From: Paenibacillus sp. 1781tsa1 | Lineage (GTDB): Bacteria > Bacillota > Bacilli > Paenibacillales > Paenibacillaceae | NCBI RefSeq assembly: GCF_024159265.1 | Contig: NZ_JAMYWY010000001.1 | Coordinates: 4,154,001-4,218,000 of the forward strand | Length of the DNA stretch: 64,000 nucleotides | Direction of reading: 5' to 3' | Shown: positions 1 through 64,000 of the stretch, piece by piece | Layout of the letters: each line of letters starts with the position of its first letter | Position numbering within the stretch: position 1 is the first letter of the stretch | Translations under genes and position numbers: made by a program | Notes under the pieces: generated by a model | The model's input: the letters and a program-made list of their open reading frames with translations, nothing else | Databases searched by the model: none | Told to the model about the DNA's origin: nothing

Positions 1-1
1 A

Positions 2-21
2 ACACAATGCGTATATTCATT
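2..21 (-). promoter_or_regulatory. Operator-like palindrome and -35 box at the left edge
   Basis: Positions 6-21 match the 16-bp imperfect palindrome found at other early promoters (reference form AATACATATATTTATT) at 13 of 16 positions. Read leftward, a -35-like TTGTGT (7 down to 2) overlaps its end by two bases, the same register as at 6025-6044 and 7510-7529. The -10 box and the gene it would serve lie outside the window. Confidence 0.4.
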
Positions 22-137
22 CTTATTAAAAAATGATTCATTTAACAATGCATTTACTTGATAAAGAAGTTCCTATCAACTAAAATATTCCTATGTCCTA
101 GTACTTTAGAAGGAGATTTGTAGAATAGTGATGATTT

Positions 138-299
138 ATGAATAGAAGTACAATATTCTGGTTGATCGGCAACTTGTTAGCATTAGTTGGATACATACTT
201 TACAAAACAACATTAGAGATTGAATATGTTATAGCTGTACTGTTTATAGCTACAGTACTTCTTATTGCGTCTTTGTATTTTGTAATAAAGAAAAAATAA
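138..299 (+). CDS. Small membrane protein, two predicted helices
   Basis: A 53-residue frame on the opposite strand to its neighbours. It has two hydrophobic segments (about residues 6-22 and 29-48) split by a short polar stretch, and ends in lysines, as expected for a two-pass or hairpin membrane peptide with a cytoplasmic C-terminus. The ribosome site is not ideal: a good AAGGAG lies at 110-115, too far upstream, so the start is uncertain. Length and topology fit a small phage membrane protein (holin-like, immunity-type, or type I toxin-like). Nothing in the sequence decides among these. It converges on the minus-strand gene at 351-521 with a shared hairpin between them. Confidence 0.45.
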   Translation: MNRSTIFWLIGNLLALVGYILYKTTLEIEYVIAVLFIATVLLIASLYFVIKKK

Positions 300-336
300 A
301 AAAGGAGCTGCTTAAATGCTGACTCCTCTTTGTTTA
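298..336. terminator. Bidirectional terminator-like hairpin
   Basis: GGAG (304-307) can pair with CTCC (323-326), with A-rich sequence on the left and T-rich sequence on the right. It lies between two converging genes and could end transcripts from both sides. The stem is short, so confidence is moderate. Confidence 0.45.
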
Positions 337-350
337 TGTAAAAGTAACAT

Positions 351-521
351 TTAGTCCAGTAATTCAATATCTTTCTTTGAAAAAGGCTTGGGTTCAAGTG
401 GGTTAGTCAAACTAATCATATATTTATCAGTGCAACCCTCGCTTCTAATTTCAACAACCCTGCCAACCTTACCTTTATATTTAGATGAGTCATCTACAAT
501 CAAAACCTCTTTGTTTAACAT
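351..521 (-). CDS. Small KOW/SH3-like protein
   Basis: About 56 residues. The segment VLIVDDSSKYKGKVGRVVEI resembles a KOW-type SH3 beta-barrel start (hydrophobic strand, G-K-x-G-x-V-V turn), a fold used in nucleic-acid-binding and ribosome-associated proteins. I chose the ATG at 521 because an AGAGGGAG ribosome site precedes it; an in-frame ATG at 560 has no clear site. It is the leftmost of the minus-strand early genes. Function unknown. Confidence 0.5.
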   Translation of the reverse strand: MLNKEVLIVDDSSKYKGKVGRVVEIRSEGCTDKYMISLTNPLEPKPFSKKDIELLD

Positions 522-623
522 AAATTTCACTACTCCCTCTTGATTATTCATATAGTTCATTCTCTCGAAAGATGATCAAATTAAAATTTCATTTGAACTT
601 CATTATTTTAAAGTTGACTGAAG

Positions 624-797
624 TCATAATGTATTATAAGCATCGATAAATGACTTCGCTTCTGACTCAGAGTTGGTGTCCCACTCAGGCTGTCTTATCC
701 CTTTTCCATAAGACCATTCTTCCTTAGTGTAAATAATATAGTTATCATTTTCTTTATGTATCTTGAATCCTTTATATTGGGTTACTTTAGTAATCAT
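624..797 (-). CDS. Small hypothetical early protein
   Basis: A 57-residue frame starting at an ATG preceded by a near-perfect AAGGAGG six bases upstream, so it is very likely translated. The protein is charged and aromatic (YKGFKIHKEND near the start, then EEWSYGKGIRQPEWDTNSES). The pattern resembles 5039-5257 and 5477-5692, which also carry short Y-x-G-Y/F-x-I/V and W-x-(V/T) segments and an alanine/lysine-containing C-terminal helix. It lies 19 bp downstream of the DnaJ-like zinc-finger gene. No function recognised. Confidence 0.6.
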   Translation of the reverse strand: MITKVTQYKGFKIHKENDNYIIYTKEEWSYGKGIRQPEWDTNSESEAKSFIDAYNTL

Positions 798-816
798 CTT
801 AATCCTCCTTTATTTT

Positions 817-1452
817 TTATTTTTCTGTCAGCCAGTTAATGATATAATTCACTTCAGCATGTGTTATGTTCTTCCGATCCTCCTCAAAGTCTGTTATTAG
901 TTGTTGCAAGTTGTCCATATCGCTTTGAATGTTAGGCTTCTTTCTTTTAACAAGTGATTTGATATATGATATTTGTTTCTCAGTAGCCAACTTTCCTTCA
1001 GATTGGGCTCCTTTATTTTTCATAATCGTCATGATTCTAACAACAAATTCCCAATCCATACGTTCTATTGCATCATTATAATGCTTCATCAAGTAATCTT
1101 CGGGATTTTCTGGTTCTTCAAACTTTACAACAGTCTCTACAATCGGTTCACTTTTCTTCGTTTTTTTTAGAGCAAGTTCATTTAAATATGTTTCGAGCTT
1201 GTCCTGAATTACTTTAGAAGAGACGACTTCAAGTAGTTGTTTTTCATTTTCAATGATTACGCCAGCTCCGCCGCAACCGTAACAAATTGATCCGTCTTTT
1301 AGGTTATACGAATACCTCCCAGAACCACCACAGCGTTTACAACAAGGCGCTGCTCCTGTCTCTTTAAGACGTTTGAAAAGTTTTGCAGGATTTCGATCTT
1401 CCACTTTCATTATATCAAATATCTTATTTTGTGTGATGGAATATGTTTTCAT
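817..1452 (-). CDS. DnaJ-type zinc-finger protein
   Basis: 211 residues. Near the N-terminus (about residues 37-65) two CxxCxGxG-type repeats (CKRCGGSG and CYGCGGAG, 14 residues apart) form one zinc-binding unit of the DnaJ cysteine-rich type. There is no J domain, so this is not a full co-chaperone. The middle is acidic and helical. The C-terminal third (ATEKQISYIKSLVKRK...) looks like the small helical domain seen in several phage DNA-metabolism proteins. The start has AGGAGATGAGACT before the ATG, and a consensus-like promoter lies at 1513-1541. A role in binding nucleic acid or protein is likely; the exact task is unknown. Confidence 0.65.
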   Translation of the reverse strand: MKTYSITQNKIFDIMKVEDRNPAKLFKRLKETGAAPCCKRCGGSGRYSYNLKDGSICYGCGGAGVIIENEKQLLEVVSSKVIQDKLETYLNELALKKTKKSEPIVETVVKFEEPENPEDYLMKHYNDAIERMDWEFVVRIMTIMKNKGAQSEGKLATEKQISYIKSLVKRKKPNIQSDMDNLQQLITDFEEDRKNITHAEVNYIINWLTEK

Positions 1453-1512
1453 AGTCTCATCTCCTACGTTATATAATCCCTGTGTTAAGCTATGTATTTA
1501 TCTTGTACCATA

Positions 1513-1541
1513 ATTATACTACAATAAATATACATATGCAA
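1513..1541 (-). promoter_or_regulatory. Sigma-A-like promoter for the 817-1452 gene
   Basis: Read leftward: -35 TTGCAT (1541-1536), 17-bp spacer, -10 TATAAT (1518-1513). Initiation would fall near 1506, leaving a short leader before the ATG at 1452. Confidence 0.65.
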
Positions 1542-1587
1542 GTATTATTTTAGTGTTAATCCTGATAAAAGTCTTGTTTTACTCAAA

Positions 1588-1612
1588 CAAAAAACAGCCC
1601 GTTAAGGCTGCT
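1588..1612 (-). terminator. Intrinsic terminator after the 1628-2668 gene
   Basis: On the minus strand CAGCC and GGCTG form a five-pair GC-rich stem with a short loop, followed directly by six T residues. Confidence 0.75.
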
Positions 1613-1627
1613 TATGAAAGACTGGTT

Positions 1628-2668
1628 TTATTTGGTCTCAACTACTCCATTCTTCAGCAAATACTTTTTACTTTCCGCGCTTTCCGTTTGACTCTTATCA
1701 ACTACCTTACTACTGTTTATGATTTGAGTTATAAAATTCAATTTATGTTCTAGTTCTGATTTTTCCTTTTTAAGTTTGCTGTTCACTTTAGATTTATTGT
1801 TAACCTGTGCATCCTTACCCTCTATAATTACATCTTTTAATTTGAGCTGATTTTTAAGTTCGGCAATTTCTAATTTCAATTCATTGATCTGAGAGATATG
1901 CCCTATGCTAGACCTCATATCTCCCAGAATGCTTTCTAGCTGCCCAGCTAAAGTTTGCGGTACATCTAATACTATATCCGTCTCGGGGGAATTCTCGACT
2001 TGTTCTGCGTTCTCTATCCTACCCAAGTGAATTACATTCTTCTCCACTAAATAATTGTGAACAGATCCATGTTTTTTAGTAATTTGATAATATTTCTGAT
2101 TAATGTTATTTTCTTTCCTTTTCAGAATCTTTGACACCGCTTCGATTGCTACTTTTTTAGTACTTCCTTTTGCCTTTTCTTTCTGAATCATTTCTTCGAC
2201 CAACAACAACTCTTCGTCCGACCATCCACCCAGAATTTCTACTTTTTGTGAGTCAGTTAGTGTATCTTCAACCTTCAATAAGTACTCTCTTACTGTTTGA
2301 GCTACTTCGCTATCTCTGAGGAGCATTCCAAGACGTAGTAAGCATCTACGATTCAAAATCATTGCTGTAGGCACTCTATCCAACTCTGGGACACTATGTC
2401 CTAGAGTCAGCTTATATTCTTTCAAATCCTTGCTGTACAAGGTTTTAATTCCATCCTCTGAAAGCTCCTGTCTGTTTCTTTGAATGGTTTTCCTGATAGT
2501 TTCGATACTTACCTCATAGTACTCCGCTGCTTGTCTGATCGTCATATTTTCGCCATCTGGTAACAAACTCAAAGCTTTAACCTTGTTTAGTATTTCTGTT
2601 TTTTCTATGTATTCATTTCGTAGCGTTTGATCATCAACGAACTTCTCCAATTGCATTGCTTCACTCAT
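1628..2668 (-). CDS. HTH/antirepressor-like regulator with long coiled coil
   Basis: 346 residues from an ATG with GGAGG eight bases upstream (an upstream in-frame ATG at 2722 lacks a site). Residues about 40-75 read like a helix-turn-helix (TIRQAAEYYEVSIETIRKTI). Residues 90-135 (VPELDRVPTAMILNRRCLLRLGMLL) resemble the N-terminal region of phage antirepressor-type proteins. The last 100 residues are heptad-rich and predicted coiled coil, suggesting a dimer or higher oligomer. A small HTH gene lies 22 bp upstream. A DNA-binding regulator or antirepressor is my inference; the target is unknown. Confidence 0.55.
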   Translation of the reverse strand: MSEAMQLEKFVDDQTLRNEYIEKTEILNKVKALSLLPDGENMTIRQAAEYYEVSIETIRKTIQRNRQELSEDGIKTLYSKDLKEYKLTLGHSVPELDRVPTAMILNRRCLLRLGMLLRDSEVAQTVREYLLKVEDTLTDSQKVEILGGWSDEELLLVEEMIQKEKAKGSTKKVAIEAVSKILKRKENNINQKYYQITKKHGSVHNYLVEKNVIHLGRIENAEQVENSPETDIVLDVPQTLAGQLESILGDMRSSIGHISQINELKLEIAELKNQLKLKDVIIEGKDAQVNNKSKVNSKLKKEKSELEHKLNFITQIINSSKVVDKSQTESAESKKYLLKNGVVETK

Positions 2669-2690
2669 AATAAAGTCCTCCAATGTTATT

Positions 2691-2870
2691 TTATTGTTTA
2701 TAAGTAGAAATAAAATTCTCAAGCTTCACAATCTCAGGTTTCTGTAGAGGCTGTTTCCCGTTTATAAATAGTGAGAATAACGCATTACTGATTCCTAATT
2801 TCTTCGCAATAAATGATTTCTTAACTCCATAGTTATCAATGATGGATTGAGTCCTTTCTTTTAGTGTCAT
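2691..2870 (-). CDS. Small Cro-like HTH protein
   Basis: 59 residues. The segment VKKSFIAKKLGISNALFSLF fits a Cro/C1-type helix-turn-helix, followed by a short C-terminal helix. The ATG at 2870 is preceded by a strong AAGGGGGTG; the GTG nine bases further up would sit inside that site. The gene is upstream of, and probably cotranscribed with, the larger HTH/coiled-coil regulator. A promoter-like pair lies at 2896-2924. Likely a small DNA-binding regulator. Confidence 0.65.
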   Translation of the reverse strand: MTLKERTQSIIDNYGVKKSFIAKKLGISNALFSLFINGKQPLQKPEIVKLENFISTYKQ

Positions 2871-2895
2871 AGTATTCACCCCCTTAAAATTATTT

Positions 2896-2924
2896 TTAAT
2901 ATATACTCAAAAAAATTTAGTCAA
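2896..2924 (-). promoter_or_regulatory. Promoter-like pair for the HTH genes
   Basis: Read leftward: TTGACT (2924-2919), 17-bp spacer, TATTAA (2901-2896). The -35 box is good, the -10 box weaker. Confidence 0.5.
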
Positions 2925-2943
2925 ATAAGCAATTCATTTGGTT

Positions 2944-3186
2944 TTATGTTGTTTCAATAAGTTTATCTAATTCGTCTAGTGCTACTCCTATTTTCTTCAT
3001 GTTGCAGTTATCTGATAACACTTCACTAATTACCTTATCAATTGATTCAGTATCAAAAATTTGATTCTCAATCAATTTCTTTCTTATAAAATTAGCATAG
3101 GTTAAAATATCCTTCACGCTTCGTTTTTCAGTAATCATTAATTCTAAGTTATGAGTTCTGTTCTTTAAAATTGCTTTACTTCCCAT
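2944..3186 (-). CDS. Hypothetical early protein
   Basis: 80 residues, starting at the ATG at 3186 behind GGGGGAATTGAA (a longer frame to 3255 lacks a site). The N-terminus is basic; the rest is predicted all-helical with an acidic C-terminal half (ALDELDKLIETT). No family recognised. It ends about 75 bp upstream of the small HTH gene and may form a separate unit. The gap to the next gene upstream (3187-3348) shows no convincing promoter. Confidence 0.55.
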   Translation of the reverse strand: MGSKAILKNRTHNLELMITEKRSVKDILTYANFIRKKLIENQIFDTESIDKVISEVLSDNCNMKKIGVALDELDKLIETT

Positions 3187-3348
3187 TTCAATTCCCCCTA
3201 GTTTTTTTATTGATATGAAGAGCAAGAGCATTCTTTTCTCATTACATTTATGCATAATGATGAATTAAATTATCACTAATCACGAGTTCTATACTTTTAG
3301 TACTGTATATTCATGCACTATTAAGCTTCAATCCACTTCATCCCACTG

Positions 3349-3621
3349 TCAATAGACATAATCTTTAAACTTGTCTTCGCAATAAGCAATGCCGTCTTTC
3401 AGTGCCTCAATCGGATCATCATGACTTATCATATAAATATAGTCCTCTTGTTCTTTGCTAAAAACATAAACGGTGAACGTGTGAAGTGGCGCGCGCGCAG
3501 ATTCAACATCTCTTTGATTCCCATTGTCAATTTGATTAACGATGTCATAGGTAATTTCATAACCCTTGCTTGCCCAATAAATAACCTTCTTAGCCAAGTC
3601 TTGGCTTTCATCAACTGTCAT
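3349..3621 (-). CDS. Hypothetical early protein
   Basis: 90 residues with AGGAGG six bases before the ATG. Mixed alpha/beta pattern: an N-terminal helix (ESQDLAKKVIYWASKGYEI), a strand region (HTFTVYVFSKEQEDYIYMI) and a C-terminal helix rich in Asp/Glu/Lys. It resembles the small alpha-beta proteins common in phage early regions. No domain recognised. Confidence 0.6.
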   Translation of the reverse strand: MTVDESQDLAKKVIYWASKGYEITYDIVNQIDNGNQRDVESARAPLHTFTVYVFSKEQEDYIYMISHDDPIEALKDGIAYCEDKFKDYVY

Positions 3622-3669
3622 ACAAACACCTCCTATTACTCCTTAACTAAATTCATTATATGAAGTCGG

Positions 3670-3834
3670 TTAAGAATTGATCTTATAAATCTCAATTTGA
3701 ATTTGATTACTATTTTCCAATCTTGGTAGCATCAATGCGGACAAGTTGTTTGTTTTATTTACTGCCGTAACAAAGTCTATAATATCTGTAGCGCTATTAG
3801 TTGATTTCAATGTAATGACTAATTCATCTTTCAT
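3670..3834 (-). CDS. Small hypothetical early protein
   Basis: 54 residues with AAGGAGTGAATTAGTT before the ATG. The pattern is strand (DELVITLKST), helix (ATDIIDFVTAVNKT), basic turn, strand (QIQIEIYKI), a compact ferredoxin-like half. It starts 3 bp after the stop of 3837-4037, so the two are surely in one operon. Function unknown. Confidence 0.6.
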   Translation of the reverse strand: MKDELVITLKSTNSATDIIDFVTAVNKTNNLSALMLPRLENSNQIQIEIYKINS

Positions 3835-3836
3835 AA

Positions 3837-4037
3837 CTAATTCACTCCTTCAATTAGATAATTCCTAGTATCATTTCTCTCTTTAGCCTCAATGTTTGCC
3901 TCTTCTCTACCCAAAAACAACCCAAAACAATGTCCTTGCCTATAGTCAGTATGAAAAACACCGTACATATCTGTTTCCACGTCATAATCCGAATAAAACA
4001 CACCTTTGTCATATTGTTGTTTTTCAGCTATATTCAA
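3837..4037 (-). CDS. Small hypothetical early protein
   Basis: 66 residues from a TTG at 4037, chosen because AGGAG lies eight bases upstream; a GTG at 4046 would touch the site. The sequence is tyrosine- and aspartate-rich (DKGVFYSDYDVETDMYGVF) with a cysteine/histidine pair (RQGHCFGLF). No family recognised. Tightly packed between two other small genes. Confidence 0.55.
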   Translation of the reverse strand: MNIAEKQQYDKGVFYSDYDVETDMYGVFHTDYRQGHCFGLFLGREEANIEAKERNDTRNYLIEGVN

Positions 4038-4055
4038 TAAAATCACTCCTATGTA

Positions 4056-4247
4056 TTATCTTATAAATGGATTGTACTTTACGAATTTCCCACAGTAGAC
4101 ATATTCTCCAGTGTGCAGTGATGCTGTTTCTTTAATTTGACCGTTGCATTCCCATCCTTCTGATTCCATCTGTAAAACGTGATCCTCTCGCTCTTCTCTG
4201 GATTCATAGTGATAAGTTACGTGGATGTACTCCAGTACCTTTTTCAT
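4056..4247 (-). CDS. Small hypothetical early protein
   Basis: 63 residues with a clear AGAGGAAGTG site. An N-terminal strand (KVLEYIHVTYHY) is followed by a charged helix (SREEREDHVLQMESEGWEC) and a second strand region (GEYVYCGKFVKY). This helix-then-W/G pattern recalls small phage proteins that sit in multi-gene early operons. Function unknown. Confidence 0.6.
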   Translation of the reverse strand: MKKVLEYIHVTYHYESREEREDHVLQMESEGWECNGQIKETASLHTGEYVYCGKFVKYNPFIR

Positions 4248-4261
4248 GTATTCACTTCCTC

Positions 4262-4519
4262 TTAAAAGTTAATTTGAAATTCAGCTTCGTCAATGATCTC
4301 CATCATCTCATCCAAGTCTTTAACTTCTTTTTCATTTACTGTAATTTTATTTTTATGTATTTCAATTGTTGAAAGCTGTGTATTGATTGTGCAAGTTGGA
4401 GTTATAGCAAAGGAATGTTCATCGCCTTGAACTTCGAAGCTGATATCATTCTCTTCTAGCTTTTTTATAACCTTCTTAACTGTTTTAGTGATAGCCTTGT
4501 AAGATGCTGTTGAAATCAT
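4262..4519 (-). CDS. Hypothetical early protein
   Basis: 85 residues with GAGGAGG before the ATG. An N-terminal helix rich in lysine and threonine precedes three beta segments (ISFEVQGDEHSFAITPT, TIEIHKNKITVNEKEV) and an acidic C-terminal helix. Spacing to both neighbours is under 40 bp. No family recognised. Confidence 0.6.
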   Translation of the reverse strand: MISTASYKAITKTVKKVIKKLEENDISFEVQGDEHSFAITPTCTINTQLSTIEIHKNKITVNEKEVKDLDEMMEIIDEAEFQINF

Positions 4520-4556
4520 GATATTTTCCTCCTCTAATTTAAGTAAAACAAGAATT

Positions 4557-4805
4557 TTATTCAGACACTACTTCCTTCCAGCTCGCTCTATCGCCATAAT
4601 TTGAAGTATTTATAAAGTGTGTTTGTGTCGTGCTGTTCTTTTGATTGCCAGCATAGTAGGAGACAATGTTGTCGATTATAACGGTGTTAACGTAAAACTC
4701 TCCAAACACTTTATAATGTTTTTTCGCCTTACTGATTGTTTCGTTCATATCCGTAGAGAAAAATCTATTATCTGTTTTCCTGTTGTGTGTTTTTCTCACC
4801 GCCAT
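4557..4805 (-). CDS. Hypothetical early protein
   Basis: 82 residues starting MAVRKTHNRK at 4805, behind GGAGGGATAGAA. The N-terminus is very basic; a central helix (NETISKAKKHYKVFGEFYV) and a short beta segment follow. Upstream in-frame ATG codons lack a ribosome site. Could bind nucleic acid through its basic N-terminus, but that is only a guess. Confidence 0.55.
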   Translation of the reverse strand: MAVRKTHNRKTDNRFFSTDMNETISKAKKHYKVFGEFYVNTVIIDNIVSYYAGNQKNSTTQTHFINTSNYGDRASWKEVVSE

Positions 4806-4856
4806 TTCTATCCCTCCGCATCTGGATGAAATCACTCTTTTACTTAATCTTGTAGA

Positions 4857-5027
4857 TCATTCACACATGCTGCCCTTAGATAAGCTCTCCTCATTACGAA
4901 GATAAAGCTTTGTCTCTTTCATAAAATTTCTAACCTCTTCTGCTGTCATGCCTTTATTGTCCTCATTGGCTCTAGTCCAGAAGTATGTAAGGTCACTCAT
5001 TAGCTCTCTTTTTGTTAAAGGCCTCAT
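4857..5027 (-). CDS. Small hypothetical early protein
   Basis: 56 residues starting MRPLTKREL with AGGTGATATAAAA before the ATG. Predicted all-helical, with a pattern (KRELMSDLTYFWTRANEDN..MTAEEVRNFMKETKLYL) typical of a compact helical bundle. It starts 11 bp after the stop of the 5039-5257 gene, so the two are cotranscribed. Function unknown. Confidence 0.6.
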   Translation of the reverse strand: MRPLTKRELMSDLTYFWTRANEDNKGMTAEEVRNFMKETKLYLRNEESLSKGSMCE

Positions 5028-5038
5028 TTTTATATCAC

Positions 5039-5257
5039 CTATTTATTATTTTTTTCCTTAATATATTCAATAACGTGGTCCTTTGCGTCTTTAAGTGTCT
5101 TATGTCCTGACCAAATTTCATGATAACCGTCATAAATATAAATCCTTATGTCAGGTTCGTAATACTTCTTCCATATTCCCCAGAAACGACCCTCTTTTAT
5201 GATACGGTAGTTAGAATCCTCGCTTTGATAATAGCCCTTGTATTTTACGAATTTCAA
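5039..5257 (-). CDS. Small aromatic early protein
   Basis: 72 residues from a TTG behind GGCGGTGG. Rich in Tyr and Trp (YKGYYQSEDSNYRII, WGIWKKYYEPDIRIYIYDGY) with a lysine-rich C-terminal helix (KTLKDAKDHVIEYIKEK). The C-terminal motif K-T-L-x-x-A-K-x-x-(V/W)-I is shared with 5477-5692, so the two are probably paralogues. They are separated by the folded element at 5279-5399. Confidence 0.6.
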   Translation of the reverse strand: MKFVKYKGYYQSEDSNYRIIKEGRFWGIWKKYYEPDIRIYIYDGYHEIWSGHKTLKDAKDHVIEYIKEKNNK

Positions 5258-5278
5258 TTTACCACCGCCTAGAGTTTG

Positions 5279-5399
5279 TAATTAGGAAGTTGTACCCCAG
5301 TCCAACCTGCACTCAGTTTAGCACCCTCATTTTAACCCCATAAGGTATGAGCGGCTTCAGAGGTTCTATCCTCATCACTGTGCCTCGACTTCCTAATTA
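5279..5399 (-). ncRNA. Candidate structured RNA closed by a 12-bp stem
   Basis: TAATTAGGAAGT (5279-5290) and ACTTCCTAATTA (5388-5399) are perfect reverse complements and close a 121-nt segment that is clearly more GC-rich than its flanks. Read on the minus strand, GCACAGU pairs with ACU-ga-GUGC inside the closing stem (plus positions 5377-5383 with 5309-5317). An inner GAGG/CCUC hairpin competes with CUCAU/AUGAG pairings, a switch-like arrangement. It lies between two paralogous small genes and is read through in their direction. A TATAAT (5401-5396) overlaps the stem, so whether the RNA has its own promoter is unclear. I do not recognise a known family. Confidence 0.5.
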
Positions 5400-5429
5400 T
5401 ATTATTTATGAAATGAGTATTTTATGTTA

Positions 5430-5445
5430 TATTCATATATTTATT
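5430..5445. promoter_or_regulatory. Operator-like palindrome copy
   Basis: Matches the recurrent 16-bp early palindrome at 14 of 16 positions. No good promoter is in the usual register here, so it may be a degenerate or auxiliary site. Confidence 0.35.
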
Positions 5446-5476
5446 ATTAAGTAAGTACTCACAAGCCCAAAATCAC

Positions 5477-5692
5477 TTATGAGTAATCTGCCTCTCTTAT
5501 ATTATTTACGTTTTCTTTTATCCACTTCTTTGCTTTAGCTAAAGTTTTGTGGCTTTCTGTCTGGCTTTTAAATTTCTCAATGGCTTTGATATCCCAGTTC
5601 ATTGGCTCCACATCCCATTCATGTTTTGATCCTCCATTATAAATGACATAGCCCATGTATTCGTATAAACCGTCAAACTTAGTCTTTTCCAA
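5477..5692 (-). CDS. Small aromatic early protein, paralogue of 5039-5257
   Basis: 71 residues from a TTG with AAGGAGGGATACAA upstream. Contains YEYMGYVIYNGG, a W-D-V/W-D-I stretch, and a C-terminal helix HKTLAKAKKWIKENVNN that resembles the C-terminus of 5039-5257. It is followed downstream by about 220 bp that hold the folded element at 5279-5399. Function unknown. Confidence 0.6.
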   Translation of the reverse strand: MEKTKFDGLYEYMGYVIYNGGSKHEWDVEPMNWDIKAIEKFKSQTESHKTLAKAKKWIKENVNNIREADYS

Positions 5693-5723
5693 TTGTATCC
5701 CTCCTTATATGGTGATCATTATA

Positions 5724-5966
5724 TCACTTCATGTATGCCGGTACTTGTTTGCCTTGCAGTTCACACTCTTCACGGAAGCGCTGCTTCCACTTCTCGCTAC
5801 TTTCCTTGCGCATTGCTTCTAGCCGAGCAGTTTCTTTTGCAGTGAACTCTGCACAAAGGCGTTCATGTTTAGCGCGCTCATCAGCAAGTCGAACATTGAT
5901 TGCCTCGATTCGAGCCGCTTCTTTTACCGCCTTAATTTCTTTGATACGTTTGAAAAATTTAAACAT
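5724..5966 (-). CDS. Highly charged helical protein
   Basis: 80 residues starting MFKFFKRIKEIK at 5966 with GAGGAG eight bases upstream. Almost entirely Arg/Lys/Glu/Ala with heptad-like spacing, predicted as one long helix or coiled coil. Two cysteines lie in the middle and towards the end. The first gene after a strong promoter with an overlapping palindrome (6002-6044), so probably repressed in lysogeny and made early. The role is unknown; binding to a host protein is possible but not shown. Confidence 0.55.
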   Translation of the reverse strand: MFKFFKRIKEIKAVKEAARIEAINVRLADERAKHERLCAEFTAKETARLEAMRKESSEKWKQRFREECELQGKQVPAYMK

Positions 5967-6001
5967 ATGTATCATCTCCTCTTGTTTAACTTGTTAATGT
6001 A

Positions 6002-6030
6002 ATTATAAAGGATAATCAATTAATAGTCAA
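6002..6030 (-). promoter_or_regulatory. Strong sigma-A-like early promoter
   Basis: Read leftward: TTGACT (6030-6025), 17-bp spacer, TATAAT (6007-6002). The -35 box overlaps by two bases the palindrome at 6029-6044. Confidence 0.75.
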
Positions 6031-6044
6031 TACATATATTTATT
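6029..6044. promoter_or_regulatory. Putative repressor operator (reference copy)
   Basis: AATACATATATTTATT is an imperfect palindrome (14 of 16 positions symmetric). Near-identical copies lie at 7514-7529 and 14223-14238 in the same register to a -35 box. SPbeta is known to carry a dispersed operator element bound by its master repressor YopR; I infer an analogous role here without having its consensus to compare. Confidence 0.6.
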
Positions 6045-6053
6045 CTTAAATAC

Positions 6054-6079
6054 AAAAAAGAGACTCCTTTTTAGGAATC
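6054..6079 (-). terminator. Intrinsic terminator after 6091-6432
   Basis: On the minus strand GATTCCT and AGGAGTC form a seven-pair stem around a four-base loop, followed by a T-rich run of about eight bases. Confidence 0.75.
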
Positions 6080-6090
6080 CCTTAGATAAG

Positions 6091-6432
6091 TTATTTTAGT
6101 TTAACACTCCAAATTTCAACCTCTTCATCCGAGTCAATTGGTTCAACATATGTGACTATTACCTGATTACCTTGATATTGCTTTCTTAATACTTGTGTAA
6201 ATGACTCGTCTTCTTTCTGTGCTGCTATTTCAGTCACCTGCAACACCCAGAAATGTCCTTCCTTATCTTTAGTTGTATGAGCAAGGTAATAACCGCTGCC
6301 CTTAGCGTAGTAAACCTTCTCTATGGTCATTGTAGCTTGTTTAGTGGTCACACTATCTGTCTTGGCAAAGGCTGCACTAGTTACCATCAAACTCATTACA
6401 AACACCATCAACATCAGAGTAATCTTATTCAT
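6091..6432 (-). CDS. Small secreted protein
   Basis: 113 residues. The first 23 are a classic Sec signal peptide: basic start (MNKIT), a hydrophobic core (LMLMVFVMSLMVTSA) and an A-F-A cleavage site before KTD. The mature part is a small beta-rich domain of about 90 residues with no recognised family. A phage-encoded exported protein in an early region suggests surface alteration, superinfection exclusion or a host-fitness function; all of these are inference. The ribosome site is weak (GGATG). A terminator follows. Confidence 0.6.
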   Translation of the reverse strand: MNKITLMLMVFVMSLMVTSAAFAKTDSVTTKQATMTIEKVYYAKGSGYYLAHTTKDKEGHFWVLQVTEIAAQKEDESFTQVLRKQYQGNQVIVTYVEPIDSDEEVEIWSVKLK

Positions 6433-6462
6433 TCAAATACACATCCAATCCTATTATTATTT

Positions 6463-6627
6463 TTATTGTTTAATCAAAGATTCAACCAGTTCAAGGTGTT
6501 GGCTGAAGGATAACCCTACTGATGAACGTCTAGTCTGATTTTGTGAATGTACTCTTCGCTCTGGCTGCTTAAACATTGCGTATGGATTGGTTTTATGTAC
6601 TGGATGTATGTAATAGATTCTTAACAT
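6463..6627 (-). CDS. Small basic hypothetical protein
   Basis: 54 residues, start ATG at 6627 with AGGAGG upstream inside the end of the preceding gene; the two frames overlap by 7 bp (ACATGTTAA), which suggests translational coupling. Rich in Arg, Gln, Ser and His (PERRVHSQNQTRRSSVGLSF). No family recognised. Confidence 0.55.
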   Translation of the reverse strand: MLRIYYIHPVHKTNPYAMFKQPERRVHSQNQTRRSSVGLSFSQHLELVESLIKQ

Positions 6628-7301
6628 GTGATTTCCTCCTTTTTCTCGTTGATAGTGATTAGTGGTGAGATAGACAACGAAGATTTGATATCAGCCATAT
6701 ATCTAGGATCAAAACTTGAGTATCTAGATTGCTTAACAGTTACATGTTGATTAGAAGTGATTGTAGTAAGAGATATTGCATCGATATCAAAATCAATCCA
6801 ACCTTCATAAACTGTAACCTCTTGATAAGGTAAGATAATTTCAACCCAATTAGACCGTTTACGTTTAGGTTTGTGAGTTATGTATAATGCATTATCATAC
6901 TGTGCGTAGCGATCAACCTTAACAGACTGAACAACCGTATGAATAAGCTGTGGAAATCCGAACTCAGTGAATTTAACGATACTCACTTTGCGTCCTTCTT
7001 CGAGTTTATTAAGAGTTACTTGTTGTGTTTCTGTTATCTCTACAGTGTTTAATTGCTTATATTCAATCAACATATCAATAATTGGTGAACTGGTGAATTC
7101 TACCTTAACAGCTTCAATCAACTCATCAGTTACAGTTACATTGCTGTCGGCTAAATCAAGATGAAATCCCAATTTTACAGAACCTTTTTCAGTATCAGAC
7201 AAGTTGCTATATCTATCGTCAAATTTACGGATCTGCTCAGCCAACAACTCAGAAAGGTAGTCCACTTTATAATCCATATCCATTTGGTTGAAATTTGTCA
7301 T
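6621..7301 (-). CDS. Hypothetical early protein of 226 residues
   Basis: Starts at ATG 7301 with AAGGGG about nine bases upstream. N-terminal 80 residues are helical and acidic; the rest alternates short strands (VSIVKFTEFGFPQLIHTVV, VTVYEGWIDFDIDAISLTTI), suggesting a beta-rich domain. No catalytic motif or family is recognised. It follows the 31-residue gene at 7348-7443 and is coupled by overlap to 6463-6627. Confidence 0.6.
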   Translation of the reverse strand: MTNFNQMDMDYKVDYLSELLAEQIRKFDDRYSNLSDTEKGSVKLGFHLDLADSNVTVTDELIEAVKVEFTSSPIIDMLIEYKQLNTVEITETQQVTLNKLEEGRKVSIVKFTEFGFPQLIHTVVQSVKVDRYAQYDNALYITHKPKRKRSNWVEIILPYQEVTVYEGWIDFDIDAISLTTITSNQHVTVKQSRYSSFDPRYMADIKSSLSISPLITINEKKEEITC

Positions 7302-7347
7302 TGCATTCAATCCCCTTTAGTTTTATATTTGTATTTTAATTCTTATA

Positions 7348-7443
7348 TTAACGAAGGATCAATGTTCCTACGATTGTTTTACTTTTCAATGCTTGCTTAC
7401 GTGCCCATTGTGACTTCATAATTGCCAGTTTAGTTTGACACAT
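7348..7443 (-). CDS. 31-residue basic peptide
   Basis: ATG at 7443 with GAGGAG nine bases upstream; the peptide (MCQTKLAIMKSQWARKQALK, then a short hydrophobic tail) is basic and probably helical. It is the first frame behind the promoter at 7487-7515. The strong ribosome site makes translation likely even though the frame is short. It could also be a leader peptide for the next gene. Confidence 0.45.
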   Translation of the reverse strand: MCQTKLAIMKSQWARKQALKSKTIVGTLILR

Positions 7444-7486
7444 AGGTTTCAACTCCTCTGTTCGTTTTCCTTTACCTTATATACTT

Positions 7487-7515
7487 ATTATATATGATTA
7501 ATCATTAAAACGCAA
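7487..7515 (-). promoter_or_regulatory. Sigma-A-like early promoter
   Basis: Read leftward: TTGCGT (7515-7510), 17-bp spacer, TATAAT (7492-7487). The -35 overlaps the palindrome copy at 7514-7529 in the same register as the promoter at 6002-6030. Confidence 0.7.
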
Positions 7516-7529
7516 TACATATTTTTATT
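7514..7529. promoter_or_regulatory. Putative repressor operator copy
   Basis: AATACATATTTTTATT, 15 of 16 identical to the copy at 6029-6044, again sharing two bases with a -35 box. Confidence 0.6.
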
Positions 7530-7540
7530 CTTAATGACAA

Positions 7541-7660
7541 ATAGACTAACTTTTTTTAGAGTTAGTCTAAGGAATACTGCCAATGACAGACACAACGGTT
7601 TTTGTTGTGGATGAAGGTGAAGCGACAGCCATGGAGTGAAACGGAATGGATCTCGCCACC
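7541..7660. other. Triple-hairpin segment in a 404-bp gene-free stretch
   Basis: Three consecutive hairpins: AGACTAAC/GTTAGTCT (about 7542-7567), CACAAC/GTTGTG (7591-7609), and a larger one at 7616-7660 in which GGTG-(AA)-GCGA pairs with TCGC-CACC and CCAT pairs with ATGG. This block is GC-richer than the AT-rich sequence at 7661-7780. Strand is not evident. It follows the minus-strand gene at 7848-9062, so it could be a 3' untranslated structure, a terminator region or a small RNA. The remainder of 7444-7847 includes a second folded patch at about 7770-7830 and no convincing gene. Confidence 0.4.
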
Positions 7661-7847
7661 TACTATTATTGATTCATTATAACTATGTATATTTATGAAT
7701 TTATAATGCATAATAATTCATTTATATTTTTGTATTTTTAGTCTTTTGTATTAATTAATAATAACATTTTTTTCTCCGAGAGGCGAGTCTCAAAACCGTT
7801 GGTACATAAGGACTTTTTTTCAATCTTGGGAACTAAAACTTCCCAAC

Positions 7848-9062
7848 CTAAGTTTCCAACCACTCTTTTAGCAAGTTTCTCATACGTTTAGAAGGTAAAT
7901 AAATATACACTTTTTTATTATCTCGTATTGAACTTCTCCAAATCCATTGTATAAGTTCTGAAGTTGACCAGAGTTCATGATTTAATTTTACTCCTCTTTC
8001 AATAAAGAAACCTTCTATAATTGGATTCATAAATCTATTGACTGTGTAAGCCAGATACTTTGTTTGTCTATGATCATTGGTTGCTCTTAGATTAACAGCA
8101 ATATAAGAACGTTGAAAACCTTTGCCGCTAACTTTAGGTTGAAAGTCCTTATATGTTGTCCAGATGATGTCTTTAGACTTGGCTTTCATTTTATGTTTAA
8201 AGTAATTAGACACATTATTTTTCAACTTGGTAACAGCTTGATTTCTGTTTTCATACCAAGACATTGAAAGAGAATATTTATCATTGCCTATATCATTGAG
8301 AATACCATCATATATATCAATCAAATCCCCGTATTGCGCTTTGATGTTGGGATTCCTATTCTTACCCTTCTGTAAATTGTATTCACCATTCGAATTTTCA
8401 ATGTGATAATATTCATAGTGCACTTTGTTTAAGTCATAGTAATATTTCTGAATCTGACCATCAAATAAATACGTTAGGATGTACACTTCTTTAAATGCTT
8501 CAAAAATAGAAATAGGAAAAGTCCAGATGAGGATAGATCCTTTATAGAATAAAAGATTCCTGTTGTTTGCCATGTGTTTGATATCGTTAAATTTCCCATC
8601 GTAATTGCGCGTCTTCTCATCATCATTATTCCAAGTTATGTACCCTTCATCATCCACATTGAGAAACTTATTTTCAAACAATAAGTCCCTATCAGAATTT
8701 TTAATTGTTAAATGATCGACCACATCCATAACCTCATCCAATATTAGAACATAGTTCCCTGCTTGAATAAGTTCTTTAGTTTCTTCATTAGACTGTTTAA
8801 ACAGTGAGTGAGTTGTCGCTATATTGTGACCAGCAGCTAAAAGGTTATGAAGAGAATCCTGTTTCTTTTGAAAGTGTCCTTCACTGTCATAATTCTTAGG
8901 GTCAACAAATCTCTTGTTTGGACATAAATGCTTCACTCGTGTTATTTCGTCTAGAAATGGAGTGATATAAATATACTTACGCTCTGTGTCCTTATTCATT
9001 TTTTCAATTGCAAAGGTCGATTTCCCCGAACCCATAATTGAGTCTACTACTTTAATCGTGAT
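7848..9062 (-). CDS. P-loop helicase-like ATPase, probable AUC start
   Basis: About 405 residues. Near the N-terminus MGSGKS is a Walker A motif, preceded in frame by codons for ITIKVVDSI, the hydrophobic strand that normally precedes it. LILDEVMDVV is Walker B. Near the C-terminus QWIWRSSIR followed by KKVYIYLPSKRMRNLL matches the arginine-finger region of a phage helicase-like family. An ATG start at 9035 would delete the first strand; between a TGA at 9069-9071 and that ATG the only plausible starts are ATC (9062) or ATT (9056), behind AAAGGGTGAGTAAGC. A role in replication or recombination is likely. It is shorter than full SF2 helicases and its middle is divergent. Confidence 0.65.
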   Translation of the reverse strand: MTIKVVDSIMGSGKSTFAIEKMNKDTERKYIYITPFLDEITRVKHLCPNKRFVDPKNYDSEGHFQKKQDSLHNLLAAGHNIATTHSLFKQSNEETKELIQAGNYVLILDEVMDVVDHLTIKNSDRDLLFENKFLNVDDEGYITWNNDDEKTRNYDGKFNDIKHMANNRNLLFYKGSILIWTFPISIFEAFKEVYILTYLFDGQIQKYYYDLNKVHYEYYHIENSNGEYNLQKGKNRNPNIKAQYGDLIDIYDGILNDIGNDKYSLSMSWYENRNQAVTKLKNNVSNYFKHKMKAKSKDIIWTTYKDFQPKVSGKGFQRSYIAVNLRATNDHRQTKYLAYTVNRFMNPIIEGFFIERGVKLNHELWSTSELIQWIWRSSIRDNKKVYIYLPSKRMRNLLKEWLET

Positions 9063-9151
9063 GCTTACTCACCCTTTCAATTTGAAATGATAATCATATA
9101 TGTAAAACCCTATGGCTAGAGTGAAAGCGTGAATACAATCATGATAATTCA

Positions 9152-9167
9152 GTTACATATATTCATT
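9152..9167. promoter_or_regulatory. Operator-like palindrome copy
   Basis: GTTACATATATTCATT matches the recurrent early palindrome at 13 of 16 positions, upstream of the helicase-like gene. No -10 box is evident in the usual register. Confidence 0.4.
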
Positions 9168-9186
9168 CATAAAAGAGAAACAATAA

Positions 9187-9435
9187 TCATTTCCCTTTGA
9201 TAATATTGATTAGTTTAACAGTGTACTCTTCCAAGAATACTCTAATCTGTTCTTGTGCCTCTTTCTCATCTGTAATAGATCCATGCTTGTATGCTTCCAA
9301 TACTCCAACCAAGTCGTCAATAGTATAACTTACTGCCTGTTCGTATGCTTCGTGTTTGTCTGGAGATATGACACTGTTGATTAATGACTCTTTGTATTGT
9401 TTGTCATTGTTGTATGCATCATTGAAGTTGTTCAT
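9187..9435 (-). CDS. Hypothetical acidic helical protein
   Basis: 82 residues starting MNNFNDAYNND at 9435, with GAGGAGG nine bases upstream; a longer frame to 9489 lacks a site. Predicted helical throughout (YTIDDLVGVLEAYKHGSI, EAQEQIRVFLEEYTVKLINIIKGK). No domain recognised. Lies between the helicase-like gene and a RelE-fold-like gene, on the same strand. Confidence 0.55.
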   Translation of the reverse strand: MNNFNDAYNNDKQYKESLINSVISPDKHEAYEQAVSYTIDDLVGVLEAYKHGSITDEKEAQEQIRVFLEEYTVKLINIIKGK

Positions 9436-9543
9436 ATATGTAACCTCCTCTTTTAATGTATTGGCTACTCTCTTGCCATATGTAATCATATTGTATTATA
9501 CCCCAATCGTATGTAATTTAAATAGGTGAATCAGTAGCCACAG

Positions 9544-9834
9544 TTAGAACACCGTGACTACCTTGATATATGTATTGCTTATGATAAGGCTAACTACTAC
9601 ATGTCTCCTATTGTAACCTTGTACCTTATACTTGTATCGCTTCCTCTCTTCATCCCATTCAGATGTGATTGACTTAGGATGTCGCAGTATGAACAGTAAC
9701 CGTTCAAAAGTGAAATTCCTATCAGGCTGATTAAGTCTTAGTTCAGCATGTGATGATAACTCTATATTGCCTTGTGATGCTAGTTGAGGTATAAGTGTAA
9801 GCAATGTATCATTGGATAGTGGTTCAGGTATCAT
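9544..9834 (-). CDS. DUF4258-like small protein (RelE-fold-like)
   Basis: 96 residues. The pattern HAELRLNQPDRNFTFERLLF, then a central segment with charged turn (EERKRYKYKV), then HVVVSLIISNTYIKVVTVF matches what I know of DUF4258-type proteins, which share the RelE/BrnT-like toxin fold. No antitoxin partner is obvious next to it, so a toxin role is not supported here. The start has CAGGGGGTGAATAC before the ATG, and a promoter-like pair lies at 9867-9895. Confidence 0.5.
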   Translation of the reverse strand: MIPEPLSNDTLLTLIPQLASQGNIELSSHAELRLNQPDRNFTFERLLFILRHPKSITSEWDEERKRYKYKVQGYNRRHVVVSLIISNTYIKVVTVF

Positions 9835-9866
9835 GTATTCACCCCCTGTATCAACCTTGTAAGATA

Positions 9867-9895
9867 ATTATATCATATTAATATGTGTTTGTACA
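9867..9895 (-). promoter_or_regulatory. Promoter-like pair upstream of 9544-9834
   Basis: Read leftward: TGTACA (9895-9890), 17-bp spacer, TATAAT (9872-9867). A weaker copy of the early palindrome (12 of 16, 9890-9905) overlaps the -35 box. Confidence 0.45.
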
Positions 9896-10388
9896 TATTT
9901 TAATTCTTATTTTGATATAGTTTGGTGAGTTGTAATGGATATGTGGAAGATGAAAAGGTAAATGGGATTTTTAAAATGAAAATTAGGATTGGAGATTCAA
10001 TGATGAAAATTGAAAATTATATTTAAACAGTGAATGCCTAGGTATGATGAATACAGTGTGAGAAGATCAGTAAGGTAATGAGATAGTATTTGGAGTGGAT
10101 ACAGTGGTAAGCATATGAATGATGAATATGAATAGTAATAGAGATGGATAGATGAGGATGGATATAGTAAATGTGAGACGATATATATAGTGGACAATTA
10201 TCAATTAGTTATAATAAGTCATGATTTACGCAAACACTGTTACCCAGTGATTATATTATACCCCCACCCCGTATACTGAGTGTAAGGTGAAATTTGTTGA
10301 AAATTTGAGTTTTTGAAATATTTTTTTGAGAAATATATTGACAATTAAGCAGCATAATAGATCAGTTGTAGAGTTGTTCTTGTATGCT

Positions 10389-10506
10389 CTAGATGCCACA
10401 CAATATATCTTGTGTAGTATCTAGTAAGGGTATGGGGGGCTATTTTAAATCCAAAATCGAGTCATAATTGGAAAATAGTGGCCTAGCACTTCCACTTCCA
10501 CACCCT
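10389..10506. ncRNA. Candidate structured RNA or origin element
   Basis: Hairpin one: CTAGATGC (10389-10396) with GTATCTAG (10417-10424), one mismatch, then ACACAA (10398-10403) with TTGTGT (10410-10415). Second helix: AGGGTATGG (10427-10435) with CCACACCCT (10498-10506), one mismatch. It encloses CTATTTT (10440-10446) with AAAATAG (10472-10478) and CCAA (10451-10454) with TTGG (10468-10471). Nested helices of this length in a non-coding kilobase are unlikely to be accidental. Strand is undetermined. Confidence 0.5.
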
Positions 10507-10845
10507 GATTTATATTTTATCTCCTCCCATTTAATTTCCATTTAATTGTAATGTTTTTGTAACTATTAACTCTATTTTCACCAAATATCAATCACAATCT
10601 CAATCGTAACTAATCCTTTTCCTCATACTCCCATCTACCTTTTCAGATTCATTACATTACTGTAACCATCTCATTTCACGGCATATTATGTCCGATTTCA
10701 CTCTATTTCCCTTGGTATGTATAGGCTTTTGCGATACACACTAGCGATCAACATACCCCCTAACATCATCTCTTTCCTTATCCCTTGGTATTTCTACGTT
10801 TCACACTACAGTGACTCAATTCACGATTACCCTTTAATCGTAAAA

Positions 10846-10881
10846 CAAAAAAAAGTCTACCGGATATACATCCAATAGACT
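10846..10881 (-). terminator. Intrinsic terminator of the recombinase-helicase operon
   Basis: On the minus strand a 12-pair hairpin (AGTCTATTGGAT with ATCCGGTAGACT, four-base loop) is followed by eight T residues, directly after the helicase stop. Confidence 0.9.
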
Positions 10882-10893
10882 AATTTTAAATAC

Positions 10894-13140
10894 TTAATTA
10901 TATTTACTCTCTTTTAACAACTGGCACAAATGAGTATTTCTTCTCTTACTTTCTACTTTTCTAATGGCAAAGTTTAATGTCTCTGCCTGAGTTAAGAATA
11001 TACACTTAGATACACTTCTCGTTATTGCTGTATAAATCAAGTTGGCACTAATCTGAAATTTATTGGATTTATCTACTACAATTAATGTTGCTTCGCTTGA
11101 ACTTCCTTGACTTTTATGTATTGTTAATGCCCAAGCAGATAATAGTTGAGCAGCTAATCCAATATCTAATCTGACTAATTGATCATCAAATTGAATAATA
11201 ATCCCCTTCTTCTCCCTCTCTAGTAGGTCTTCATCACTACTCTTCTTGTCATCCTCTGTCTTTATATCGATAACTTTCCCTGAATCTCCATTTACAACAT
11301 CTATGGCTTCTTCATTCATGTTTGCTATCTTATACATATTAACTGTGTTAAGTACATAATCTCCAACTCTGATTAATCCATCGTATCCATATTCGTACTG
11401 CTTCTTGTCATCATCAAAAGGATTAACCTGTTCTTGTATGTATTTATTCAATTCTATTGTTCCTATTTTCCCCTTTTTAGTTGGTGATAAAACCATTATG
11501 TCTTCGGGTTTATATGTATTGAGTAGCAAATTATAGTAGTGCTTATATCCTTTTTCTATTTGAATCTGATCTACACAGTGAAGAAGAAGGTCATTTCCGA
11601 ATAACTTCTTACCATCAAAATCATCAGACACAATCTGTTTGCCCTCCCTGATCTTGGTTGCGACATCGAGGATTCCCCCATCGCCCTGACGGAAGACGAT
11701 ATCTAACTTGGTCATAGGAATTGCTCCACTCTCAATAGCATCATGTAGAAAGTTTCCTGCTTGCACCGATAGCAACTGAAAATCATCACCAACGAACAAT
11801 ATTCTCGAATTCGGATTCTTAATCTTAGAAAGTAATGAAGATAGAATAAACACGTCTGTCATACCGGACTCATCAATTAGCACAAAATCTTCGTGGATCT
11901 CAAGCATCATCTCTTCTTCTTTGTCCATCCCAAAACCAATTCTTCTATGTATCGTTTGAGCGTTAACCCCAGTGTATGTGCGGGTAACCTTTGCTGCTTT
12001 AGCCGATGGGGATAGCAAAACGTATGTAAGTCCTAGTTTATTTAGTAAATCTACAAGGAACTTTTGAAGCTTACTTTTTCCTGTTCCGGCATATCCAATC
12101 AGTAGGTTGACGGAATGTTTTTGAATATTTCTAAAGAAATCCTTTTGTTGATATGTAAGTCCTTTTGGTATGTCCTTTTTATACTCTTCTTCAATATCTA
12201 AAATGTATTTCTCGTGATCAAAATCTAATTCCTCTCCACCGCTTAATATTTCCATCAGTCGTTTTGCTATATACTTTTCGGCATTGTAGGTTCTAGTAAG
12301 CGAAACTTTGTCGTCTACAAATACCAGTCCATCTGTCTCATACAGATAATCTTCAATTAATACTTCCATAAGTTCCAGTTTCTCAGAAGCATTCCGCAAC
12401 AATTCATCCTTTAACATATATGTGTGCCCTTGTTGTTGGTTGTCATCAATTGTAAATCTAATCCCATACTTGATTCTATGTGGATCGTCTTTCTTAAAGC
12501 CCATCAACTGCGCAATCTTATCCGCTCGTTTAAATCCAAATCCAAATAATTGAGTAAGCTCATATGGGTTATCCTCAATTTTCTGGATTGCTAACTCTTT
12601 TGAACCGAACGTTTTCTCAAGTTTTAGTATTATGTCATAGGTAATACCGTATTTGCCTAATCGACTTAGTATGTCACGGTAAGTGATATTTTCAAGAATC
12701 CTATCCCTAATCCTTTTGTAAGTCTTTGATCCGAACTGTTTAACTTTTTCATATTCAAATTTATCATCAATAATCAATTTTACAATATCCTCATTTGGAT
12801 ATGTTTTATACAATTCTTTAAGTTGCAGCTCCGTCATTAAGGTAGCAAGGAATGCTTTTTGTCCCTCCATTGTTTCAGGAACTTCCTGGTAAATGGATAA
12901 CACATTATAGCTTGCACCATATTTTGCATCTACTTTCTCAAGCTCAATTTGTGCTTCGTATTCGACTCCCAATTCCAAACGCTGCATTACGCCTTTGATG
13001 CTAAGATTTCCATACGAGTTCAAAAGTACATTCGGACCATTTGCGTGACAGGAATATATTCTAAAATCATTCTTATTATCAGCTTCTTTTCTTGGAAACA
13101 TCATCTTTTCCGGTGTTAACTTCAGTTCTATTATACTCAA
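10894..13140 (-). CDS. RecD2-like SF1 DNA helicase
   Basis: 748 residues from a TTG with AGGAGAG eight bases upstream. N-terminal region with a helix-hairpin-helix segment (about residues 160-215, YELTQLFGFGFKRADKIAQL). Helicase core: Walker A GYAGTGKS (349-356), Walker B DESG (423-426), GDDFQLL motif, IHKSQG (about 675-679) and TAITRS (704-709). This is the arrangement of RecD2-type 5'-3' helicases, about the usual length. Its start overlaps the stop of the recombinase-fold gene upstream (TTGA), so translation is coupled, and a strong terminator follows. Likely acts in phage replication or recombination. Confidence 0.85.
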   Translation of the reverse strand: MSIIELKLTPEKMMFPRKEADNKNDFRIYSCHANGPNVLLNSYGNLSIKGVMQRLELGVEYEAQIELEKVDAKYGASYNVLSIYQEVPETMEGQKAFLATLMTELQLKELYKTYPNEDIVKLIIDDKFEYEKVKQFGSKTYKRIRDRILENITYRDILSRLGKYGITYDIILKLEKTFGSKELAIQKIEDNPYELTQLFGFGFKRADKIAQLMGFKKDDPHRIKYGIRFTIDDNQQQGHTYMLKDELLRNASEKLELMEVLIEDYLYETDGLVFVDDKVSLTRTYNAEKYIAKRLMEILSGGEELDFDHEKYILDIEEEYKKDIPKGLTYQQKDFFRNIQKHSVNLLIGYAGTGKSKLQKFLVDLLNKLGLTYVLLSPSAKAAKVTRTYTGVNAQTIHRRIGFGMDKEEEMMLEIHEDFVLIDESGMTDVFILSSLLSKIKNPNSRILFVGDDFQLLSVQAGNFLHDAIESGAIPMTKLDIVFRQGDGGILDVATKIREGKQIVSDDFDGKKLFGNDLLLHCVDQIQIEKGYKHYYNLLLNTYKPEDIMVLSPTKKGKIGTIELNKYIQEQVNPFDDDKKQYEYGYDGLIRVGDYVLNTVNMYKIANMNEEAIDVVNGDSGKVIDIKTEDDKKSSDEDLLEREKKGIIIQFDDQLVRLDIGLAAQLLSAWALTIHKSQGSSSEATLIVVDKSNKFQISANLIYTAITRSVSKCIFLTQAETLNFAIRKVESKRRNTHLCQLLKESKYN

Positions 13141-14177
13141 TTAACCATCTCTCCTTTGTTTTTGATTGTTTCTCGTGCATCTCTTTTCATTTGGGTCAGC
13201 ACTCCATGGTTTTGTTGCATAATCAACTCGATAAGTTCTTCTTTTGAAAGCTTTTCTAGTATGGAATCTTCAATTTTTTCTTCCATTCTTAAGCTAATGC
13301 TATTAGAGCGGTCTTCGTTAACGTGTCTATAATAGGTTTCAGTTGTTGAGACATTCGTGTGATTAAGATGTTTTTTGGCTTCTTCCAATGTTCCAAATCC
13401 AGCAGCTACATTCCTTAGACTGTGAAATTTTATATTTCTTTCAGGAGAAATCCCCATCTGTTCTTTCAAGTTGTCCATCATAACCTGAATCGTTTTGGTT
13501 GAAAGATGAAAAATTTTATCGTCGCCATACCTCCCGTAGTATTTTTGATTCTTTATAAGTAATAACTCACTGTATAACTCTTTGGAGATTGGAACAGTGT
13601 GTTTTTTGCCACCCTTCCCAACAGTGTGAATATTATAATATCCTCTGTTATCATCTAATTTAATATCGGAGTAGCAGATTGACAATAATGTACTTTTGCG
13701 GAAACTTGCTGTGTAAGCTAATCGGACGAAAGCTGCCTTTTCAATGCCTTTAACTTTTTCTTCTCGTAGTAATGAGGCCATCATTTCTGCTTCATTGTAA
13801 TATAAAGCTCCGCTTCGCTCTGAGTCATCTGGTAGAACCTTTACTTTAGCAAATTTCGAATTGACGTCATATTCATTGATCTCAAGGAATTCATAAAAAC
13901 TTTGTATGGCTGCCATAATGTTGTTTATTGAGTTATTTGAGTAATCAATAGGATGCTCTTTTAGATATATCTGATAACCAATTAAATCTGCATTTCTAAT
14001 TTTCATATCCTCTCTCACTAGCATTTCAATATCTTTACCTTTATACCACATGTAAAAGCTTCTTAATGAGCGTTCGTAATTTTTCTGAGTGTGAACACTG
14101 TTGAATTTTTTCAAATATGTTCTCATATCATCAAATACCGAGTTATTATGTAGACCCACTACATTTACGGTTTGCAT
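13137..14177 (-). CDS. Tyrosine-recombinase-fold protein
   Basis: 346 residues starting MQTVNVVG at 14177 behind GGAGGGGATACAA. N-terminal SAM-like core-binding domain (about 25-115), then a catalytic domain with every expected residue: Arg in SFRKSTLL, Lys in VGKGGKKH, HSLR, His in LNHTN and Tyr in ETYYRHV. A helical tail of about 60 residues follows. It is first in a leftward operon with the RecD2-like helicase. SPbeta-type phages carry recombinase-fold proteins of two kinds: real recombinases and the repressor YopR, which has this fold without recombinase activity. The intact active site favours a recombinase; its position beside an operator-bearing divergent promoter favours a regulator. 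Confidence 0.75.
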   Translation of the reverse strand: MQTVNVVGLHNNSVFDDMRTYLKKFNSVHTQKNYERSLRSFYMWYKGKDIEMLVREDMKIRNADLIGYQIYLKEHPIDYSNNSINNIMAAIQSFYEFLEINEYDVNSKFAKVKVLPDDSERSGALYYNEAEMMASLLREEKVKGIEKAAFVRLAYTASFRKSTLLSICYSDIKLDDNRGYYNIHTVGKGGKKHTVPISKELYSELLLIKNQKYYGRYGDDKIFHLSTKTIQVMMDNLKEQMGISPERNIKFHSLRNVAAGFGTLEEAKKHLNHTNVSTTETYYRHVNEDRSNSISLRMEEKIEDSILEKLSKEELIELIMQQNHGVLTQMKRDARETIKNKGEMVN

Positions 14178-14199
14178 TTGTATCCCCTCCATAAATCTG

Positions 14200-14228
14200 A
14201 TTATACACTACTATTTTTAAAGAGTAAA
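14200..14228 (-). promoter_or_regulatory. Leftward promoter of the recombinase-helicase operon
   Basis: Read leftward: TTTACT (14228-14223), 17-bp spacer, TATAAT (14205-14200). The -35 box lies inside the palindrome at 14223-14238. Confidence 0.7.
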
Positions 14229-14238
14229 TATATGTATT
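14223..14238. promoter_or_regulatory. Putative operator between divergent promoters
   Basis: The palindrome matches the reference copy at 15 of 16 positions on the opposite strand. It contains the whole leftward -35 box and shares two bases with the rightward -35 box, so one bound protein would block both promoters. Confidence 0.65.
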
Positions 14239-14265
14239 GACTTTATTTTATATTCAGCTTAATAT
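14237..14265 (+). promoter_or_regulatory. Rightward promoter for the phage RNA polymerase unit
   Basis: TTGACT (14237-14242), 17-bp spacer, TAATAT (14260-14265). A host-type promoter is expected here, because a phage polymerase cannot make its own first transcripts. The leader contains a small GGTG/CACC hairpin. Confidence 0.7.
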
Positions 14266-14317
14266 GAGTACATGGTGATGAACACCAAATATAAAACATA
14301 CATAGAGGAGCAGCAAT

Positions 14318-14512
14318 TTGAAGAACAAACACATTAAAGGAAATCACTCAACTATCACTTGGGAGGATCGATACTATGATGGATTTGAAGTAGATACATA
14401 TGATGCGAAAATGGTGTCCGATTGGATGCGAGATGGAATACATGATTGTGTTGAATACATAGATGTTTTGGATAATGAATATTTCTGGTATAAGAGTATT
14501 GCAAACAAATAA
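14318..14512 (+). CDS. Small acidic protein upstream of the RNA polymerase
   Basis: 64 residues from a TTG behind GAGGAGCAGCAAT. Acidic and aromatic (TITWEDRYYDGFEVDTYDAK, then a W-M-R-D-G-I-H-D-C turn). It is the first gene of the rightward unit, 23 bp before the RNA polymerase. In SPbeta a small gene also lies next to yonO; whether the two are homologous I cannot tell. A partner of the polymerase is possible but unproven. Confidence 0.6.
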   Translation: MKNKHIKGNHSTITWEDRYYDGFEVDTYDAKMVSDWMRDGIHDCVEYIDVLDNEYFWYKSIANK

Positions 14513-14535
14513 TACATATAGTAAAGGATGTTTGA

Positions 14536-17130
14536 ATGGCACTGGATAAGCAAGTATACATATATAGCGTTGATACGAGCGCCTTCTTTACATTAAAAGA
14601 AAGATTATTGCGAAAAGAAATCAACCGAGCAAAACTGAAAAACGAGAAAGACAAGGTTAAGGAATTAGAAACTAGTTTTCGAGCAGTTATAGATTCAAAC
14701 GTTAATCTAAAGCGAAACTTAAACCCAAATAGTTTGTCTATCAATAATAAAGTATCTCTTTTTGAGTCTTCACTCACTCGTACACTTGGTTTAGTAGAAA
14801 ATCAGACATACGAAGACGTTATCATTGTCGAAACTCATTACTACAGTGTATTTGACAGTCTAGTGGAGAACGGGTTCACTCTAAATGGTGAGGAGTATGT
14901 TCCATTTACTGCGTCTGCTGGACAAATCAGAACTAAGAAAACCGTCTTTATGAAAAAGGAAACTTGGGAAGAAGTCAAACTCACCCTAATGTGTGGTCTT
15001 ACTGAAGAGCGAATCAATAATCACTTTGACACTGGTAAAAACAACAAAAGGCTATATGGTGTTAGCATTAATAAATACTTGGCCTACTTAGCATTATGTT
15101 CGAGCGCAACTGATCTATGGGGCAAATTCAATATTGATCGCTCAATCGTTGTGGAAGATTTTGAAACTTCAATCAATACTACCGTAGACTTCGTTGATGA
15201 TGTCAACTATACCGTCCGTCGTAGAAAAATGGATGTGCCAGTGTGCCACACGGATGGCTGCGGTATGATTTTACCAAAGAAGAGCAAGAAAGCCTTTATG
15301 GTTCGTCTACCTTGGGTTAAAGGCTTACTCGTTCCCTTCCCATTTGATAAATTTGTGGGAGAAGACAATAGAATTGTAACTGATATATATGGTAAGAAAC
15401 ACGACATTATTAAAGATAAGATAGAAGTTATCTTCACTAAGTCTCAGTTTAAGATGTGGAAATACTATCAAAGTTGGGATGAGTATAAGTCACTCTACAA
15501 GAAGCATAACTGTCATGCCAGTGTAACTAACACAGAAGAAGATGAATTAAGCTCTGCTCGACTTTGTTATCAAATGTTGCAAACACTAACTCTAATTTCC
15601 GAAGAAGAGTTAGACCAACTTGTATCAGCTACTCGTAATGACATCCAAGAAACAGTAAGTAACCCTGACGAAATGCTCAACCTGTTGGGGGCAACAAAGG
15701 GGAAGTTCGAAGATAAGAACAATCTACAACAATCATTATACATATATCCAGAGCTCTTATTAGATCCTCACGTAAAAACTAAACTTAAGGAAGCCAAGGC
15801 TAGTTTAATGAGGAAAGTATATACGGGAAAAATCAAAGTTGATGGATGCTATACTTTCATTGCTCCTGATCTGTATGCATTTTGTGAGTATTTGTTCAAT
15901 GGAAATAAAAAACCAATAGGACTACTTTTAGATGGCGAAGTTTCATGCGTTTCAATACCCGACAAAGATAAAGTCGATTGTTTGAGAAGTCCACATCTTT
16001 ATAAGGAACATGCGGTCAGATCTAATGTAGTTGATGATGTGACCCGAGAGTGGTTTGTTAGTAAAAGTGTTCATACATCTATCCACGACCCTATCAGCAA
16101 AATCCTAATGTTTGATTGTGACGGAGATAAAGTGACAGTAAGTAACGATAAAACATTAGTAAAAGTAGCTGAAAGGAATATGGAGGGCATTGTACCGCTC
16201 TACTATGATATGAAGAAAGCCCCAGCAGAGAAAATCAGTCGAAATAGCATCAAGAAAAATTTAAAAAGAGCTTTTAGCGGAAATATTGGAATCATCAGCA
16301 ACGATATTACAAAGTTGTGGAACAGCGATTCAGTAGATGTAGATCTAGTTAAAATCAGAACAATGGAAAATAATTTTGAGATTGATGCAGCGAAAACAAA
16401 TTACAAGCCAGTTCGACCAAAACAAATCAAGACTATGTTTAAGCCATTTAATAAAATGAAGATGCCCCATTTCTTTACTTACGAAAAATATAGACTTAAG
16501 CCACAGGACAGAAAAAATAAGAAAGCAAAAAGAATTACTGAATCTTGGAGCAACACAACAACGGTTAATAGGCTGAAAAATATGTTTCCAGATGTTCGAA
16601 TTAGATTTAAATCTGTCTCTGATATGTATGAGTTTGATTATAGAACCTTAATGAGCCAGAGAAGGGATAAAGATGAGATGTATGATGCAGTGTTAAACAA
16701 GTATAGAGATTTAAATGACACTAAGTGGATGCTTTCATCGAGGCAGAAAAGTGGTGATATAAATAACACTGACCAGCTCCCCGTTTATATGTACATAAGA
16801 AATGAATTGTTACAAATACATAGCGATCCCTATTTTGTTACTGATGTTTTAATCGAGTATCTATATAATGGTTCAAACTCTGGATACAAAACAACATTAT
16901 GGTCAAGTTTCGGAGATATAATTGTAGATAATCTCAAAAAAAATCTTGTCTCAAGAATCAAACTATGTGAAAGATGTAATACCGTAATTGATAATAATAG
17001 AAATAAAAGTAACAACTCTAAGAAATATTGTGAAGCCTGTGGAAAAATCGTGGACAATGAGAAGAAAAAAGAGAGAAATTTAACTTATAGGAATAAAAAT
17101 AATAAAAAGTCGGAAACGAAAATTGGCTGA
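14536..17130 (+). CDS. yonO: YonO-type single-chain RNA polymerase
   Basis: 864 residues, close to the length I recall for SPbeta YonO. The catalytic signature of double-psi beta-barrel polymerases, D-C-D-G-D, lies at residues 527-531 and would bind the active-site magnesium. RSPHLYKEH at 484-492 is the companion motif expected upstream of it. YonO-type enzymes are single-peptide DNA-dependent RNA polymerases related to multisubunit RNA polymerase and to cellular RNA-dependent RNA polymerases, and serve phage late transcription. A second feature is a C-terminal zinc ribbon (Cys 811, 814, 832, 835) followed by a basic tail. The gene is made from a host-type promoter and heads the late block. 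Confidence 0.88.
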   Translation: MALDKQVYIYSVDTSAFFTLKERLLRKEINRAKLKNEKDKVKELETSFRAVIDSNVNLKRNLNPNSLSINNKVSLFESSLTRTLGLVENQTYEDVIIVETHYYSVFDSLVENGFTLNGEEYVPFTASAGQIRTKKTVFMKKETWEEVKLTLMCGLTEERINNHFDTGKNNKRLYGVSINKYLAYLALCSSATDLWGKFNIDRSIVVEDFETSINTTVDFVDDVNYTVRRRKMDVPVCHTDGCGMILPKKSKKAFMVRLPWVKGLLVPFPFDKFVGEDNRIVTDIYGKKHDIIKDKIEVIFTKSQFKMWKYYQSWDEYKSLYKKHNCHASVTNTEEDELSSARLCYQMLQTLTLISEEELDQLVSATRNDIQETVSNPDEMLNLLGATKGKFEDKNNLQQSLYIYPELLLDPHVKTKLKEAKASLMRKVYTGKIKVDGCYTFIAPDLYAFCEYLFNGNKKPIGLLLDGEVSCVSIPDKDKVDCLRSPHLYKEHAVRSNVVDDVTREWFVSKSVHTSIHDPISKILMFDCDGDKVTVSNDKTLVKVAERNMEGIVPLYYDMKKAPAEKISRNSIKKNLKRAFSGNIGIISNDITKLWNSDSVDVDLVKIRTMENNFEIDAAKTNYKPVRPKQIKTMFKPFNKMKMPHFFTYEKYRLKPQDRKNKKAKRITESWSNTTTVNRLKNMFPDVRIRFKSVSDMYEFDYRTLMSQRRDKDEMYDAVLNKYRDLNDTKWMLSSRQKSGDINNTDQLPVYMYIRNELLQIHSDPYFVTDVLIEYLYNGSNSGYKTTLWSSFGDIIVDNLKKNLVSRIKLCERCNTVIDNNRNKSNNSKKYCEACGKIVDNEKKKERNLTYRNKNNKKSETKIG

Positions 17131-17137
17131 AAAATGA

Positions 17138-17160
17138 AAACCCTTGATACATAAGGGTTT
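17138..17160 (+). other. Perfect 8-bp hairpin after the RNA polymerase gene
   Basis: AAACCCTT and AAGGGTTT pair perfectly around a seven-base loop just after the stop codon, but no T-run follows. It may stabilise the transcript 3' end or act as a weak terminator. The remaining sequence to 17295 has a TATGC/GCATA inverted repeat and no recognised sigma-A promoter. Confidence 0.4.
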
Positions 17161-17295
17161 CAATAAAATTGAGTGTATTTTAGATAGGTGTTTTAGGGGA
17201 GGTATGCTAATTCACGGCTTAATGACAAGTAACAGAAGTTTTAAATGGCATACTTTCACCAAAAACAAAAAAACAATCACAAGGGAGATTTATAA

Positions 17296-17619
17296 ATGAA
17301 CAAAGCAGATTTGATTAACGTGGTAGTAGAGAAAACGGGTATGACTAAAAAAGATACTGAAAAAGCAATCAATGAAACACTTCAAGCGATTACAGAAGCA
17401 CTTGCAAGTGGAGATAAAGTTCAACTTTTCGGATTTGGTAATTTTGAAGTTCGTGACACTAAAGAGCGCAATGGTGTAAATCCTAAACTTTTGAAAGAAC
17501 TCAAAGAACAAGGCGTAGATGAGGCAACCGCCAAAGCACAAGCGAGTGTATTTATCCCTGCCTCCAAAAAACCAGCTTTCAAGGCCGCCAAAGCGCTAAA
17601 AGACGCTGTAAAAGAGTAA
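17296..17619 (+). CDS. HU-like DNA-binding protein
   Basis: 107 residues with GGGAG before the ATG. N-terminal helices (MNKADLINVVVEKTGMTKKD) and GDKVQLFGFGNFEVRDTKERN match bacterial HU, as does the C-terminal segment FIPASKKPAFKAAKALKDAV. HU is normally about 90 residues; here about 17 extra residues (roughly NPKLLKELKEQGVDEATAK) replace the short DNA-binding arm turn. SPbeta has an HU-like gene (yonN) beside its polymerase gene. Likely packages or bends phage DNA. A terminator follows at 17667. Confidence 0.88.
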   Translation: MNKADLINVVVEKTGMTKKDTEKAINETLQAITEALASGDKVQLFGFGNFEVRDTKERNGVNPKLLKELKEQGVDEATAKAQASVFIPASKKPAFKAAKALKDAVKE

Positions 17620-17666
17620 TTTCATATACTTGTTACATTAGAATAATACATAATTTCAGTATATAT

Positions 17667-17704
17667 GAGGAGAGATAGGATGAATTAGACCTCTCTCCTC
17701 TTTT
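17667..17704 (+). terminator. Intrinsic terminator after the HU-like gene
   Basis: GAGGAGAGA (17667-17675) and TCTCTCCTC (17692-17700) form a nine-pair stem followed by four T residues. Confidence 0.8.
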
Positions 17705-17741
17705 AAATCAGGACAATAATATATATCGGGGGCAATATAAT

Positions 17742-17936
17742 ATGGCAAAGAATAAAGACAGTAAAACGGTTAATCGTACAGGTACTTTCGATATGGACAA
17801 GATGCAAATTACGGCTGAAGATAAGACCGGAATTCAAACTTATGACGTAAAAGCATTACTTCAAGATTTCGATGGGGAACAAATTTCCTTCACACTAGCT
17901 TCTGACTTTAAGCCAAGTCATGTAGTCGAAGAATAA
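17742..17936 (+). CDS. yonK: YonK-like small protein
   Basis: 64 residues. The pattern GTFDMDKMQITAEDKTG, then TYDVKALLQDFDGEQISFT, resembles SPbeta YonK as I remember it (F-D-M-D-x-M, Y-D-x-K-x-x-L, F-x-G-x-x-x-S-x-T). The position, after an HU-like gene and before a phosphoesterase, agrees. The function of YonK is unknown. The ribosome site is GGGGGC, ten bases before the ATG. Confidence 0.7.
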   Translation: MAKNKDSKTVNRTGTFDMDKMQITAEDKTGIQTYDVKALLQDFDGEQISFTLASDFKPSHVVEE

Positions 17937-17947
17937 GGAGTGAGTTA

Positions 17948-19162
17948 ATGACTCCAAATAAACTATTTAGGGAAGCTGACGAAGGAATTAATGATTACTT
18001 AGTTAGATTGGGAGACAATCAAGAACTATATGGTTTGAATTGGATTCAGATAGCTGATCTACTAAATAAAGAATCAGGCGAGGAATTTTCAGAATCGAGA
18101 TGGCGCAAAGACTACGCTTCATATTCTAAATGGAAACCAATTATTCTTGAGAAATATGCAACTAACGAGGTGGTTGATGAGGTTCAGGATGCAACCATTG
18201 AATTAAAAAAAGAGCGGATTAAACTTCAAACTGAAAAGATTGAGTATAACAAAATGATTCGTGAGCAAGGTAGAGCGGATTTGCTTGAAGAAAAGATTGC
18301 AGAAGCAGTAATTAATCGCCCAACTATACAAATTCCAGATATTTATATCAAAAAGAATAACGCAAAACGTGACTTCCTCTTCCCTATCGCGGACATGCAT
18401 GACGGTGTGTCATTCAAACTGTTTGGATGGGAAGGTGAACTTCTCAATGAATATAGTCCAGAGATTCTAGAGAATCGTATGTGGAAATTGCTTGAAGAGT
18501 TTGTTTCTATTAACGATGAACAAAAGATTAACCATGTCACTCTTCCTAATTTAGGTGATAGCGTTGACGGTATTCTTCGCATGAGTCAGTTAATGAGTCT
18601 CAAAATGGGAGTTACTGATTCGGCGATCCATTTTGCTGAATTTATGAGTCAGTGGTTGAACGAATTGTCGAAGTATTGCATAGTTGACTATTACTCCATC
18701 TTTGGAAACCACGATCAACTTAGATTACTTTCAGGTAAAAGAGATGAATTCCCACATGAAAATGCTCAAAAGTGGATTACTAAGTTGATTTCAGCAAATC
18801 TAAAGGGTAACAAGAATGTTTCAGTAACTAATTGCAATGAATTTATGTATCTAGATATCCTTGGTACAAAAGTGCTTGGGGTTCACGGAGAGAACGAAAA
18901 AAATCTAGAAAACAGTATTAAGGATTACTCTTTAACGTATAGCAAACCGATTCATCTGTTGTTGAGCGGACATTTACATCACTCACACGAGAAGACTATT
19001 GGCATGAATGGAAATCGAGACATTGAATATGTTCAGTCCCCTTCTATTATTGGTATTGATGACTATTCACTAAAACTCAAAAAGACATCAAATGCCGGTG
19101 CTAAAGTGATGATACTCGAAGAAGACAAAGGGCGTACACTCACCTATAACATTAGATTGTAA
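17948..19162 (+). CDS. Calcineurin-like metallophosphoesterase
   Basis: 404 residues with all metallophosphoesterase motifs in order: D-x-H (Asp149, His151), GDSVDG (Asp204), GNHD (253-256), VHGENE and SGHLHH. These bind two metal ions. The N-terminal 110 residues are charged and helical with a possible helix-turn-helix segment (WIQIADLLNKESG), so the enzyme may bind DNA. It lies 11 bp after the YonK-like gene and ahead of the terminase genes, as in SPbeta-type gene order. A role in DNA end processing or packaging is plausible; the substrate is unknown. Confidence 0.85.
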   Translation: MTPNKLFREADEGINDYLVRLGDNQELYGLNWIQIADLLNKESGEEFSESRWRKDYASYSKWKPIILEKYATNEVVDEVQDATIELKKERIKLQTEKIEYNKMIREQGRADLLEEKIAEAVINRPTIQIPDIYIKKNNAKRDFLFPIADMHDGVSFKLFGWEGELLNEYSPEILENRMWKLLEEFVSINDEQKINHVTLPNLGDSVDGILRMSQLMSLKMGVTDSAIHFAEFMSQWLNELSKYCIVDYYSIFGNHDQLRLLSGKRDEFPHENAQKWITKLISANLKGNKNVSVTNCNEFMYLDILGTKVLGVHGENEKNLENSIKDYSLTYSKPIHLLLSGHLHHSHEKTIGMNGNRDIEYVQSPSIIGIDDYSLKLKKTSNAGAKVMILEEDKGRTLTYNIRL

Positions 19163-19187
19163 TTGCAAAGAATACATAAATCGACTA

Positions 19188-19215
19188 CCTGATTAAAAAT
19201 AGAATCGGGTTTTTT
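19188..19215 (+). terminator. Intrinsic terminator after the phosphoesterase gene
   Basis: CCTGATT (19188-19194) and AATCGGG (19203-19209) form a seven-pair stem, followed by six T residues. Confidence 0.8.
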
Positions 19216-19229
19216 CTTATTTATTTTTA

Positions 19230-19293
19230 CATGGGGAGATCCTGCCATAAGGTTCTTTAAACCGGACGCTCCCTCCTACCCCATGGTTTTTTT
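19230..19293 (+). promoter_or_regulatory. Folded leader/attenuator-like element before packaging genes
   Basis: CATGGGG (19230-19236) and CCCCATG (19279-19285) close a 42-base interior containing GGTT/AACC and GGAG/CTCC pairings, and a run of seven T residues follows. It is therefore a second terminator-like structure, but with a complex interior rather than a simple loop, only 15 bp after an ordinary terminator. A regulated terminator, an antitermination site or a small RNA ending in its own terminator are all possible. Confidence 0.5.
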
Positions 19294-19322
19294 ATTAAGG
19301 AGCATGTTTAGGAAGGTGATTT

Positions 19323-20240
19323 ATGGATAGTAAATCGATCAAAGAAAAAAAATATTGTAATACATGTGAACGAGATAAAAATGTCACAGACTTTTATGTT
19401 TCAGGAAGTAAGTTTGACTCAGACGGTAGATTCGGCGTTTGTAAACCATGCCTGAAAAAGAATATAGACTACTCTAATATGCAAACAGTAAAAGATGCAC
19501 TTTTGCAAATGAATCGTCCATTCATTGCATCGATATGGAAATCTGCAATCGAAGAAGCAACATTGAAAAGACAAGACACTTTTGGTTTATACATAAAAAC
19601 AATTCAACTTAAGAAGTTCAAGGATTTAACATGGAATGACTCAGTACTAACTGAAGATACCCAAGAACAGGGAACAAACAATCAGATATATATTAGCAGT
19701 GAATACGATGTAGGCGAACTAAAAGACAAATATGGTTATGGGTATCCAGATGATGAATACATACTATTTGAAAATAAGTACCAACAACTAAAGTCCAGCT
19801 TTCAACTCTTGACTACTATGCATGAGGAATACTTTAGAGAATTTTGTGTAAATAAAGTCAAAGAAACACTTGCAAAATCAAGTGGAGATTTAAAGGGCGC
19901 TAAAGAATGGGCTGCAATGGTAAAAGATGTAGCAGAAGCTGGAAAACTCAAACCATCGCAAATGAGCAAAGCAGACTTGTCTGGAGGTCTCGACGGGTTT
20001 GGGCAATTAGCTAGGATAGTTGAAGAAAATCACGAAATAATGGGACTACTCCCTTCATTTATTGAGCAACCAAAAGATAAGGTAGATGTTACTTTATGGT
20101 GCTATATTAACTACGTCCGTGACATCAAAGGCTTGCCTTCTTGCGAATATAAAGAGATTTATGATTTTTATGACAAGAGAAAGATGGATTATGAAAGCCA
20201 GATGAGCGATTTGAATAAGGATGAATCAGGTCATGGCTAA
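19323..20240 (+). CDS. Zinc-finger protein, probable terminase small subunit
   Basis: 305 residues. The N-terminus has a CNTCERDK and CKPCLKKN pair, a four-cysteine zinc site of the kind seen in small DNA-recognition domains. The rest is mainly helical (NKVKETLAKSSGDLKGAKEWAAMVKDV). It lies directly upstream of, and overlaps, the terminase large subunit, which is where small terminase subunits normally lie. That location is the main reason for the call; the sequence alone would only say zinc-binding helical protein. Confidence 0.6.
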   Translation: MDSKSIKEKKYCNTCERDKNVTDFYVSGSKFDSDGRFGVCKPCLKKNIDYSNMQTVKDALLQMNRPFIASIWKSAIEEATLKRQDTFGLYIKTIQLKKFKDLTWNDSVLTEDTQEQGTNNQIYISSEYDVGELKDKYGYGYPDDEYILFENKYQQLKSSFQLLTTMHEEYFREFCVNKVKETLAKSSGDLKGAKEWAAMVKDVAEAGKLKPSQMSKADLSGGLDGFGQLARIVEENHEIMGLLPSFIEQPKDKVDVTLWCYINYVRDIKGLPSCEYKEIYDFYDKRKMDYESQMSDLNKDESGHG

Positions 20241-21987
20241 TTACAATAATTTTCAGAGCGATAACTTCAAGCACACTAAAAAGAGTTCTAGAGTTGGAAC
20301 CAATGCTGAGTTTAACTCTCCTGTTAAAATCGATGATAAAAAAAGTAATTCATTTGATAAAAATCTAAGCAAATGGATTGAGTTTGTCCAATGGAGTAAG
20401 TGGTTCCCTGATTTATTTTATGACTTGATCACACCAGAAAAAGGCGGCATGAGGCTAGACTTAGATCAGAGAGTATTTTTAAGATCTATGAGTAGATTTG
20501 TAAGTACATATGGCGTATTCCCCCGTGGTTTTGGTAAAACGATGATTGAATTGATGAGCATTTATCATACTTGTATTTTCTTTCCTGATATAACCATAGC
20601 TATGAGCGCACAAACAAGAGAAAATGCTTCCTCTATTAGTGAAGAAAAACACAATGAAATTATAAAGTGGTTCCCTCTCATGAATAATGAAATAGTGAAA
20701 TCTAGTTTCTCAAAAGATCAGGTTGAGGTTATATTTACTTCAGGAGCAATATACAGTGTGCTTGCCAACGCTCAAAACTCAAAAGGTCAACGTAGAAGAA
20801 GATTGAATGTTGAAGAATCTGCGTTGCTAAATAACACTCTCTTTAAAGATGCATTAGAACCCGTAGTGAATGTGCCACGTAGAACCATAGGTAGATTATC
20901 TGCAATCAATCCCTATGAGTTAAACGGTATGATTAATTACCTAACCACAAGTGGATATCGAGGTAGCGATGAATTTATTCGCTTAAGTAACATGATAGAT
21001 GATATGGCAGATTTAAAAGGGAAAATGGTTTTAGGTGCAAGTTGGGAACTTCCTTGCCACTATGGTCGAGGCGAAACTAGAACTCAGATACTTGCTAAGA
21101 AAGATGATCCAACCACAAGTGCCATATCATTTGCTCAGAACTATGAATCAAGATGGTGTGGTGTAAGTGATGGCGCGCTAGTTAATATAAACAAATTAAT
21201 GGAATTGCGAACAGTGGGCAGAGCGTCGATTATGCCGAAAAAAAACAGAGAATATTTTATTGGAGCAGATATTGCACGATCTCAGTCAAACAACAACAAT
21301 AAATCTGCCTTTGTCATTGTTGAGGTAGAAAGAAATAGTAATGGTACAATTAAGCACGTAACTGTATCAAATATATTCATTCCACCCAACGGAACAAACT
21401 TTAATGATCAAGCTATGTTCCTTAAGAGACTTGATAAACACTATGATGGTTCCGTTACAGTTGTTGATGCCAATGGTATTGGACAGGGTGTTGTTGAGGA
21501 GCTAATGAAAGAAACATATGACCCTCTCCAGACAGATCCATTTGACAGTTGGGATACAGTTAACACCGATGAAACCCCTCAAGATGGTGTTGGATTATTG
21601 AAAGTGTTTAGCTTAAAAGCACAAGGAATACAAACAGATATTATCACAAACTTTATCGACTTTGTAGAGAGTGGGCGACTAAAACTTTTAGTTCCAGAAA
21701 AAATGCTTGATTTAAATGGCAAAACACAAAAAGGAACAAAAGAGAAAGAATCAGATATTAATCAGATTAAAGCTGCACACTTTCAAACTGACCAATTGAT
21801 TGACCAAGTTGCCAATCTTAAACTGGTACAAAAACAAGGTGGCAAACTAGGTGTTGATCAAGTAGTCAAAAAGACCGAAAAGGATATATGGGCAGCTCTT
21901 GCGTATGTCCTGTATTACTTAAAAACATATGAAGACGTAAAGAAAGATGAAGTTGAATTGAACTATCTTGATTATTTCTTCTCTTAA
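20233..21987 (+). CDS. terL: Terminase large subunit
   Basis: 584 residues starting MANYNNFQ at 20233; the frame extends to an ATG at 20221 but the spacing to AAGGATGAA favours the later one. ATPase domain: PRGFGKT (97-103) as Walker A and LNVEES (191-196) as Walker B with catalytic glutamates. Nuclease domain with RNase H fold: GADIARS (Asp346) and VVDANGIGQG (Asp412). The protein pumps DNA into proheads and cuts concatemers. It overlaps the upstream gene by 8 bp. Length is usual for the family. Confidence 0.92.
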   Translation: MANYNNFQSDNFKHTKKSSRVGTNAEFNSPVKIDDKKSNSFDKNLSKWIEFVQWSKWFPDLFYDLITPEKGGMRLDLDQRVFLRSMSRFVSTYGVFPRGFGKTMIELMSIYHTCIFFPDITIAMSAQTRENASSISEEKHNEIIKWFPLMNNEIVKSSFSKDQVEVIFTSGAIYSVLANAQNSKGQRRRRLNVEESALLNNTLFKDALEPVVNVPRRTIGRLSAINPYELNGMINYLTTSGYRGSDEFIRLSNMIDDMADLKGKMVLGASWELPCHYGRGETRTQILAKKDDPTTSAISFAQNYESRWCGVSDGALVNINKLMELRTVGRASIMPKKNREYFIGADIARSQSNNNNKSAFVIVEVERNSNGTIKHVTVSNIFIPPNGTNFNDQAMFLKRLDKHYDGSVTVVDANGIGQGVVEELMKETYDPLQTDPFDSWDTVNTDETPQDGVGLLKVFSLKAQGIQTDIITNFIDFVESGRLKLLVPEKMLDLNGKTQKGTKEKESDINQIKAAHFQTDQLIDQVANLKLVQKQGGKLGVDQVVKKTEKDIWAALAYVLYYLKTYEDVKKDEVELNYLDYFFS

Positions 21988-22014
21988 GGATGTTGTAATG
22001 GAAGTAGGTGAAAA

Positions 22015-23580
22015 ATGAAAAGTACAACTAAGAAACCGGATCAGCAAAAGGATACACAGGAAGAGTCGTTTGTATTTAATGAAGAATATGCGAAAAAGTT
22101 TGTACAAGTTTTGTTCTCCAACTTGAACAACCCATCCATGATTAGTCCTGTTTGGCAAAACCAAATTTTAAAAGATATGAATATGTCTCCTGCAAAGTTT
22201 AATCGTGATAGTGTTAAGAAAATGCTGTCAGATCCAAAAAATCATGAACGTGAACTAAAAGATTTATCCCAGTACTTGTTTAACTTTATTATGCAGTTTA
22301 AGAAACTAGTAATCTACATGTCTGAGATACTTACATATGATCATTATTTAGAGCCAACTAATGCAGATGCTGAAGACATGAAAAGTAAAGCATTTAAAAA
22401 ATCATATAATAAAGCACTTCAATGGATTGAGGATTTCGATCTTTCTTCTGAGTTACCAAAAATTGCAGAAAGTATGATCTTGGAAGATGTTAAATATTAT
22501 TATATGCGTGAAAGTGAAAATGGTATACGGCTACAAGAACTACCCAGTAACTATTGTAAGATCTGGTCTAGAAACGAACTAGGATATCAATTTGCTTTTA
22601 ATATGACATACTTTTTGAATCCGGGTGTCAACTTAGATGATTTTCATCCCGACTTTCGAGAATATTACAGCAATTTTATCGGAGAAAAAGATTATTCTAA
22701 GAATAAGTCTGGATATTCAAATGGACGATACAGCTATTGGCAGAAACTTGATCCTGCAAAAGCTTGGACTTTTAAATTTGATGATACCCATGCTGGTGTC
22801 TCTCCTCCTTTGATGGGACTGTTCTTAGACAGTATTGAAATTGTTAACTACAAAGAATTGCTAAAGACGAAAACATCATTAGACGTATGGAAGCTACTTG
22901 TAAACAAAATTCCAATGCACAAGGATGGTACAGGTAAAAGCGGAAACCAAAAAGATAATTTTGCAATCATGGCTGACACCGCTGGTCAATTCTCAGCCCT
23001 CATGCAGTCAGCAGTTCCGCAAGGCGTGAAGGTTGTAACCACACCCTTAGAAACAGAAGCTCTAGACTTCAAGCAAGCTGACAGTAAAGACAGTATTGTA
23101 GGATTGGGCAATAGTGAATTCTGGGAGACCTCCGGTACATCCCCTGTTCTGTTCGGTGAAAAGCAATTAAACGGCTCTGGATTGGCTGCCTCTATAAAGA
23201 CAGATGAAATGTTTGTATATAGAATATACAGGCAATTTGAACGATTCATTAATTTTCAACTTCGCCAAATAACAGGTAGATACAGGTTCAAGTGTCACCT
23301 TGAAGGTACTAGATTTGATCAACAAGAAAGATTTGATCGTGCCATAAAAGCCGCGCAATATGGAGCTCCTGTGACGTATGTTGCTACTTCAATGGGAAAA
23401 ACTCCTCAAGAATTCTCCAATTTAATTAACCTCGAAGACTCAATTGACCTAAAAGATAGAATGCGTCCTCTCTCCTCTTCTCATGTCCAGTCAGGAAATG
23501 AAGTTGGTGCTCCGCAAAAATCTAATCTTACTGATAGCGGAGAAAAAACACGAGACAACGACTCTAACTTGGACATTTAA
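22015..23580 (+). CDS. Portal protein
   Basis: 521 residues, placed between terminase and a protease/scaffold gene. The long helical N-terminal half, a segment with repeated hydrophobic turns (AFNMTYFLNPGVNLDDFHPDF) and the C-terminal FERFINFQLRQITGRYRF stretch agree with portal proteins of SPbeta-type phages. The last 60 residues are polar and disordered. The portal forms the twelve-fold ring through which DNA enters. The call rests on position, length and general pattern more than on a named motif. Confidence 0.8.
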   Translation: MKSTTKKPDQQKDTQEESFVFNEEYAKKFVQVLFSNLNNPSMISPVWQNQILKDMNMSPAKFNRDSVKKMLSDPKNHERELKDLSQYLFNFIMQFKKLVIYMSEILTYDHYLEPTNADAEDMKSKAFKKSYNKALQWIEDFDLSSELPKIAESMILEDVKYYYMRESENGIRLQELPSNYCKIWSRNELGYQFAFNMTYFLNPGVNLDDFHPDFREYYSNFIGEKDYSKNKSGYSNGRYSYWQKLDPAKAWTFKFDDTHAGVSPPLMGLFLDSIEIVNYKELLKTKTSLDVWKLLVNKIPMHKDGTGKSGNQKDNFAIMADTAGQFSALMQSAVPQGVKVVTTPLETEALDFKQADSKDSIVGLGNSEFWETSGTSPVLFGEKQLNGSGLAASIKTDEMFVYRIYRQFERFINFQLRQITGRYRFKCHLEGTRFDQQERFDRAIKAAQYGAPVTYVATSMGKTPQEFSNLINLEDSIDLKDRMRPLSSSHVQSGNEVGAPQKSNLTDSGEKTRDNDSNLDI

Positions 23581-23603
23581 CAATGAAGGGGGGTGATAAT
23601 TAA

Positions 23604-25124
23604 TTGCAAAATACAGTTTCAAGAAATGTGCCTATACTATTTCAATCTATAAATACATATGAGTCACAAGAAATAGACATTAGATTTCAAAAAGTGAAAA
23701 TTTGGCTTTGTCACACAGGAAAGAATCACAATGGATCATACTTCTCCAGAGAAGCCATTGAAGACGCAATCCCTTCTCTCAGTAATACTCCGGTATTAGC
23801 CTATATTGAGAATAATAGATCGACTGGAAAGAGTGACTTCTCTGATCATCGTGAAATCATAGTACGAAAAGATGGCGAAGTTACTACAAAATACTTAGGC
23901 AAAGCAATCGGTATTATTCCCGAGTCAAACAATGCTACTTTTGAAGACAGACTTTGTGACGATGGAGAAACTAGAACCTTCTTGACCGTCGAAGCGCTTC
24001 TATGGACTAAATTTGATGATTCTACTGATATTATGAGTCGAGATTTAATCAAAGGTCAATCAATGGAGTTATCAGAAGAGTTTGAGGGTGAATGGGGAGA
24101 AGATAACTGCTTCCACTTTACGAAATTCCAGTTCTATGGAGCTTGTGGACTTGGTGAAAATGTTCAACCAGCGATGCAGAACTCAACGATAGAATTGCAA
24201 TTTTCATCAATTGAAATTTCTGAATTCTCAAATGAAGTCAATGCCATAATGGAAACATTTAAAAAGAATTTTTCTACAAAAGAAGAAAATGAACAAGAAC
24301 AAAAGGAGAACGAAGAATTGAAAACAAAACAAGATATCGCAACCTCCTTCAATCTTACAGTGAGCCAGATGAGTGACGAATTAAGCCGAAAACTTTCGGA
24401 GCTTAAATATACAACAAAAAACTGGTATGACGAAGATATTGAAGTGGCAAGATACCGTATGCGTGACTTTGATGAGCAGAATGTATATGCTGTAGACCGC
24501 ATGAACAACTATCAAGACGTGCGTGTTCCATATTCAAAAAATGGAGATAATGTTTCTTTTGAATTTGAGTCTACAACAAAGATTAAGTATGTTCCCACAG
24601 ATTGGGATAACGGAGTTTCTGAAGAATCCGAAATCAATTTTACTAATTCGATTGTAGACGAGCATAAAAATTATGCAGTTCAAATTGTTAGTGAATTGAA
24701 GGAAGAAATATCTACTAAGCAAAATGATTATATTGAATTGAATGATAAATTTAGCAAGGTTCAAGAACAATTGTCTCAAAAGGAAAATGAAATTTCAGGT
24801 CTTAATGCTGCAATGGAGCAACTCAAAGAATACCAAAGAAACACTGAGGATAAAAAGAAAGCTGAGCAAATTGAAGTAATCTTCTCAAAAATCGCGCGCG
24901 CTTTCTCCAGTGAAGAGTTAAATGAGTGGCGTGAAAAATCATCTTCTTATGATTCAGTATCTGAATTTGAGCGCGATATTAAATCATTTGCATATGATCG
25001 TATTTCTGAAACCAACAAAAGCGTTAAAACTGACTTCAGTCAAATGGGAACTCTTCATACTGAATCAGACGAAAAACCAGATGAAACAAAAAATAAAGAT
25101 GTTTGGTCTCGGCTTAAACAATAA
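23604..25124 (+). CDS. Prohead protease fused to a coiled-coil scaffold
   Basis: 506 residues from a TTG behind GGGGGGTGATAA. Residues about 25-215 resemble phage prohead protease-like domains (VWLCHTGKNHNGSYFSREAI; a His in SDHREI; SMELSEEFEG with a candidate Ser). After about residue 225 the protein is charged and coiled coil (QEQKENEELKTK, EEISTKQNDY, QEQLSQKENEISGL), as in internal scaffolds. A protease-scaffold fusion directly before capsid genes is a common arrangement. The catalytic residues are assigned by eye only. Confidence 0.65.
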   Translation: MQNTVSRNVPILFQSINTYESQEIDIRFQKVKIWLCHTGKNHNGSYFSREAIEDAIPSLSNTPVLAYIENNRSTGKSDFSDHREIIVRKDGEVTTKYLGKAIGIIPESNNATFEDRLCDDGETRTFLTVEALLWTKFDDSTDIMSRDLIKGQSMELSEEFEGEWGEDNCFHFTKFQFYGACGLGENVQPAMQNSTIELQFSSIEISEFSNEVNAIMETFKKNFSTKEENEQEQKENEELKTKQDIATSFNLTVSQMSDELSRKLSELKYTTKNWYDEDIEVARYRMRDFDEQNVYAVDRMNNYQDVRVPYSKNGDNVSFEFESTTKIKYVPTDWDNGVSEESEINFTNSIVDEHKNYAVQIVSELKEEISTKQNDYIELNDKFSKVQEQLSQKENEISGLNAAMEQLKEYQRNTEDKKKAEQIEVIFSKIARAFSSEELNEWREKSSSYDSVSEFERDIKSFAYDRISETNKSVKTDFSQMGTLHTESDEKPDETKNKDVWSRLKQ

Positions 25125-25150
25125 TTATACATATTAAAGGAGATTTATAA

Positions 25151-25657
25151 ATGCAAATTGTTAATCTAGGTACTATGGCAGGAACTAATGTTGATTCCTT
25201 TATTAAAAATGTACAAAATACTGTAGAAATGCCAAATGGTAGTTTCGTAACTATTGCTTCTCAAGTTTCTGGTCAGCCCGACTTGTATGTGGCAGCAACC
25301 CCTACGGATGTAACTAAAGAAGAAGTTTTGTTGGTTCGGTCACCTGAGTTGATTGAAGTGAATGGTTTACGTGTAGATCTTACTGATGTAACTCTGTTTA
25401 CAAATCCAGCTAATCGTCCAGCAACGGCATTTCATTTGAAGGTAGGAGATGACTTTACTATTACAGATGATGGTATTACTGGTGTTACGACTAAAGAAAA
25501 ATATGTTATTCCTGTGAATGGCGATATTAAACCTGCGGCAGCAGATGACCTTACTGGAAACACATTAGTTGCTATGAAGGTTATTGATAAAACAACTATC
25601 TCTGTAGGTAATCGTCGTATCCCAGCCACTAAATTGCTTGTCGTACGCTCTGTTTAA
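25151..25657 (+). CDS. Head decoration or stabilisation protein candidate
   Basis: 168 residues with AAAGGAGATTTATAA before the ATG, a very strong site suggesting high expression. Beta-rich and low in cysteine, with a Thr/Val-rich C-terminal domain (ITGVTTKEKYVIPVNGDI, TISVGNRRIPATKLLVV). Lying between scaffold and major capsid protein with a strong site is typical for a decoration protein or head fibre. No family motif recognised. Confidence 0.55.
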   Translation: MQIVNLGTMAGTNVDSFIKNVQNTVEMPNGSFVTIASQVSGQPDLYVAATPTDVTKEEVLLVRSPELIEVNGLRVDLTDVTLFTNPANRPATAFHLKVGDDFTITDDGITGVTTKEKYVIPVNGDIKPAAADDLTGNTLVAMKVIDKTTISVGNRRIPATKLLVVRSV

Positions 25658-25693
25658 TTCAACCAATATTATAATCCAAGGAGATAACAATTA

Positions 25694-26803
25694 ATGAAAC
25701 CATATTTTTCTGCAAGATATAGCAAAATGGATGAGCAACAAAAAGACATCGTACAGGCTGGTGTGGAACTTTTCCGTCATTATCGGTATGAAAACTCTAC
25801 AAGCGAGTCTGAAAAAAGTAAACTTCGTCAGTATGCTGGGACTCTTTCCCTTCAAGAAAAACAAGACCTATTTTCTAAAAATCTGACTTCTACGGCTATC
25901 AAATATGCAAATCTTCCTTCTGAGCATCAGTTCAATGAAACTGCTCTCCAATCTCATCCCACTGTTAAATGGACAATGTTCTCTTTGATTTCTGAGATGC
26001 TTGACATCGTAGTGCCTGAAACAGTTCTTGATAATTTCAATCAATTTGCAGATGTAAAGTCTGTTGGTTGGGGAGATAATCTGGTATTTAACGTGCCAAA
26101 CAGCGATCTGTTTGTCGTATCTACGGCTTCCAACGGTAAACGAAAAGGCACACGTCAACGTTTGCTCGGTAGCGATGTAGTTCTTACTCCGGTAAACCAC
26201 ACTATTACAGTAGGCGAAGATTGGTATCGAATTGTTTCTGGTAAAGTAAACTGGGGCGAATTTGTTACACGGGTTGTACGTTCAGTTGAAACTCAAATTA
26301 CCGTTGATGTATACAATGCAATTATTGATAGTTACCCAACTTTGGGTGCTGGATATAAAGAAACAGGAGCCTTTGCACAAGATAAATTCAACCGACTGAC
26401 ACAACGAGTGGTTGCTGCTAATGGTGGTGGTACTTCTACTGCATTTGGCTCTAAACTTGCGCTGTCCAAAGTGGTTCCTGCTGATCAGTACTTCAAATTC
26501 GGTCTTGGTGATAAATACAATACGAATGGCTACCTAACTAATTTCCAAGGAACTGATCTATTCGAACTGGAGCAGCGCTTGATTCCAAACACAGACGACT
26601 TTGCGATTGACGAAGAAACACTTTTGATTCTTTCTTCTGCTGTACAAAAGATTGTTAAAATTGGCTTCGAAGGTAATACACAAATTATTGAGTCACAAGC
26701 GTCTCAAAATGCAGACTTGTCTGTGGATTATACAATCCAACAACGTTGGGATGTTAAAATTGTGACTAGTGGTCGTTATGCTATGTGGAACTCACTGGCG
26801 TAA
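25694..26803 (+). CDS. Major capsid protein (probable HK97 fold)
   Basis: 369 residues with CAAGGAGATAACAATT before the ATG. The order after protease/scaffold, a very strong ribosome site, a terminator directly downstream, and a pattern with an N-terminal charged helix, a long central spine (TRVVRSVETQITVDVYNAII) and a beta-rich C-terminus (SVDYTIQQRWDVKIVTSGRY) fit a major capsid protein. The basic N-terminal part may be the region cleaved or ordered during maturation. The HK97 fold is inferred. Confidence 0.8.
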   Translation: MKPYFSARYSKMDEQQKDIVQAGVELFRHYRYENSTSESEKSKLRQYAGTLSLQEKQDLFSKNLTSTAIKYANLPSEHQFNETALQSHPTVKWTMFSLISEMLDIVVPETVLDNFNQFADVKSVGWGDNLVFNVPNSDLFVVSTASNGKRKGTRQRLLGSDVVLTPVNHTITVGEDWYRIVSGKVNWGEFVTRVVRSVETQITVDVYNAIIDSYPTLGAGYKETGAFAQDKFNRLTQRVVAANGGGTSTAFGSKLALSKVVPADQYFKFGLGDKYNTNGYLTNFQGTDLFELEQRLIPNTDDFAIDEETLLILSSAVQKIVKIGFEGNTQIIESQASQNADLSVDYTIQQRWDVKIVTSGRYAMWNSLA

Positions 26804-26811
26804 TACTATTT

Positions 26812-26856
26812 AAAATAGAAGGGGTGCTTTTATAGAGTACCCCTATTTTATATTTA
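26812..26856 (+). terminator. Terminator after the capsid gene
   Basis: AAAATA with TATTTT and GGGGT (26821-26825) with ACCCC (26839-26843) form an interrupted stem, followed by a weak T-run. Such hairpins after capsid genes limit read-through or protect the abundant upstream mRNA. Confidence 0.65.
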
Positions 26857-26876
26857 CAAAGGGAGTGTTTTGATTT

Positions 26877-27545
26877 ATGGCAGCACCGAGAAAGACAGCC
26901 AATGCTGAACCTGCAAAAGATGTTGCAGATGAAAGTTCTTTAGAAAAAGAAAAGATGTCGACTGAGATTGAAGAGTTAAAAGCTATGGTTAAACAATTGC
27001 TTGAAGACAAAGTTGCGACTCAGTCAGTCCCTACGACTGTCGAAAAAGTAAAAGACGAGTATTACGATATTGAAGAAGAATTGAATATTAACTCAAATCA
27101 ATTAGTTAAGATTGTAAGTTTGATCGAAGGCGGATTGAACTTAAAGGGTAATTCTCCTCAGCCACTCTACCTTCCAGAGTTTGGTGCTACTCGATCCGTA
27201 ACTTACGAAGAACTGCGAGCTATTTACTACAATCATCCCGAGTTGACTCGCAACGGAGCATACTTCATCTTGAATAAAAACGTTGTTAAAGCTCTCTATC
27301 TGGATTCAGATTATGAAAATATTTTAAACAGAGAGCGACTTGATAAGTTGGTTGATTTGCCAACCGTTGAAATGATGTTTGTTTTAAAAGGTTTGACTAA
27401 AGTTCAAAAAGAGACTTTTATTCAACGATACATTCAAGGAATCAAATCTCAAGATAATCGATTTGGGGATTTCAATAAAATCAAAGCTATCGATGATTAC
27501 ATTGGGAATAGTTTGATTGAGCTGGCAAACCAAGAGCAAAATTAA
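26877..27545 (+). CDS. Head-associated hypothetical protein
   Basis: 222 residues. A low-complexity, Ala/Lys/Glu-rich N-terminal 60 residues precede a compact helical domain (about 75-215: YDIEEELNINSNQLVKIVSL, YEELRAIYYNHPELTRNGA). It lies just after the capsid terminator at the start of the connector genes. Possibly a head-completion or capsid accessory protein; no motif supports a firmer call. Confidence 0.55.
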   Translation: MAAPRKTANAEPAKDVADESSLEKEKMSTEIEELKAMVKQLLEDKVATQSVPTTVEKVKDEYYDIEEELNINSNQLVKIVSLIEGGLNLKGNSPQPLYLPEFGATRSVTYEELRAIYYNHPELTRNGAYFILNKNVVKALYLDSDYENILNRERLDKLVDLPTVEMMFVLKGLTKVQKETFIQRYIQGIKSQDNRFGDFNKIKAIDDYIGNSLIELANQEQN

Positions 27546-27560
27546 GATGGGCGTGTTTAA

Positions 27561-27986
27561 ATGACTCCATTTGTAAATATCTATGAACGCTTCAGCACGA
27601 AAATTCAAGATTATATGTTGGATGAATTGTTTAGAGAATCAACTGACACATATGAAGATTATATATTCAGCTTTTTAAAATCATCTATAGCAAAATTTAC
27701 TCACTGTAGAAAAAATCTACTTGACAGAGATGAAAAAAGTAAGTGTTTTAACATTACTCTTTCTGAATTAGAAGAAGAGATTCTTGCCGAAATGATGAAA
27801 GTTGAATGGATGGATAAGGAAGTTAATAATGTCTTAGAAATGAGATTGGCTTTAAATAATTCAGATTTCAAAAGATATGCTGAGTCAAATAATCTAAAAT
27901 CAAAGATGGATTTGAGAGACAATATTCAGGAACGTGTAAACAACCTTATTGTTCAATACTCTTACTCTTCATATGAGTGGAAGTAG
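27561..27986 (+). CDS. Connector-region hypothetical protein
   Basis: 141 residues, nearly all helical and acidic (FSTKIQDYMLDELFRESTDT, SELEEEILAEMMKVEWMDKE), as expected of head-tail connector adaptor proteins that bind under the portal. Ends overlapping the next gene if that uses its GTG start. Adaptor is the likely role by position. Confidence 0.55.
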   Translation: MTPFVNIYERFSTKIQDYMLDELFRESTDTYEDYIFSFLKSSIAKFTHCRKNLLDRDEKSKCFNITLSELEEEILAEMMKVEWMDKEVNNVLEMRLALNNSDFKRYAESNNLKSKMDLRDNIQERVNNLIVQYSYSSYEWK

Positions 27987-29206
27987 GTGCAATTATTGCT
28001 TACAAAAGTTTAACTGCTCGTATTAAAAGCATCCCTTTTTCCGTCCCACAATATAAAAAGCAGCAGAATGTTAACATAATCAATAATGATTTTTTCAATT
28101 CGCTCTCGTATGAAGAAATTAACCTCAATGATTCAACAGAAACTTCTCCTGTGCACATATTAGCAAACGGTAAAGTCCCAACTATAAAATCTATAATCAT
28201 GTATCCGGGGTTAACAATCCACGCTGGAGATAAAGTCGCTCAAGGCAATGGTGATCAATGGTTATGTCTCCATGTTGAAGATAATTCACTCTATCAAAAA
28301 GGCAAGATTGAGAAGTGTAACTTTGATCTTAAATGGATTAATCAAGATGGATATATTCAAACCTTCCCCTCTATTCTTTACTTTAATGCCCGTTCGAATT
28401 TCGGAACTGAAGAAGATAAGGTAATGAACCTCCCTGCTGGACGTAGACAAATTGTAGTGAGTAAAAATGTTGAAACACAATCAATACAACGTGATACACG
28501 CTTCATTATTGGCAGCGAAGCATTCAAGGTGATTGATACAGATTATATGTCCGATGATGGATTGGTAAATTTGAGTTTACAGTCAGATCAAATTGATCCA
28601 GTCAAAGACAATCTTGAATTGGGTATTGCTGACTACCACAAGTTAGGTAAATATGAGTTACATATCCTCAATGACAACCCTCTATCACTGAGCATTCATC
28701 AATCAGCAAGAATCAACGCTATAGTAATGAGAAACGGATCTGAAATAATTGATCCGCAAATTGAATACTCTAGTTCGAATACTGATTTGGTTAGTGTCGA
28801 TATACAAGGGACTATTACTATTCATGAATCAGGTGAAACGGTTATAACTGTTTCAGCGTATGGAATTGAAAAACAACTGAATATTTATGTAGCCCCCACC
28901 ATCCATTATGACTATGACGCTACAATAGACGGAGCAAATGATATTTACTTAAACCGCGAGTCTACATATGTGGCTAGTTTCTTTAATAATGGAATTAAAA
29001 TTTCTGATGAAAGTTCATTTTCATTAACAAATTTGGATGGCTCCCCTACTCTCCTCGCCTCAATATCCTCGCAAGATCCTATAGCAAATACATGCGTAGT
29101 TAAAGCAAACAGTATCCGTAAATTAGGTACTGTTATTTTGCATGTTAAAAATACCAATGGGCTGTCTTCAGGCAAGAAAGAAATTAAAATTAAATCACTA
29201 ATATAA
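27977..29206 (+). CDS. Connector/structural protein with Ig-like (BIG2) domain
   Basis: About 404-409 residues. The C-terminal half contains a bacterial Ig-like domain (about 235-310: LSLSIHQSARINAIVMRNG, then EYSSSNTDLVSVDIQG and ETVITVSAYG), and a second similar beta domain. The N-terminal half looks like a structural protein of the neck. The start is unclear: a GTG at 27977 lies inside the previous gene without a ribosome site, whereas AGTAGGTG is correctly spaced only from an ATT at 27995 (giving I/M-A-Y-K-S-L). Ig-like domains on virions often bind cell-surface sugars. Confidence 0.65.
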   Translation: MEVGAIIAYKSLTARIKSIPFSVPQYKKQQNVNIINNDFFNSLSYEEINLNDSTETSPVHILANGKVPTIKSIIMYPGLTIHAGDKVAQGNGDQWLCLHVEDNSLYQKGKIEKCNFDLKWINQDGYIQTFPSILYFNARSNFGTEEDKVMNLPAGRRQIVVSKNVETQSIQRDTRFIIGSEAFKVIDTDYMSDDGLVNLSLQSDQIDPVKDNLELGIADYHKLGKYELHILNDNPLSLSIHQSARINAIVMRNGSEIIDPQIEYSSSNTDLVSVDIQGTITIHESGETVITVSAYGIEKQLNIYVAPTIHYDYDATIDGANDIYLNRESTYVASFFNNGIKISDESSFSLTNLDGSPTLLASISSQDPIANTCVVKANSIRKLGTVILHVKNTNGLSSGKKEIKIKSLI

Positions 29207-29217
29207 GGAGTGTGTTC

Positions 29218-29730
29218 ATGGGTCAAGCTATTGTAAGACTTGGAGAACTTAAAGCTGAGAGGTTTGTTGAAGGCTTAGTAAACAACTATCTCGTGTTTTC
29301 TCCACTTCCACTATCTAAACAACATTCATCTGGTCTAGATGGCGACATTGTAATGAGCGCAACACCAACGCTTGAAATCATTGATGCAGATCTGGATGTG
29401 GCAATCAATCCTCAATATGAATATGTGTACTCAGTTGGTACTGATAATAAGCTCAAAGTTGCCTTTGACAAATCAAAGCATACTAACAAAGGAAGTGCCG
29501 TCGATGCTTTAAAATGTGTTAGCGTGATTTATGAGCAAGGAGAATTGATTGTTACAGGTAACGAATATATTCTCACTGTACATAACAGTCGTGGAGAAGA
29601 AATTCACAGGACTGTACCACAAACGCCAGCACAGCTATTGACAGTTATGTCTACGTTTGACGACACTCGTCAAGTCGATGAAGTTGGGCCTCTCGATTAC
29701 AAGATACGCCGAAATTATACTGTAAAGTAG
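29218..29730 (+). CDS. Connector/tail-joining hypothetical protein
   Basis: 170 residues starting MGQAIVRLG at 29218 behind AAGGAGTGTGTTC. Beta-rich, with a typical assembly-protein pattern (LVFSPLPLSKQHSSGLDGDI; VDEVGPLDYKIRRNYTV). Lies between the Ig-domain protein and another short structural gene. No motif recognised. Likely a neck or stopper component by position. Confidence 0.5.
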   Translation: MGQAIVRLGELKAERFVEGLVNNYLVFSPLPLSKQHSSGLDGDIVMSATPTLEIIDADLDVAINPQYEYVYSVGTDNKLKVAFDKSKHTNKGSAVDALKCVSVIYEQGELIVTGNEYILTVHNSRGEEIHRTVPQTPAQLLTVMSTFDDTRQVDEVGPLDYKIRRNYTVK

Positions 29731-29737
29731 GTGTGCT

Positions 29738-30208
29738 ATGTCTAGATTCGAGAGTATAGCAAGAGATAAAACAACCGTTATTGACAAGATACTTTCTTCT
29801 AATGAAATCATGAAAGCTCTGAAATATAATGAACTAAATTTTCTTGAGCAACCAGACTTTGATAATGCCTCTTTACTTTACAGTTCACTGTTCCCCCATC
29901 GCTTCATTCCCGGAACCTCTGATCAGAAAAAGACATATATAACTATCTCCTTTGGTAAGTATCGGCCTACTAAAACCTCATTTAAAAGTGGATTAATCAC
30001 ATTTAGCGTTTTTACCCATCAAGACCTATTTAGAACAGCTTATGGCTGTCTTCGTACTGATTATATAATCACAAAGCTAGATGAGATATTTAATGAAGCT
30101 GAAGGTTTAGGTGTCGGTAAGGCAGAGTTTTATGATATGGATGCTTTAAGCATGAATCCTGATTATCATGGCTCATACATAAGTTACAAAGTGTGTGATT
30201 TCAATTGA
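29738..30208 (+). CDS. Probable head-tail joining protein
   Basis: 156 residues. The pattern LFPHRFIPGTSDQKKTYITI, then GLITFSVFTHQDLFRTAYGC and RTDYIITKLDEIFN resembles head-tail joining or tail-terminator proteins, where a mixed alpha/beta domain with a central FSVFTHQDL-type strand precedes a helix. The stop overlaps the next start (TTGA), so translation is coupled. Confidence 0.55.
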   Translation: MSRFESIARDKTTVIDKILSSNEIMKALKYNELNFLEQPDFDNASLLYSSLFPHRFIPGTSDQKKTYITISFGKYRPTKTSFKSGLITFSVFTHQDLFRTAYGCLRTDYIITKLDEIFNEAEGLGVGKAEFYDMDALSMNPDYHGSYISYKVCDFN

Positions 30209-30924
30209 TAGAAGTAGATCGGTTAGCTTTGTTCTTGGGTAACCCCTATGCTTTGGATTCTGGTTTGAGAATTTTCTCACCTACGGTTAATGATATCTCT
30301 TTGGTTGGGTATCAGGACTACATGATAAAGCTTACGCTATGTTCTTTTGATAAAAATATAATACTGTCTGATCTATTTGGAGTTTCAAGTGAAGCAATTA
30401 ACGAGATTTCCGAACAAGATGATTTTGAGATACTAACCAGTGAAGAAGCAATAAGGAATCACATTGCAAGCTCACTAAGTTTTTTCGTTCATGGCGAAGT
30501 TGAATTTGATCCCATTTATCAAGCATTCATGCTAGAAGATAGAGTATTAATTTCTAGAAAGAATTATTTAGAAATTGCAGACGTAATTAAGCAATTGAAT
30601 TGTAGCAAGGCTGAATCTGAGAAACTCAATACAACAAGCAGTAAAGCCAAAGAGATGTTGAAAAAAATGATGATGTTCGAACTAAAACAAAAGAAACAGG
30701 ATGATGGACTTGATTTTAAAGACATCCTCTCTATTCTTTGTGCTGCCAACGGAAATGGAATAGATATCTTCAACGTTAAGAATCTGACTATTTACCAAGT
30801 GTATGAACAGTTCGAACGATTAACTACCAAAGATAGCTTTGATCGTATTCTGCCCGTGTGGGCAAACGGACACTTAGGAAAAGACGATCAACTTCCTGAA
30901 TGGATCAAAAAAACAAAATTATAA
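30205..30924 (+). CDS. Hypothetical tail-region protein
   Basis: 239 residues from a TTG that overlaps the previous stop. It contains an acidic N-terminal half, a charged helix (SEKLNTTSSKAKEMLKKMMM) and a C-terminal segment ending WANGHLGKDDQLPEWIKKTK. Directly upstream of the tail tube gene. Role unknown; a tail assembly factor is likely. Confidence 0.5.
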   Translation: MIEVDRLALFLGNPYALDSGLRIFSPTVNDISLVGYQDYMIKLTLCSFDKNIILSDLFGVSSEAINEISEQDDFEILTSEEAIRNHIASSLSFFVHGEVEFDPIYQAFMLEDRVLISRKNYLEIADVIKQLNCSKAESEKLNTTSSKAKEMLKKMMMFELKQKKQDDGLDFKDILSILCAANGNGIDIFNVKNLTIYQVYEQFERLTTKDSFDRILPVWANGHLGKDDQLPEWIKKTKL

Positions 30925-30944
30925 TTTAATACGGAGGTTTTTTA

Positions 30945-31736
30945 ATGGCACTACATCTTGATCGTTACGGTTCACGTAACAATCTTAACTTACAAATCTT
31001 CAATTATGTTTCTAGTACACCCAATGTGCTTGATCCAATTATGACATTTGATTATGCCACCACCACTAGCAATGAGTGGACTGGTGAAACTGTATATAGT
31101 CGCGGTGGAGATGGAAACCCAAAACGTCACTCTTGGTCTGGGGACAAAGACTCTACATTGACAGTCGAAACACAAGTCTTTACATTCCAGCACTTGGCGA
31201 TGCTTGCAGGAGAGCCAATCCAACACGGCGCTCAGAACATCAATAAATCTGAGGTACTGACTGTCGAAGATGATGGCAGTGGAGGCAAACAAGTAACTCT
31301 CACTAAGACTCCGATTGGTGGAGCAGGTACAGTTAGCGTATTCTCGTATATCGGTGGTATTAAAACAGATATCCAAGAGATTGATTCTGTGACGGGCAGT
31401 GTAGTGAAACTTGCAAGCACATCCACATCTAATATTGGTGAAGATGTTGAAGTTTACTATCAATTCGCTGTAGCAAATGCTGCCAAGCTTTCTTATACCA
31501 CTAAAGGTTTCCCGGGTTATGTTAAGCTCATTGGCGATACTGTGTATGCCGAAGAGATTGGTGGCGATATTACCTCTTCTCAACAAATTTATTACAAAGC
31601 AAAATTGCAACCAAACTTCACTGTCACATATTCTCCTACAGGAGATCCAGCATCCTTAACTCTGGTGTTTGATTTGTTCCCTGTTCGAATTAATGGTATT
31701 GAAGTTATGAAAGATGAAATTATCTATAAAGACTAA
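30945..31736 (+). CDS. Major tail (tube) protein
   Basis: 263 residues with TACGGAGGTTTTTTA before the ATG. The beta-rich domain, the TTTSNEWTGETVYSRGGDGN loop, the repeated VEV-type strands and the C-terminal TYSPTGDPASLTLVFDLFPV are what tail tube proteins look like, and the gene precedes the chaperone and tape measure genes. Followed at once by a terminator, as expected for an abundant structural transcript. Confidence 0.75.
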   Translation: MALHLDRYGSRNNLNLQIFNYVSSTPNVLDPIMTFDYATTTSNEWTGETVYSRGGDGNPKRHSWSGDKDSTLTVETQVFTFQHLAMLAGEPIQHGAQNINKSEVLTVEDDGSGGKQVTLTKTPIGGAGTVSVFSYIGGIKTDIQEIDSVTGSVVKLASTSTSNIGEDVEVYYQFAVANAAKLSYTTKGFPGYVKLIGDTVYAEEIGGDITSSQQIYYKAKLQPNFTVTYSPTGDPASLTLVFDLFPVRINGIEVMKDEIIYKD

Positions 31737-31740
31737 TTTT

Positions 31741-31776
31741 AAGGGGTGAGGCTTAATGCTTTACCCCTTATTTTTT
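31741..31776 (+). terminator. Intrinsic terminator after the tail tube gene
   Basis: AAGGGGT (31741-31747) and ACCCCTT (31763-31769) form a seven-pair stem, then an A and six T residues. Confidence 0.85.
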
Positions 31777-31788
31777 CTAGGAGTAAAT

Positions 31789-32622
31789 ATGAAGACAATA
31801 ACAATTGCTGCACCAGTCCGTAATCGAGAATGGATACTGCCCCAATACTTACTGAAAATATTTGAGATCAATTATCCTAAATCTTTAATTGATCTACATT
31901 TCGTTGTCAATGATAGTTTAGACAGAACATTTGAGTTGCTGACAGAATTTAAAAAAGGCAATAAGGGTTTGTACAACAATATTCGAATTGATGTAATCAA
32001 TAATGGAACACCAGAAGATGAACGTGAATTTACCGTAAGAAACAAACATATCTATAAGCATTTGAGCAATTTAAAGAATTACATTATGACTAAAACTAGA
32101 ACTGATAAACTAATCTTTATTGATACAGATATCCTTGTTGAATCCGATGTAATTACTAAACTGCTTAAACACGGCAAAAAGATTATATCTGCACTAATTT
32201 ACAATGGATATTTGACCAATAAAGAAAAGCCGTACATGTATCCAAATATCATGCAGTTGGATGATAAAGGGCAATATCGACACATTACTAACTATCATGT
32301 AAAGACTGCCCCCACCCTACTCTGCTCAAAATTGCAACGAGTAGATTTAACGGGAGCGGTCATTTTATTGGATAAATCAGTTTATAAGTCTATAAAATAC
32401 GGATTTCATCCACAAGGCGAAGACGCATATTTTTGTAAGATGGCTCAAGACAATGGCTTTGAGCTTTTTTGCGATTTGTTTGCCTATAGTCAGCACATTA
32501 TGTCTGAACAACAATTAAGGGAGTTTATGAATGAAGCAAAAAACGATACTCTACTTTCCCGTCCTGAACTGGGAATTTTTAAAGCAACGTCCACAACAGA
32601 TCCTTTCTCAATTCGCACGTAA
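31789..32622 (+). CDS. GT-A family glycosyltransferase
   Basis: 277 residues starting MKTITIAAPVRNRE at 31789 behind CTAGGAGTAAAT. A D-T-D-I motif (about residue 108) is the metal/nucleotide-sugar D-x-D, and GEDAYFCKMAQDNGFEL near the C-terminus is the usual acceptor/base region of this type. The last 31 residues are encoded in sequence that also encodes the start of the next gene in another frame, a 92-bp overlap. First of three glycosyltransferases inside the tail cluster. Likely glycosylates a virion protein or a host surface polymer. Confidence 0.75.
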   Translation: MKTITIAAPVRNREWILPQYLLKIFEINYPKSLIDLHFVVNDSLDRTFELLTEFKKGNKGLYNNIRIDVINNGTPEDEREFTVRNKHIYKHLSNLKNYIMTKTRTDKLIFIDTDILVESDVITKLLKHGKKIISALIYNGYLTNKEKPYMYPNIMQLDDKGQYRHITNYHVKTAPTLLCSKLQRVDLTGAVILLDKSVYKSIKYGFHPQGEDAYFCKMAQDNGFELFCDLFAYSQHIMSEQQLREFMNEAKNDTLLSRPELGIFKATSTTDPFSIRT

Positions 32623-33538
32623 CGGATGGACAGTTTACTTTTGTAACAATACTCAAACTGACAAACCTATTGAAGAAGTTGAACCTAATATTTATGTAAT
32701 TCATAGTTTCGAATCGTTTATGAAAGATGTTAAACACGGTAAATATAAAATCGATGTGGCCTATGCTACATGGGCAAAGTCAGCCGAACACTTTGATAAA
32801 GTAAACGCGAAAATTAAAATTTATGACAGTATCGATGAATTTCCAGATTGGGAGCAATATGAGGAGTTTGCCGTAGACAGTGCGGACATTATGCTCACTT
32901 CAAGTCAACGACTATATGATATTCGAAGTAAAATGCATGGGAACGTACATCTGGTACGTAATGCTGCTCCATCTGAATATATCAATAAACCTTCCAAAAG
33001 ACCGAAAGAATATGAAGATATTGATGGCCCTATCGTAGCCTTTGTTGGAGCTCTTGGTTCATGGACGAGTACATATCTGATTAAGAAAGTAGCCGAAAAA
33101 TATCCTACTGTATTTGTAGGACTGGAGTTTGGTAAACAATGTCCATCGAATGTTATTAACTTGGGATGCAAGAACCATGATGAGTTATATGACTATTACG
33201 CGCATGCAGATGTATGTCTTATTCCATTTAATACAAAAACAAACATTACTCAATCAGCCTCTCCGGTTAAGATGTACGAACACTTGGCTGCGGGAGCGAT
33301 TACTGTAGCAACAAAATGGCATGAAACAGACCTTTATCCATCAGCAGTACTTACGGCAGACAATGATGAAGAGTTTTTAGTTAAGGTAGATGAGGCAATT
33401 GCTAAATCCAAAGAAATAGGGTTTAAGGAAGAAGCTAAGCGAATTGCTTCTGATAACACTTGGGAAGTACGGTTCATGCAGATTGAGAAAGCAATTGAGG
33501 AATATTCACTGAAAAGTGGTGTTGTCATTGGGTCTTAA
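32531..33538 (+). CDS. GT-B (GT4-like) glycosyltransferase
   Basis: 335 residues with AAGGGAGTTT before the ATG. N-terminal KTILYFPVLNWEFLKQRPQQ and C-terminal segments IVAFVGALGSWTSTYLI and SASPVKMYEHLAAG (an E-x-x-x-A/G-type nucleotide-sugar site) match GT4-like enzymes. It overlaps the previous gene by 92 bp and the next by 23 bp, so the three act as one unit. Confidence 0.75.
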   Translation: MKQKTILYFPVLNWEFLKQRPQQILSQFARNGWTVYFCNNTQTDKPIEEVEPNIYVIHSFESFMKDVKHGKYKIDVAYATWAKSAEHFDKVNAKIKIYDSIDEFPDWEQYEEFAVDSADIMLTSSQRLYDIRSKMHGNVHLVRNAAPSEYINKPSKRPKEYEDIDGPIVAFVGALGSWTSTYLIKKVAEKYPTVFVGLEFGKQCPSNVINLGCKNHDELYDYYAHADVCLIPFNTKTNITQSASPVKMYEHLAAGAITVATKWHETDLYPSAVLTADNDEEFLVKVDEAIAKSKEIGFKEEAKRIASDNTWEVRFMQIEKAIEEYSLKSGVVIGS

Positions 33539-34499
33539 AGTTTTATTCACAAATAACAGTGCATTGATAAAATTTGGTATATCTTCAGGATTTAATAACC
33601 TTGGACACGAAGTACATATTATGGATGGCAAATATCAATTGTGGGACAAAGATAAGGAAGTTCAGGTTGAGTTATTTAAAGAATACATAGAGAACAATCA
33701 TGTAGATATTGTATTTTCTGAGTGTTTCGCTAACTTTGCTGAAGGCATATTTGAGCACACCAAAGAAAAAGGAATATTTCACGTATTCTTTTCGATTGAA
33801 GATACTCCGTTTGATCATTGGATAGGTGACTATTGGTCTGATTATGCTGATTATATTTTTACAACAACTGCTGAATGTCTTCCTAACTATTGGAACAAAG
33901 GTAAGCAAGCAGAGTTGATGTTATTTGGATGCAATCCTGAGTTCCACAAAAATACAGATTCGGGAATCCAAAGAGATATTGTGCTTATTGCTAATAACTA
34001 TGAGCGCAGATTTGGACAAACTCGAAACTTTATTATGCCAGTGGTAGAACGGGGCTATGATGTGAGTATATTTGGCAATGAATGGTGGATGGATACTAAT
34101 CGTGATGTAAATTTGTTGAGTCATCCCTTCACCTACAAAGGATATGGTGCATATGAGGATTTACCTTATCTATATTCCTCTAGCAAGATAATTCTAGGAC
34201 AAAATTTAGATGATAAGTCTATAACTCAAACATCAATGAGACCTGCGGAAAGCTTAGGAATTGGAGGAGGCATTCTAATCTCCCCTTTCACCCCTGCCCA
34301 ACAATATCTATTCCATGATCATGTTTATCTACCCAAGAATACTGATGAGATGTTATTGATGATTGATGAAGTATTGAGCATGACAGACAGACAACGAGAA
34401 CAGAAAGCTAAAAAAGCACAAGATTTCGTGTACAAGTATCACAACTACAATTTGAGAGCTGAACAAGTTATCAATGCGTATCATGGTTACAAACCATAA
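33516..34499 (+). CDS. CgeB-like glycosyltransferase
   Basis: 327 residues; starts at GTG 33516 or TTG 33528 (both overlap the previous gene). VLFTNNSALIKFGISSGFNN, the segment HVFFSIEDTPFDHWIGDYWS, and PAESLGIGGGILISPFTPAQ match CgeB-type glycosyltransferases (GT-B fold) known from spore-surface and phage loci. A helical C-terminus follows (LMIDEVLSMTDRQREQKAKK). Third of the sugar-transfer cassette. Confidence 0.75.
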   Translation: MVLSLGLKVLFTNNSALIKFGISSGFNNLGHEVHIMDGKYQLWDKDKEVQVELFKEYIENNHVDIVFSECFANFAEGIFEHTKEKGIFHVFFSIEDTPFDHWIGDYWSDYADYIFTTTAECLPNYWNKGKQAELMLFGCNPEFHKNTDSGIQRDIVLIANNYERRFGQTRNFIMPVVERGYDVSIFGNEWWMDTNRDVNLLSHPFTYKGYGAYEDLPYLYSSSKIILGQNLDDKSITQTSMRPAESLGIGGGILISPFTPAQQYLFHDHVYLPKNTDEMLLMIDEVLSMTDRQREQKAKKAQDFVYKYHNYNLRAEQVINAYHGYKP

Positions 34500-34513
34500 T
34501 GGGAGATGAATAA

Positions 34514-35008
34514 ATGGCAAAATCAAATAAGCTTACACTGGCAAAACTTAATACGGTTGATAACAAGAATAATCAGCGCAAAACAATCTATGTAACTTCT
34601 GAAAATTATGAGGTAAACGTACATACATTTTTTCGTGAGTCGTTGATGGAAGATGCAGTAACAGAATACATCGCTCTCGTTGAGGAATTGCGAACTCAGA
34701 CGGAACTAGACGATGTGTTAATTCGTGGAACTCTAAGTCTATTTAATGTATTGGTGATGAAGAAATTCACTGACCTTCCATTTCCGAAGAAAATGAGTTT
34801 GGGTAGTCTGATCGAGATTTCAAGAAAGTTTATGGACAATGGAATCACTAATGAAGTAATTAACTCATTCCCAAAAGAAGAACTAGACAAACTAGAGCAG
34901 AGATTCAAAGCAGCTCAACAGCAAGCAGCTAAAGTAATTGCTGAAATGGCTGTGGCTTCAGTTGCACAAGCACAGGATATTTCAAAGGAAATTTCAGATG
35001 CAAGTTAA
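34514..35008 (+). CDS. Tail assembly chaperone candidate
   Basis: 164 residues with GGGAGATG before the ATG. Helical C-terminal half (LDKLEQRFKAAQQQAAKVIA), a central LFNVLVMKKFTDLPF segment, and location between tail tube and tape measure agree with tail chaperones. I did not find a slippery site near the end, so the usual G/GT frameshift is not supported. The next gene starts 11 bp before its stop. Confidence 0.55.
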   Translation: MAKSNKLTLAKLNTVDNKNNQRKTIYVTSENYEVNVHTFFRESLMEDAVTEYIALVEELRTQTELDDVLIRGTLSLFNVLVMKKFTDLPFPKKMSLGSLIEISRKFMDNGITNEVINSFPKEELDKLEQRFKAAQQQAAKVIAEMAVASVAQAQDISKEISDAS

Positions 35009-35423
35009 AACACAACAGGATTTGATTAAGTTTCTTCAAAAGTTGAAGCAACCTATTGCAAAAGCATTGAGTGATGATGTAGCTAAGACAGTTAAGCAAA
35101 TTCAAAAAGAAAAAGTAAAAGAAGAAGTCTATGATGTGTATGAACCGACTATGTATTCACGGACTGGATTATTAGGTAGTGAGGAAAGCATGAAGTCTGA
35201 ATTGATTAATGACACTACTCTAGTAGTTGAAAATATTCGTTCAGATGGAGATAGGAATGTTGCTGAAGTCGTGGAATCGGGCCAGAATTACCAATACGGA
35301 TTTGAGTATGCAGGTGTCCCACGTCCATTCACTGAGGCAACACGAGAAGAGTTGAGGAACACTGGTGCTCACAAAGCGGCACTTTATTCTGGGCTTAAGC
35401 GTCAAGGAATTACACTAAAATAA
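34998..35423 (+). CDS. Small tail protein, possibly HK97 gp10-like
   Basis: 141 residues starting MQVKTQQDL at 34998, an ATG overlapping the previous stop. A helical N-terminus (LIKFLQKLKQPIAKALSDDV) is followed by VYDVYEPTMYSRTGLLGSE, a pattern that resembles the small minor tail proteins of the gp10 group (basic N-terminal helix, then Y-x-R-T-G-x-L). In other phages such genes lie before the tail tube, so the position is unusual. Moderate confidence only. Confidence 0.5.
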   Translation: MQVKTQQDLIKFLQKLKQPIAKALSDDVAKTVKQIQKEKVKEEVYDVYEPTMYSRTGLLGSEESMKSELINDTTLVVENIRSDGDRNVAEVVESGQNYQYGFEYAGVPRPFTEATREELRNTGAHKAALYSGLKRQGITLK

Positions 35424-35447
35424 TAAAACACAGGGAGCGTGTTATTT

Positions 35448-35480
35448 ATGGCATTGGAAAGTTACGATCAATATACATAA
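35448..35480 (+). CDS. 10-residue leader-like frame
   Basis: ATG to TAA encoding MALESYDQYT, with GGGAG nine bases upstream, inside an ACAC/GTGT hairpin that could expose or hide the site. It could be a leader peptide for the recombinase-like gene 12 bp downstream, or a remnant. Low confidence. Confidence 0.25.
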   Translation: MALESYDQYT

Positions 35481-35492
35481 GGATGATGTTAA

Positions 35493-36494
35493 TTGAGTAA
35501 AAAAGAAGTTAAGCAAAACACATTGCGTGAACCAGCAAAGAAACAAGCAGAAGTAACAGAAGAAATGTGGCTACAAGTAAATGAGGATTATAGATTAATT
35601 GTAGATGAATTTATCTCCGTACAAGATCTCTCCCCAGCTTCAAGAAAGCAATATACAAGTGTGCTTCGACAATTTGGCTGGTATCTTTTTAGTTCAATGA
35701 ATGACAAACCATTTTATAAGATCACCAAACGTGATTTCTTGCGATATCTGAGTTTCATACGTGACAATCGTAAAATGTCTTCCTCTGCTATTAGCCTAAG
35801 AAAATCTGTTGTATCTAGCCTTTGTAACCACATTGAAAATATTATCGCAGATGAAGAAGAAAATTATAAAGGCTTTAGAAACTTTACTCGTGGACTCCCT
35901 GCTATAGCGCGGAATAGAGTTTATGAGAAGGTAAAAGTTACAAAAGATGAATATGACTCAATGATGAAGATTCTTGAAGAAGATCAAAACTGGCTAGGTA
36001 TGGCATGGCTTGCTACAGCTTTCCTTGTAGGTGCTAGACGTTCAGAGATCATTCAGTTTAAATCGGAAATCATGGACTATAAAGTTCCTGAAGGCCAGAA
36101 CTATGTACTATCTCACGTAGTTCGCGGCAAGGGTCCTTCAACCGATGGTAAGCCGCTAGAGTATATGGTTCCATTAGAGGTTTTACCATATTGGCAAAAA
36201 TGGATTGATACACGCGGTTACGAAAGCGATTATGTTTTCACAACTAGATATGGGAATGAAATAAAAGCGATGTCTTCAGCATGGGCCAATGATTTCTGTA
36301 CCAATGTGTTATCAGACATGTTAGAGCGTAGAATTAACGTACATATATTTAAAAACTCATGTATCACATATTTGTTAGAATCTGGTGTGCCGATGCATTT
36401 GGTATCTAAATATGTCGCCCATCACAATGATATTTCAACAACACAAATTTATGACTTGAGAGATTTCGAAGAAGAAAAGAATCAGATTTTCTAA
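35493..36494 (+). CDS. YomM-like tyrosine-recombinase-fold protein
   Basis: 333 residues from a TTG behind AAGGATGATG. N-terminal core-binding domain (about 25-110), then a catalytic-type domain with Arg in VGARRSEII, HIFKNS at the HxxR box, His in VAHHND and Tyr in TTQIYDL. The second catalytic arginine is replaced by lysine (H-x-x-K), so normal strand exchange is doubtful. SPbeta has yomM, a recombinase-like gene in the same place upstream of its tape measure gene. A regulatory or otherwise non-integrase role is my inference. Confidence 0.75.
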   Translation: MSKKEVKQNTLREPAKKQAEVTEEMWLQVNEDYRLIVDEFISVQDLSPASRKQYTSVLRQFGWYLFSSMNDKPFYKITKRDFLRYLSFIRDNRKMSSSAISLRKSVVSSLCNHIENIIADEEENYKGFRNFTRGLPAIARNRVYEKVKVTKDEYDSMMKILEEDQNWLGMAWLATAFLVGARRSEIIQFKSEIMDYKVPEGQNYVLSHVVRGKGPSTDGKPLEYMVPLEVLPYWQKWIDTRGYESDYVFTTRYGNEIKAMSSAWANDFCTNVLSDMLERRINVHIFKNSCITYLLESGVPMHLVSKYVAHHNDISTTQIYDLRDFEEEKNQIF

Positions 36495-36507
36495 ATTGGA
36501 GGTTTAA

Positions 36508-36996
36508 ATGAAAGCCAAAATTCACGGAATTGAAGTTGAAGGTACACCAGAGGAAGTTTTGGAATTCAACTTAAAAATGGAGAAACATATTAATCAGTTG
36601 GTCATTGACATGAAGAAATATTTTCCCTTCTCATCGCCTAGTATTGTCCCCTCGCCTCATCTACTCCCCCAAATCACTTCCACCATAAGCCATTCAAAAT
36701 GTATATCTGTCCCAATTCAAAAATCGAATGTGACTATGGATGTCGATTACGGAAGAGGAAAAACAAATGTCACTATTAAAGACATAGAAAATAAGACCAT
36801 TCAGACCACCTCACTCACTGAGACAGACAACCAGAGTAGCAAATCTATATCTGAGTTTATTATTTATCATGTGGCACGTAAAAATATTGACTTTGTCCAT
36901 ATTGACACCAGTGGTGCAGGTATAGGAGTATACGATCATTTGATGCAGTCACAAATTAGAGATAAGGTTATCCCATTTACATATAAACGGTTCTAG
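36508..36996 (+). CDS. Small RNase H-like domain protein (TerL-nuclease-like)
   Basis: 162 residues with GGAGG before the ATG. After a helical N-terminus and a proline/serine-rich linker, MDVDYGRGKTNVTI resembles the first two strands of a terminase-type RNase H nuclease with its first aspartate. VHIDTSGAGIGVYDHL, followed by VIPFTYKRF, resembles the later D-x-x-G-x-G-x-x-x-D-x-L segment of large terminases. It is far too short to be a terminase and lacks an ATPase domain. It sits between the YomM-like gene and the tape measure. A nuclease or a degenerate fold are both possible. Confidence 0.5.
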   Translation: MKAKIHGIEVEGTPEEVLEFNLKMEKHINQLVIDMKKYFPFSSPSIVPSPHLLPQITSTISHSKCISVPIQKSNVTMDVDYGRGKTNVTIKDIENKTIQTTSLTETDNQSSKSISEFIIYHVARKNIDFVHIDTSGAGIGVYDHLMQSQIRDKVIPFTYKRF

Positions 36997-37036
36997 TAAA
37001 ATTACCATTTCATTTGAACATATAGGGAGCAGATAA

Positions 37037-37450
37037 ATGATAATCAAGAACAATCAAGTGGAGAAGTTCTTCGAGTTCCTCCATTCTCTTGAGTTGGAAC
37101 GAAAACCAAGTCGAATGAGAACACGACTTAAAAATCTATTGAAGAATAGAATCTTAGAAATAGCAAATGAAACCGTTGAAATCAATAAACAGCACATCGT
37201 TTATGATGAGAATAATCAGCCCGTCCAAAAGGGTGAAGAAGTTTTGATCAAAGATAAATCGGCTTGGCTCAAAGATATCAATGAATTTTACGAAGAGGAA
37301 TTTGAGATTCCACAGGATATTAACAATAGAGAAATGCTGTTGTCCATTAAAGACAGTGTCCTCAATCATTCCCCTTCTACATTTAAGGGCGATGAAGCAG
37401 ACGTTTATGATATGGTCTGTGAACTGGTTGAACAAATTGAATATGAGTAA
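37037..37450 (+). CDS. Hypothetical protein before the tape measure
   Basis: 137 residues with ATAGGGAGCAGATAA before the ATG. Basic N-terminal helices (LERKPSRMRTRLKNLLKNRI), a beta turn (IVYDENNQPVQKGEEVLIKD), an acidic C-terminus. Position right before the tape measure is usual for tail assembly chaperones, but no motif supports this. A terminator follows. Confidence 0.5.
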   Translation: MIIKNNQVEKFFEFLHSLELERKPSRMRTRLKNLLKNRILEIANETVEINKQHIVYDENNQPVQKGEEVLIKDKSAWLKDINEFYEEEFEIPQDINNREMLLSIKDSVLNHSPSTFKGDEADVYDMVCELVEQIEYE

Positions 37451-37456
37451 CATTGA

Positions 37457-37487
37457 GAAGCGATCATTTGAATCGCTTCTTTTTTAT
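37457..37487 (+). terminator. Intrinsic terminator before the tape measure gene
   Basis: GAAGCGAT (37457-37464) and ATCGCTTC (37472-37479) form an eight-pair stem followed by six T residues. Confidence 0.85.
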
Positions 37488-37531
37488 TTCTCTTTAGATA
37501 TTAGAAGCAAAAAGGAAGTGATTTAAGTATT

Positions 37532-40500
37532 ATGACTGATTTGAAGATTTTGATTGAAGCTGGTCTCAGCATGGGTTCCAGCGTTAAGAATATCAACGAT
37601 GAAATTAAAGCTTTAGCTAAACATCCCTCTCTCAAATCTTTGAATTTGAAAGTGGATATCGATAAATCATTTATTAAATCGATGAATGAGTTTGTAGCTG
37701 CTAGCAAAGTACTGAGTACTGCATTAGAGCAGCAACAAAAGGTAATTAGTGAGTCAGTTAAGACAACTAAGATGTTGGATGGTTCAATTGAGAAAGTAAC
37801 TCAGAAACAATTAGCAAATGGTTCAATCATCACGCAGACAACGAAGAAGATTAACGAAGAAACAAAAGCTTATTCAGAACAAAAGAAAACTCTACAACAA
37901 CTTGAAAAAGAATTAGACGGGTATTCCCTAGCTAGAACTAGAGCCAACAAGAATAAGCTTGGCGAAATCAATAGTACTACAAATAAATATAAGAATCAGA
38001 CTGGTCAACAAGTTAGTGTCAATGTTGATAATGAAGGTAATGTCAAGAATTACAGTCAGATAACTGACTATCTCAAACAACAGCAAGATGCATTACAAAA
38101 AGAGCAAGCGATAAATAAGCAACGTGAACAAGCTGCTCAACAAGAATATGCTACACGTAAGGCTTTGGCTGAGAAGAGCCTTAAAGAAGAAGAACAGCGC
38201 AATCAGCAGTTTGTTAATCAGTTAAAAACGAGGTTTGCTGAAGAACAGAAAATTGCTCGTGATCGTGATGCATTAGATAAGGCACATTCAGCAGCAATTA
38301 CAGAAAATCTAAACAGGCAAAAAGCTGTTGCTGATATGCAAGCGAAGATTACAGCAGCACAGGCTAGGTTTAAGGGAAATTCATCTGCTGTCGCTGAGCT
38401 AAATGCGTTGAATGCACAATTGGGCAATGTATCGAAAGTAAGCAATTATAAGAATGCATTGACAGAGTTGCAAACTAAATTAACACAGATTACATCTCAG
38501 GCTAAATTAGCTGGTAATGAAACTAGGACACTAGGACAACGTTTTGGTGATGCAGCATCCAAGGTAGCTATGTGGGCAGGTGCAACATCATCTGTATATA
38601 TGATTACACGAGCATTGAGAGACATGGTTAGTGTGGTCGTGCAAGTAGATAGTCAGATGACTCAATTGAAACGTGTAATGGATGAGTCGACAGACTTTGA
38701 GGGCATGTTGAGTCGAAGCATTCAATTGGCAAATGAGTTAGGTAGAAGTATTACAGAAGTAAATGAGAATGCTATTGGATTTGCGAGGATGGGATTCGAT
38801 GAAGATCAGACGATGAACCTTGCAAAGACAACAACGCTATTGCAGAACATCTCTGAGTTAACACCACAGGAATCGGTGGATACATTAACGGCAGCAATGA
38901 CAATATTTAATGTTGAAGCTGGAAAGAGTATTGAAATTGCGAATAAGTTAAATGAAGTAGACAACAACTATGCGGTTACGACGCAGAACTTAGCTCTTTC
39001 ATTGACTAGAGCTGGAGCCAGTGCAAATACCTTCGGAATTTCTATGGAAAAATTGATTGGAGACACTGCGGCAATTACCACTGCAACGCGTGAAAGTGGA
39101 TCTGTAGTAGGTAACTCATTAAAGAGTATCTACTCTCGTGTCACATCAATGGCTAAGTCTGAAGATGTGCTTAAGGGCGTAGGTGTATCAATGCGTGAAA
39201 TGAACGGTGAGGTTCGAGATGTCTCAGATATACTTGATGATTTAGCAGGAAAATGGAATGGACTATCTAAGGAGCAACAACAAAATACTGCCGTAAATCT
39301 CGCTGGTCGATATCAGCTCACTAGATTTTTAGCATTAATGCAAAATTATGACATTTCTGTTCAAGCTACAGAAACAGCCCTTAATTCTCAAGGTTCAGCT
39401 ACACGCGAAAACGAAAAATATATGGCATCACTCGAAGCGCGTATCCAGAAAATGAAAACTGCATGGGAAACTATGTCCCTCGCCTTTGGAGATGCAATAA
39501 TCTCCGACTCAATTGTAACTCTTACCTCCCTCATAGCTTCCATGTTGAACGGTGTTGCTAAAGTGGTCGATGTAGTTGGAGCGCTCCCTGTAATCTTCGG
39601 CGTAGCTAGTGTTGCCCTTCTAGGTCTCCATCTTGGATTCCGTATGCTAATCATTGAAATGACTAAGACTATTGCATCTATGTTTGGACTCACTATTCAA
39701 ACTGGTACTGCTTCAGCAGGTTTAAATAGATTTTCCTTGTCTACCATTGCATCTAAACTATCGCTTATGGGATTATCCGGGGCTGCTAATATTGCTAAAG
39801 TTGCTCTTCGTGGTCTCATGATTGCAACAGGAATCGGTGCCGCTTTTGCTGCATTGGGTTGGGCTATTGAAGGTATTGTTGGTCTCTTCTCTGATGCCAC
39901 TCAAGCAACCGAGGATTTCACCGACAAAACTGAAGCATTAAATGAGAAGCAATATGATCTAGCTAATCTTAAAAAACTCCAAGAAGAGTACGATTCACTC
40001 TCCAAGAAAACCAGTTTGAATTATGATGAAAAATCAAAATTGGCCCAAATCGAAAGTGAACTTTCTTCAAAATATGGAATCACTGTTCAAGGAATAGATG
40101 GACAAACCAAATCTATTCAAGAAAACAATGAAGCAATAAAATCCGCAATTGAACTCAAAGAAGCAGAACTAAAGATAGAACGTGATCGCGCTGAAATTGA
40201 ATACGCTGCAAACTCACGAGACATTGAAAGTAATATTTCTAAGTACAAAGAACAATTAATTGCTTTAGAAAAAAGTAAACAAGCAGCACAAGAAGAATAT
40301 GATTTACGAACAAAGATTCTTAGTCAAACTAGCACATCAGATCCTTCATATGATGCAAATAGTCGTCACGCTCAGAATGCAGCTAAAGCATTACAAGAAG
40401 AATTATCTGCATATGATGAAACTAACACTAAACTTCAAGAGTATACAAATAAAAAAGCACTAATTCTTAAAAATGCTGGTCAAGAATACGTTGATGAGCA

Positions 40501-43500
40501 GGAACGAAACAATGTCAAGATAAGTGGAATGACTCGCAAATTTATTGATATTTATGCTCAGGCTGCTGCTGAAAGCAAAATACCTGCTGATCAGATTAAA
40601 AATAATATCGGTCAAGTTTTTCAGGGTGTTCAAAGTGGCAACATAAAGAATGCTGAACAAGGAATGAAACTCTTAGAGTCCCTACCGGGTGTAGCAAACT
40701 TAACTGCTGAATCCTATAGAAATATGGGTGCCGCTATATCTCAAGTTGACTATGCTCCAGTAGTTGAGGGTGTTGAAAATACTGAGGATGCTGTAGATGG
40801 ATTAGGAGATTCAGCTAATCAAACAGGACAAAAAGTTAGTGAAATGTCTAAGAAACTTGATGAACTATCAGTTTGGGCTACTAATTCCAAAGAGGAAGTT
40901 GAACTTTTAAATAAAGCTCAGTCTGAACTCGCCAAAAAGAATACACTTTCTGCTGACACTATCAAGAAAATGAATGAAAAATATGGTGACTTTATTAAGA
41001 TCACTGGTCTAAGTAAAGATTCTATTTTAAAATTCATAAAAGCAAAAAAAGAAGAGAAAACAGAGTTTATCAATGCAGAGATTAAGAAAACAGAAATAGC
41101 TATCGAAGCTTCGATGAAAAGAATTGCGGCTGTTGAATTAGAGATGAGCGCGCGGCAGAAACTCATTGATCAGATGAAAGAAGACTATTCAGACATTGCT
41201 GGACAAGATCCATTAGAAGATATTAAGACTGAATCCAGAATGGGCGCTGTTAGATCTGCTGGTGGCAAACAAGCTGACTTAACTTATGAAAAAGAAAAAT
41301 TGGCTGAGTTAACTGCAACACTACAGACTTGGAAGAGTATTGGTTCTGACACCAAGCAAATGGTTGAGAATGGCGATAAAGCTGTACAGGATGCAACTAA
41401 ATCCAATGATAAGTCGAATCAATCATATACAGATACCAATGAGATCCTAACGGAAACCCAGAAACAGTTTATTAAATTGGCTGATGCAATCAAAAAAGTT
41501 CAAAATGAGCGCAACACAATGGTTAAGGGTTCTAAAGAGTATATTGCCAGTTTAGAAAAAGAAAAGAAACTCACTGAAGATCAAATTGCTTTAGCCAAAA
41601 AAGCTCTTAAGAACCCCTCTGAATTAGTTTCCACTAAAGTTAAGACGACAACAACTACCTCAGCAAGTGATACTACTTCAGATGCATCTTCTTCTACCTC
41701 CTCTTCTAATGGATCTGGTACAAAGTTAGACACAATGCTTAGTGCAGCACTTGGTATGCAAGGTCAATTCAAATATCAACAAATTGGCGGGAAATTCAAA
41801 GGGACTTTTGAAGAGTTCAAGAAACGTGCTCTTGCTGACTGTTCCCAGTTCGTACAGGAATTCTTTGAAGAGTTCATGGATATTACTCTTCCTCGCACCG
41901 CTGCTCAACAATCCCAACAAGGTACGGCTGTAGCTAAAAAGGATTTGAAAAAGGGAGACCTTATTTTCTTCGAAACCAAAAAAGGCTACGAAGCTTCTCA
42001 TGTTGGTATTTATACTGGTAACGGTAAGTTTATTCAAATGGGTACAAAAAGTGGACTTAGTGAACAGAGTCTAGACAACAGTTATTGGGGGCCAAAATAC
42101 CGTAGTGCTAGACGTATTAATGGTGTTGGCGAATCTACATCAGCTTCCACTCCATCGGTTAATACAAATACATCTGTTACAAAGACTGCGACTACTAGTT
42201 CCGATGGTAAAGTTAAAACTGAGGTTGTTAAAGCCACCCAAAAAGAAATCGATGACGCTGTACGTGACTTAGAGCTCAATCTATCTGCGTGGACTGCCGA
42301 AGTGTATCAGCAGAGTCTTGATATTATTGATGCATATGTAACAAAAACCGACAATGAAATTACAAAACTTCAATCCAAACGCGAACTGTCTGCTAACAAG
42401 CAAAGCCGTTATACACAAGACAGCCCTGAATGGCGTAAAGAAGAAATGTCTCAGAGCAGTTTACTTCAACAAGAGCAGAAGTTGATAGAGCAACAAAGTA
42501 AAGATATTCGCAAACAGTTGATTGATAAAAAAATCACTCAGGGCGAATACGATGCTAAACTTGCTGAGAATAGTGCTAAATGGTGGGATTATCAGTCACA
42601 GATTGATGATAAACGTAAGAGTATTTTTGATAGTCAAATTGCCGCATATGAAACGCAAGTAAAAGCGAACGATGACTCACTGGCGTTGTCAGATGCTAAC
42701 TTAAACCTACTGACTGAAGGTACTGTTGAATACAACAAAGAGTTGCGTAGCCAAATTCCCCTGCTTGAGAACAAGAGCTCCGTTATTGCTAAAGAAATTG
42801 CCTATGTTAAATCACTGTTAACCAACAATAAATTAAACGCTGAGTTGACTGCTTACTACAATGACAAACTTCAAGAACTCAACTTGTCTTTATTAGGTAC
42901 AAATTCTGCCTTAGCTGATGTCAATAAGACTCTTAAAGATATGCGTGAATCTGCCGCTGACAATATCATTGAAGAATATAAAAAAGTTATCGAACAGCAA
43001 CGTGACTTGGCGCTTGAAGTTCTTGATCAAGAAATTAAAAAAGAGAATGAGCGTCACGAGGAACGTACCAAGAATATCGATGATGAACAAAAACAGTTTG
43101 AGAATTATATTAATGCTCGACTCAAAGCATTTGACCGTGAGAATACATCTACTGACTATACAGAAGAACTCACGAAGAAAATGGATGAGCGTCAAAAGAT
43201 ACAGGATAGAATCAATGTTCTCTCTGCTGACACATCAATGTCGGGTAAAGCTAAGCGTAAAGAATTAGAAGAACAACTCGTTGCTATTGATGAGGAGATT
43301 CGTAAATATCAACGTGATCGTGACCGCGAATTGGTTAAACAAGGGCTACAAGACCAACTCGATGACCACAAGAATTACAACGATAAAATCAAAGATGAAG
43401 AAGATAAACAGCATCAAGACGCTCTTGATAAATTGGATGATGAGAAAAAGAAAACTGAGCGTAAATATAAAGACATCTTAGAGGATCAGAAGTATTTCTA

Positions 43501-44317
43501 TAATCTCAAACAAGGCTTGATGAGTAATGATGCAATCGTTGTGACTGCTACTCTTGGAATCATTGGTGGTGAGTATGACAAGTTATTTGCCAACATGAAA
43601 ACTCATATATTTGAGACATCCAAAGAGATGCAGAATCTTTTGGATCAATTTGAGTTGGGCAGATCCGGTTTAGACAAGTTTAAATCAGGTGACTACTCCC
43701 CTACTGAACCGGGAAGCGGTGGTACTAGTAGTGGGAACGGTTCAACTGGTCAAACTGGAACCATTAAAGGCACAACTGCTGCACGTGTAGCTTGGACTGA
43801 GTATCTGAGTAATAAGCAATCTGCTGAGTCGATTAAGGCTGAGATGTCTAAACTTGATAAAGCGTCTTCGCAGTACAAGAATCTTACTCAACAGTTTGAC
43901 TCACTCAAGTCCAAGAATGACCAGTTGCGTTCAGTGTATGGATTCCCAGATGGTAGCTTTAAGGATTTAGTGAATCAGAAGATATTCTCTGCTGAAACTG
44001 GTGGTATGACTCCTGCTGGTATCGGTAAGGAAGGTAAGTTCTTATTAGCTCATGAGAAAGAACTGGTTCTCAACAAATCGGACACGTCAAACGTGTTGAA
44101 GATAATTAATGTAGCACGAGACATGTTTGACAGATTTAAGAGTGGTTTGAGCCTAAACTCTATATCTCCTAAGAGTAACACTGAGTCAAGTAGCACAGAC
44201 AACAGTGTAAGAATTGAGAATGTAACTATCGTTGCTAAAGACACAGATACTGGACAAAGTTTAAGTGACAAATTCTTTGGTGCAGTAAACAAACAATTGA
44301 AAACAAGAATGATTTAA
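37532..44317 (+). CDS. Tail tape measure protein with NlpC/P60 peptidase domain
   Basis: 2,261 residues, similar in length to SPbeta YomI. Long coiled coils make up the N-terminal 330 residues and large parts after about residue 800 and 1570. Residues about 350-660 match the phage tail tape measure core (AMTIFNVEAGKSIEIANKLN, NLALSLTRAGASANTFGISM). Hydrophobic, membrane-like segments follow (VVGALPVIFGVASVALLGLH; IATGIGAAFAALGWAIEGIV). Around residues 1400-1535 lies an NlpC/P60-type peptidase with Cys1437 (DCSQF) and His1490 (SHVGIYTGNGKFIQ), probably used to open the cell wall during DNA entry. Sets tail length as well. Confidence 0.92.
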   Translation: MTDLKILIEAGLSMGSSVKNINDEIKALAKHPSLKSLNLKVDIDKSFIKSMNEFVAASKVLSTALEQQQKVISESVKTTKMLDGSIEKVTQKQLANGSIITQTTKKINEETKAYSEQKKTLQQLEKELDGYSLARTRANKNKLGEINSTTNKYKNQTGQQVSVNVDNEGNVKNYSQITDYLKQQQDALQKEQAINKQREQAAQQEYATRKALAEKSLKEEEQRNQQFVNQLKTRFAEEQKIARDRDALDKAHSAAITENLNRQKAVADMQAKITAAQARFKGNSSAVAELNALNAQLGNVSKVSNYKNALTELQTKLTQITSQAKLAGNETRTLGQRFGDAASKVAMWAGATSSVYMITRALRDMVSVVVQVDSQMTQLKRVMDESTDFEGMLSRSIQLANELGRSITEVNENAIGFARMGFDEDQTMNLAKTTTLLQNISELTPQESVDTLTAAMTIFNVEAGKSIEIANKLNEVDNNYAVTTQNLALSLTRAGASANTFGISMEKLIGDTAAITTATRESGSVVGNSLKSIYSRVTSMAKSEDVLKGVGVSMREMNGEVRDVSDILDDLAGKWNGLSKEQQQNTAVNLAGRYQLTRFLALMQNYDISVQATETALNSQGSATRENEKYMASLEARIQKMKTAWETMSLAFGDAIISDSIVTLTSLIASMLNGVAKVVDVVGALPVIFGVASVALLGLHLGFRMLIIEMTKTIASMFGLTIQTGTASAGLNRFSLSTIASKLSLMGLSGAANIAKVALRGLMIATGIGAAFAALGWAIEGIVGLFSDATQATEDFTDKTEALNEKQYDLANLKKLQEEYDSLSKKTSLNYDEKSKLAQIESELSSKYGITVQGIDGQTKSIQENNEAIKSAIELKEAELKIERDRAEIEYAANSRDIESNISKYKEQLIALEKSKQAAQEEYDLRTKILSQTSTSDPSYDANSRHAQNAAKALQEELSAYDETNTKLQEYTNKKALILKNAGQEYVDEQERNNVKISGMTRKFIDIYAQAAAESKIPADQIKNNIGQVFQGVQSGNIKNAEQGMKLLESLPGVANLTAESYRNMGAAISQVDYAPVVEGVENTEDAVDGLGDSANQTGQKVSEMSKKLDELSVWATNSKEEVELLNKAQSELAKKNTLSADTIKKMNEKYGDFIKITGLSKDSILKFIKAKKEEKTEFINAEIKKTEIAIEASMKRIAAVELEMSARQKLIDQMKEDYSDIAGQDPLEDIKTESRMGAVRSAGGKQADLTYEKEKLAELTATLQTWKSIGSDTKQMVENGDKAVQDATKSNDKSNQSYTDTNEILTETQKQFIKLADAIKKVQNERNTMVKGSKEYIASLEKEKKLTEDQIALAKKALKNPSELVSTKVKTTTTTSASDTTSDASSSTSSSNGSGTKLDTMLSAALGMQGQFKYQQIGGKFKGTFEEFKKRALADCSQFVQEFFEEFMDITLPRTAAQQSQQGTAVAKKDLKKGDLIFFETKKGYEASHVGIYTGNGKFIQMGTKSGLSEQSLDNSYWGPKYRSARRINGVGESTSASTPSVNTNTSVTKTATTSSDGKVKTEVVKATQKEIDDAVRDLELNLSAWTAEVYQQSLDIIDAYVTKTDNEITKLQSKRELSANKQSRYTQDSPEWRKEEMSQSSLLQQEQKLIEQQSKDIRKQLIDKKITQGEYDAKLAENSAKWWDYQSQIDDKRKSIFDSQIAAYETQVKANDDSLALSDANLNLLTEGTVEYNKELRSQIPLLENKSSVIAKEIAYVKSLLTNNKLNAELTAYYNDKLQELNLSLLGTNSALADVNKTLKDMRESAADNIIEEYKKVIEQQRDLALEVLDQEIKKENERHEERTKNIDDEQKQFENYINARLKAFDRENTSTDYTEELTKKMDERQKIQDRINVLSADTSMSGKAKRKELEEQLVAIDEEIRKYQRDRDRELVKQGLQDQLDDHKNYNDKIKDEEDKQHQDALDKLDDEKKKTERKYKDILEDQKYFYNLKQGLMSNDAIVVTATLGIIGGEYDKLFANMKTHIFETSKEMQNLLDQFELGRSGLDKFKSGDYSPTEPGSGGTSSGNGSTGQTGTIKGTTAARVAWTEYLSNKQSAESIKAEMSKLDKASSQYKNLTQQFDSLKSKNDQLRSVYGFPDGSFKDLVNQKIFSAETGGMTPAGIGKEGKFLLAHEKELVLNKSDTSNVLKIINVARDMFDRFKSGLSLNSISPKSNTESSSTDNSVRIENVTIVAKDTDTGQSLSDKFFGAVNKQLKTRMI

Positions 44318-44348
44318 GGAGAGGGTTAACCCTCTCTTCTTTTTATTT
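44318..44348 (+). terminator. Intrinsic terminator after the tape measure gene
   Basis: GAGAGGG and CCCTCTC form a stem with a TTAA loop (44319-44336), followed by a T-rich run. The stem is perfect and GC-rich. Confidence 0.85.
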
Positions 44349-44365
44349 ATCGGAAAGGAATGTGT

Positions 44366-47300
44366 ATGTTAGGAGAAATTGACCGTAAGAAGAAACCTAT
44401 TCAACCACAATACTTTCTGGCTAAACCCAATCGTGAGATTATCAGTAAACTAAGCGAAATCTTCAATGACAATATAAACGTTAAATTGAATGATGTGAGC
44501 GAATTATCATTTTCTCTCCCCTACTTTATTGATAAGCATCACAAGTTGAAGCCTAATAAGAATGTGGAGTTAATCAAAGAGCGATATTTAATCAAAGTTG
44601 TTACTGGGGTTAAAGTTGAATGGTTTATTGTAAATGATATTAGTGATAATCTCGATGATTCAGATGTGATGGAAGTCAAGTGTTATTCGTTAGTACGTGA
44701 GTTATCAGATAAATTGATTAAAAGTTATGAGGTTGAGTCATACGGAGCAGATAAAGTAATTGAAGATATGCTTCGTTTAGGTAATACAATTTGGAATGTA
44801 GATTACATAGATGCAGACTTTAAGTTGAGCAAAAGAGCATTCGAGTTCCCCTCTTCTACTGTACTTGAAGCGATATACTCTATCGCCGAAGTTTATAATG
44901 CTATTGTTACATTCGATACGGATACTCGTACATTGAGTATGACTAAACCAGAATTAACTGGGATCAACATGGGTTTAACCGTTTCATATGGTAAGCTGAT
45001 GAAGAGTATGAGTCGTAATCGTAGTTCAGAGGAAATGGTCACACGTCTCTCCGCTTCTGGCAAAGATGGACTGGGAATCAATAAGGTTAATCCAACTGGA
45101 CAAAACTACATTGAGAACTATGGATATTGGATTTATCCATTTGAACGAGATGCCAATAAAACAGTGATTTCACCAAGTCATTGGATGTCTGATTCACTGT
45201 GCCATGCGCTATTGGATTATGAAGAGTTGGTTGAGAGTAAGACAGGATTGTTCAAACAGTATCTTGAGGAATTAGAAGGCTATGAGACACAATTAAATCA
45301 ACTTAAGATTGATTTGAATAAGCTACAGCAGGACGAAAAAGTTGTTCAGGAAGTAACTCTTGCTCAACAGTTTGGCGACAAGATGTTTTTCGAGAAGTAC
45401 AGTCATAGTGGTAGTACATCGAGAACATTCAAGTTGAACAAAGGATATAACTATGTAGCAATGATTAAAGTTGACTCCTCTTCTGGCTTGACTGTTGCAT
45501 TGAATGGATCTGTGAAGTCAGTAACATCAGGTAGATGGGTAATGTTGGGCAAGTTGAACAATCTTGAGACAACCACAATTACCGTAAATGGATCATCTAC
45601 AGGCGTGTTTATGCAAGTTGCTACGATTTCAATTGAAGAGTATCAGATGGCTGGTAATGATAATGCGATTGTTGAGAGATATAGTTTAGACAATAAAGAA
45701 AATCAGATTAACTTGAAGCAGATTGAAGTAAGTAATAAGTTAAATCAGATTACAGATGTACAGAATCGGACTAAGGTGTTGCAAGTGTTGCTGGATTCGG
45801 AGAACAACTTTACACCTGAACAACTGTATGAATTGAATCCTTATATGATCAATAAAGATTTTAGCGATGATGTGTACATAGATGAGCAAGATTTATATGA
45901 TGCAGCAATGGAAAAGTTCAAGGAGTTGCAAGTTCCACAATTAGCAGTAGAGATCGATATTGTTAACTTTTTAGAGATAATTGAGGAACAGCGCAATTGG
46001 AAAAAGTTAAACCTTGGTGACTTTGTTAATGTTAAATATGAGCCATTGGGGATTGAGTTAACAGCAAGGATAAGTGAGATTAGCTATGACTTTGGTGGAT
46101 CGAGTATTAAGTTAACGTTGAGTAATGCTAAGAATGTTAACGATGAGAGTACGAGATTAGAGAAGTTTTTAAAGGATACAAAGAATACTAGTGTAGTTGT
46201 TGATGTTAACAAAACCAAATGGGGACAAGCCGTAGTTGACTCTTCTGATATGAGTAAATTGTTTGATAATTTTTGGAACAAGATAACCAATCAGATCAAC
46301 ATGAGCATCAATAATACTGTAGAAATTAATAACAAGGGAATTACGATTTCAGATGACAACGATCCGTTAAGATTCCTTCGTTTAACAAACGGGCAAGTGG
46401 GACTCACGAGATCCGGTGGACTCAAATACGAGACAGCCATCTCCGCTGATGGGGTCATCGCTGAGATGGTGCTAGGTAAAATCATTTTAGGGCAACGTGT
46501 GGTTATTGGAGACACAACAGGCGTATTCACTATCGAAGGTTCAAAACTCATGATTGATGATCGCTGCGGTCGACCTGTAGTAAGGTTAGGATTAACTTCA
46601 GAACTGCCTGACGTATTTGGGCTACATGTTAATCGATATGCTTCGAGCAATTGCAATGATAGAACTATTACTAACATATCAGGAATGGATAACTCTAGAG
46701 GATTCTACATCGATAAGATTCGTAACGGAATAACTTCTAATGTATTGGGATTATCGTTGGATGGCAACTTTAGATTGCGTGTTGGTGATGACAATCAGGT
46801 TATCGTCATTAACGAATTCGGGCTTGGTATTGGATCTGATGTGTGGGCCAATGCTCCCTTTAGAGTGGATTATTTTGGTAATTGTTACTTAAATGCCCTT
46901 TTCGCAGATCGAGCTGAGATTAAAAACTCAAAATTCTTAAATGGTGAAATTGAAGGTTCTTCCCTTACATTGCGTGATGGAGATGGCGTATTCAAAATTT
47001 TTCCAAAAATCGGAATGTGGGCTGGAAGAATATCAGAGGGCGCAGAAGATTTCGATAATGCAGCTTTCAGTGTGGATCTCTTCGGAAACCTCAAAGCACG
47101 TAAAGCTAAATTTTATGGTAAAGCTGGAGAACTATTAATAGATACAGATGCGGGTGTTATTGACCTTGATCACTTTGATATGATCAATGTTGGTAAACTG
47201 ATGGCTGAAATGTTAGAGGTAAACACAATTCTTGCAGATGATGGTTACATCAACAACCTCACAGTAAACCGTTTAAAGACTATTGGTAAAGATGCTAATG

Positions 47301-47872
47301 TTGGTCAGTACATCGACTACATTGATATTCAAGATAATTTTCAGCGATATGTAACAGCACAAGTGTCTGCAAAGGAACAAGCAAAAGACTCGCGTAATAG
47401 ACTTCTATTCTGGCAGGACAGTGAAAAACGTATTTTAACTACTGAAAATACAGGTATTATTGCATACTCTTATACGCTCCCCAAAGAAACCATGAAGATT
47501 AAACGTGAAACCACTTTCGAAGGTTCTGGTGATGCTGCTCAGCCTGTAGAGAAAATTGGTACTGGTGATGGCGGTGCCAATGATCGAGCTAAAATGGTCA
47601 ATACCAAATATAATGGTGGATACAAACAGGAGTATAAAGCAAGTAATACTGCTAGATTGAGAAGTATCGACCTCGCAGATGATGGAATACTGATTAAAAG
47701 TGATGGTGGTGACATCAACATTACAATGGATTCGTTCAATGTTCTTGCTAAAAAATCAGTAAAAATTGGCATTGAATCCGGTTCATTCATAGAGATAGCG
47801 CAAAACGGCGATATTAACATTAACTCGACTAGAAATGTTAAAATTAACGGTACTCGCATTGATTTAAACTAA
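44366..47872 (+). CDS. Tail-associated (Tal-like) hub/lysin-region protein
   Basis: 1,168 residues starting MLGEIDRKKKPIQPQ at 44366; the ATG at 44360 would abut GGAAAGG. N-terminal 380 residues resemble the hub domains of siphophage tail-associated proteins (IISKLSEIFNDNINVKLNDV; GDFVNVKYEPLGIELTARIS near 545-575). A coiled coil separates these from a beta-rich C-terminal half with repeated aspartate/glycine turns, likely a fibre. No peptidase motif is apparent to me. Follows the tape measure as expected. Confidence 0.7.
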   Translation: MLGEIDRKKKPIQPQYFLAKPNREIISKLSEIFNDNINVKLNDVSELSFSLPYFIDKHHKLKPNKNVELIKERYLIKVVTGVKVEWFIVNDISDNLDDSDVMEVKCYSLVRELSDKLIKSYEVESYGADKVIEDMLRLGNTIWNVDYIDADFKLSKRAFEFPSSTVLEAIYSIAEVYNAIVTFDTDTRTLSMTKPELTGINMGLTVSYGKLMKSMSRNRSSEEMVTRLSASGKDGLGINKVNPTGQNYIENYGYWIYPFERDANKTVISPSHWMSDSLCHALLDYEELVESKTGLFKQYLEELEGYETQLNQLKIDLNKLQQDEKVVQEVTLAQQFGDKMFFEKYSHSGSTSRTFKLNKGYNYVAMIKVDSSSGLTVALNGSVKSVTSGRWVMLGKLNNLETTTITVNGSSTGVFMQVATISIEEYQMAGNDNAIVERYSLDNKENQINLKQIEVSNKLNQITDVQNRTKVLQVLLDSENNFTPEQLYELNPYMINKDFSDDVYIDEQDLYDAAMEKFKELQVPQLAVEIDIVNFLEIIEEQRNWKKLNLGDFVNVKYEPLGIELTARISEISYDFGGSSIKLTLSNAKNVNDESTRLEKFLKDTKNTSVVVDVNKTKWGQAVVDSSDMSKLFDNFWNKITNQINMSINNTVEINNKGITISDDNDPLRFLRLTNGQVGLTRSGGLKYETAISADGVIAEMVLGKIILGQRVVIGDTTGVFTIEGSKLMIDDRCGRPVVRLGLTSELPDVFGLHVNRYASSNCNDRTITNISGMDNSRGFYIDKIRNGITSNVLGLSLDGNFRLRVGDDNQVIVINEFGLGIGSDVWANAPFRVDYFGNCYLNALFADRAEIKNSKFLNGEIEGSSLTLRDGDGVFKIFPKIGMWAGRISEGAEDFDNAAFSVDLFGNLKARKAKFYGKAGELLIDTDAGVIDLDHFDMINVGKLMAEMLEVNTILADDGYINNLTVNRLKTIGKDANVGQYIDYIDIQDNFQRYVTAQVSAKEQAKDSRNRLLFWQDSEKRILTTENTGIIAYSYTLPKETMKIKRETTFEGSGDAAQPVEKIGTGDGGANDRAKMVNTKYNGGYKQEYKASNTARLRSIDLADDGILIKSDGGDINITMDSFNVLAKKSVKIGIESGSFIEIAQNGDININSTRNVKINGTRIDLN

Positions 47873-47903
47873 ACTTTTCCAATTAAACTACCGATATATA
47901 TAG

Positions 47904-47909
47904 TATAAT
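47904..47909 (+). promoter_or_regulatory. Candidate -10 box for the stalk/ankyrin gene
   Basis: TATAAT in AT-rich sequence about 55 bp before the ATG. No clear -35 box lies 16-18 bp upstream, so the promoter is uncertain. Confidence 0.4.
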
Positions 47910-47963
47910 TTAACTAGTTATACAGGATAATTCTACTATAAAAATTCGGAGGTACATATTTCT

Positions 47964-48707
47964 ATGAAGAAAATTCTATCTAAACTGCCAACATTTATGC
48001 TTGGTGCAATAGTTGGCGTTGCAGTAACTGCTGGATCTGCTGTTGGAGCTGCAACATACCTAAAAGCCACACAATCAAATGTAAAGATTGTTGTGGATGG
48101 CGCTCAAGCAAAATTATCTGAAAGCCCGCTCAACGTCAATGGGAAGCTTTATCTTCCAGTACGAGACACAGCAAATGCCATGGGTTACTCAGTTGAATCT
48201 GTAACCAGCTCTCAAGTGTCGTTGAAGGACTCATCAGCAAGTTCTAGTTCAACTACACCACCAGTGAATAGCACATCTTCCACGCCAAGCAACTCAACTA
48301 ACACAAATACGACTGCAAGCAAAAAGGTGAAAAATTTGAAAGAAACTTACTCAACTGATGGTAAATTAGATGCTGAGAAGATTCGTACAGCATTGAATAA
48401 TGGTACATTGGACGTCAATGCTCAAGATAGTACATCATTACAAACATTGTTAATGATGGCCATTGATGAAAACAACTATGAAGCATATAAAGCGATCAAA
48501 CGCAATTCGCTAAATGTAGATTTGCAGGATATAAACGGAATGACTGCGTTACACTTAGTGGCTCAAAAAGAAGATAGATTTTACTTTGGCGAACTAAAAA
48601 GTTTAAGTGCAGATCCAGAAATTAAAAATAATGATGGAAAGAAAGCTATTGATCTAGTAAAAGATGGTGCAGCTATGTATGACCTACTTCGTATTTACAT
48701 GTTCTAA
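47964..48707 (+). CDS. Exported stalk-domain and ankyrin-repeat protein (cargo gene)
   Basis: 247 residues with CGGAGGTACATATTTCT before the ATG. N-terminal signal or anchor (residues 1-30, FMLGAIVGVAVTAGSAVGAA). Residues about 40-85 (VKIVVDGAQAKLSESPLNVN, GKLYLPVRDTANAMGYSVE) match the copper-amine-oxidase N-terminal (stalk) domain, abundant in Paenibacillaceae. After a Ser/Thr-rich linker, residues 130-247 form ankyrin-like repeats (MTALHLVAQKED; AIDLVKDGAAMYDLL). Nothing suggests a virion role. Its own possible promoter and flanking terminator suggest a lysogenic-conversion cargo gene. Confidence 0.75.
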   Translation: MKKILSKLPTFMLGAIVGVAVTAGSAVGAATYLKATQSNVKIVVDGAQAKLSESPLNVNGKLYLPVRDTANAMGYSVESVTSSQVSLKDSSASSSSTTPPVNSTSSTPSNSTNTNTTASKKVKNLKETYSTDGKLDAEKIRTALNNGTLDVNAQDSTSLQTLLMMAIDENNYEAYKAIKRNSLNVDLQDINGMTALHLVAQKEDRFYFGELKSLSADPEIKNNDGKKAIDLVKDGAAMYDLLRIYMF

Positions 48708-48726
48708 TTGTTGAATATTCCAAACT

Positions 48727-48760
48727 AAGAGACCTTTTTTAAAGAGGTCTCTTTTGTTTT
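48727..48760. terminator. Bidirectional terminator between converging genes
   Basis: AGAGACC (48728-48734) and GGTCTCT (48746-48752) form a stem with T-runs on both strands, between the rightward stalk gene and the leftward XRE gene. Confidence 0.8.
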
Positions 48761-49229
48761 ATCTACTACGATAAATCAACACGGGAATCATTTCAAGAAT
48801 TTGTAGTTTATCTTCAATAGAAAGCACAACTCCGTTATAAGACAAATATTGATTGTTTAGAAGAAGTTTTTCGATATCATTTTCATTTATCTTTGCTTCC
48901 TTCTCTGCCAACTCTTCCGATTCCTCGATTGTGCGATATCTGTAGACCCACTCTTCTCCAACTTGATCAAAAACCATATCTCCAGCGATGTATCCTGTTT
49001 TAATTAAGAGGTCTTCATATGAATGATTGTACGCTGTAGCGATCTTCTTTAAAGCATCTGGAGTTATTTTAACAGGTTTCTCAGTTCCGGGCTTATATCC
49101 CTTCTCAATTATACTGATATAGGTATAGCTCAGACCACTCAACTCTGCTGCCTCTCGAAGTGTCCGATTTCCTCTTAGATGTCTCAAGAATTGTCCGAAA
49201 TCTTTGGGTTCCATTTTTGAGTATGTCAA
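48759..49229 (-). CDS. XRE-family transcriptional regulator
   Basis: 156 residues starting MTYSKMEPKDFGQFL, from a TTG at 49229 with GAGGAG seven bases upstream; a frame reaching an ATG at 49277 would run through the operator and -10 region. Residues about 10-70 form an HTH_3 domain (LRHLRGNRTLREAAELSGLS, then YTYISIIEKGYKPG). The C-terminal part is acidic and helical. Divergent from the 49391-51279 operon across a perfect palindrome, so it probably represses itself and perhaps that operon. Confidence 0.8.
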   Translation of the reverse strand: MTYSKMEPKDFGQFLRHLRGNRTLREAAELSGLSYTYISIIEKGYKPGTEKPVKITPDALKKIATAYNHSYEDLLIKTGYIAGDMVFDQVGEEWVYRYRTIEESEELAEKEAKINENDIEKLLLNNQYLSYNGVVLSIEDKLQILEMIPVLIYRSR

Positions 49230-49250
49230 ACTCATTCTCCTCATTTTTTG

Positions 49251-49264
49251 TTGACTATAGTCAA
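49251..49264. promoter_or_regulatory. Perfect palindromic operator candidate
   Basis: TTGACTATAGTCAA is a perfect 14-bp palindrome. It begins next to the leftward -10 box (TATAAT, 49270-49265) and lies upstream of the XRE ribosome site, so a regulator bound there would block its own gene. Confidence 0.65.
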
Positions 49265-49314
49265 TATTATACACCATCTAGCCTCGTTCAATGCAAGTAA
49301 CATTTTTATTATAG

Positions 49315-49343
49315 TTGACAAATTCTCAATAGATTAGTAATAT
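49315..49343 (+). promoter_or_regulatory. Strong rightward sigma-A promoter
   Basis: TTGACA (49315-49320), 17-bp spacer, TAATAT (49338-49343). A nearly ideal host promoter inside the late region, serving the 49391-51279 genes. Confidence 0.8.
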
Positions 49344-49390
49344 CAACTCAGTTGTTCAATACATTAAACAAATTGAATGGAGTTGATAAC

Positions 49391-49771
49391 ATGCGAACCA
49401 AAGTCCAATATGTTGCCCCTTTTGATTCTAACGAGAATATTTACTATGTACGAGATCATTATGGACGTGTGTGGCACTCGATAGGTGAAAACGAAAAAGA
49501 AGCCATTAAGATTTCTAACGGCGCAGAGGAAATAGTGAATTATATAATCTACAATCCGTTTAAACACAAGAATCTTCACAGCTACGACTTTAAGAATCTG
49601 ATTCTCGAAATGTTGGAACAGATGGATTTGGCTAATACATATGAGTACGAAATTGTTTTAGGATGGAAAGGTTACGAGGTGTTTGAGTTTATGAAGCGGT
49701 CTTCCCTCATGCCCTGTGATTTGTTGTTAGAGATTAATAAGTTCAACTTTGGAAAGGTTGGCGGTAGATGA
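49391..49771 (+). CDS. Hypothetical protein in the XRE-divergent operon
   Basis: 126 residues from ATG 49391 with GGAG eight bases upstream. The N-terminal half has alternating strands (VQYVAPFDSNENIYYVRDHY), the second half is helical (LILEMLEQMDLANTYEYEIV). No family recognised. Its stop overlaps the start of the zinc-ribbon nuclease (ATGA), so the two are translationally coupled and probably work together. Confidence 0.6.
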   Translation: MRTKVQYVAPFDSNENIYYVRDHYGRVWHSIGENEKEAIKISNGAEEIVNYIIYNPFKHKNLHSYDFKNLILEMLEQMDLANTYEYEIVLGWKGYEVFEFMKRSSLMPCDLLLEINKFNFGKVGGR

Positions 49772-51279
49772 GCATAAAAGAAAAGTATGTAGAAGTTTCA
49801 CTTGGCGCTAAAAACATTAAACATTTCGAAGAGTTGGGATATGTTATACCTCGCAAAAGGAAATCTGGGAGAACTCGTGTGGAGCGTGGCACAAAAATTA
49901 TAGTAAAGATTGAACATTTGTTAGACACAAGCGAATGCAAACTGACAAAAATATGTGACATCTGTGGTGATGAATCTCAAAACCGGACTTATAATGAAAT
50001 AATATCTAGACGTAATGCTGGAGATGGTTTGGACAGATGCAGAAAATGTGGCTGGAAAAACGGAGCAGATAAGCTTAAAAATAATACTCCCTATAGTAAA
50101 TCGTTTGAGTTTAAGGCGGGAGCTCAACTCACTAAAGAATGGGACTGGAATTCAAACAACAAGAAGCCCTCAGAAGTAAGCTGTGGGAGTAATCACAAAG
50201 TTAATTGGATCTGCGCTGATTGTAAATCTGTTTACTCTATGAGCCCTGCAAATAGATTCCGTGGGAAGGCTTGCCCCTATTGTGCCGAATCAAAATTGAA
50301 TGAGAGCAAATCTCTTTCTGTTTGCTTCCCCCATCTTATAGATAGTTGGGATTATTCCAAAAACAATAACCTATCGCCCGAAAAAGTAAATTCGTGCAGC
50401 CAAAAAACTGCTTGGTGGACTTGTAACGTATGTAACAGTGGATACCTGATGAAGATAAAGGTTAGAGTTAATGCAGCAGGATGTCCTTATTGCGATGGGA
50501 AAAGAGTAAACGAGTCTAATTCGCTCTCAGCTCTATATCCCGCACTATTAAAAGAATGGTTGTATGAAAGAAATGATGAGCTCGGGCTATTCCCAGACAA
50601 AGTAACCTCCAAAAGCGGTAAAAAAGCTTGGTGGAAGTGTTCAACATGTCAACATGAATGGATTTGTAACATTGACAGGCGAACTTGTAGTAAAAGCAGT
50701 TGTGTCATTTGTTCGGGCAAATATTTAAAGAGTACAGAAGAATTCAAACAAGAAGTATACAATCTTACTAAAGGTGACTATCAGGTAACGAGTGAGTACA
50801 AAGGGACTATTAATAAAATTAAAATACTACATGTACATTGCGGTCATCTGTACAGCGTTAAACCTACAGACTTTTTGAGTGGAAAAAGATGTCCATTTTG
50901 CAAACTCAATAAGGGCGAACTCTATATATCAAGGTTTTTGGACTTAAATTCGATCAAAATGGAACGCCAATACTCGCATTCAGACTGCAAATATATAAGA
51001 CCTTTGCCATTCGACTTTGCAATCTTCAACACTCAAGAACAAATACAGTGCCTCATTGAGTATGATGGCGAACATCATTTCAAACCAGTCATGCATTGGG
51101 GTGGAGAAAAAGCATTCAAACTCCAACAGAAAAAGGACAAAATAAAAACCGACTACTGCAAATCCAATAACATTCCACTAATACGCATCCCATATTGGGA
51201 CTTCAAAAACATCGACTCAATACTCACCGAGCGATTGACTGAATTGGGTGTCCTCTCCCCTGCATTGGTCGAAGTGTAA
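49768..51279 (+). CDS. Multi-zinc-ribbon protein with Vsr-like endonuclease domain
   Basis: 503 residues. An N-terminal DNA-binding-type zinc unit (CDICG, CRKCGW) is followed by at least three treble-clef/zinc-ribbon repeats of about 70 residues, each ending in a CPYC-type knuckle (CADC/CPYC, CNVC/CPYC, CSTC/CVIC), then CPFC. The C-terminal 110 residues have LIEYDGEHHF, QQKKDKIKTDYC and IPLIRIPYW, the pattern of Vsr/PD-(D/E)XK endonucleases. Free-standing phage endonucleases of this build are often selfish or homing-like. With a host-type promoter and an XRE regulator next to it, a defence or selfish element is possible. Confidence 0.75.
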   Translation: MSIKEKYVEVSLGAKNIKHFEELGYVIPRKRKSGRTRVERGTKIIVKIEHLLDTSECKLTKICDICGDESQNRTYNEIISRRNAGDGLDRCRKCGWKNGADKLKNNTPYSKSFEFKAGAQLTKEWDWNSNNKKPSEVSCGSNHKVNWICADCKSVYSMSPANRFRGKACPYCAESKLNESKSLSVCFPHLIDSWDYSKNNNLSPEKVNSCSQKTAWWTCNVCNSGYLMKIKVRVNAAGCPYCDGKRVNESNSLSALYPALLKEWLYERNDELGLFPDKVTSKSGKKAWWKCSTCQHEWICNIDRRTCSKSSCVICSGKYLKSTEEFKQEVYNLTKGDYQVTSEYKGTINKIKILHVHCGHLYSVKPTDFLSGKRCPFCKLNKGELYISRFLDLNSIKMERQYSHSDCKYIRPLPFDFAIFNTQEQIQCLIEYDGEHHFKPVMHWGGEKAFKLQQKKDKIKTDYCKSNNIPLIRIPYWDFKNIDSILTERLTELGVLSPALVEV

Positions 51280-51321
51280 AAATCGAATGTGTGTTCTGTA
51301 GGAATATTCTCCCACCTATCG

Positions 51322-51327
51322 TATAAT
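51322..51327 (+). promoter_or_regulatory. -10 box of the DUF3800 gene
   Basis: TATAAT 25 bp before the ATG of the DUF3800 gene. The matching -35 (TAGGAA, 51299-51304) is poor, so expression may be low or regulated. Confidence 0.5.
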
Positions 51328-51351
51328 GATATAGGCAAGGAGTGATTCCAC

Positions 51352-52017
51352 ATGATCTTGAATTTTGACGAATCCGGGAATCTCGGGACTGGCGGCAGAT
51401 ATTTCATTATTGCCGCAATTTGTGTAAAAGACAATATTTCGCCATTGAAGAATGTCATTAAAAAAGCAGTTTTAAAAACAAAAGAGACTTTTCCTAATTA
51501 TTCTGATGTTAATGAAATTAAAGCAAGTCACTCTACTCAAATTATTAAAGACTACTTTTTGAACAAGATTGTATCTAAAGACATTGAAATTAAGTATATT
51601 GTCGCAGATAAACTTCATGTTAAGAAAGCTTTACTTCAAGATGAAAATCTATTATACAATTATATGTTGCAAATTTTGATATCTCCTATTGCACAAAATA
51701 AATCTACAAAAGACTTATTTATTAATTTAGATCAACGTTCAATTAAAGTTAACTCATTAAATTCCTTCTCTGAATATATAAAACTTGAACTTATCTACAA
51801 AAAAGACCTGAATATCAACATTGATGTAAAGTATTATGAATCTCAAAATAGTTATGCAATTCAAGCTGCTGATTTTGTTGCAAATGCAATTTACTCAAAG
51901 TATGAGAAAAATGAAGATTATTTCTATAACATTATTAAGCCTAAAATTACAAATATCGAACTTTTCCCTAGAGGATCTTTTGGTACAGACAAAGTAGTAC
52001 ATTTTAATGCAAGATAG
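51352..52017 (+). CDS. DUF3800 protein
   Basis: 221 residues with AAGGAGTGATTCCAC before the ATG. Starts MILNFDESGN, the hallmark D-E-S-G motif (Asp6, Glu7) of DUF3800, followed by YFIIAAICV. Later come an aspartate in FINLDQRS and the C-terminal IQAADFVANAIYSKYE, both typical. DUF3800 proteins are thought to have an RNase H-like fold with acidic residues, but their activity is not established as far as I know. Structured RNAs have been reported computationally near DUF3800 genes. Here two paralogous RNAs lie immediately downstream, and the gene has its own -10 box. I infer a protein-RNA module. Confidence 0.8.
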   Translation: MILNFDESGNLGTGGRYFIIAAICVKDNISPLKNVIKKAVLKTKETFPNYSDVNEIKASHSTQIIKDYFLNKIVSKDIEIKYIVADKLHVKKALLQDENLLYNYMLQILISPIAQNKSTKDLFINLDQRSIKVNSLNSFSEYIKLELIYKKDLNINIDVKYYESQNSYAIQAADFVANAIYSKYEKNEDYFYNIIKPKITNIELFPRGSFGTDKVVHFNAR

Positions 52018-52028
52018 TCTTTCTCCAC

Positions 52029-52057
52029 TTTACCGAAGTGTTTCATAATGTTATAAT
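52029..52057 (+). promoter_or_regulatory. Promoter of the first structured RNA
   Basis: TTTACC (52029-52034), 17-bp spacer, TATAAT (52052-52057). Predicted initiation falls near 52063, exactly at the 5' side of the RNA's first helix. Confidence 0.6.
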
Positions 52058-52061
52058 ATAT

Positions 52062-52146
52062 ATGCACAAGTAAACCCACTGGTGTCGTGTTAAAACACTG
52101 AAACATAAGTTGCCTGTATGGTAACCGCTCCATTGGTTTTGTGCAT
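52062..52146 (+). ncRNA. Structured RNA 1 next to the DUF3800 gene
   Basis: 85 nt. Helices: P1 AUGCACA/UGUGCAU (52062-52068 with 52140-52146); P2 AAACC/GGUUU (52072-52076 with 52135-52139); P3 UGGUG/CUCCA with one U-U mismatch (52080-52084 with 52128-52132). Hairpin GUGU-UAAA-ACAC spans 52087-52098 and hairpin GUUGCC-UGUAU-GGUAAC spans 52109-52125. P3 and the two hairpins meet in a three-way junction. The second RNA, 40 bp downstream, has the same plan with different but compensating pairs. The 5' end matches a promoter start. Confidence 0.8.
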
Positions 52147-52173
52147 ATTGTTATTTAATTAACGTCTTGGGTA

Positions 52174-52179
52174 TATAAT
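52174..52179 (+). promoter_or_regulatory. -10 box of the second structured RNA
   Basis: TATAAT whose predicted start is near 52186, one base before the first helix of RNA 2. The -35 is weak (TTATTT at 52151-52156 with a 17-bp spacer). Confidence 0.5.
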
Positions 52180-52186
52180 AAGTACT

Positions 52187-52268
52187 GATGGAGTAAACCC
52201 ATTGTAGTCGTGTGCAAGCATTGAGCATATAAATCAGATGTGTTCTGGTCGCTACACTGGTTTCCATC
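52187..52268 (+). ncRNA. Structured RNA 2, paralogue of RNA 1
   Basis: 82 nt. P1 GAUGG/CCAUC (52187-52191 with 52264-52268); P2 AAACC/GGUUU (52195-52199 with 52259-52263); P3 UGUAG/CUACA (52203-52207 with 52252-52256). Hairpin GUGU-GCAA-GCAU spans 52210-52221 and hairpin AUCAGA-UGUGU-UCUGGU spans 52233-52249. Unpaired bases are shared with RNA 1: AGU between P1 and P2, CAY, UC, UGAnnCAUAnAA, the loop UGURU and CG. An intrinsic terminator follows at 52276. Confidence 0.8.
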
Positions 52269-52275
52269 TAAAGTA

Positions 52276-52304
52276 AGTCACCTTCTTATTGAGGGTGGCT
52301 TTTT
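52276..52304 (+). terminator. Intrinsic terminator closing the RNA pair
   Basis: AGTCACCTTC (52276-52285) and GAGGGTGGCT (52291-52300) pair in ten positions including wobble pairs, followed by four T residues, an A and more T. Confidence 0.85.
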
Positions 52305-52352
52305 ATTATCTTCCTAATTTCCCCTTCCAAGATACCCTCTTTTCTAATACCG

Positions 52353-52381
52353 TAGACCTACTCCATTTGGCATGGTATAAT
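52353..52381 (+). promoter_or_regulatory. Extended -10 promoter of the SHOCT membrane gene
   Basis: TGGTATAAT (52373-52381) is an extended -10; TAGACC (52353-52358) lies 17 bp upstream. Initiation would be near 52388. Confidence 0.65.
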
Positions 52382-52411
52382 CATTCCATAATTAGGAAGT
52401 GGGGTCTACAT

Positions 52412-52753
52412 ATGCTGTATAAGAAGAATTTCTATCTAGTTTTTGCACTTGCTTTATGTATTCTAGGGTTCGCTTCGGTTCCTTCGTTAACAAGACATCA
52501 CCCAGCGCCAAATATTTTAATTGTCTCTTCTTTGCTGTTCTTTGGTTTGTATGCTTACGAAGCAATGAAATCAACTGCCGTCAAAGCAAAAAATGAAGAA
52601 GCAGATTTTCACACTAGACTGTTAACAAACGAACTCAATAAACTCCAAACTCTTCTTGATAACAACATGATTACACAGGAAGAATTTGAAGTAAAAAGAG
52701 ATAGTCTCAAAGTTCAATATGCCAATCAAGTGAATCATTATATGAATTTCTAG
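52412..52753 (+). CDS. Two-pass membrane protein with SHOCT domain
   Basis: 113 residues starting MLYKKNFYLVFAL at 52412, with GGAAGTGGGG seven bases upstream. Two hydrophobic helices (about 6-24 and 34-50), then a cytoplasmic helix and a C-terminal SHOCT-type segment (LQTLLDNNMITQEEFEVKRD). SHOCT domains are short C-terminal modules of oligomerisation on many bacterial and phage membrane proteins. It has its own promoter and terminator, so it is an autonomous cargo gene. Could affect host membrane or exclude other phages, but this is a guess. Confidence 0.65.
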   Translation: MLYKKNFYLVFALALCILGFASVPSLTRHHPAPNILIVSSLLFFGLYAYEAMKSTAVKAKNEEADFHTRLLTNELNKLQTLLDNNMITQEEFEVKRDSLKVQYANQVNHYMNF

Positions 52754-52778
52754 CACTCATTAGATTGAGTGCTTTTTA
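52752..52778 (+). terminator. Intrinsic terminator after the SHOCT gene
   Basis: AGCACTCA (52752-52759) and TGAGTGCT (52766-52773) form an eight-pair stem followed by T residues. The stem begins at the stop codon. Confidence 0.85.
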
Positions 52779-52900
52779 TATTCCCATGAAAGCATACTTT
52801 ACTTGATAATAGTTCGCTTAACTTCTCTCTTTCCACTTCGTATTATTTGATTAGAACTATTAAAAGTGTTTTATATAAACTGTATGTGTAACGTTAAATG

Positions 52901-52909
52901 TGTTATGAT
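52901..52909 (+). promoter_or_regulatory. Extended -10 promoter of the GNAT module
   Basis: TGTTATGAT (52901-52909) is an extended -10 box; no good -35 box is visible. Initiation near 52916 would coincide with the left copy of the flanking repeat. Confidence 0.5.
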
Positions 52910-52915
52910 GTGTAC

Positions 52916-52936
52916 ATGAAATACCAATTTATGTAG
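52916..52936 (+). repeat. Imperfect direct repeat, left copy
   Basis: Starts ATGAAATACC and continues with a T-rich segment ending in TAG; the right copy is at 53784-53805. The two copies share an identical 10-base start and about 17 of 22 positions overall. Together they bracket the GNAT module. Confidence 0.4.
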
Positions 52937-53020
52937 CGCTATTGAATTAAAACTATCATATTGCTAATAGTTCAATCATAACTATCATTGTCTGACTATT
53001 TTGATAGGAGAGTGATTGAA

Positions 53021-53203
53021 TTGGCTAATGGAAAGAAGGGAAAAAAGATGGCAACTTTAAATGTGAAAAGTCCTGAAATCAATTTAGATTCTGAAAAGAA
53101 GGCAAGACTGTTCACTGACTTACTATTTAATAGGGGAAAAACAAACGAAGAACTAATAAAGAAAATTAAATCAACACCTTCTATCCCTAGAAGAAAAAAA
53201 TAA
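53021..53203 (+). CDS. Small basic protein paired with a GNAT protein (possible antitoxin)
   Basis: About 60 residues from a TTG at 53021 behind AGGAGAGTG; a longer frame to 52988 and a shorter start at 53048 (MATLNVKSPE) are possible. Very basic at both ends, acidic in the middle (EINLDSEKKARLFTDL). It precedes the GNAT gene by 21 bp, the arrangement of GNAT toxin-antitoxin pairs, but no ribbon-helix-helix motif is clear. Antitoxin is inferred from context only. Confidence 0.45.
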   Translation: MANGKKGKKMATLNVKSPEINLDSEKKARLFTDLLFNRGKTNEELIKKIKSTPSIPRRKK

Positions 53204-53224
53204 TTATATTTTTGGAGAAAAGCC

Positions 53225-53773
53225 ATGTCACTTGAACTTGAATTTGATTATATTTCAGAAGAATATATGGATAAAGTAATGAGATTTGACTGTGGAAAAG
53301 ATGCTGTTAATGAGTTTTTACAGGAACATGCACTTGAACTGCATCGGTGCAATTTTTGTATAACAAAACTATTCTTCAAAGATGATGAAATTGTTGGCTT
53401 CATTAGTACCCGTTTGGGGGAGGTAGCAGTTCATTCGAGACATATTGATCGCCTAGGATTAACTGGTACACTCCCCACAAACCCTTATTATAGAAATCAG
53501 AAGTATCCAATTGTACATATTCAATTCTTAGGCGTAGACAAAAGATATAAACGAACTGGAATAGCAAGAGACGCAGTCAATCGAGTTTTGGGTATGGCTA
53601 TCGATTTGATTGAGAATATTGGTTGCAACTTTGTATATCTAGAATCTTATCTTGACGAAGAACCCTTACATTTTTATAAAAGCCTAGGATTCTATGAAGT
53701 TGAGCGAGATGAAGATCTAGGTGTTGCTAAAATGATATTTAGTGTACCTCCTCAATATGTTGAGTACGATTGA
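53225..53773 (+). CDS. GNAT acetyltransferase, toxin-like
   Basis: 182 residues. N-terminal FDCGKDAVNEFLQEHA resembles the F-x-C-G-x-x-x-L-x-x-F-L segment of TacT/AtaT-type GNAT toxins, which acetylate aminoacyl-tRNA. RYKRTGIARDAV is the acetyl-CoA loop, and HFYKSLGFYEVE gives the C-terminal tyrosine region. A small gene precedes it. The central part (GEVAVHSRHIDRLGLTGTLP) is longer than in minimal GNATs. An ordinary acetyltransferase remains possible. Acts in the cytoplasm. Confidence 0.65.
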   Translation: MSLELEFDYISEEYMDKVMRFDCGKDAVNEFLQEHALELHRCNFCITKLFFKDDEIVGFISTRLGEVAVHSRHIDRLGLTGTLPTNPYYRNQKYPIVHIQFLGVDKRYKRTGIARDAVNRVLGMAIDLIENIGCNFVYLESYLDEEPLHFYKSLGFYEVERDEDLGVAKMIFSVPPQYVEYD

Positions 53774-53783
53774 TTATATTTAA

Positions 53784-53805
53784 ATGAAATACCGATTTTA
53801 CATAG
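53784..53805 (+). repeat. Imperfect direct repeat, right copy
   Basis: Shares the 10-base start ATGAAATACC and a T-rich continuation with 52916-52936. Together the copies bracket the module at 52937-53783. Confidence 0.4.
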
Positions 53806-53818
53806 AAATTAGTGTCAT

Positions 53819-53848
53819 AAAAGCCTTATAAATAGGGCTTTTTTTATT
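53819..53848 (+). terminator. Intrinsic terminator after the GNAT gene
   Basis: AAGCC (53821-53825) and GGCTT (53836-53840) form a short stem followed by five or more T residues. Confidence 0.75.
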
Positions 53849-53878
53849 TGTCCAAATTTTATATTGGAGGTGATTTGG

Positions 53879-54484
53879 ATTACAATACGTGACTCCCTCT
53901 ACTTTTCATTTGCCGGAGAAACTTCTGTTGAGCATGGACTTCTCAATGTCAATATAAACAGTGGCATGCAAGAAGAAATATTCTTCCCATCACGAGAAAT
54001 AGTTGAGGAAAAAGTTAAAGGTAATGATAGACCCTATTTTATGAGGACTGAAACTGAGCCACTAAAGTTTTCGGTCTCTTTTGCATTTGAAGAAACATGG
54101 AACACAGCAAAAATCCGTGAAATTGCTCAGTGGCTTACACAGCATGATTACTATCAGACATTGTATTTCACTAATGATTTAGCCGTAGGAGCTGAACGCA
54201 TTTTCTATGCGATGGTTGTCGATGATTCTACTCTTGTTCACAACTGTCTCAAGCAAGGTTATATCAATTTAACTTTCCGCTGTGATTCTCCCTACTCATA
54301 CTCCCCCATCATGACTTCTCGTGTTTATAAATGGAACTACGCTCCACTCGAAATCAAGAAAAATACATATTCTACAGGAACGCATCAATCAACAATAACT
54401 AATCCACAAGGAAATTTAGTACTCAATCCAGCAAAGCCAAAATGGTCAGATTTTGAGGCTGGTACTAAATGGTCAGACATTTAA
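53879..54484 (+). CDS. Distal tail (Dit-like) protein, probable AUU start
   Basis: About 202 residues. The start is unusual: GGAGG at 53866-53870 lies eight bases before an in-frame ATT at 53879 (ITIRDSLYFSF). The in-frame TTG (53864) and GTG (53870) overlap the ribosome site itself, and the TTG at 53875 is in another frame that stops after five codons. The sequence RDSLYFSFAGETSVEHGLLN and the central EIAQWLTQHDYYQTLYFTND match siphophage distal tail proteins, which form the hexameric hub below the tail tube. A linker with glycine and lysine ends the protein. Confidence 0.75.
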   Translation: MTIRDSLYFSFAGETSVEHGLLNVNINSGMQEEIFFPSREIVEEKVKGNDRPYFMRTETEPLKFSVSFAFEETWNTAKIREIAQWLTQHDYYQTLYFTNDLAVGAERIFYAMVVDDSTLVHNCLKQGYINLTFRCDSPYSYSPIMTSRVYKWNYAPLEIKKNTYSTGTHQSTITNPQGNLVLNPAKPKWSDFEAGTKWSDI

Positions 54485-54499
54485 AGAAAGGAGAGTTAT

Positions 54500-55135
54500 A
54501 TGTCTACAGAAACAAACAAGCTAAAACTTAAAAAGCCCTCTTTCACCGATGAGATAGAAAAAACAATCCGAGAACTAGGCGAAAATTTCGATATCCTAGA
54601 TCTCATCTCAGATGATTATGTATCTGCCACTCCAACAAGTGGGGATTATCTAAGGACTAAGCGATTATACAATACCGCTCCTGTATATGATGGTTACGTT
54701 GGTTGGGTAAATGTACGTACAGGCAAAGCAGCTCCATTTTGGCAAAGACTTAAGAGCTATACTGTTGGTGACTATATTGTACCTAGAGTTGATAATGGGC
54801 ATGTCTATGTTTGCGTTCAATCTGGTACGTCGGGATACACAGAACCCATCTTCCCCGTCTCTATTGATGTGCAATTTAATGATACTCGATTAGCAAGTAC
54901 GTGGGCGGCAACTACACAATATAAACTTAACGATATAGTTTTGCCTACAATAGATAATGGTCGATTTTACATATGTATTCAGGCTGGTGAATCTGGCAAT
55001 GCAGAACCACCTTGGCAAACTGTCGATGGTGCTACAACTTATGACAAAAATGCTACTTGGGCCACGTATCGAATAACAAGGTGGAAAGAAGCTGGTAGTG
55101 CAGTTCTATTCTATCCCTTTGGTAAGATTGGTTAG
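54500..55135 (+). CDS. Tail protein with carbohydrate-binding-like repeats
   Basis: 211 residues with AAAGGAGAGTTAT before the ATG. The first 30 residues (TNKLKLKKPSFTDEIEKTIR) are a common phage tail fibre N-terminus. Two similar repeats follow: SYTVGDYIVPRVDNGHVYVC with QSGTSGYTEPIFP, and QYKLNDIVLPTIDNGRFYIC with QAGESGNAEPPW, like carbohydrate-binding modules of chitin-binding type. Likely a baseplate component binding host surface polymers. Confidence 0.65.
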   Translation: MSTETNKLKLKKPSFTDEIEKTIRELGENFDILDLISDDYVSATPTSGDYLRTKRLYNTAPVYDGYVGWVNVRTGKAAPFWQRLKSYTVGDYIVPRVDNGHVYVCVQSGTSGYTEPIFPVSIDVQFNDTRLASTWAATTQYKLNDIVLPTIDNGRFYICIQAGESGNAEPPWQTVDGATTYDKNATWATYRITRWKEAGSAVLFYPFGKIG

Positions 55136-55143
55136 GTGAGGAT

Positions 55144-55782
55144 ATGACTACTTGGCAATCAATTATCAATCTCAAAGGAAGCTACACCTCTGATCCAATA
55201 CCAATTCCTATTAATGCCGATGGAGTTTTAAGCAAGATATCATGGGAATCAGTCGAGCCAATTGGATCTAATATTGTTGTTCAAACTCGCTTTACTCGTG
55301 ACAATCTCAACTGGTCAGAGTGGCAAAACTGTATAAATGGTGCTCACATTCCCGATATAGTTGAAGATGTTGGATTCTTTAATGTCAGTATTATGTTTAG
55401 GGTATTGTTCATAAGAAATTCTTATGATGAGATTCCTGAATTTAAAGGCATAACATTTTACTTTGAACCTATCCTATTGTTTGACAATAAGGGAGATAAA
55501 AATTGTTCTCCTGAAATTTGGATAACGAAACAAGGCAACGGAGACTTTAGCATCATCAATACTTCAAACAATTATGATGAATTCAAGTTCAAGAACCTTA
55601 TTCATGATGAAACAGTGTTTGTAGACAATGAGAATCAGGACATTGAAACTTCCTTAGCAGTCACATATCGATATAAAGATTTCAATAATAACTACCTTTC
55701 CTTCCCTGTTGGAAAGAACATATTAAGAGTAACGGGTAATGCAGATATCAAATTTAGATACCAATTTACACTTTTACAGTAG
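55144..55782 (+). CDS. Beta-rich tail/baseplate protein
   Basis: 212 residues; the start has GGTGAGGAT before the ATG. Predicted beta sandwich (SKISWESVEPIGSNIVVQTR, SEWQNCINGAHIPDIVEDVG). Cysteines are isolated. No family recognised; located among baseplate and fibre genes with 8-bp spacing on both sides. Confidence 0.55.
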   Translation: MTTWQSIINLKGSYTSDPIPIPINADGVLSKISWESVEPIGSNIVVQTRFTRDNLNWSEWQNCINGAHIPDIVEDVGFFNVSIMFRVLFIRNSYDEIPEFKGITFYFEPILLFDNKGDKNCSPEIWITKQGNGDFSIINTSNNYDEFKFKNLIHDETVFVDNENQDIETSLAVTYRYKDFNNNYLSFPVGKNILRVTGNADIKFRYQFTLLQ

Positions 55783-55790
55783 GAGGTTAC

Positions 55791-56264
55791 ATGACTGGAG
55801 TAGCAATTAAAGGTTCAACAATACAGGAATCAAATAAAAGTGGACACGTATCATATGTTGAAAGATATCCATCTGGATCTGAATGTTCATCTTGGGATCA
55901 ATTTGGAAACTGTACGGGCTATGACACTGTTTATGACACAACAACACATACAACGGGAGCAAAAATAACGGGAACAGTTAATTCATCATCTACGGTATAT
56001 ATTAACGGACAACCAATTGCCTCCATATCATCACCCACTCAAGAACAATGGGTAGCTGATCCATCACCTTCACCAAAGCTTGGTGGATCTATCATTTCAA
56101 TTAGCCCCGGTACATCAGGCTCGGGTTCGGGTCAAGTCTCAACAGGAAGTTCCACTGTTTTTACTGAGGGAAAAGCTGTATCAAGTATTAGTAAAAATGT
56201 AACTACACATTTAGGAACAACTACAACAATTACCTCTGGCACTAGCAATGTATTCGTCAACTAA
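55791..56264 (+). CDS. PAAR-like tail spike-tip protein
   Basis: 157 residues with AGGAGGTTAC before the ATG. Two similar segments, SSSTVYINGQPIAS and GSSTVFTEGKAVSSI with SNVFVN at the end, plus histidines in TTTHTTG and VTTHLGTT, follow the PAAR pattern (serine-rich turn, V-x-I-N-G-x-P/A). PAAR proteins form a metal-binding cone that caps spikes of contractile machines. In a phage with a siphovirus-type tail set a PAAR-like tip is less expected. The two cysteines near residues 32 and 41 may add a disulphide or metal site. Confidence 0.6.
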   Translation: MTGVAIKGSTIQESNKSGHVSYVERYPSGSECSSWDQFGNCTGYDTVYDTTTHTTGAKITGTVNSSSTVYINGQPIASISSPTQEQWVADPSPSPKLGGSIISISPGTSGSGSGQVSTGSSTVFTEGKAVSSISKNVTTHLGTTTTITSGTSNVFVN

Positions 56265-56276
56265 GGGGGTGAACAG

Positions 56277-57431
56277 TTGCCAGATTTAAATACATATCTA
56301 CAGTATAATGACCCCTTAACAATCATCTCGCGTAACGGTACACCGCAAGATCCATTTGTTGATAGAGCAGATTCATTACCAGTTATCAATGGATTAATTA
56401 CTCTCCTTGAGCTTCCCTCTCCCACTGATAAAGTTAACATCGCTGGATTCGTTGAAGTTGATCAAGAGGTATTTGAAAATCGTCGAGTCTTAAATGAGCA
56501 CGAATTCTTAGTTCACTATGGAATGGGAACAATCCAGTTTCACAGTTCTCAAGAAGGTAAAGCTCATTTGTGTAGATACAAAGGTAGAGGGTTGATTATG
56601 TATCCTGCTTCCCGTATTTATGCAATGGTCAAACGCAATCCAGATGTGGTAATTACACTACAGGATTACATTGATCAGATTCAGACAAAAATTGATGAAA
56701 ATCAAATTGCGCTAGGTCTGATTGAGGATGCCATTAAGGAGTCACAAGCTCAAACTGATCTATCCAAAGTTTCAACTGATAAAGCTAATCAAGCTGCTGA
56801 CAATGCAACAATAGCTGCGAATAAAGCTAGGGATGCCTACGAAACAACTCGCTTAGTTTACAAAGAGCCTGTTGCAGATATTGCAGAACTAAGAACGAAG
56901 TATCCACTACCTCAAATCGGATGGACAGTACAAACACACAAGGATGGTAAGAGATATCGATTTGACGGCAACGATTGGATTCTGTTTGATCTAATTGCAT
57001 CTAATTTGCAAACAGTTAATGAGTTTAAAGATGGGCTTATGAGTGTTTCTGAGCACATGAAGTTAAAAGATATGCCATTGGAATTACAAGATAGAGTGAT
57101 CGTACTTTGTAAACAAGAAAATGTGTTCTCCGAAATTATAAAAACTCCCGCCCCCTTTCCTTTCAATGGTGAAATCATTGAGATTAAGGGTCTTTGTGGT
57201 GTCTATGGGGAAACAGAAACTAGCATTGATATCGAGAAAAGCAGAGATATGGTCAATTGGACAAGTATTCTAAATGACAAACTACACTTTAGAGCAAATC
57301 AGCACTTTGATGACAGGACAGTAACAATCAAGACTAAAACAGTCAACGCAGGAGATTTATATAGACTTAATATCCTAAATGCAGGGTTAGATTTACAGGA
57401 CTTAACGATCGCAATAACTATTAGAACATAG
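56277..57431 (+). CDS. Baseplate/tail fibre protein with coiled-coil stalk
   Basis: 384 residues from a TTG behind AAGGGGGTGAACAG. The N-terminal 110 residues (VNIAGFVEVDQEVFENRRVL; GTIQFHSSQEGKAHLCRYKG) resemble BppU-like upper baseplate domains of Gram-positive phages. A coiled-coil stalk follows (about 130-195, ALGLIEDAIKESQAQTDLSK) and then a beta-rich C-terminal domain likely exposed as fibre. Confidence 0.65.
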   Translation: MPDLNTYLQYNDPLTIISRNGTPQDPFVDRADSLPVINGLITLLELPSPTDKVNIAGFVEVDQEVFENRRVLNEHEFLVHYGMGTIQFHSSQEGKAHLCRYKGRGLIMYPASRIYAMVKRNPDVVITLQDYIDQIQTKIDENQIALGLIEDAIKESQAQTDLSKVSTDKANQAADNATIAANKARDAYETTRLVYKEPVADIAELRTKYPLPQIGWTVQTHKDGKRYRFDGNDWILFDLIASNLQTVNEFKDGLMSVSEHMKLKDMPLELQDRVIVLCKQENVFSEIIKTPAPFPFNGEIIEIKGLCGVYGETETSIDIEKSRDMVNWTSILNDKLHFRANQHFDDRTVTIKTKTVNAGDLYRLNILNAGLDLQDLTIAITIRT

Positions 57432-57446
57432 AGGAGTTTGATACAT

Positions 57447-58007
57447 ATGGCTAAACCAATACCAACATGGAGAAATGCAACACACACGCAAGAAATTGTG
57501 GCTCCATTTAATTTTGGGACAATTGATGCTGATACTAAAAGCAGCATTTTCACCTTCAATATCTGGAACAATCGATACGATACAACAAAAGGTACTGGCG
57601 TAGAAGATGTTGCACGTATGGAGGATTGCACGATTACAACTAGAGACATGGGCAACGGGACGGGCGATACCCCGCAATACAACATTGAAGTTGTTAAGAA
57701 TAGTTGGTTCCATGCTCAAGTAGATTCGCTAGGAGAAACAGATATCGATCAAGATACAAGTCGAATCGGTAAAATTGCATCAAAACCAATTGGAACTACT
57801 GGTAGTACATCGAAGAAATCAGATGGTTCAATTTATCCAACCCCTATTACTCCGGGAAGTCAAGAAATCTTAGGTGTATCCAATAATGGCAATCCAACCG
57901 ATTCAGCAGGTAATTATGTAACTGTATCTCTACGCTGTGCGGTTCCATTGGATGCTTCAAGTGGACTACAGGCATTTAAATTGCGTGTTTCTTACAGGCA
58001 TGTGTAA
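57447..58007 (+). CDS. Tail-region structural protein
   Basis: 186 residues starting MAKPIPTWRNATHTQ at 57447 behind GAGGAG. Beta-rich (FTFNIWNNRYDTTKGTGVED, YVTVSLRCAVPLDASSGLQA). The pattern of a compact domain with a WNNR turn is seen in several phage baseplate proteins of unknown role. A strong terminator follows. Confidence 0.55.
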   Translation: MAKPIPTWRNATHTQEIVAPFNFGTIDADTKSSIFTFNIWNNRYDTTKGTGVEDVARMEDCTITTRDMGNGTGDTPQYNIEVVKNSWFHAQVDSLGETDIDQDTSRIGKIASKPIGTTGSTSKKSDGSIYPTPITPGSQEILGVSNNGNPTDSAGNYVTVSLRCAVPLDASSGLQAFKLRVSYRHV

Positions 58008-58032
58008 TTAATTACATATAATTTATTTTAAC

Positions 58033-58063
58033 GAGAGTGGCTACGTGTCACTCTCTTTTTTTT
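58033..58063 (+). terminator. Intrinsic terminator in the fibre region
   Basis: GAGAGTG (58033-58039) and CACTCTC (58049-58055) form a seven-pair stem followed by eight T residues. Confidence 0.9.
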
Positions 58064-58085
58064 ATTTTAAAAGGAGGATGCAATA

Positions 58086-58703
58086 ATGATATTGGGCAAT
58101 CCCAGTTATAATAGATCTCCAGTTCCTACATTGCAATCGTTTATATGGGTTGCGGATTATTATGATGGAACATCATTTTTAGAATATGATTCAAAAACAA
58201 AGAAAAACAATTCTTACTATGAAATAGAAAAAGATAAGCTAATTTATTTTGGTTTAATTGGAGAAGGCAGTCAGGTTTACTTTGATGTAGCAAATGGAAT
58301 ATTTCAGTTGAACAGCCATCGAATTATGATTTCATATAAAACAGACAATCAAGAATATCCATTAACGGGAAGAACGTTCTTATACAATGACATCATCCAG
58401 TACAAGGATTCATCTTCAGATGCAAACATTTTAAATAAAAAAGAACAGGGCAATTTTGACTCTCGTATTGAACAATACAATATTGGATACAAGAAGCAAA
58501 TGTATTTAGTAGACGCAAACATTAATTTTCAATGTATTCTTACCATTCCCTTTAAGGACAGCCCCTATTTACAAATTAAAATTACCTCGGATAAAGATTT
58601 GGATGGAAAAATTGTTATTCGCACAGATGGGATTGTAACCGAAGAACTACACGCACCATTAAAAGAAAACATGTCTGGTAATTTGAATTGGATTATTCGA
58701 TAA
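58086..58703 (+). CDS. Fibre-region hypothetical protein
   Basis: 205 residues with AAAAGGAGGATGCAATA before the ATG. Beta-rich with aromatic turns (FIWVADYYDGTSFLEYDSKT, MYLVDANINFQCILTIPFKD). Starts a new transcription segment after the terminator at 58033. No family recognised; receptor-binding assembly is likely from context. Confidence 0.55.
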   Translation: MILGNPSYNRSPVPTLQSFIWVADYYDGTSFLEYDSKTKKNNSYYEIEKDKLIYFGLIGEGSQVYFDVANGIFQLNSHRIMISYKTDNQEYPLTGRTFLYNDIIQYKDSSSDANILNKKEQGNFDSRIEQYNIGYKKQMYLVDANINFQCILTIPFKDSPYLQIKITSDKDLDGKIVIRTDGIVTEELHAPLKENMSGNLNWIIR

Positions 58704-58718
58704 AGAGGTGGAGATAAA

Positions 58719-59285
58719 TTGAGCACTAAAGAAATCGGCTTACCTATTCCGTTAACAAACGGTATCCACAATGGAACAGAAATTAGAAACGGTAAACTAC
58801 AACTTAGAGAATTAACAACTGATTCCACAGGTAAGATAATTTATGCTTCGAAGGGAACATGGGAATCCGCTGTAATTTCAATTGGTGATAAAGTTACCGC
58901 TTTTGAGAGAGTTGTGAAAAGTATTATAGATAGTAGCTCCAACACAGCATACAAAATTTATACTAAATCATCGTCCAATAATGTTAACTGGAGTGAATAT
59001 GCTGAGATTACATATATAGATGGAAAAATTAATAGTCCAGTGGGATTGTATGCTCAAATTAAAATTGAATTGTCTGCTGCTCTAACTCCTGCATTACTCA
59101 CCATAGATGAATTTACAGATGGTAAATACAATACAAACTATGTCTCATCATCTGATGGAACGTTAAGATTAAAACGTAACATAGCTCTCTCCCCCACTGT
59201 ATCGTTACATGAAGATGGATTTCTTTATCGCACAAAGTTTGAACGAAACAAATTAAGTAAGATTAACGGAATAACGTTTCAGTAA
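58719..59285 (+). CDS. Fibre-region protein
   Basis: 188 residues from a TTG behind AAAGAGGTGGAGATAAA. First 100 residues form a beta-type domain (KGTWESAVISIGDKVTAFER; NNVNWSEYAEITYIDGKINS). The C-terminal 60 residues (SSDGTLRLKRNIALSPTVSL, FLYRTKFERNKLSKINGITF) loosely resemble the C-terminal module shared by the next genes. Confidence 0.55.
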   Translation: MSTKEIGLPIPLTNGIHNGTEIRNGKLQLRELTTDSTGKIIYASKGTWESAVISIGDKVTAFERVVKSIIDSSSNTAYKIYTKSSSNNVNWSEYAEITYIDGKINSPVGLYAQIKIELSAALTPALLTIDEFTDGKYNTNYVSSSDGTLRLKRNIALSPTVSLHEDGFLYRTKFERNKLSKINGITFQ

Positions 59286-59298
59286 ATGAGGTGACAAC

Positions 59299-59559
59299 TT
59301 GGCTAACTATTCTCTAATTCAAGATTCTGCTAATTATAAAACATTTAAGAATAACGCTTGGATTAATTTATCAACAACATTGCCTCTTAAAAGTGTATTT
59401 ATTTCGGATGGCATAGTTGATCTCAGTGTGTTTAATCGTAGCAGTAAAGTTATTGTGCAGCCTATGACTAGTAATGGGGCGCTTGGTTCAGGCAAGGTTT
59501 TTAAATCTACAGTAAATCTAAAAAAATATAATGAGATCACAAATTTGTCTGTGAAATAA
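59299..59559 (+). CDS. Short protein built of the shared C-terminal module
   Basis: 86 residues from a TTG behind GAGGTGACAAC. Nearly the whole protein is the module that also ends the next two genes: a surface-loop region with W-x-x-L, then GALGSGKVFKSTVNLKKYNE. Thus it looks like a stand-alone copy of the module. Confidence 0.55.
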   Translation: MANYSLIQDSANYKTFKNNAWINLSTTLPLKSVFISDGIVDLSVFNRSSKVIVQPMTSNGALGSGKVFKSTVNLKKYNEITNLSVK

Positions 59560-59589
59560 TGATTTCAATTAGAAAGGAGATGATTCTGA

Positions 59590-60384
59590 ATGGCTGTAAT
59601 CAATGTAACACTTAATCCCAATGATGCTGGAACTGGACACTTACTTTCAACAGACAATCTTACTGATACAGTTACGGCTGGTTCAAATATTCGTGCAACA
59701 CATAGTAAGACTGCTGGTAAATGGTATTGGGAGATAAAATACGTAAGCGGTAATGCTGCCCTTGCTATGGGTATTGCTGATATTAGATATCCCATCTCAT
59801 CTGCCGTATGGAACACGAACAGTGGTGATGGGATTTATTTGAGAGGATACTACGGTATAAATGGACCAAGAATACCTGAGAATACTGCCTACGGATCAAC
59901 ATGGGCAATTAACGACGTTATTGGTGTGGCTCTTGATTTGGATAATGGAACACTGGAATTCTATAAAAATGGTGCGAGTATGGGCGTTTCTCATACAAAC
60001 TTAAAAAGCTTAGGTACAGTTTTTCCCTTTTTTAGAAGTATCAACACTACTTCTAAAACCTTCACTGTGAATTTTGGAGCCTCACCATTTTCATATAGTA
60101 TACCAACTGGATACCAAGCATATGCCAATGTTTCTGCTAATAAAATCTTACTTTCATCGGGTAATGGAGTTTACTCTCTAAAAGAGTCTGTTGCTTACAA
60201 ATTAAATATAGACAGTGAGAAAAACTTTCTTAGTTATGGCGCGGACTCAATAACAAGTTTCAATGGCTCCTTAACCAAAAAGAGAAACATAAAAAATACA
60301 AGCGCTGTATTAGGTTCAGGAAAAACCTTTGAGCACACAGTTGATATGTCAAAACGCCGAGTGGATAAAATTACACTTGGCTAA
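59590..60384 (+). CDS. SPRY-domain receptor-binding-type protein
   Basis: 264 residues with AGAAAGGAGATGATTCTGA upstream of the ATG. Residues about 30-180 form a SPRY (B30.2) domain (KTAGKWYWEIKYVSGNAALA, GVALDLDNGTLEFYKNGASM). The C-terminal 80 residues are the shared module (FLSYGADSITSF, VLGSGKTFEHTVDMSKRR). SPRY domains bind peptides or sugars, and in phages they decorate fibres. A paralogous SPRY domain begins the protein at 61623. Confidence 0.8.
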   Translation: MAVINVTLNPNDAGTGHLLSTDNLTDTVTAGSNIRATHSKTAGKWYWEIKYVSGNAALAMGIADIRYPISSAVWNTNSGDGIYLRGYYGINGPRIPENTAYGSTWAINDVIGVALDLDNGTLEFYKNGASMGVSHTNLKSLGTVFPFFRSINTTSKTFTVNFGASPFSYSIPTGYQAYANVSANKILLSSGNGVYSLKESVAYKLNIDSEKNFLSYGADSITSFNGSLTKKRNIKNTSAVLGSGKTFEHTVDMSKRRVDKITLG

Positions 60385-60393
60385 ATTTATGAG

Positions 60394-60425
60394 GAACACA
60401 TCTATAAGGTGTGTTCTATTTTATT
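60394..60425 (+). terminator. Intrinsic terminator
   Basis: GAACACA (60394-60400) and TGTGTTC (60410-60416) form a seven-pair stem followed by a T-rich run. Confidence 0.85.
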
Positions 60426-60443
60426 TGAAAGGAGAAATGAATT

Positions 60444-61574
60444 ATGGCGATAAAGGTAATAAGCCAAACAAACAATCTTTCTGTTGATTTAATGAAAGTG
60501 TTTGGTGATACAATTACGGACACTTATCTAACAGATTCATATAATATTTGGGTGGAAATAGATGTCTTATTTGAAAAGACAATCTATGCTTTAGAGAGTG
60601 TAGATGTTTATGTCGATAACGGTGCGAACGCCAATCAGCCTTATGGGTTCGAAGTTTGGGCAAATGGACAAAAAATAGCAGAACGATTGGGTTTGGGAAC
60701 AGGGGGTTCTTCGTGGAGCAAACTAGTAACTACTAATGTAAAAGTAATAGATGGAAAGAAAAACATAAATACCAATTCAGTTAAACTAAGAATTCTTGGC
60801 ACATCAAGTTCAACATATAGACTAATAATTCCTCATATTACTTTTAACAATGCGTATTCGAATAAATTCTTGATTTCATCAGAAGATAAGTATTACTCTG
60901 TCATTATTCCTTCTACTTTTGAAAATCCTGCTATGACTTCTAACACTACTCCTATTGGCGTATCAAGTGCAAGTTCTGTTTTAGCAGGAGGAGAAGCATG
61001 GAGAGCATTTGATAAAAATTCAACTAGTGGGTGGATAACTGCAAATGGATCAACTACAGGCTGGATAAAATATGATTTTGGATCAGACAATGAAAAAATA
61101 ATTAATTATTATTCATTGTCTACATATTTATCCACATCAAGATCACCTAAAAGTTGGACTTTCGAAGGTAGTAATACAGGCGTTTTTAGTGGAGAGCAGA
61201 CTATTTTAGATTCTAAGACTAATATTTCTTCATGGATTGCTTCTGAAACAAAAGAGTATTCATTAATTAATACCCAAAAGTTTAGATATTATAGGTTAAA
61301 TGTGACTGCAAATAATGGAGATACGAGCTATCTAAATGTTTATGAATTTAAAATGAAAGAAACAACAAAAGGTAGTTTACTAAATATCGCGAATACATTA
61401 GAGTCTAACTTCTTAAATCATGGAATGAATAAATCGTTGAGCATAGACTTATCGTCAATTTTTGAAAGTAGCGCATTTATTGAACAGAATGCAACGACTC
61501 TTGGATCAGGCAAAGTATTCAAACAAAAAATAGATACATCAAAAACACCAATCAAGAAAGCATCAATCACATAA
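60444..61574 (+). CDS. Discoidin (F5/8C)-like fibre protein
   Basis: 376 residues with AAAGGAGAAATGAATT before the ATG. Residues about 175-310 match an F5/8-type-C (discoidin-like) domain (AWRAFDKNSTSGWITANGST; GWIKYDFGSDNEKIINYYSL; KFRYYRLNVTANNGDTSYLN), a sugar-binding fold. The N-terminal 150 residues form another beta domain. The C-terminus is the shared module (FLNHGMNKSLSIDL, TLGSGKVFKQKIDTSKT). Likely binds a host surface glycan. Confidence 0.75.
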   Translation: MAIKVISQTNNLSVDLMKVFGDTITDTYLTDSYNIWVEIDVLFEKTIYALESVDVYVDNGANANQPYGFEVWANGQKIAERLGLGTGGSSWSKLVTTNVKVIDGKKNINTNSVKLRILGTSSSTYRLIIPHITFNNAYSNKFLISSEDKYYSVIIPSTFENPAMTSNTTPIGVSSASSVLAGGEAWRAFDKNSTSGWITANGSTTGWIKYDFGSDNEKIINYYSLSTYLSTSRSPKSWTFEGSNTGVFSGEQTILDSKTNISSWIASETKEYSLINTQKFRYYRLNVTANNGDTSYLNVYEFKMKETTKGSLLNIANTLESNFLNHGMNKSLSIDLSSIFESSAFIEQNATTLGSGKVFKQKIDTSKTPIKKASIT

Positions 61575-61622
61575 CTATGTGAAATGATTGTTTGATTAAG
61601 ATTTTAGAAAGGAGATGAGATT

Positions 61623-63725
61623 ATGGCGATATTGAATGTTACCCTTAATCCGAATGACATGGGTTCTGGTCATGTGTTGTCTAATGGCAACCTTACAGAC
61701 ACAAGTACATCAACAACTGCTATTCGTGCTACTCATGGAAGATCATCAGGTAAGTGGTATTGGGAAGTAAAATTGGACAGCGGCAACAATGAGGTACACG
61801 TTGGAGTATCAAATAAAACATTTGGGCTAAGTGACCCTGTAACAAATGCTAATATTAGGACCTACTATGCCTACAATGGCTCAAAATTCCCCGAGAACGG
61901 GTCATATGGATCATCTACCTCATCAGGTGGGATAATTGGAATTGCTTTAAATCTAGATCAAGGAACACTCGAATTTTATCGTAATGGTGTGAGCATGGGA
62001 GTTTCACACACAGACATCAAAAGCTTGGGGATGGTTTATCCGTTATATAGGCCGGGAGGTACAGCCTCAAAGAGAGTGGTGTTTAACTTTGGATCAACTC
62101 CCTTTACATACTCTATTCCCAACGGATATAGCGCCTATAATAATGTGATAGTTCAGAAAGCATTTATTTTCAACAACTCCATCTACAAATATTATTCAGT
62201 TTTTAATTGGATTACCCTGTCTTCTTCTAGCCCCACCGAGCAGGACTATCTGAATTTTGGAATGGACGACATCTCAACTATCCCTGAATCCGCATGGTCA
62301 CAACTTCAAAGCGAAATTGATCTATGCTACTATACCGACGACCCAACAAAAACAGAAGCATCCTTCAACATCGAAACTGATCCTTTCACACTCGCGGAAG
62401 AATGGGAAGACAAAGAGATCAAAATCATCGAATACACCGATGACCCGAATCAAACCGAATCAACGATTACAATTGAAACCGAACCGTTTACCCTCTACGA
62501 TGAGTTAGGTGATAGTTTGGATGTTCTATACTACACAGATGATCCATCCAAAACATCGGCAGAATTGAATATTACGGCGAACTACTCCCCCTTGGATGAA
62601 CTTGAGGGAGATTTTGACGTGGTTACGTGGAGTGACAATAATAATCCTAAAATAGCTTCAACCTCTTCTATCCCCTCTCCTCAATCAATTATCCAAACAG
62701 ATGATTACTATATGTATGGCGACCTACTTTCTATTGTAGATAAACTTAATTCAACTAATGGTACGCTGAGATATGCGGTTTCATTTAATGAAGGAGACAC
62801 TTGGGAAGTATGTAAGTTTGGTAAGTGGAGAACGATTGGCATTGCAAGTTTACTTACATTTAAACAGAGCGGGATGAGTCATTACGATGTTTCCAAGATT
62901 GATTCAGTAGCATTAAAGGATAAAGGTAATAAGATTCGTTTTGCTTATTACTTTGAGGATAGCATACATAATTCAGAAACTGGAATTGCAATTGATAATA
63001 TGAAGCTCAATATCAATTCAGCCACAGAAACAATTAAGATGGACAATGTTGCCTTTTATGTGCTAAATACTAATGCAACAATTGAACTTAATTTATCTGG
63101 AAATAAGTTAACGGGTAGTTTAGATGATAGTGATCAAGGCAAAGTTCAATATCGTGTCATTTTAAATAATAAGTCCTATTACCCTACTGACGGAAGCTTT
63201 ACACCCCTAGCTCCATCTCCTCAAAATATTAGTATCAATATATCTGAAAGAGATATCTTATTCAATCAAGAGAACGTCCTTCGCGTTGAGTTTAAAGATT
63301 ATTGGGGAGAAACAGACTACTGGGAAAAACCTTTCACAGGAAGCTACTCAGGATTAATGTTTATGGATGAGTCAGGAGAATATTTGTCAGATACCTTTGG
63401 GGGGATTCTAAAATATTTAAACTTCGGTGCTCTTTTCGCAGGTCAGACTACATTAGATCAAAGAGTGATCATTAAAAATCAACTCGGATATCCGATTGAT
63501 GAATTGCTGCTCGAAGTAAATAAAGAAAAGCTACCCCTTGGTGTTGGTGTAGAGCTATCAAGACAGCAAACTCCATTCTTACCTGTTGACTATATCACTT
63601 ATGGGCTAACAGGAATTGATGAAACAAAGGAATTCTATGTTCGATTAACTTCAGACGTAGAAGCTGAACCAGTCCCCAATGGAATTTTTGAATTAAAGAT
63701 TAATGCGAAGAAACAGAATAATTAA
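61623..63725 (+). CDS. Large SPRY fibre protein with YTDDP repeats
   Basis: 700 residues with AGAAAGGAGATGAGATT before the ATG. N-terminal SPRY domain (about 30-180, SSGKWYWEVKLDSGNNEVHV) paralogous to that at 59590. Then YLNFGMDDIS, a piece of the shared module, and three tandem units of about 37-40 residues, each starting YYTDDP or EYTDDP (near residues 236, 274 and 300). The rest is beta-rich with a TTLDQRVIIKNQLGYPIDEL segment near the C-terminus. A fibre or receptor-binding protein by location and build. Confidence 0.75.
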   Translation: MAILNVTLNPNDMGSGHVLSNGNLTDTSTSTTAIRATHGRSSGKWYWEVKLDSGNNEVHVGVSNKTFGLSDPVTNANIRTYYAYNGSKFPENGSYGSSTSSGGIIGIALNLDQGTLEFYRNGVSMGVSHTDIKSLGMVYPLYRPGGTASKRVVFNFGSTPFTYSIPNGYSAYNNVIVQKAFIFNNSIYKYYSVFNWITLSSSSPTEQDYLNFGMDDISTIPESAWSQLQSEIDLCYYTDDPTKTEASFNIETDPFTLAEEWEDKEIKIIEYTDDPNQTESTITIETEPFTLYDELGDSLDVLYYTDDPSKTSAELNITANYSPLDELEGDFDVVTWSDNNNPKIASTSSIPSPQSIIQTDDYYMYGDLLSIVDKLNSTNGTLRYAVSFNEGDTWEVCKFGKWRTIGIASLLTFKQSGMSHYDVSKIDSVALKDKGNKIRFAYYFEDSIHNSETGIAIDNMKLNINSATETIKMDNVAFYVLNTNATIELNLSGNKLTGSLDDSDQGKVQYRVILNNKSYYPTDGSFTPLAPSPQNISINISERDILFNQENVLRVEFKDYWGETDYWEKPFTGSYSGLMFMDESGEYLSDTFGGILKYLNFGALFAGQTTLDQRVIIKNQLGYPIDELLLEVNKEKLPLGVGVELSRQQTPFLPVDYITYGLTGIDETKEFYVRLTSDVEAEPVPNGIFELKINAKKQNN

Positions 63726-63757
63726 TGTCTCAATACAATGAGATAGGAAGTGATTAA

Positions 63758-64000
63758 TTGGATGAACTGTATGACGACATAAACGGAGAAATATATGTCA
63801 GATCCCCATCAAATCGTATGGAAGGTAGATTTATTCTCTATCGCCAAGAAGAGAGCCCTTTAGAGTCCGAACTAAAGGTAGCAATAAGACGATCTAGTGA
63901 TATTGAATCTACGTTAGAAGTTAAAGTGCAAGAAACTAGTAACTTAAATACAAAGATAAATGTAATGTACGGCGGCACAATAGTTTTAGAGTCAAGCGTC
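63758..64000 (+). CDS. Partial fibre-region protein, runs off the window
   Basis: Starts at a TTG behind AGGAAGTG and stays open to the end (81 codons). Repeated short hydrophobic strands (EIYVRSPSNRMEGRFILYRQ; STLEVKVQETSNLNTKINVM) suggest a beta-rich structural domain. Incomplete, so no further call. Confidence 0.5.
   Translation, partial: MDELYDDINGEIYVRSPSNRMEGRFILYRQEESPLESELKVAIRRSSDIESTLEVKVQETSNLNTKINVMYGGTIVLESSV

Follow-up and report, generated by a model that had tools for sequence, protein, structure and literature searches.

How a single-chain RNA polymerase of the YonO type finds its promoters, and whether it needs other factors, was left open by the paper on SPbeta YonO (PMC5467207), the only member demonstrated to transcribe phage late genes as a DNA-dependent RNA polymerase (PMC5467207). 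A polymerase gene of this type lies within the 64,000-nucleotide stretch of DNA analysed here (the window). A sequence-only reading had noticed a four-cysteine element and a basic tail at the end of the encoded protein, and had supposed that SPbeta YonO lacks them. The locus raises the questions of whether this C-terminal element sets the enzyme apart from its family and what it contributes to transcription.

The polymerase and its gene neighbourhood

The reading frame at 14536-17130 (+) is uninterrupted over 864 codons. The polymerase, its parts and its neighbours are located as follows.

14318..14512, + strand: small ORF, 64 aa, at the yonP position (from gene order)
14536..17130, + strand: YonO-type single-chain two-barrel RNA polymerase, 864 aa (from homology, motifs and model)
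15985..16011, + strand: RSPHLYKEH motif, residues 484-492
16114..16128, + strand: catalytic DCDGD with the Asp triad, residues 527-531 (DNDGD in SPbeta)
16900..16914, + strand: W789-x3-G793 anchor, at which the finger (SPbeta type) and the short GDIEYLxxxY tail (partner-type polymerases) diverge (from alignments)
16966..17040, + strand: four-cysteine finger CxxC-x17-CxxC, Cys 811, 814, 832 and 835
17041..17127, + strand: basic C-terminal helix or tail, net charge +6 after Cys 835 (from model and charge count)
17296..17619, + strand: HU-like DNA-binding protein at the YonN position (phrog_379, E 1.5e-28)
17742..17936, + strand: YonK-like protein (phrog_8651)
17948..19162, + strand: YonJ-like exonuclease/phosphoesterase (phrog_284)

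The window polymerase matched phrog_8308 with an E-value of 9e-234 and the Pfam RdRP family with an E-value of 3e-13. Its AlphaFold2 model (mean pLDDT 87.8) was compared with the PDB, and residues ~5-807 aligned with RDR2 (Z 22.1), QDE-1 (Z 20.2) and P23-45 gp64 (Z 17.2). Plant RDR2, QDE-1 and the nvRNAPs P23-45 gp64 / P74-26 gp62 share the two-barrel single-chain fold over this range (Z 17-22); the structural alignments reach no further than the start of the finger, which lies outside the aligned core. In an alignment with 63 relatives, which are 41-83% identical to the window polymerase, the DxDGD triad and the RSPHLxxEH columns were invariant or nearly so, and R484, P486, L488, E491, D527, D529, G530 and D531 were invariant together with the four cysteines. 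Judged from this alignment, such conservation of the catalytic residues and the cysteines is far beyond chance. The Asp triad is essential in SPbeta YonO (PMC5467207).

The order of small ORF, polymerase, HU-like, YonK-like and YonJ-like genes equals yonP-O-N-K-J of SPbeta; furthermore, the polymerase gene is located upstream of the HU, yonK, yonJ and terminase genes in the late cluster, as expected for a member of the YonO family. Hence, the sequence-only reading was right in calling the protein a YonO relative, in placing DCDGD at residues 527-531 and RSPHLYKEH at 484-492, and in naming HU-like and YonK-like genes downstream of it.

In SPbeta, the YonO start site is located upstream of yonK (PMC5467207). 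Intergenic DNA downstream of yonO was found to contain the word AATACATA(A/T) on the sense strand in 20 of 44 representative loci, as compared to 5.5 in shuffled sequences and 7 on the other strand. The window harbors it at 17645-17653, 19171-19179 and 14508-14519; no clear AATACATA-like word was seen upstream of SPbeta yonK. The element is a possible late promoter or processing site and serves as a lead only. A longer common stretch, approximately CAATACATAT(A/T)TTTA(T/C)TCTT, is present in three copies at window positions 6029 (+), 7514 (+) and 14238 (-) and may serve early genes as operator or promoter. A palindrome, AAACCCTTGATACATAAGGGTTT, is located at 17137-17161 just past the yonO stop codon, and the scan flagged it as terminator-like for the minus strand; the similar CCCTTGATACATAAGG occurs at loci L011 and L070. 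Rfam families were not found between window positions 13900 and 18200. Additionally, yonO-type genes are often split by intervening, intron-like DNA (L006, L079, L082, L084, L087, L088, L120, L121, L168, L178, L179, L181 and L182) and, where annotated, the pieces were entered as separate genes.

The finger of SPbeta-type polymerases

SPbeta YonO (NP_046615.1; Forrest et al. 2017, PMC5467207) proved homologous to the window polymerase over 97% of the chain with 43% identity (tblastn). Both enzymes share the motifs, the gene order and a C-terminal CxxC-CxxC finger with a basic tail, which in the 839-aa protein of SPbeta (SPBc2) consists of Cys 799, 802, 816 and 819 followed by a Lys/Arg-rich tail. 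They differ in the catalytic motif (DCDGD in the window, DNDGD in SPbeta) and in the finger loop, which is four residues longer in the window polymerase (17 as compared to 13), and the tail of the window polymerase is also slightly longer. The same finger was found in phi3T, SPbetaL1/L2/L8 and the Psychrobacillus phage Perkons and, among ~80 related loci examined, in every complete SPbeta-type protein, one other such protein being cut by a contig end. Six of these loci showed the variant CxxC...CxxxC, and a few encoded an additional finger upstream. The Lys/Arg-rich helix after the finger was kept although its sequence drifts.

The four-cysteine element and the basic tail described in the sequence-only reading are real, as the invariance of the cysteines and the charge of +6 attest; the supposition that SPbeta YonO lacks the extension was mistaken, and a ribbon unique to the window phage was rejected because SPbeta YonO bears the same finger. 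Going by the alignments, the window polymerase ends, over its last ~54 residues, in the finger that is standard among SPbeta-type YonO enzymes. The window polymerase is a regular YonO family member with the family-typical finger, and the original finding is therefore ordinary as stated.

The element had been called a zinc ribbon. It does have two CxxC knuckles, Cys 811/814 and Cys 832/835, which are invariant in the alignment; "ribbon", however, may be the wrong name for the fold, as in the models a long helix begins at the second CxxC, an order of elements that appears treble-clef-like, with a pLDDT of only 53-78 for the YonO finger. Pfam zinc families gave no match above cut-off with the window finger. 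The CxxC...CxxC site is probably zinc-binding and treble-clef-like. The main text of the YonO characterisation paper nowhere mentions zinc, cysteine or ribbon (PMC5467207); therefore the finger appears to be undescribed there, though SPbeta YonO was the enzyme used.

A finger-bearing partner protein in a sister lineage

The polymerases of the Bacillus phage BUCT082 and the Enterocloster phage PMBT24 carry no finger, but the next downstream ORF ends in the same finger, which in BUCT082 is followed by a basic tail. Altogether, 47 distinct finger-tailed partner proteins adjoin finger-less polymerases, and most of their genes abut the polymerase gene or overlap it by a few bases. The partners comprise 246-297 aa, with 278 aa in BUCT082, and have a predicted winged helix and, at the end, the finger and a basic tail; examples are encoded at L007:5475-6311, L008:5498-6220 and L091:6772-7599. 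These phrog_30716-like proteins are uncharacterised, and we regard them as candidate transcription factors. Scans of viral contigs with the PMBT24 or TR-TP1 polymerase alone as query found nothing; an alignment was needed as query for the wider search for finger-less polymerase loci.

The four finger cysteines were invariant in 30 aligned partners (22-86% identity). A profile comparison of 63 YonO sequences with the 30 partners gave an E-value of 7.5e-10 and aligned the finger and basic tail only; with the tail alone the E-value was 5.4e-13. YonO proteins and partners alike have a basic tail behind the finger, with a median charge of +6. The SPbeta-type and sister polymerases themselves are homologous up to the finger (E 6e-60, profile comparison). 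After the common W..[FY]G anchor, the SPbeta type continues with the finger, whereas most partner-type polymerases end in a short GDIEYLxxxYxLxxV-like tail, which a strict pattern detected in 18 of 23 partner-type and 2 of 27 SPbeta-type enzymes; in BUCT082 the tail reads GDIEYLNNRYTLKKV. The BUCT082-type enzymes thus combine a homologous core and a GDIEYLxxxY end with the same finger on the winged-helix protein of the next gene (phrog_25339 / phrog_30716). In a phylogenetic tree, finger-bearing polymerases formed one clade (SH-aLRT 100) and finger-less polymerases with a finger partner a second one (SH-aLRT 99), with one long-branch row outside. The neighbour of TR-TP1-type polymerases lacks a finger and is related to the partner's N-terminal half (E 5e-9); therefore, the partner gene may be ancestral and may have been lost in the SPbeta-type lineage, as far as these sequences allow us to infer.

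In a model of the partner (pLDDT 90.8), a helical domain at the N-terminus precedes a winged helix (~94-217) and the finger (221-274). The first CxxC is placed on a hairpin and a long helix begins at the second, which resembles a treble clef more than a classical ribbon; in the YonO finger model the elements follow one another in the same order, though with lower confidence. The N-terminal part resembled known folds weakly (PriX, Z 7.7), and matches of the winged helix were generic; in a second comparison with the PDB, Z was 7.7 or less, which possibly reflects just a common arrangement. Assignment of the partner to a known Pfam family was rejected, as the first member had no match above cut-off and matched PriX, Cdc6_C winged-helix and zinc-ribbon families weakly.

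The distribution of the partner was then compared with the polymerase type, partner and polymerase being searched independently in host genomes. All 18 genomes with a sister-type polymerase (13 from the genus and five more from the family) carried the partner on the same contig. A standalone partner was detected in none of 15 genomes with an SPbeta-type polymerase, save one that also holds a sister-type polymerase, and there it is located beside the latter. Fisher's test on the association of partner and polymerase type gave p about 1e-9, but the genomes are not phylogenetically independent. Full-length partners were present in seven of seven BUCT082-type phage records. A partner hidden elsewhere in SPbeta-type phages was considered and rejected: the partner model gave no full-length match in 26 phage records, and its finger-level matches fell mostly on the polymerase itself, the remainder on a few other ORFs. 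Profile searches detected no partner within SPbeta-type loci; none was found between the window polymerase and the HU-like gene or in the window's own genome. A search of this 7.08-Mb genome with the finger model returned YonO with an E-value of 3.5e-23 and a next match of 0.86, i.e. the module was not found elsewhere. Partner and fused finger are complementary by genome; therefore, the finger stays with the polymerase, whether encoded in cis or in trans. In the papers searched, this distribution of the finger across lineages is not described.

Finger-tailed ORFs that are neither polymerase nor partner amounted to 14 of 1377 at the same loci, a frameshifted partner being classed with the partners. 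A GIY-YIG endonuclease gene directly after yonO (L040:8583-9320) encodes two C-terminal CxxC fingers and is a possible carrier of the module. Mobile elements of ~15 kb from the same genus (L226-L230) contain a large RdRP-like polymerase gene (ORFs of ~1130-1175 aa) and, at a distance of 13-15 kb from it, ORFs of 125-136 aa with a similar finger and basic tail at the C-terminus. Additionally, a 324-aa ORF matching the N-terminal part of the partner was observed in a fragmented genome (G509:C212:5340-5813), in which no YonO-type polymerase was detected.

The proposed role of the finger in transcription

The complementarity in cis and in trans supports a role of the finger in the transcription apparatus; it does not indicate the target nucleic acid. 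On balance, we lean towards the finger being a nucleic-acid-binding module of the YonO apparatus that most likely contacts upstream or promoter DNA at initiation, with the sister lineage providing it in trans. The finger and its basic helix would form a unit needed by the polymerase that would act next to the catalytic core and touch upstream or promoter DNA as transcription begins; the separate winged-helix protein from the abutting gene would contact the polymerase and take over this task in the sister lineage. Upstream or promoter DNA is favoured because the separately encoded finger comes together with a winged helix. From genomic linkage and the winged-helix fold, we infer that the partner may direct the polymerase to its promoter. 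With rather more reserve, we suggest that finger and basic helix form a module dedicated to initiation or specificity, which SPbeta-type polymerases carry themselves and the sister lineage obtains from the winged-helix-finger partner; this partner might then represent a new initiation factor, not of the sigma type, that serves single-chain two-barrel RNA polymerases. A precedent for promoter specificity from a separate phage protein is gp226 of the AR9 non-virion RNA polymerase, a separate specificity subunit of a phage two-barrel enzyme (PMC9209446); the likeness drawn here is one of role. The AR9 enzyme is a multisubunit polymerase with a sigma-like subunit, unlike the single-chain YonO type.

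The main rival, which we consider unlikely though of some weight, is a generic mobile tail that binds DNA or RNA independently of sequence and was gained separately by the polymerase and by its neighbour; it would serve affinity or processivity and not promoter choice. Related fingers do occur on the GIY-YIG endonuclease, on small proteins of the 15-kb elements and, with weak E-values, in several small PHROGs, and because such fingers are found on unrelated mobile-element proteins the module may bind nucleic acids in general and may have been captured repeatedly. However, the window finger has phrog_30716 as its closest PHROG (E 0.0012), the very family that matches the partner (E 4e-11); furthermore, partner and fused finger are strictly complementary, and the module was not found elsewhere in the window's own genome, all of which argues against independent gain of a generic tail. 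Against the preferred reading stands that the partner of TR-TP1-type polymerases has no finger, so that some lineages do without it.

Binding of nascent RNA or of the upstream RNA-DNA hybrid, by which the finger would aid RNA exit and the low-pausing, processive elongation of YonO, appears improbable. YonO parts RNA from template although it is devoid of most domains of msRNAPs (PMC5467207), and the finger is located at the chain end beyond the conserved core, both in keeping with such a function; the winged helix of the sister-lineage partner, however, is usually a sign of DNA. Many treble-clef fingers serve protein contacts, and an HU gene is located downstream of the polymerase in SPbeta, in the window and in several relatives, so that the finger could be a docking or folding element, e.g. 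for HU or packaging proteins, without touching nucleic acid. We consider this highly improbable, as the basic Lys/Arg-rich helix is retained after the finger even though its sequence drifts.

Contact of the finger with upstream or promoter DNA thus remains the reading we prefer. The finger is a small, removable element that is present in the SPbeta enzyme already characterised (PMC5467207), and the pattern in cis and in trans singles out a concrete candidate factor in related phages. Hence, the question left open for YonO becomes testable in Bacillus subtilis phages, and the distribution of the finger offers a direct way to approach transcription initiation by YonO-type polymerases.

Follow-up and report, generated by a model that had tools for sequence, protein, structure and literature searches.

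A DUF3800 gene and its twin structured RNAs in a prophage: a recurrent gene-RNA pair of phages, satellites and plasmids

Introduction

Structured RNAs have been reported computationally beside DUF3800 genes, with no known function. What, then, are the two small RNA-like elements that follow a DUF3800 gene in a prophage of a soil bacterium, and what might they do for the protein beside them? We examined this in a window of 64,000 nucleotides (positions 4,154,001 to 4,218,000 of contig NZ_JAMYWY010000001.1, Paenibacillus sp. 1781tsa1, assembly GCF_024159265.1), part of a 7.08-Mb genome. A preliminary description proposed that the two elements share one fold, kept by compensatory changes, and that with the protein they might form a toxin-antitoxin-like, antiphage or RNA-guided module. 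We find that the shared fold is real and that the gene-plus-RNA pair recurs in mobile elements of many bacteria. The most likely reading, at about 50%, is that the RNA binds and restrains a predicted nuclease, although none of our evidence shows binding or toxicity.

The locus in the prophage

Tape-measure and minor tail proteins at 37532-47869 and a Dit-like tail protein at 53864 flank a cargo island that encodes an ankyrin-like protein, an XRE-type regulator, a homing-endonuclease-like protein, the DUF3800 protein, a SHOCT-domain-like protein and an acetyltransferase. The homing-endonuclease-like protein (49768-51279, 503 aa) lies directly 5' of the DUF3800 gene and has three DUF4379 treble-clef zinc fingers and a DUF2726 nuclease-like end, like phage homing endonucleases. 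No Cas protein was recognised among the genes tested around the locus, and a nucleotide search of phage records gave no match. The features of the module are as follows.

51338-51344, + strand: AGGAGTG, likely ribosome-binding site of the DUF3800 gene, 7 nt before the ATG at 51352
51352-52017, + strand: DUF3800 protein, 221 aa, with a predicted RNase HII-type fold
52029-52034, + strand: TTTACC, -35-like box of the RNA1 promoter, spacer 17 (a score reached by 1% of shuffles)
52052-52057, + strand: TATAAT, -10 box of RNA1, with the predicted start at P1
52060-52148, + strand: RNA1, consisting of P1, GUAA, P2 and a three-way junction (P3, UAA, P4)
52109-52125, + strand: P4 hairpin of RNA1, GUUGCC-UGUAU-GGUAAC
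52174-52179, + strand: TATAAT, -10 box of RNA2, without a good -35
about 52184-52272, + strand: RNA2, the same fold with a different P1 and P4
52233-52249, + strand: P4 hairpin of RNA2, AUCAGA-UGUGU-UCUGGU
52277-52307, + strand: intrinsic terminator (9-bp stem, T-run) closing the pair (score 17.1; best of 10 shuffles 9.8)

P1 is AUAUGCACAA/UUGUGCAUAU in RNA1 (52060-52069 with 52139-52148) and GAUGG/CCAUC in RNA2 (52187-52191 with 52264-52268). Each RNA folds better than its shuffles (z -2.7 and -2.4), but this is modest evidence on its own, and the reverse strand of RNA1 folds about equally well, so folding energy does not decide the matter.

A family of RNAs with a three-way-junction fold

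The comparative evidence does decide it. DUF3800 proteins 55-63% identical to this one were found in five other loci, and each of these has two copies of the RNA directly 3' of the gene. A MAFFT alignment of 13 RNAs gave a model in which P1 is followed by GUAA and by P2, which has a bulge and runs into an invariant G-C pair; P3 (UGUG/CACA-like), UAA and P4 with its UGU loop follow before the chain returns into P2. In these 13 RNAs 90.7% of base-pair cells pair, against 71.9% in shuffles, 20 of 29 pairs have double-sided changes, and sliding the pairing by one base gives 29%. We drew this structure after looking at the same sequences. With 26 RNAs, 28 of 29 pairs have double-sided changes. With 38 RNAs, 91.8% of cells pair (63.0% shuffled), 305 cells have double-sided changes (100 expected) and the covariation score is 0.718 (0.232 shuffled); the paired percentage, double-changed cells, pair types and covariation score exceed all 500 shuffles, while slid pairings fall to 32-41% paired. 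Many of these RNAs are members of the model used to align them, and alignments fitted to a model lean towards its structure, so the more independent tests are the 13-RNA alignment and the searches of diverged loci, of 399 genomes and of loci selected by protein alone that are described below. RNA1 scores 84.1 and 77.3 bits with our two models (R1 and R2) and RNA2 84.4 bits with R1, but the models include these sequences. Chance, or unrelated repeats that happen to fold, is refuted as an explanation by these tests.

P1 shows 32 distinct 5' arms among the 38 RNAs, yet it pairs at 87%. The conserved unpaired surface is GUAA between P1 and P2, UAA in the junction and UGU in the P4 loop; the near-invariant unpaired bases are UAA after P1, UAA in the junction and two U of the P4 loop. 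Selection on a shared fold with a conserved unpaired surface, as the preliminary description proposed, is therefore strongly supported, although UC, CG and CAU, which it listed among mostly unpaired constant positions, are at least partly paired. Its suggestion of an RNA-guided system is disfavoured: no hypervariable, guide-like segment is seen in the 38 aligned RNAs, judged by eye and without a search for target matches, most variation is in paired stems, and P3 loops can be shared between phages whose P1 differs.

The twins are old. In the first group of loci, copy-1 RNAs of different loci are more alike (67%) than the two copies of one locus (56%), and copy 2 is more diverged (57%). In the second group copy 1 agrees across loci at 74% and copy 2 at 86%, against 58% within a locus. 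These are mean identities and not a tree, but the two copies are not recent duplicates, which suggests distinct or complementary roles. Two copies are not obligatory, since single-copy loci exist, the Listeria and Streptococcus elements among them.

The RNA is tightly linked to DUF3800 genes

A covariance model found the RNA beside DUF3800 genes in Listeria phages, Streptococcus satellites, other Bacillota, and Ligilactobacillus and Gammaproteobacteria plasmids. Searches that used the RNA alone support the link. An exact P4 pattern in 2.9 million viral contigs hit 16 stretches, of which 15 have a DUF3800 ORF beside the hit; the 16th is a false hit on several type I-F CRISPR-like hairpins (CTGCC-N-GGCAG, positions 100-220 of a phage contig), perhaps a mini-array. 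The wider model, applied to 399 genomes of the phylum, hit five genomes, and in all five the RNA lies beside a DUF3800 ORF, one of them truncated. Of nine plasmid or phage loci selected by protein alone, seven have the RNA: loci in Ligilactobacillus and Listeria plasmids, Streptococcus satellites, and Acinetobacter, Thiothrix and Pseudomonas plasmids carry it at 38-49 bits, whereas a Fusobacterium and an Acinetobacter phage locus do not. Two further genomes with diverged DUF3800 have twins, and a third has one copy on each side of the gene. Weak R2 hits in two other loci (E 0.07, 0.29) were not used, and a weak model hit within the window at 27305-27389 (13.3 bits, E 0.36) was judged to be chance.

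In 300 genomes of the family all four close DUF3800 genes have the RNA, while three genomes have an RNA without DUF3800 within 5 kb. Such an asymmetry is expected of an antitoxin, but it rests on few genomes, the comparison joins two searches that we took to draw the same genomes, and two other, more distant DUF3800 genes in the sample have no detectable RNA. In two same-genus genomes (1501-1592 of stretch L003 and 1458-1548 of stretch L004) an orphan RNA copy without DUF3800 occupies an apparently shared locus, more weakly in L004 (22.9 bits), and is followed by a small hydrophobic ORF region with a sub-threshold BsrG (type I toxin-antitoxin) match. In one genome (stretch L078, 6253-7962) a truncated DUF3800 with an intact RNA (80 bits) lies directly beside genes that look like a MNT-HEPN toxin-antitoxin pair.

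Promoters, terminators and gene order

Predicted start sites fall at P1 in 21 of 30 RNAs (7.7 expected) and a terminator follows within 90 nt in 28 of 38 (3.5 expected). The promoter and terminator scores are our own and only their contrast with shuffled sequence is used. In Bacillota the RNA mostly lies 3' of the gene, behind its own promoter and before its own terminator, unlike canonical type III toxin-antitoxin loci. In Acinetobacter and Thiothrix plasmids, however, the order is TATAAT, RNA, P1 stem plus T-run forming a terminator, and then DUF3800, which starts 14-22 nt later. This is the order of type III toxin-antitoxin loci (PMC5086642) and of RCd22-abiF (PMC12373285), and it would make more RNA than protein, which suits an inhibitor.

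The terminator before the gene in these two plasmids, the promoters at P1 and the possibility that twins are two regulators could also point to a cis-acting control element of the DUF3800 gene (attenuator, riboswitch or 3' stabiliser), or to a trans-acting sRNA for another target that travels with the gene. We consider this unlikely. The position of the RNA varies between 5' and 3', so one cis mechanism cannot serve all loci, and linkage across two phyla makes an unrelated passenger unlikely.

In nine of nine phage loci tested an endolysin gene lies near the module on its DUF3800 side, commonly a site for cargo genes; in the window itself the module lies instead among tail genes.

The DUF3800 protein has a predicted RNase HII-type fold

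The protein matches only PF12686 (E=9e-13; 49.6 bits, cut-off 21). AlphaFold2 gives a confident model (pLDDT 89, pTM 0.87), and the 13 PDB matches with E<=0.001 in a Foldseek search are all type-2 RNases H (RNase HII/H2/H3; E 1.7e-6 to 2.2e-4 for RNase HII, TM about 0.41-0.56). Sequence profiles do not connect the families, as there is no PF01351 match and hhalign gives a probability of 0.4%, so only an RNase HII-like fold is claimed and not membership. D6-E7-S8-G9, E55, K57, D127 and D174 are invariant over 14 proteins. D6-E7 in strand 1, D127 at a strand end and D174 in a helix occur in the order of the RNase HII acidic residues (DEVGRG..VDAE..TRD) and make a candidate active site, the residue equivalence being inferred. 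An RNase H fold with a catalytic rearrangement was predicted earlier for DUF3800 (PMC10910872). PADLOC has no match for the protein.

DUF3800 proteins also accompany Cas12a2 (V-A2) and some type VI-F loci (PMC10910872, PMC12669027). In this context the RNA might be an obligatory cofactor, a scaffold or sensor with which DUF3800 forms the active effector of a defence or element-competition nuclease. The near-invariant unpaired surface and the two orthologous, distinct RNA copies kept in two lineages are in agreement with such a role, and an RNA required for activity would leave most of the signals seen here. The lack, judged by eye, of a guide-like segment, the orphan RNAs and the RNA-terminator-gene order in the two Gammaproteobacterial plasmids speak against it, and we hold it to be the less probable reading.

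Relation to known RNAs and RNA-protein modules

No Rfam 15 family matches the RNAs, and a permissive scan gave only chance hits, although the same tool found DUF3800-I (RF02969), DUF3800-VII (RF02967) and DUF3800-IX (RF02968) beside other DUF3800 genes. In one Rfam accession block only VII, IX and I occur between DUF3268 and EGFOA-assoc-1, and the family may yet be one of the other DUF3800 motifs of Weinberg et al. (2017). The core of the new family (UAAGC..UGU..GCCG) resembles that of DUF3800-I, which has UUAAGCG-uac-UgUAA-gua-CGCC, that is, the same junction UAA, a P4 with UGU loop and the GCC return, and Gammaproteobacterial members of the new family (GCGUUC-UGUAA-GGACGC) look intermediate. 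DUF3800-I has a separate 5' hairpin instead of the closing P1 and GUAA, and the twin orthologous copies are found here. Our model aligns to it in register at only 8.9 bits, which is suggestive only.

The close parallel is AbiF/RCd22 of a Clostridioides difficile prophage (PMC12373285). RCd22 has its own promoter and terminator, holds two copies of its motif (abiF RNA motif RF03085), sits between a holin gene and abiF, and neutralises its toxin by direct binding. AbiF is an Abi_2/AbiD-F family protein linked to Cas13 and not a type-2 RNase H fold, and no RF03085 match was found at our RNAs. Type III systems (ToxIN, CptIN, TenpIN) likewise pair a nuclease with an RNA, but the protein fold differs, the structure search giving an RNase HII rather than a ToxN-type protein, and the partner here is one or two autonomous three-way-junction RNAs, usually 3' of the gene as in the window, rather than an array of short repeats cut by the toxin.

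Our findings suggest a two-component ribonucleoprotein module, carried as cargo by phages, satellites and plasmids, in which a predicted RNase HII-fold nuclease is partnered by a small RNA usually made from its own promoter. We infer that the RNA binds the nuclease through the GUAA, UAA and UGU surface and keeps it inactive, as RCd22 does for AbiF and ToxI for ToxN. Loss or consumption of the RNA, for example when another phage shuts off host transcription, would free the nuclease to cut RNA or RNA-containing duplexes and stop the growth of the infected cell or of cells that lost the element; two copies would supply excess antitoxin or two binding modes. We found no binding, toxicity or phage-defence data for DUF3800, and type-2 RNases H would ordinarily act on RNA/DNA hybrids or on ribonucleotides in DNA rather than on free RNA. 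The toxin-antitoxin-like or antiphage module of the preliminary description thus remains an inference, but a better grounded one. If the RNA proves to be an antitoxin, it is a further phage-borne case beside AbiF/RCd22 with a different nuclease fold, and because DUF3800 also occurs with Cas12a2 the answer bears on how nucleases came under RNA control. More tentatively, there may be a widespread and so far unrecognised class of RNA-neutralised nuclease systems in at least two phyla, in which RNase HII-fold DUF3800 toxins are each held by a cognate three-way-junction RNA and DUF3800-I is a branch of the same superfamily.

It is interesting to note the company that DUF3800 genes keep. A second, longer DUF3800-like protein (388 aa, YIDESGNTG; 4578-5741 of its stretch) is encoded close to the twin-RNA locus of Paenibacillus cellulosilyticus. 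In an Acinetobacter pittii plasmid the RNA-DUF3800 unit lies next to a reverse-transcriptase-family gene and near VapBC, and on a Ligilactobacillus plasmid three Rfam salivarius-1 RNAs (1775-2228 of that stretch) lie just upstream of a DUF3800 gene. In one further genome a DUF3800 gene lies between two stretches of CRISPR repeats (CRISPR-DR2), with no RNA of this family.
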